Shown here piece by piece: positions 1-11,279 of a stretch of DNA of 11,279 nt. How positions within the stretch are numbered: the stretch's first letter is position 1; each line of letters opens with the position of its first letter. The stretch lies in assembly GCA_900319655.1 (NCBI GenBank), contig ONPH01000073.1:1-11279 (forward strand), read 5' to 3'. Below the pieces are notes generated by a model. That model did not search any database. It was not told where the DNA came from and worked only from the letters and a program-made list of their open reading frames with translations. The translations under genes were made by a program, and so were the position numbers. The stretch is from an uncultured Eubacteriales bacterium. Its GTDB lineage: Bacteria > Bacillota > Clostridia > Oscillospirales > Acutalibacteraceae.

Positions 1-1059
1 ACTCCGTTTATGGCTAAGAGCGACCTTTACAAAATCAGCGGTCACTGGGATCACTACAAGGAGGGAATGTTTATTCTCGGCGATCCCGACAATGACGACG
101 ATGTTTACGCGCTCAGACCTATGACATGTCCGTTCCAGTATCAGGCTTACCTCAATCAGCAGCGTTCATACCGCGATTTACCGCTCAGATATAACGAAAC
201 TTCAACACTTTTCCGCAACGAGGCTTCCGGTGAAATGCACGGACTTATCCGCGTTCGCCAATTCACAATTTCAGAGGGACACCTTATGTGTACTCCCGAA
301 CAGCTCGAGGACGAGTTCAAGCAGTGCGTAGAGCTTGCAACCTTTATGCTTAAGACAGTCGGTCTTTACGAGGATGTAAGCTACCGCTTCTCGCAGTGGG
401 ATCCTAACGACCGTGAAAAGTACATCGGCACTCAGGAAGAGTGGGATGAAGTTCAGGGTATGATGGGCAAAATCCTCGACCACCTCGGAATTGATTATAA
501 GGTTGGTATCGGTGAGGCTGCCTTCTACGGTCCTAAGCTCGATATCCAGATTAAGAACGTATTCGGCAAAGAGGATACCCTCATCACAATTCAGATTGAC
601 CCGATGATTGCCGAGAAGTTCGGTATGGAGTACGTTGATAAGGATGGTGTTAAAAAGCATCCGTTCATCATTCACCGCACATCAATCGGCTGTTACGAGA
701 GAACCCTGGCACTTCTTATCGAAAAGTACGCCGGAGCGTTCCCGCTCTGGCTTGCACCTACTCAGGTTAAGCTTCTCGCGGTTGCCGACAGACACCTCGA
801 CTATGTTTACGAGGTTAAAAAGGCGCTCGAAGCAAAGGGTATGCGCGTTGAGGTCGACGGCAGAAACGAGAAAATCGGCTACAAAATCCGTGAAGCCCAG
901 CTTGAAAAAGTACCTTATATGTTCATTGTGGGCGATAAGGACGTTGAGGCAGGCACAGTATCTGTCCGTCACCGCAAAGAGGGCGACCTCGGCGCAATGA
1001 AGCTTGAGGAATTTCTCGCGATAGCCAAAGAGGAAATTGACACAAAGGCAATCAAATAA
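1..1059 (+). CDS. thrS: Threonyl-tRNA synthetase, C-terminal part (5' end outside window)
   Basis: Class II aminoacyl-tRNA synthetase that charges tRNA-Thr with threonine in the cytoplasm. Frame 1 is open from base 1 (it reads TPFM before the first ATG at 10), so the gene starts upstream; the TGS and editing domains are not visible. The fragment holds most of the catalytic core and the whole anticodon-binding domain. Visible are SGHWDHY, motif 2 (TLFRNEASGEMHGLIRVRQF) and a motif 3 region (GCYERTLALLIEKYAGAFP). The three expected zinc/threonine ligands are present: Cys in TCPFQ (codon 127-129), His in SEGH (280-282) and His in IIHRT (673-675). The anticodon domain runs from about nt 750 to the end (RNEKIGYKIREAQLEKVPY, then GTVSVR). 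Oddity: the usual FTQDDAH segment reads FTISEGH, which keeps the His. No convincing terminator follows the stop; the next 130 bases are AT-rich. The identity is certain. Confidence 0.97.
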   Translation, partial: TPFMAKSDLYKISGHWDHYKEGMFILGDPDNDDDVYALRPMTCPFQYQAYLNQQRSYRDLPLRYNETSTLFRNEASGEMHGLIRVRQFTISEGHLMCTPEQLEDEFKQCVELATFMLKTVGLYEDVSYRFSQWDPNDREKYIGTQEEWDEVQGMMGKILDHLGIDYKVGIGEAAFYGPKLDIQIKNVFGKEDTLITIQIDPMIAEKFGMEYVDKDGVKKHPFIIHRTSIGCYERTLALLIEKYAGAFPLWLAPTQVKLLAVADRHLDYVYEVKKALEAKGMRVEVDGRNEKIGYKIREAQLEKVPYMFIVGDKDVEAGTVSVRHRKEGDLGAMKLEEFLAIAKEEIDTKAIK

Positions 1060-1198
1060 GCCCTCTTGTGTATAATAAGCTCTTTGCACACGATACAATA
1101 ATTTTTAAATTTGCAAGATATATTTTTCATATTCTTATATTGCTTTTTATATAAAAATATGATATAATAAAGAAACAATAAAAATATATTGATTTATA

Positions 1199-1226
1199 TT
1201 GACATAGGTGCAAAATGAGCTATAAT
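1199..1226 (+). promoter_or_regulatory. Near-consensus sigma-A promoter
   Basis: A perfect -35 hexamer TTGACA (1199-1204) and a perfect -10 hexamer TATAAT (1221-1226) are separated by 16 bases, one short of optimum. The AT-rich stretch upstream (1100-1198) could serve as an UP-like region. The predicted start lies near 1233, inside the ACAG repeat, and a strong terminator ends about 115 nt later. This is the best-matching promoter in the window, yet it drives no recognisable gene. Confidence 0.8.
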
Positions 1227-1230
1227 CTTC

Positions 1231-1348
<118 letters not shown>

Positions 1349-1370
1349 GTATTTTTTATTTTAGCCTACA

Positions 1371-1403
1371 AATAAAAAGTCAAGCCTCAAATCAAAACTT
1401 GAC
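1371..1403 (-). terminator. Possible minus-strand terminator beyond the IS110 element
   Basis: Read on the minus strand, GTCAAG (1403-1398) pairs with CTTGAC (1384-1379) across a 13-base loop and is followed by TTTTTATTT. The stem is only 6 bp and the loop is large, so strength is uncertain. It is placed to stop transcription leaving the transposase and its 3' noncoding segment. Confidence 0.4.
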
Positions 1404-1424
1404 GAAAAATTTTTGAAGAAATAC

Positions 1425-1435
1425 TGTAGGTAGAA
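1425..1435 (+). repeat. Subterminal inverted repeat of the IS110 element, transposase 3' side
   Basis: TGTAGGTAGAA is the exact reverse complement of 2977-2987. The match is 11 bp with no extension on either side. The position outside the hairpin cluster fits an IS1111-type subterminal repeat. Confidence 0.6.
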
Positions 1436-1639
1436 ATAATTGGTGATAAACACGACAAATAAGCCGTCGTAAAAACGCGGCTTCGGCTGGTAGCACAGTT
1501 GTCCCAATCAGTCAAGGATAAACGGCGATGCCGCGCCTGCGGCGTCCTTGACAGATTGTGCCAACAGTGCTGGTATGCAGATAAAGGCGGCAATGCCGCC
1601 TAAGTCAGTATTTGACTGAGCAGAATCGGTTTCAGTTTT
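1436..1639 (-). ncRNA. Candidate bridge RNA region of the IS110 element
   Basis: This segment between the transposase stop and the subterminal repeat is packed with paired sequence. AAGCCG (1461-1466) pairs with CGGCTT (1478-1483), with an inner CGT/ACG. A long arm at 1493-1518 pairs with 1545-1570 at 22 of 26 positions. The loop of that arm holds two small hairpins, CGGC-GAT-GCCG (1523-1533) and CGCC-TGC-GGCG (1534-1544), making a three-way junction. Then GGCGGC (1586-1591) pairs with GCCGCC (1595-1600), and AGTCA (1603-1607) with TGACT (1613-1617). IS110-family recombinases use an element-encoded bridge RNA whose loops pair with target and donor DNA; in the IS1111 group it lies on the 3' side of the gene. 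The structure is seen; the bridge-RNA role and strand are inferred. The 5' noncoding side is the alternative location. Confidence 0.5.
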
Positions 1640-2875
1640 TCATAGTACGTTGAGATGTTCCACTACTTTAGCATAATAACGTTTCAGAAACTTGTTGGCT
1701 CCGGCAGTCATATAAACGTAGTAAGGTTTTCCTTCGGCTCTCTTTTTATCAAGAAATTGATAGACGGGTTCATCTACGGGAGCGTTTTGTAGGATAACGC
1801 TCATAATGTTGAACAAAGTTCTTCTTAGATAAGGCGAGCCGCGTTTAGATGCCTTGTTGCTTCTGGATGTTTTGTCACCCGAATCTTTTGGGACAGGGTC
1901 AACACCTGCAAACGCGACTAAAGATTGTTTGCGTTCAAATCGCGTCACGTCTCCAATCTCAGCCATGAGCTGCGGACCGGTAGATTCTCCGACTCCATAC
2001 ATGTGCTGCGGACCGGTAGATTCTCCGACTCCATACATGTTCATGACGACTTCGTATTCCGGGAGTTGTGATGCAAGGTTGTTCATTTCAGCACGATAGG
2101 CTTCAACAGAACCGGAAATAGCCGTCAACTGCTTTGCGGCTTGCTGAACAATAGTTTTGGAAACAGAGTCTTTAGGAACAAGAGCGACAACATTTTTAGA
2201 AAGCTCATAAACCTCTTCGGCATTACTGAGTTTGAACAAATATCCGTTGCGCTTACACCACTTGCGATAACGCTCTGTAAAAGCTTTCAAACTGAGTTTT
2301 CTTACACAATCGGCGTGCCAAAAGGTAGTGATGAAATCCACCCACTTTTGAGTTCCATCCTTGCGAACAGGACTTTCAAAGCATTTTCGGATTCCGGGGA
2401 ATACCTGCTCGGTCAGCGCAACCAGATTGTTGTTAGCGGCTGTTTTCTGCTTTGAGGAAAGATGAAACTGGCGGTGGAGAGTTTTTAGATTGTATCTAAC
2501 TGTATCCATAGGAGTATAATCTCTCAAATCCGCCCAGTTGTCAAGGGCATAACGCGCAATCTTTTGTGAATCAGCCTTATCGGTCTTTACTTTGCGTAAA
2601 GAATTGGCACCATATTCCTTGATTAATAAGGGATTAACGGCACAAACAAATAAGCCTTTTTCATGAAGTATTTTAGCTATTGATTCATAATAGCGACCTG
2701 TATGTTCCATGACAACGCGGGTTTCACCATCAATTGCCAGTAATTCGTCTGCCAGTTTGGAAAGTTCTGAAGGTGTATGTTTGACGTTAAACGGCAATTT
2801 TACCACCTCACCAAACGGACGTAAGACTGATACTGTGCTTCTGCCATTGGAAACATCAATTCCTGCTGCGTTCAT
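1640..2875 (-). CDS. IS110-family DEDD transposase with internal 12-residue duplication
   Basis: A site-specific recombinase that moves the element through an RuvC-like DEDD N-terminal domain and a C-terminal Transposase_20 domain. I start it at the ATG at 2875-2873 (411 aa, MNAAGIDVSNG) because AGAGG lies about 9 bases upstream on the minus strand and family members begin just before the first catalytic Asp. The frame stays open for 18 more codons to 2929, which I treat as leader. Candidate DEDD residues are D7 (GIDVSN), E57 (VVMEHTGRYY), D99 and D102 (KTDKAD). The C-terminal domain shows GVGESTGPQ, LMAEIGDVTRF, LVAFAGVDP and SKRGSPYLRRTLF. At about residues 279-302 the segment MYGVGESTGPQ(H/L) occurs twice in tandem, in frame, at the start of the Transposase_20 helix-hairpin-helix-like motif; this may impair the protein. 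No frameshift or early stop is seen. Confidence 0.93.
   Translation of the reverse strand: MNAAGIDVSNGRSTVSVLRPFGEVVKLPFNVKHTPSELSKLADELLAIDGETRVVMEHTGRYYESIAKILHEKGLFVCAVNPLLIKEYGANSLRKVKTDKADSQKIARYALDNWADLRDYTPMDTVRYNLKTLHRQFHLSSKQKTAANNNLVALTEQVFPGIRKCFESPVRKDGTQKWVDFITTFWHADCVRKLSLKAFTERYRKWCKRNGYLFKLSNAEEVYELSKNVVALVPKDSVSKTIVQQAAKQLTAISGSVEAYRAEMNNLASQLPEYEVVMNMYGVGESTGPQHMYGVGESTGPQLMAEIGDVTRFERKQSLVAFAGVDPVPKDSGDKTSRSNKASKRGSPYLRRTLFNIMSVILQNAPVDEPVYQFLDKKRAEGKPYYVYMTAGANKFLKRYYAKVVEHLNVL
1969..2040 (-). repeat. Perfect 36-bp tandem duplication inside the transposase gene
   Basis: Bases 1969-2004 and 2005-2040 are identical over all 36 positions. The period is a multiple of three, so the reading frame is kept and twelve residues are repeated. 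The lack of any difference between the copies suggests a recent event or a misassembly. Confidence 0.95.
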
Positions 2876-3167
2876 TTTCTTAAACCTCTTTTCGGTTGAT
2901 TGTAACGGACTATGCCTTCCTTTACCCATCGCCGATTCTATCTGTTTAATGACACGAACGTCCGGAATACCGATGCTTCTACCTACAACAAACGAACGCT
3001 GCGAACAGGAGGATGGCTGACTGACTAAAAGACGGACGTTTAAGTCCTTGGAGGTATAAGTCAGACCGTTCCTTCCTATTCTAACAGCTTAGGCAACGAG
3101 ATGCCCTATGTTTATGGCTGGCTGCCATATTTTAAGGGGCAAACATATTGTAACAGGAGGTATTTTT
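2876..3167. other. Noncoding stretch between the IS110 transposase and the surface-protein gene
   Basis: No credible gene lies here. The first about 100 bases are the 5' leader of the transposase, including its Shine-Dalgarno (AGAGG on minus) and the right inverted repeat (2977-2987). From about 2988 to 3090 I see only weak pairing, such as GGAC/GTCC around 3034-3047. Nearer the downstream gene are GGCA-ACGAGA-TGCC (3092-3105) and ATGGC-TGGCT-GCCAT (3114-3128), which could form small hairpins in its leader. I could not identify a promoter with two good hexamers for the downstream gene. The exact right end of the IS lies somewhere in this stretch. Confidence 0.5.
2977..2987 (-). repeat. Subterminal inverted repeat of the IS110 element, transposase 5' side
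   Basis: TTCTACCTACA on the plus strand is the exact reverse complement of 1425-1435. It lies about 100 bases upstream of the transposase start. Confidence 0.6.
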
Positions 3168-5036
3168 ATGATTAAAAGAATCAAGCGACCGGTCAGCATA
3201 TTACTTGCAGTTCTCACTGCGGCAAGCCTGCTTGCTGTTACAATTGTAACAGCGGGCGCGACCTGTTTCCCAATCAGCTCTAATGCCGTGGTCAATTATT
3301 CAGCCGATAATACGCGCATAGAATCAATTGACATCGATTTTGCTTACTTTGACGATGGTATTTGGCCGGCGATTGCTGCGGACAGATACTATAATATGAT
3401 TTTTACCACCGATGCAAGATTCTGCACTATGTCCACCGCTTATCACGGAGGCGGATCTTGGGAGCTTATCGCAGGAAATATTGGCAGTACTGCGATATAC
3501 AGTGTTAACGACGAATTGGATAGTTCGTCGATCGATTACGATTTTAGAAATAACGGTGCTGGTGCTGACATTTCCGGCTCTTACACAATTGACGACGCAG
3601 AAATATTCTCTCGTTTTGAAAGAGGAAAAACATATTACGGCTTATTATGCTCAAGACTTCAGAACGGTTCAGCAAAAGGTGTTTGGTACACAGGCACCTA
3701 TGCAACGATGCACATTCATAACTGGTCTTTTTCGTTGGAGGACGACCATACTATTAAAGCGACCTGTATTTGCGACAGCAGCGGTATATGTACCGAAACC
3801 GGCAAAAGCTATACTTTAAAATTGAATGACGCCGCAGCGGAATATACGGGAAGCGCTGTAAAATCTACAACGGATGGTTTGGAAACATTCAAAAAAGCAA
3901 CCTGTTTGAATGTTTCGGAAGATGACATTGTGTATTATCTGGAAGACGGCACAACTCAAACAAATGCCGAAAACAGCGGCGCGGAAGGTAACGGCAAAGC
4001 CCCGGTTAAAGCCGGAACTTACAAAGCAAAGCTTTCCGTTGCAGGTGTAACGGCTACTTCAACTGTTACTATAGCTTCCGAAAAGAAGCTTATTGTAGGT
4101 CAATCGCTTGCGCTTGAAGGCAACATTAAAGTCAACTTTTTTATCGACCCCTCGGCAGCGCACTTGACTCCCGCCGATGTTGCGGCGACTCCCAAAACTC
4201 TCACAGTGGATTTCTCATGGGCTGATTATGTGCCTATCTCCAAAGTTTCGGATTTTAGCACCACAGTGAAGGTGGATTCTTCTAATTACAAAAATGTCGG
4301 CGACCTTATTCCTGTTTCCTGCAAGGTTTGCGCAGCCGAGATGAGCTGTGGGATCAAAATCGACGCTGAATTGAACGGCAAGGCGGAAACCAAAACCTAT
4401 TGCGTGCGCGATTACGGAGTGACGACCCTTGACCGGACCTCTGTTTTCAGCGTTAAATACGCGGGTGAGTACGGCGCGAAAAAATACGCTGACCTCTGTG
4501 ACCTCGTCAAAAAAATGCTTGATTACGGAGCAAAGGCTCAGAAGGTGTTCAATATAAAGACCACTGACCTTGCCAACAACATTTTGGTCGGAGAAAACGC
4601 CTACTCCATGGATGAAAATGTTGACGGTGATACTTTTGACGATGCGATAGAGGCGGCTAATCCCGGTCAGACAGCATCCGATATGAATGCGGTTGCAGAG
4701 AGCATAGGCGCAAAATGGTACACAACAAGCCTTATTTACCTTTCCGACAGCACGCTCAGACACTACTTCACCAAGACTGAAACCGGAGATGCTCTGAACG
4801 CTTCACAGTACGACGGCAACAAGTCCGATTACTATTACTACAAGCAAAAGGACAATATAGCCGCTGCCAAACTTGATGACTTGCAGACATTTGAAATAGG
4901 CGGAGTGACCTTCAAATACTCTGCGCTTGATTACGCAAAGGCAGTTGTTGAAGACGCGAAATCCACCGCAGACAGAAAGGCTTTGGCAAAATCGCTTTAC
5001 TGGTACAACAAGGCGGCAAACGTATTTTTTGATTGA
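3168..5036 (+). CDS. Secreted multi-module surface protein (uncharacterised)
   Basis: A 622-residue exported protein of unknown function. I chose the ATG at 3168 because AGGAGG lies at 3155-3160 with a 7-base spacer and the product then begins with a textbook signal peptide (MIKRIKRP, a hydrophobic stretch to about residue 29). The frame is open upstream to an ATG at 3108 that has no such signals. In order: a unique region (about 35-183); a short HNWSFSLEDDHTIKATC module with Cys at 200, 202 and 208, like the H-W...TATC...C modules of clostridial surface proteins; a bacterial Ig/MBG-like segment (about 216-303, EYTGSAV...APVKAGTYKAKLSVAG); and a C-terminal domain (about 304-622, SLALEGNIKVNFFID, VRDYGV, KMLDYGAKAQKVFNI) of a type I associate with Ruminococcus-like extracellular proteins. 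No LPXTG anchor, dockerin or catalytic motif is apparent. The module assignments come from memory of sequence style and need a profile search. Confidence 0.85.
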   Translation: MIKRIKRPVSILLAVLTAASLLAVTIVTAGATCFPISSNAVVNYSADNTRIESIDIDFAYFDDGIWPAIAADRYYNMIFTTDARFCTMSTAYHGGGSWELIAGNIGSTAIYSVNDELDSSSIDYDFRNNGAGADISGSYTIDDAEIFSRFERGKTYYGLLCSRLQNGSAKGVWYTGTYATMHIHNWSFSLEDDHTIKATCICDSSGICTETGKSYTLKLNDAAAEYTGSAVKSTTDGLETFKKATCLNVSEDDIVYYLEDGTTQTNAENSGAEGNGKAPVKAGTYKAKLSVAGVTATSTVTIASEKKLIVGQSLALEGNIKVNFFIDPSAAHLTPADVAATPKTLTVDFSWADYVPISKVSDFSTTVKVDSSNYKNVGDLIPVSCKVCAAEMSCGIKIDAELNGKAETKTYCVRDYGVTTLDRTSVFSVKYAGEYGAKKYADLCDLVKKMLDYGAKAQKVFNIKTTDLANNILVGENAYSMDENVDGDTFDDAIEAANPGQTASDMNAVAESIGAKWYTTSLIYLSDSTLRHYFTKTETGDALNASQYDGNKSDYYYYKQKDNIAAAKLDDLQTFEIGGVTFKYSALDYAKAVVEDAKSTADRKALAKSLYWYNKAANVFFD

Positions 5037-5059
5037 TTTGTGAAAGGAAAAGTATAAAT

Positions 5060-5200
5060 ATGATCGAAGAAACATATGAGCGTATCAAAATGGAGATTAC
5101 GCAGTTTGATGTCGAAGACATTATCACAACCTCTGGAATGGATTCCGACGGCAACACGCCTCCCGATTTTAATCTTGATCCCTATGAGGATATCCTGTGA
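5060..5200 (+). CDS. Small acidic peptide gene (46 aa) downstream of the surface protein
   Basis: The ATG at 5060 is preceded by GAAAGGA (5042-5048) and starts 23 bases after the surface-protein stop, so the two are probably cotranscribed. The product begins MIEETYERIKMEITQF, contains VEDIITTSGMDSDGN and ends in an Asp/Pro-rich tail (PPDFNLDPYEDIL). It has no signal peptide or membrane segment. The layout (a short charged head, I/V-E-D-I/V-I-T-T-S-G, then a variable acidic tail) resembles small unannotated peptides I associate with gut Clostridia. The function is unknown; a peptide-precursor or signalling role is only a possibility. The good ribosome site and the conserved-looking core argue that it is real. 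Confidence 0.6.
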   Translation: MIEETYERIKMEITQFDVEDIITTSGMDSDGNTPPDFNLDPYEDIL

Positions 5201-5402
5201 TTTAGATTTGTAAAACAAATCATTATATCATATTGAGCGGTCGCAGCTTTTCGGCGATGTATGAGTTTACGGCTAAATAATCGAGCAATCGACCGCCAAA
5301 AACCGAAGGATGCTTTTATAAGATAATAGGATTGCTTTTCTCTGTAAATATTTTTTCTCAAAACATAAAACAACATAAAACAATAAAAATTTAAAAAACC
5401 TC
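5201..5402. other. Intergenic region with two dyads
   Basis: No gene is apparent. GATTTGT-AAA-ACAAATC (5205-5221) is a perfect 7-bp hairpin right after the small peptide stop. It has only a mixed A/T tail, so it is at best a weak terminator. GCGGTCG (5237-5243) is exactly complementary to CGACCGC (5290-5296) across 46 bases and could close a larger folded RNA of about 60 nt. From about 5310 to 5402 the sequence is very AT-rich and leads into the rpmE promoter. Confidence 0.45.
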
Positions 5403-5431
5403 TTGCAATTTGTTAACAGATGTAGTATAAT
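5403..5431 (+). promoter_or_regulatory. rpmE promoter
   Basis: -35 TTGCAA (5403-5408), a 17-base spacer and -10 TATAAT (5426-5431) form a strong sigma-A promoter. The predicted start is near 5438, which leaves a leader of about 30 nt before the rpmE ATG. Confidence 0.8.
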
Positions 5432-5442
5432 CTATCTGTTAA
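5413..5442. promoter_or_regulatory. 9-bp dyad around the rpmE -10 box (possible operator)
   Basis: TTAACAGAT (5413-5421) and ATCTGTTAA (5434-5442) are perfect inverted repeats with 12 bases between them. The -10 box sits inside this gap and the predicted start lies in the right half-site. The geometry suits a dimeric repressor that blocks RNA polymerase. A zinc-responsive regulator would make sense for an L31 gene with four zinc-ligand cysteines, but the half-site is not one I can assign. Confidence 0.45.
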
Positions 5443-5467
5443 TTGTGTAAAGAAGTAGGTGAGAAGA

Positions 5468-5671
5468 ATGAAAGAAAAAATCCATCCTAAGTATGAGCAG
5501 ACCACAATCACTTGTGCTTGCGGTAATGTTATTGAGACAGGTTCAACCAGAAAAGACATCCGTGTTGAAATTTGCTCTAAGTGTCATCCTTTCTACACAG
5601 GAAAGCAGAAGCTTGTTGATACAGGCGGACGTGTTGACAGATTCAAAAGACGTTTCAATATTGAGAAATAA
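5468..5671 (+). CDS. rpmE: 50S ribosomal protein L31, zinc-binding (C+) form
   Basis: A 67-residue ribosomal large-subunit protein at the inter-subunit bridge. The ATG at 5468 has AGGTGA at 5457-5462, and the product starts with the usual MKEKIHPKY; an in-frame GTG at 5459 overlaps the ribosome site and is rejected. Four cysteines, C16 and C18 (TCACGN) and C36 and C39 ([13 protein letters not shown]), are the zinc ligands of the C+ type. The C-terminus ([13 protein letters not shown]) is typical. It is transcribed from its own promoter and followed by a hairpin terminator. In other bacteria zinc-binding L31 acts as a zinc reserve that a zinc-free paralogue can replace; no paralogue is in this window. 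Confidence 0.97.
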
Positions 5672-5683
5672 TTACTTTTACAC

Positions 5684-5712
5684 AGGCGGCACGAACGTGT
5701 CGCCTTGTTTTC
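5684..5712 (+). terminator. Intrinsic terminator after rpmE
   Basis: AGGCGGCACG (5684-5693) pairs with CGTGTCGCCT (5696-5705) over ten positions with one G-U wobble, around a tiny loop (effectively GAAC). T-rich sequence (TGTTTTCATTT) follows. The tail runs close to the next gene's ribosome site, so some read-through into that gene is likely. Confidence 0.75.
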
Positions 5713-5728
5713 ATTTATCGGGGTAACT

Positions 5729-6358
5729 ATGAACACAGACTACAAAACAGTCAAAATAGAATCAAGCGATGAATTCACCGAGAAACGCTCGCGGTTTATC
5801 GGCTATGTTAAGCCCGTTAAGACCGAGGCAGAGGCTACGGAATTTATCAATTCTATCCGTTCAAAGCACTGGGACGCGCGTCATAATGTTTACGCTTATT
5901 CGCTCAGAGAGGGCAATATAAAGCGTTACAGCGACGACGGAGAGCCCTCGGGTACGGCAGGAATGCCGGTGCTCGACGTTATCACAAAGAACGAGGTTTA
6001 CGACGTATGCGTTGTGGTAACGCGCTACTTTGGCGGTGTTTTGCTCGGCACGGGCGGATTGGTACGCGCTTATTCCCAAGGCTCAAAAATCGCGCTTGAA
6101 GCAGGTCAGGTAGTATTAATGCAGAACTGCCTTGTCTGTTCGCTTACCTGCTCGTATAACCGGTATGGCAAAATCTCCTCGTTAATACCCGATAACGGCG
6201 GAGTAATCGACGATTCCGTGTTCGAAACCGATGTAAAGCTCAAATTCCACATAAACCCCGACGGTTTGCCTGCCTTAAATAAAAAGCTTGCCGACTTAAC
6301 CTCGGGCGAGGTACAGGCAATTTCTGACAGCGAGCAGTATTTTATGACGGAAATTTAA
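5729..6358 (+). CDS. YigZ/IMPACT-family protein (UPF0029)
   Basis: A 209-residue cytoplasmic protein of the YigZ/YvyE/IMPACT family, whose eukaryotic relatives regulate the GCN2 pathway; the bacterial role is unresolved. I start at the ATG at 5729 (MNTDYKTVKI). The frame is open back to a TTG at 5705, but that lies in the terminator stem. The ribosome site is weak (GGGG at 5720-5723). Family marks are EKRSRFIGYVKPV (18-30), HNVYAYSLREG (52-62), DDGEPSGTAGMPVLDVI (69-85) and the signature RYFGGVLLGTGGLVRAYSQG (99-118). The C-terminal about 75 residues fit the DUF1949-type ferredoxin-like domain, so length and layout are normal. No promoter of its own is evident; expression may come from rpmE read-through. 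Confidence 0.93.
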   Translation: MNTDYKTVKIESSDEFTEKRSRFIGYVKPVKTEAEATEFINSIRSKHWDARHNVYAYSLREGNIKRYSDDGEPSGTAGMPVLDVITKNEVYDVCVVVTRYFGGVLLGTGGLVRAYSQGSKIALEAGQVVLMQNCLVCSLTCSYNRYGKISSLIPDNGGVIDDSVFETDVKLKFHINPDGLPALNKKLADLTSGEVQAISDSEQYFMTEI

Positions 6359-6473
6359 ATAAAATTAAGAATAAAAAAAGTTTTAAATAAATAGAGGAAT
6401 AAAATATTATTTTTCGTAAAAAGATATCGGAGAACAAAAAATGCGTGTAATCGTATTTAAGTTCTCAATAGCG
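6359..6473. other. AT-rich leader upstream of the dnaG repeat array
   Basis: This stretch is mostly A/T, and I could not find a promoter with two good hexamers. GAGAAC (6430-6435) and GTTCTC (6461-6466) are exact inverted complements across 25 bases. An ATG at 6441, with GGAG at 6429-6432, opens a 19-codon frame (MRVIVFKFSI...) that runs into the array and stops at 6498-6500; it could be a leader peptide or chance. Confidence 0.4.
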
Positions 6474-6571
6474 AATTTAGCTTGCCAAAGGCAAATTTAG
6501 CTGTTTTCGAAGAAAACAATTTAGCTGCGCGACAGCGCAATTTAGCTGTTTCCGCAGGAAACAATTTAGCT
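6474..6571. repeat. Array of five AATTTAGCT repeats separated by four distinct perfect hairpins
   Basis: Exact copies of AATTTAGCT lie at 6474-6482, 6494-6502, 6518-6526, 6539-6547 and 6563-6571. The four spacers are each a self-complementary hairpin: TGCC-AAA-GGCA (6483-6493), GTTTTC-GAA-GAAAAC (6503-6517), GCGC-GACA-GCGC (6527-6538) and GTTTCC-GCA-GGAAAC (6548-6562). Each stem gains one more T-A pair from the flanking repeats. Unit lengths are 20, 24, 21 and 24, so the array does not keep a reading frame even though one frame happens to be open through it. It ends 9 bases before the purine-rich dnaG ribosome site (6580-6586), so it forms the distal dnaG leader. It is not CRISPR: the repeats are too short and the spacers palindromic. 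I know no named element of this form. Confidence 0.95.
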
Positions 6572-6592
6572 CAACAGGAAGGAGGGTTTTTC

Positions 6593-8275
6593 TTGGCTAT
6601 TCCCGAAAGCTTTATTCAGGAGCTTAAGCTGCGCAACGACATTACAGAAGTAATTTCGACCTACGTAAGCCTAAAAAAGCGCGGCAGAAATATGGTCGGA
6701 CTTTGTCCGTTCCACGGCGAGAAAACCCCGTCCTTTAATATTTATACCGAGACCGATTCCTTTTACTGCTTCGGCTGCGGAGCTTCGGGCGACGTAATCT
6801 CTTTTATAATGAAGATTGAAAATCTCGACTACGTCGAAGCCGTAAAGTACCTTGCCCAGCGCGCAGGAATGGATATGCCTGAGGACGGCTATGACGACAG
6901 TCTAAGCCGCCTGAGGAAAAGAGTATATGAAGCCAACCGCGAGGCGGCGAGGTTTTATTATAAAACTCTTATTTCCGAAAACGGCAGGGCAGGTCTTGAC
7001 TATTTTCACTCGCGAATGTTAGCGGACAGCACAATCCGCCATTTCGGGCTCGGTTTTGCCGATGATAACTGGTCGTCGCTCTGCAAGCACCTTAAGTCCA
7101 AGGGATTTAAGGACAGCGAGCTTGTAGCCGCCAACCTCGCGGTACAGAGGAGAAACGGCAAGGGCATTTACGACCGTTTCACAAACCGGGTGATGTTCCC
7201 GATTATCGACCTTCGCGGCAATGTAATCGCCTTCGGCGGTCGAATAATGACCGACCAAAAGCCGAAATATCTCAATACCTCGGACACGCCTGTGTTTAAG
7301 AAAAGCGAAAATTTGTTTTCGCTCAACAACGCAAAAAACTCAGGCTCACGCACCCTGATACTCTGCGAGGGCTATATGGACGTCATCGCGGTTAATCAGG
7401 CAGGCTTCCAAAACGCCGTGGCAACCCTCGGAACTGCGCTCACAACCGAGCAGGCTGTGCTGATGAAGCGCTACGCCGATGAAGTAATAATCTGCTACGA
7501 CGCAGACGAGGCAGGCCAAAAAGCTACCGCAAGGGCAATTCCCCTACTCAGAAACGCTGGGCTTAACATAAGAGTTCTCAATATTCCGAACGGCAAGGAT
7601 CCCGACGAGTTCATCAAGTCAAAGGGCGTTGACGGTCCTGCGGCTTTCCGTGATATAATCGAAAAAAGCGGAAACGACGTTGAATACCGCCTGCAAAAGC
7701 TCAAAGGCGAGTACAACACCGAGACAAGCGAGGGTATGGTCGGCTTCCTAAACGCCGCGACAAGGCTGATTGCCACAATAAGCGGCGAGGTTGAGCGCGA
7801 CGTCTACACCTCGAAAATCTGCAAGGAATTCGGCGTTGACAAAGAAGCCTTCAAACGACAGGTGAATTCCAACATTCGCCGCAAAAACCGCGATAACTCC
7901 AAAAAAGAGTTTCGCGAAATCCGCGACAATATGGCTGGCAGGGGAGATAAGTTTAACACCGAGCATCAAAAAAAGCCGCGTTCATCCTCTGCAGAAGAAA
8001 AATTAATTGTCTATCTGGTAAAGCATCAGGATTCCGCAGGTTATATATCAAAAAGGCTAAAGCCTGAGGATTTTCAAAATTCGCTTATGCGCCGATACTA
8101 TGAATATTTTACCGAACGCATAAATAACGGCTACGAGCCTGCCAACAATATAACGGCGGACTTTACCGAGGACATTTTAGATGAGAGCCAAAAGGCAAAA
8201 ATCGGAAATTCTTCCGATATGTCGAATGACGATATGCTCAACAGGCTCAACAAGTTAAGGGAAAAGAAAGGATGA
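6593..8275 (+). CDS. dnaG: DNA primase
   Basis: Synthesises RNA primers for chromosome replication, working with the replicative helicase at the fork. I chose the TTG at 6593 because GGAGGG (6581-6586) is ideally placed and the product then starts MAIPESFIQELKLRNDITEV, the normal primase N-terminus. The longer frame from 6482 only reads the repeat array. The product is 560 residues, near the usual length. The zinc finger has C38, H41, C59 and C62 (LCPFHGEKTPSF...FYCFGCGASGDVISF). The TOPRIM core has EGYMD (259-263) and YDADEAG (302-308), the acidic metal-binding residues. The C-terminal about 130 residues are the divergent helicase-interacting region. The stop is 5 bases before rpoD, so the two are cotranscribed in the classic macromolecular-synthesis order. 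The non-ATG start and the hairpin leader suggest translation is kept low or controlled. Confidence 0.97.
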   Translation: MAIPESFIQELKLRNDITEVISTYVSLKKRGRNMVGLCPFHGEKTPSFNIYTETDSFYCFGCGASGDVISFIMKIENLDYVEAVKYLAQRAGMDMPEDGYDDSLSRLRKRVYEANREAARFYYKTLISENGRAGLDYFHSRMLADSTIRHFGLGFADDNWSSLCKHLKSKGFKDSELVAANLAVQRRNGKGIYDRFTNRVMFPIIDLRGNVIAFGGRIMTDQKPKYLNTSDTPVFKKSENLFSLNNAKNSGSRTLILCEGYMDVIAVNQAGFQNAVATLGTALTTEQAVLMKRYADEVIICYDADEAGQKATARAIPLLRNAGLNIRVLNIPNGKDPDEFIKSKGVDGPAAFRDIIEKSGNDVEYRLQKLKGEYNTETSEGMVGFLNAATRLIATISGEVERDVYTSKICKEFGVDKEAFKRQVNSNIRRKNRDNSKKEFREIRDNMAGRGDKFNTEHQKKPRSSSAEEKLIVYLVKHQDSAGYISKRLKPEDFQNSLMRRYYEYFTERINNGYEPANNITADFTEDILDESQKAKIGNSSDMSNDDMLNRLNKLREKKG

Positions 8276-8280
8276 TTTAA

Positions 8281-9378
8281 ATGGCTCAGCAGGATAAAAA
8301 ATCAATCTTAAAGGAGCTTATCGACCTCGGAAAACAGAAGGGCTCCATTACAAACCAAGATATTCTCGACGCTATCGGCGAACTCGACTTCGAACCCGAA
8401 AAGCTCGAAAAGCTCTATGACGCAATCGAAGCTCAGGGTATCGAGATTGTCGAGGATATGGGCGAGATTAAAATTGACGATATCGAGCTTTCATATGAAG
8501 AATCCAAGGAGGAAAACGGCGGCGGTTCGTCCACCGAGCAGAACATCACGATCGACGACCCTGTAAAGGTTTATCTTAAAGAAATCGGACGTGTTCCGCT
8601 CCTTACTTCCGAGGAGGAGGTTGAGCTTGCAATCCGCATTTCCGACGGTGACGTTCAGGCAAAACAGCGCCTCAGCGAAGCAAACCTCAGACTTGTTGTA
8701 AGTATTGCAAAGCGCTACCTCGGCAGAGGAATGCAGTTCCTTGACCTTATCCAGGAGGGTAACCTCGGTCTTATCAAGGCGGTTGAAAAGTTCGACTACA
8801 CCAAGGGCTTCAAGTTCTCAACCTACGCCACATGGTGGATTCGCCAGGCGATTACAAGGGCAATTGCCGACCAGGCGCGTACAATCAGAATTCCCGTTCA
8901 TATGGTAGAAACCATCAACAAGGTTAAAAAGGTTCAGTCCCAGCTCCTTCACCAGAACGGTCACGAGCCTTCTCCCGACGAAATTGCCGAGGAAATTGAT
9001 ATGCCCGTTGACAAGGTTCGCGAGATTATGCGTGTAGCTCAGGAGCCTGTTTCTCTTGAAACTCCTATCGGTGAGGAGGAGGACAGCCACCTCGGTGACT
9101 TTATTCCCGATAACGACGCTCCTGCTCCGGCAGACGCGGCTTCGCACACTATGCTCAGAGAACAGCTCTCAGACGTTCTCTCAACTCTCACTCCGCGTGA
9201 GGAAAAGGTGCTCAGACTACGCTTCGGTCTTGAGGACGGCAGAAGCCGTACCCTTGAAGAGGTAGGCAAGGAGTTCAACGTAACCCGTGAGCGTATCCGC
9301 CAGATTGAGGCAAAGGCTCTGCGCAAGCTCCGCCATCCCTCACGCAGCCGCAAGCTTAAGGACTACCTCGATTATTAA
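8281..9378 (+). CDS. rpoD: RNA polymerase primary sigma factor (sigma-A)
   Basis: The housekeeping sigma factor that recognises -35/-10 promoters. It is 365 residues, typical of the short Firmicutes sigma-A. Region 1.1 (about 5-60) is present, followed by an acidic Gly/Ser linker (about 60-92). Region 1.2 is [18 protein letters not shown] (92-109). Regions 2.1-2.4 include [35 protein letters not shown] and [17 protein letters not shown] (180-195). Region 3 is about 205-255. Region 4.2 is the helix-turn-helix [20 protein letters not shown] (324-343) with a basic tail. The ATG at 8281 has AAAGGA (8267-8272) inside the end of dnaG. No terminator separates it from the next gene. Confidence 0.99.
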
Positions 9379-9395
9379 TATTCCTTTTTAGAATT

Positions 9396-9776
9396 ATGAT
9401 TAATTTTGAAGAATGTGCCGAACTGCTCGACGAAATTGCGGATTCTATGCCTTATGAGCTCTACCGCGAGCTCAACTGCGGAATTTCGCTTTTACCTCAG
9501 TTAAAGGTTCATCCCGCAGCACTGCACAATGACTTGTTTATTATGGCGGAGTACATACGCAATTCGCTCGGAAACGCGATTGTCTTTTACTACGGCTCTA
9601 TCGCCAGAGTATACGGTAACGCCGGCAAAGAGCGGCTTCGAAAAGAGCTCGACCGTATTCTGCGCCATGAATTAAGGCACCATAACGAGCACCTCGCAGG
9701 CTGCGATGACCTCGGAATTATGGACAACGAGCAGATTTTGGACTACTTAAAAAGAAACGGCGTTCAGCCTAAGTGA
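9396..9776 (+). CDS. Small HExxH metallopeptidase-like protein (Zincin_1/PF06262-type)
   Basis: A 126-residue predicted cytoplasmic zincin. The motif HELRHHNEHLAG (91-102) supplies H91, E92 and H95, with H99 as a likely third ligand (HExxHxxxH). The N-terminus MINFEECAELLDEIADSMPYELYREL resembles the minimal-zincin family of about 120 residues, whose substrates are unknown. No signal peptide is present. It starts 17 bases after rpoD with no obvious ribosome site (TTCCTTTTTAGAATT precedes the ATG), so weak or coupled translation is likely. The hairpin at 9782-9809 ends the cluster. The position next to sigma-A may only reflect operon growth. Family placement is moderately sure; peptidase activity is inferred from the motif. 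Confidence 0.85.
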   Translation: MINFEECAELLDEIADSMPYELYRELNCGISLLPQLKVHPAALHNDLFIMAEYIRNSLGNAIVFYYGSIARVYGNAGKERLRKELDRILRHELRHHNEHLAGCDDLGIMDNEQILDYLKRNGVQPK

Positions 9777-9781
9777 GAATT

Positions 9782-9815
9782 TAACCCTTGTGATTATTCA
9801 CAGGGGTTATTTCAT
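9782..9815 (+). terminator. Terminator hairpin ending the dnaG-rpoD cluster
   Basis: AACCCTTGTGA (9783-9793) pairs with TCACAGGGGTT (9798-9808) over eleven positions with one wobble, plus an outer T-A pair, around the loop TTAT. The T-tract is short and interrupted (ATTTCATTG), so termination may be partial. Confidence 0.7.
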
Positions 9816-9958
9816 TGTGAAAAATATACAAAAATCACAGTAAAACTTTTATATGCTAATCATATTGAATAAATTATAATATTCTAATTTAGAATTAAAA
9901 CCGACTGATAAGTGTGATAAAATAAGTTGAATAAGTGCACCTGCAAGGAGGCATTATT
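9816..9958. promoter_or_regulatory. Leader region of the pullulanase gene
   Basis: AT-rich DNA with a TATAAT at about 9875-9880 that lacks a good -35 partner, and a small dyad ATTCTA-ATT-TAGAAT (9881-9895) just after it. GATAAAAT near 9917 is another possible -10. A strong Shine-Dalgarno, AAGGAGG (9945-9951), sits 7 bases before the TTG start. I cannot choose between the promoter candidates. Confidence 0.4.
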
Positions 9959-11279
9959 TTGAATTTCAAAAGAATTTTGACAGGAGTTTTGGTGTTTATT
10001 ATGATTACCGGTATGAGTGCAGCTTCCGTTTCGGCGGACGGCAAAATCACAGATTTTCACCTGTACGCCGCTCAGCTCGACAAATGGGCTTATAACGGCA
10101 ACGACTTAGGCGCAAATTACACACCCAATTCAACAACCTTCAAGGTTTGGGCTCCCACAGCCGACGAGGTTACCCTTGACCTTTACGACAAGGGCAGCGA
10201 GGCAGAGGGAAGCAAGTCTATCAAGACAAAGGATATGACCTTGGACGAAAAAACCGGAGTTTGGTCGGCTTCAATCAGCGGCGACCTCTCGGGAAAATAC
10301 TATACTTATTCAGTAACCTACGGCGACGAAACCAAGGTTACAGGCGACGTTTACGCCAAGGGCTGCGGAGTTAACGGACTACGCAGTATGGTAGTGAACC
10401 CTGCTGCTGTAAATCCGCTCAACTGGGAGAATGACAATCACGTTTTTGTTGCTCAGCAGACAAATGCGTCCGTTTGGGAAATTTCCGTTGCCGACTTCTC
10501 ATCGTCCGAGACAAGCGGCGTGAGCGAAGCAAACCGCGGAAAATTCCTCGCGTTTACCGAGAGCGGAACGACAATTGACGGTATTCAGGGCGGTACTCCG
10601 ACCTGCGTTGATTACCTTAAAAAGCTCGGTGTTAAGTACGTGCAGATTATGCCGATGTACGATTTCGGCTCGGTTGACGAGAGCAAGGACATTATGAAGC
10701 AGTACAACTGGGGCTACGACCCTGTTAACTACAACTGTCCCGAGGGCTCATATTCGACAAATCCCTACGACGGCAACACCAGAATCAAAGAGTGCAAGCA
10801 GATGATCCAGGCGCTCCATAATGCCGGAATCGGCGTTGTAATGGACGTTGTTTATAATCACACCTTCTCGACCGACTCTTGGTTCCAGTACACCGTGCCT
10901 AACTACTACTACCGTATTAATCCCGACGGCAGCTTTTCTAACGGCTCGGGCTGCAGCAACGACACCGCTTCCGAGCACCTTATGTTCAGAAAATATATGG
11001 TTGATTCCGTAACCTACTGGGCAAAGGAATACCACATCGACGGCTTCCGCTTTGACCTTATGGGACTTCACGACGTCACCACAATGAACGCAATCCGCGA
11101 GGCTCTCGATAAGCTCTACGAGGACGGCAGCGGTCAGAAGATTTTGATGTACGGCGAGGCGTGGAATATGGACACCTTTGCCGCGCCGAACACCGTAATG
11201 GCAAATCAAAATAACCTAAAGCAGCTCAACGCGCGTATCGGTGCTTTTGACGATACCCTGCGCGACGGTATCAAGGGCA
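9959..11279 (+). CDS. Secreted type I pullulanase, N-terminal part (3' end outside window)
   Basis: A glycoside hydrolase family 13 enzyme that cleaves alpha-1,6 branches of pullulan and starch-type glucans outside the cell. The gene starts at TTG 9959 behind AAGGAGG and remains open to the window end (440 codons). Residues 1-26 are a signal peptide (MNFKRILTGVLVFIMITGMS...VSA) with no lipobox. A CBM48-like segment follows (FKVWAPTADEVTLDLYDKG, about 61-79). The catalytic barrel shows the type I pullulanase hallmark YNWGYDP (249-255), DVVYNH (296-301), the nucleophile region GFRFDLMG with D366, and GEAW with the acid/base E400. The rest of the barrel and any C-terminal domains lie beyond the window. 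The next upstream gene is separated by a terminator, so this is probably its own unit. A starch-degrading life style is suggested. Confidence 0.95.
   Translation, partial: MNFKRILTGVLVFIMITGMSAASVSADGKITDFHLYAAQLDKWAYNGNDLGANYTPNSTTFKVWAPTADEVTLDLYDKGSEAEGSKSIKTKDMTLDEKTGVWSASISGDLSGKYYTYSVTYGDETKVTGDVYAKGCGVNGLRSMVVNPAAVNPLNWENDNHVFVAQQTNASVWEISVADFSSSETSGVSEANRGKFLAFTESGTTIDGIQGGTPTCVDYLKKLGVKYVQIMPMYDFGSVDESKDIMKQYNWGYDPVNYNCPEGSYSTNPYDGNTRIKECKQMIQALHNAGIGVVMDVVYNHTFSTDSWFQYTVPNYYYRINPDGSFSNGSGCSNDTASEHLMFRKYMVDSVTYWAKEYHIDGFRFDLMGLHDVTTMNAIREALDKLYEDGSGQKILMYGEAWNMDTFAAPNTVMANQNNLKQLNARIGAFDDTLRDGIKG

Follow-up and report, generated by a model that had tools for sequence, protein, structure and literature searches.

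The hairpin array upstream of dnaG

Upstream of dnaG in an uncultured Eubacteriales bacterium lies a row of small palindromes separated by one constant 9-mer. This locus raises the question of whether the row belongs to dnaG or is a repeat found elsewhere, and whether its paired spacers act as RNA or as DNA. The window, which is the whole 11,279-nt stretch of DNA analysed here, contained genes for ThrRS, an IS110-family transposase, a large protein without a Pfam match, a UPF0029 protein, dnaG, and a sigma-70 protein with regions 1.1-4, presumably rpoD. The transposase gene (1640-2929, minus strand) carried a 36-nt in-frame tandem duplication at 1964-2040 that repeats MYGVGESTGPQ, and eight perfect copies of the tetranucleotide ACAG were found in the intergenic DNA at 1231-1262, which is unusual for a bacterium and a possible slippage site.

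The array was located between the UPF0029 gene and dnaG. Direct reading of the plus strand at 6474-6571 agreed exactly with the original observation of five 9-mers flanking four palindromic spacers. The five exact AATTTAGCT linkers (6474..6482, 6494..6502, 6518..6526, 6539..6547, and 6563..6571, the last forming the outer end) alternated with four perfect hairpins: TGCC-AAA-GGCA (6483..6493), GTTTTC-GAA-GAAAAC with a GNA loop (6503..6517), GCGC-GACA-GCGC with a GNNA loop (6527..6538), and GTTTCC-GCA-GGAAAC with a GNA loop (6548..6562). Three of the loops were triloops (AAA, GAA, GCA) and the fourth was the tetraloop GACA. When folded as DNA, the array formed all four hairpins on either strand (minimum-energy fold; z -2.69 and -2.87), with one extra 3-bp outer helix. 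When folded as RNA, the plus strand formed the first two of the four hairpins only (z -2.24).

Copy number and palindromy in the genome

Searches of the full genome and of relatives for spaced linker copies with self-complementary spacers, as had been suggested, bore out a multi-copy palindromic repeat family. The window's genome contained 53 single AATTTAGCT words, compared with 9 for the reversed word, and 30 linker pairs at 8-20 nt spacing on ten contigs, compared with 0 for the reversed pattern. When every locus was kept, the 31 distinct spacers of this genome were paired at 151 of 159 stem positions (95%), and 26 were perfect. In 1000 shuffles of the same spacers the mean was 29.7% and the maximum 41.5%, far below the observed level. 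Pairing was kept while the stem sequence changed, as originally proposed.

A scan of named genome contigs gave at least 119 array stretches, of which 98 were judged real and 21 were judged chance matches. The 21 dropped loci were chosen by eye as non-palindromic (20.6% of their spacer positions paired), and because such dropping favours palindromy, the undropped figures are also given: Watson-Crick pairs filled 77.8% of stem positions over all 119 listed scan loci and, as above, 95% in the window's own genome. Locus L172 was a second copy of the window and was excluded from the counts. The 112 kept loci (listed scan matches together with own-genome and same-genus loci) contained 356 distinct spacers, with 86.9% Watson-Crick stem positions versus 28.8% after shuffling; 247 of the 356 were perfect versus 3.9 expected, among the matches listed. 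These spacer counts are not independent, since the spacers are related by descent. Chance is excluded as the source of the array by the counts in the window's own genome, 30 linker pairs against 0 and 53 linkers against 9.

Architecture and hosts of the complete element

The complete element consisted of two opposed arms around a short core, with AGCTAAATT-type linkers on one side and AATTTAGCT-type linkers on the other. Among the matches listed, exactly 4+4 linkers were present in 26 of the 59 simple two-armed arrays, and one-armed arrays were also common. Seventeen of the 26 could be oriented by their core, and in these each hairpin position had a typical length and a variable sequence. The modal lengths were 16 nt at A3 (10/17), 17 nt at A2 (8/17), 13 or 11 nt at A1, 9 nt at B1 (8/17), 10-11 nt at B2, and 12 nt at B3 (8/17). 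A tree fold, in which linkers of opposed arms would pair into stacked four-way junctions, was considered and rejected. All four nested helices appeared in the minimum-energy fold of the DNA plus strand in 10 of the 26 4+4 elements; nested linkers showed no covariation within elements (53 mismatches versus 52.2 in shuffles, P 0.81).

In elements of several species (e.g., L127, L133, and the G065 copies), reading by eye showed that the core carries a second copy of the outermost hairpin's 3' half together with the complement of the linker, examples being AAATTCGCC/GGCGAATTT, AAATCCGTCC/GGACGGATTT, and CCACCC/GGGTGG. An alternative closing stem is possible in such elements, and it changes in step between subfamilies. 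In G065, linkers of GTGAAAT-type classes coexisted with others.

Most carriers among the matches listed were MAGs from the ruminant gut bearing the names Ruminococcus, Oscillospiraceae, or Clostridia; several MAGs were labelled Akkermansia, and all labels were taken as given. At least one exact linker pair was found in 8 of the 60 genomes sampled from the window's genus, its own included, and none in the other 52. The family is thus multi-copy with a patchy distribution. The viral matches did not belong to it: 24 viral contigs matched the linker pattern, no perfect palindrome occurred among their 30 distinct spacers, and none of the 24 was a real array. The best viral spacer, in L147, paired at 5 of 6 positions, whereas no spacer of suitable length was obtained from L162.

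Relation to the Rfam family Gut-1

The minus strand of the window array (6470..6548) matched the Rfam family RF01706, Gut-1, with 28.9 bits and an E-value of 0.0038, below the cut-off of 50, and nothing in the window reached any Rfam cut-off. The best score in the window's own genome was 44.2 (L023), also below 50. All of 12 array-bearing genomes matched Gut-1 at E 0.01, and 10 of the 12 exceeded the cut-off. These genomes held 3 to 57 matches each, in both orientations and many as opposed pairs. In the window's family, a match at E 1e-6 was found in 58 of 150 genomes and in 55 of 135 genera; 51 of the 150 genomes were over the cut-off, and 92 had no match. At E 1e-8, Gut-1 occurred in 1 of 249 genomes across the phylum, a sample with few or no other family members and a threshold that the window's own genome also fails. 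By these matches, Gut-1 is one arm of the complete two-armed element, and the remark that no named element with this architecture was known needs correcting accordingly.

Tandem Gut-1 elements were also seen at L228 600-1600 (G134), where whole elements stood head to tail with a period of about 290 bp beside a terminator-like hairpin and, by eye, a tRNA.

Gut-1 (RF01706; Weinberg et al. 2010, PMC2864571) is listed as an sRNA of 77 positions, "Human gut only". Its hairpins are parted by near-identical linkers of the UGAAAU type, like those described here. Unlike in that listing, the sequence is here one arm of a two-armed repeat, lies in both orientations, occurs mostly in ruminant-gut Clostridia, and has its DNA-stable loops on the strand opposite to the one that Rfam models. 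In searches of the open PMC literature, RF01706 was found in PMC2864571 alone and the phrase "Gut-1 RNA" was not found; no description of such hairpin arrays appeared in titles or abstract openings, and a search with the linker string gave no title on such arrays among the matches listed. Within the reach of these searches, the element's anatomy, its host range, its equation with Gut-1, and the evidence from the loops are new.

The dnaG locus in related genomes

The dnaG gene (6593..8275, plus strand; Pfam DNAG_N, Zn_ribbon_DnaG, and Toprim) starts with TTG after the RBS GGAGGG, and its homologues start at the same place. Upstream of it and outside the element, a promoter-like motif, GGAAT-N14-CGTA, was found at 6396..6418 on the plus strand. 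In 25 of 30 same-genus loci the pattern GGA-N16-CGTA was present no more than 230 nt before dnaG, compared with a shuffled expectation of 0.26 in 30. We infer a promoter role for the motif, which resembles an alternative-sigma (ECF-like) promoter for dnaG-rpoD. In L196, L199, and L201 the motif was likewise set back, 122-191 nt before the start, and other insertions may be present in these leaders.

The array stands between this motif and the RBS of dnaG. A dnaG match was obtained in 59 genomes, and 30 loci, the window's own included, were taken for comparison. In the suggested comparison at the dnaG locus, the array was present in the window, and the 400 nt before dnaG contained neither an exact linker nor a pair of near-linkers at any of the 29 other same-genus loci. 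Alignment with five relatives showed that the stretch 6446..6571 (plus strand) was missing from their dnaG leaders and is inserted or expanded here, with its left limit uncertain by several bases. Its first part, 6446..6473 (..TTTAAGTTCTCAATAGCG), adjoins the first linker and may be a decayed remnant of the core, to judge from its likeness by eye to the core of L017, a complete element (..TAGTTAAAGAATAGCTCGCGCAAGCG).

The closest relative sampled, G053, aligned on both flanks of the dnaG array with about 126 nt missing, which is an empty site. At a second site, C63, G053 was also without the array, though the intergenic DNA there had diverged, and no exact linker pair was found anywhere in the G053 genome. 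The copies were thus gained in the window's lineage or lost in G053. Both sites were too diverged for a TSD to be read, and deletion or growth of an array in place can produce empty sites as well.

The proposal that the array is an RNA leader acting on dnaG did not survive this comparison. As a regulatory leader specific to dnaG, the array would sit where it should, between the promoter-like motif and the RBS. However, it was absent upstream of dnaG in all 29 other same-genus loci, arrays occurred on nine other contigs of the window's genome, no gene family recurred close beside arrays elsewhere, and the loops took no account of the direction of transcription (see below). A dnaG-only leader was rejected on these grounds and is hardly credible, and the window array probably has little effect at dnaG.

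Loop sequences, mismatches, and strand polarity

Loops were classified in the distinct hairpins of the 112 kept loci, and these counts hold among the matches listed. On the AATTTAGCT strand, 103 of 178 triloops were GNA and none was TNC, and C-G closed the loop in 154 of the 178. The tetraloops of this strand were GNNA in 75 of 132 (GNRA 34, GNYA 41) and TNNC in 1. Read on the opposite strand, 1 of the 310 triloops and tetraloops was of the G..A type. By locus, at least one G..A loop was present in 107 of 112 and a T..C loop in 1 of 112, while about a third of the loops fell outside the G..A class. The original suggestion of loops of the ssDNA mini-hairpin type was thus upheld for many of the hairpins.

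Terminator hairpins from the same loci were used as the yardstick for RNA. Their triloops were GNA in 2 of 27 (P 4e-7 versus the arrays), and their 77 tetraloops included 11 GNRA and 4 GNYA; the difference in the GNYA:GNRA split between arrays and terminators was not significant alone (P 0.09). Stable sheared G.A pairs have a Py-GA-Pu context. Among the matches listed, 25 of 34 tandem mismatches were GA/GA, all 25 in this context, and there were 26 G.T and 16 A.C mismatches, a ratio of 1.6.

Among the matches listed, arrays between codirectional genes showed that loop polarity followed the linker. On the sense strand, antisense arms had 83 T..C and 1 G..A loops, and sense arms had 46 G..A and 0 T..C loops. 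Of the 130 hairpins whose loop was T..C or G..A, 129 thus had the polarity of their linker, regardless of which way transcription ran; 74 further hairpins had other loops. RF01706 models the strand opposite to the one with the G..A loops.

According to Hirao's group (PMC4686876), which uses the CGCGAAGCG hairpin, DNA mini-hairpins with GNA or GNNA loops are extraordinarily stable when they contain two or more G-C pairs. This exact hairpin was a spacer in the arrays studied here. The loop, polarity, and mismatch data agree, indirectly, with selection for folding as single-stranded DNA, which would act in each arm on the strand running outward from the core.

Genomic positions and search for a mobiliser

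Most arrays were intergenic: 114 of 119 were not inside ORFs of at least 100 aa and 5 were, among the matches listed. They were scarcer in divergent gaps (6/65 versus 62/320, P 0.05; matches listed). The outer end of the array followed directly after an intrinsic terminator reading into it in 16 of 163 cases among the matches listed, compared with 176 of 45,228 intergenic positions of the same loci (P 2e-17) and 104 of 14,290 positions at most 150 nt from gene 3' ends (P 4e-13). A random control over whole loci, coding DNA included (12/9776), flatters the excess, so the two stricter controls were used; the mirror count of terminator adjacency was 0 but refers to a different distance and is no control. 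For an enzyme that recognises single-stranded DNA hairpins, a hairpin beside the point of insertion would be favourable, but simple tolerance at gene ends is also possible.

No association with Y1_Tnp was found in the genus (3/8 array-positive versus 25/52 array-negative genomes) or in the family (22/58 Gut-1-positive versus 38/92 other genomes). No Y1 match was obtained in five of the eight array-positive same-genus genomes, among them G000 (81% complete); G039, which is 100% complete and has 8 Gut-1 matches, also gave none. No Gut-1 match at E 0.1 was found in 16 Y1 loci, of which 12 came from Gut-1-positive genomes, 1 from the array-positive G057, and 3 from others. By eye, divergent Y1 proteins seemed more frequent in Gut-1-positive genomes (about 10 of 58 versus 5 of 92 others), in a set chosen after the list had been seen. 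A RAYT/Y1 mobiliser was rejected on the lack of association and of a Gut-1 match in the 16 Y1 loci. Beside a tRNA and a Y1 transposase fragment, L237 had a sub-threshold match to STnc490 at 1594-1704 (46.5 bits, cut-off 56, E 5e-6).

No protein family recurred close to arrays in at least four loci, and in this sense no parent transposon was found close by. Of the 534 ORFs of at least 120 aa in the loci, one family was present in at least four loci (ABC ATPases by eye), at a median of 1508 nt from the array. A candidate autonomous copy at G069:C27, with half-elements about 3.4 kb apart, was rejected: the DNA between them encoded two similar large membrane proteins, ABC-transporter-permease-like in our reading, and no transposase.

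Comparison with known repeats

MITEs are short, non-coding, multi-copy elements with inverted ends and a patchy distribution between species. The arrays shared all these properties, the inverted ends being the opposed linkers AGCTAAATT...AATTTAGCT, and differed from MITEs in their internal array of differing hairpins. Streptococcal BOX elements are modular, dispersed, and intergenic, with a variable number of units and conserved module sequences. The arrays resembled them in modularity, dispersal, and unit number, but had mini-hairpins with free stems instead of conserved modules. Integron attC sites have core sites with R and L boxes and are recombined by IntI as folded single-stranded DNA. 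CRISPR arrays have constant repeats, non-palindromic acquired spacers, and cas genes; this class was rejected, as the spacers here were palindromic and some recurred between loci.

REP, BIME, and REPIN sequences (PMC3116915; PMC2817692, PMC3733652) are extragenic, multi-copy, and palindromic with opposed pairs around a spacer, features also found here, and a hairpin transposition intermediate has been proposed for REPINs. Here the linkers were conserved, the stems were free, and the arms typically had four linkers, unlike in REP/REPIN. In REP/REPIN sequences the palindrome is conserved and one end carries a GTAG or CGTC tag (tags from PMC3733652). Here the stems differed, and AATTTAGCT contains neither tag. 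A REP/REPIN system with a cognate RAYT was also rejected, given five of eight array-positive genus genomes without Y1 and 16 Y1 loci without Gut-1; no RAYT/Y1 association or flanking of the REPIN/RAYT kind was found. The LIMPs of an algal mitochondrion (PMC4524435) are palindromic repeats with an invariant loop and the ends AACCA...UGGUU. They are likewise dispersed intergenic hairpin elements; here, unlike in LIMPs, the stems differ and the constant linker lies outside.

Nature of the element

The architecture, palindromy, per-position lengths, one-strand DNA-type loops, patchy spread, G053 empty sites, and terminator excess of this family would be explained best by a dispersed repeat of mobile type whose working form is folded single-stranded DNA. 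From sequence comparison, we give about an even chance to this reading together with its corollary that the window copy is a one-armed, partly decayed copy of the dispersed Gut-1 hairpin-array element. The element would spread non-autonomously, by mobility or amplification. In each arm, the strand that runs outward from the core would become single-stranded and fold into a row of very stable mini-hairpins. A putative protein would read hairpin shape and linker rather than stem sequence, and stems may for that reason drift so long as pairing holds.

An RNA function, in which Gut-1 would be either a genuine small RNA or an RNA element acting in cis and the arrays would be copies of its gene, is unlikely but has several points in its favour. 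Rfam lists RF01706 as an sRNA, and Weinberg et al. are cited for the RNA reading. By eye, some G065 copies follow the T-tract of apparent tRNA-gene terminators and one G065 subfamily ends in a terminator-like hairpin, and G.T mismatches (26) outnumber A.C (16) among the matches listed. The ratio is only 1.6, however, and GNYA loops were as common as GNRA among the matches listed. Gut-1 copies lie in both orientations and as opposed pairs at many places, the G..A loops are on the strand opposite to the Rfam model and follow the linker instead of the gene, and the window array folds as RNA into two of its four hairpins. A chromosomal function, as a boundary, terminator-reinforcing, or protein-binding array in double-stranded or cruciform form, as proposed for REP/BIME, seems quite unlikely. 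The intergenic position (114/119 not inside ORFs), the scarcity in divergent gaps (6/65 versus 62/320, P 0.05; both among the matches listed), and the excess beside terminators would agree with it, yet position near genes also fits harmless insertion. The arrays do not answer a conserved need, because 52 of 60 genus genomes had no exact pair and 92 of 150 family genomes had no Gut-1 match at E 1e-6.

Selection might also be dispensed with altogether if template switching during replication kept making perfect palindromes of the spacers between slippage-prone linkers. Palindrome correction and slippage would be expected to leave perfect stems of unrelated sequence and differing numbers of units. 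G..A loops with a single polarity, the kept GA/GA tandem mismatches (25/34), the C-G pair that closes 154 of 178 triloops, and the typical length of each position are not predicted by this process, and we consider it improbable.

A wider reading of the mobile, single-stranded DNA element is more tentative: it would represent a new class of selfish elements read by the shape of folded single-stranded DNA, with Gut-1 an arm of it and not an RNA, and with terminator hairpins among its landing sites. We hold this possible, on the less probable side. If true, the mobile-repeat explanation would supply an anatomy and a host range for Rfam Gut-1 and make it probably repeat DNA instead of an sRNA. It would also mean that natural selection uses the GNA/GNNA single-stranded DNA hairpins, valued by chemists for their stability, as a sequence-independent recognition code. 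The many loci and the patchy genomes form a direct test set for finding the enzyme.
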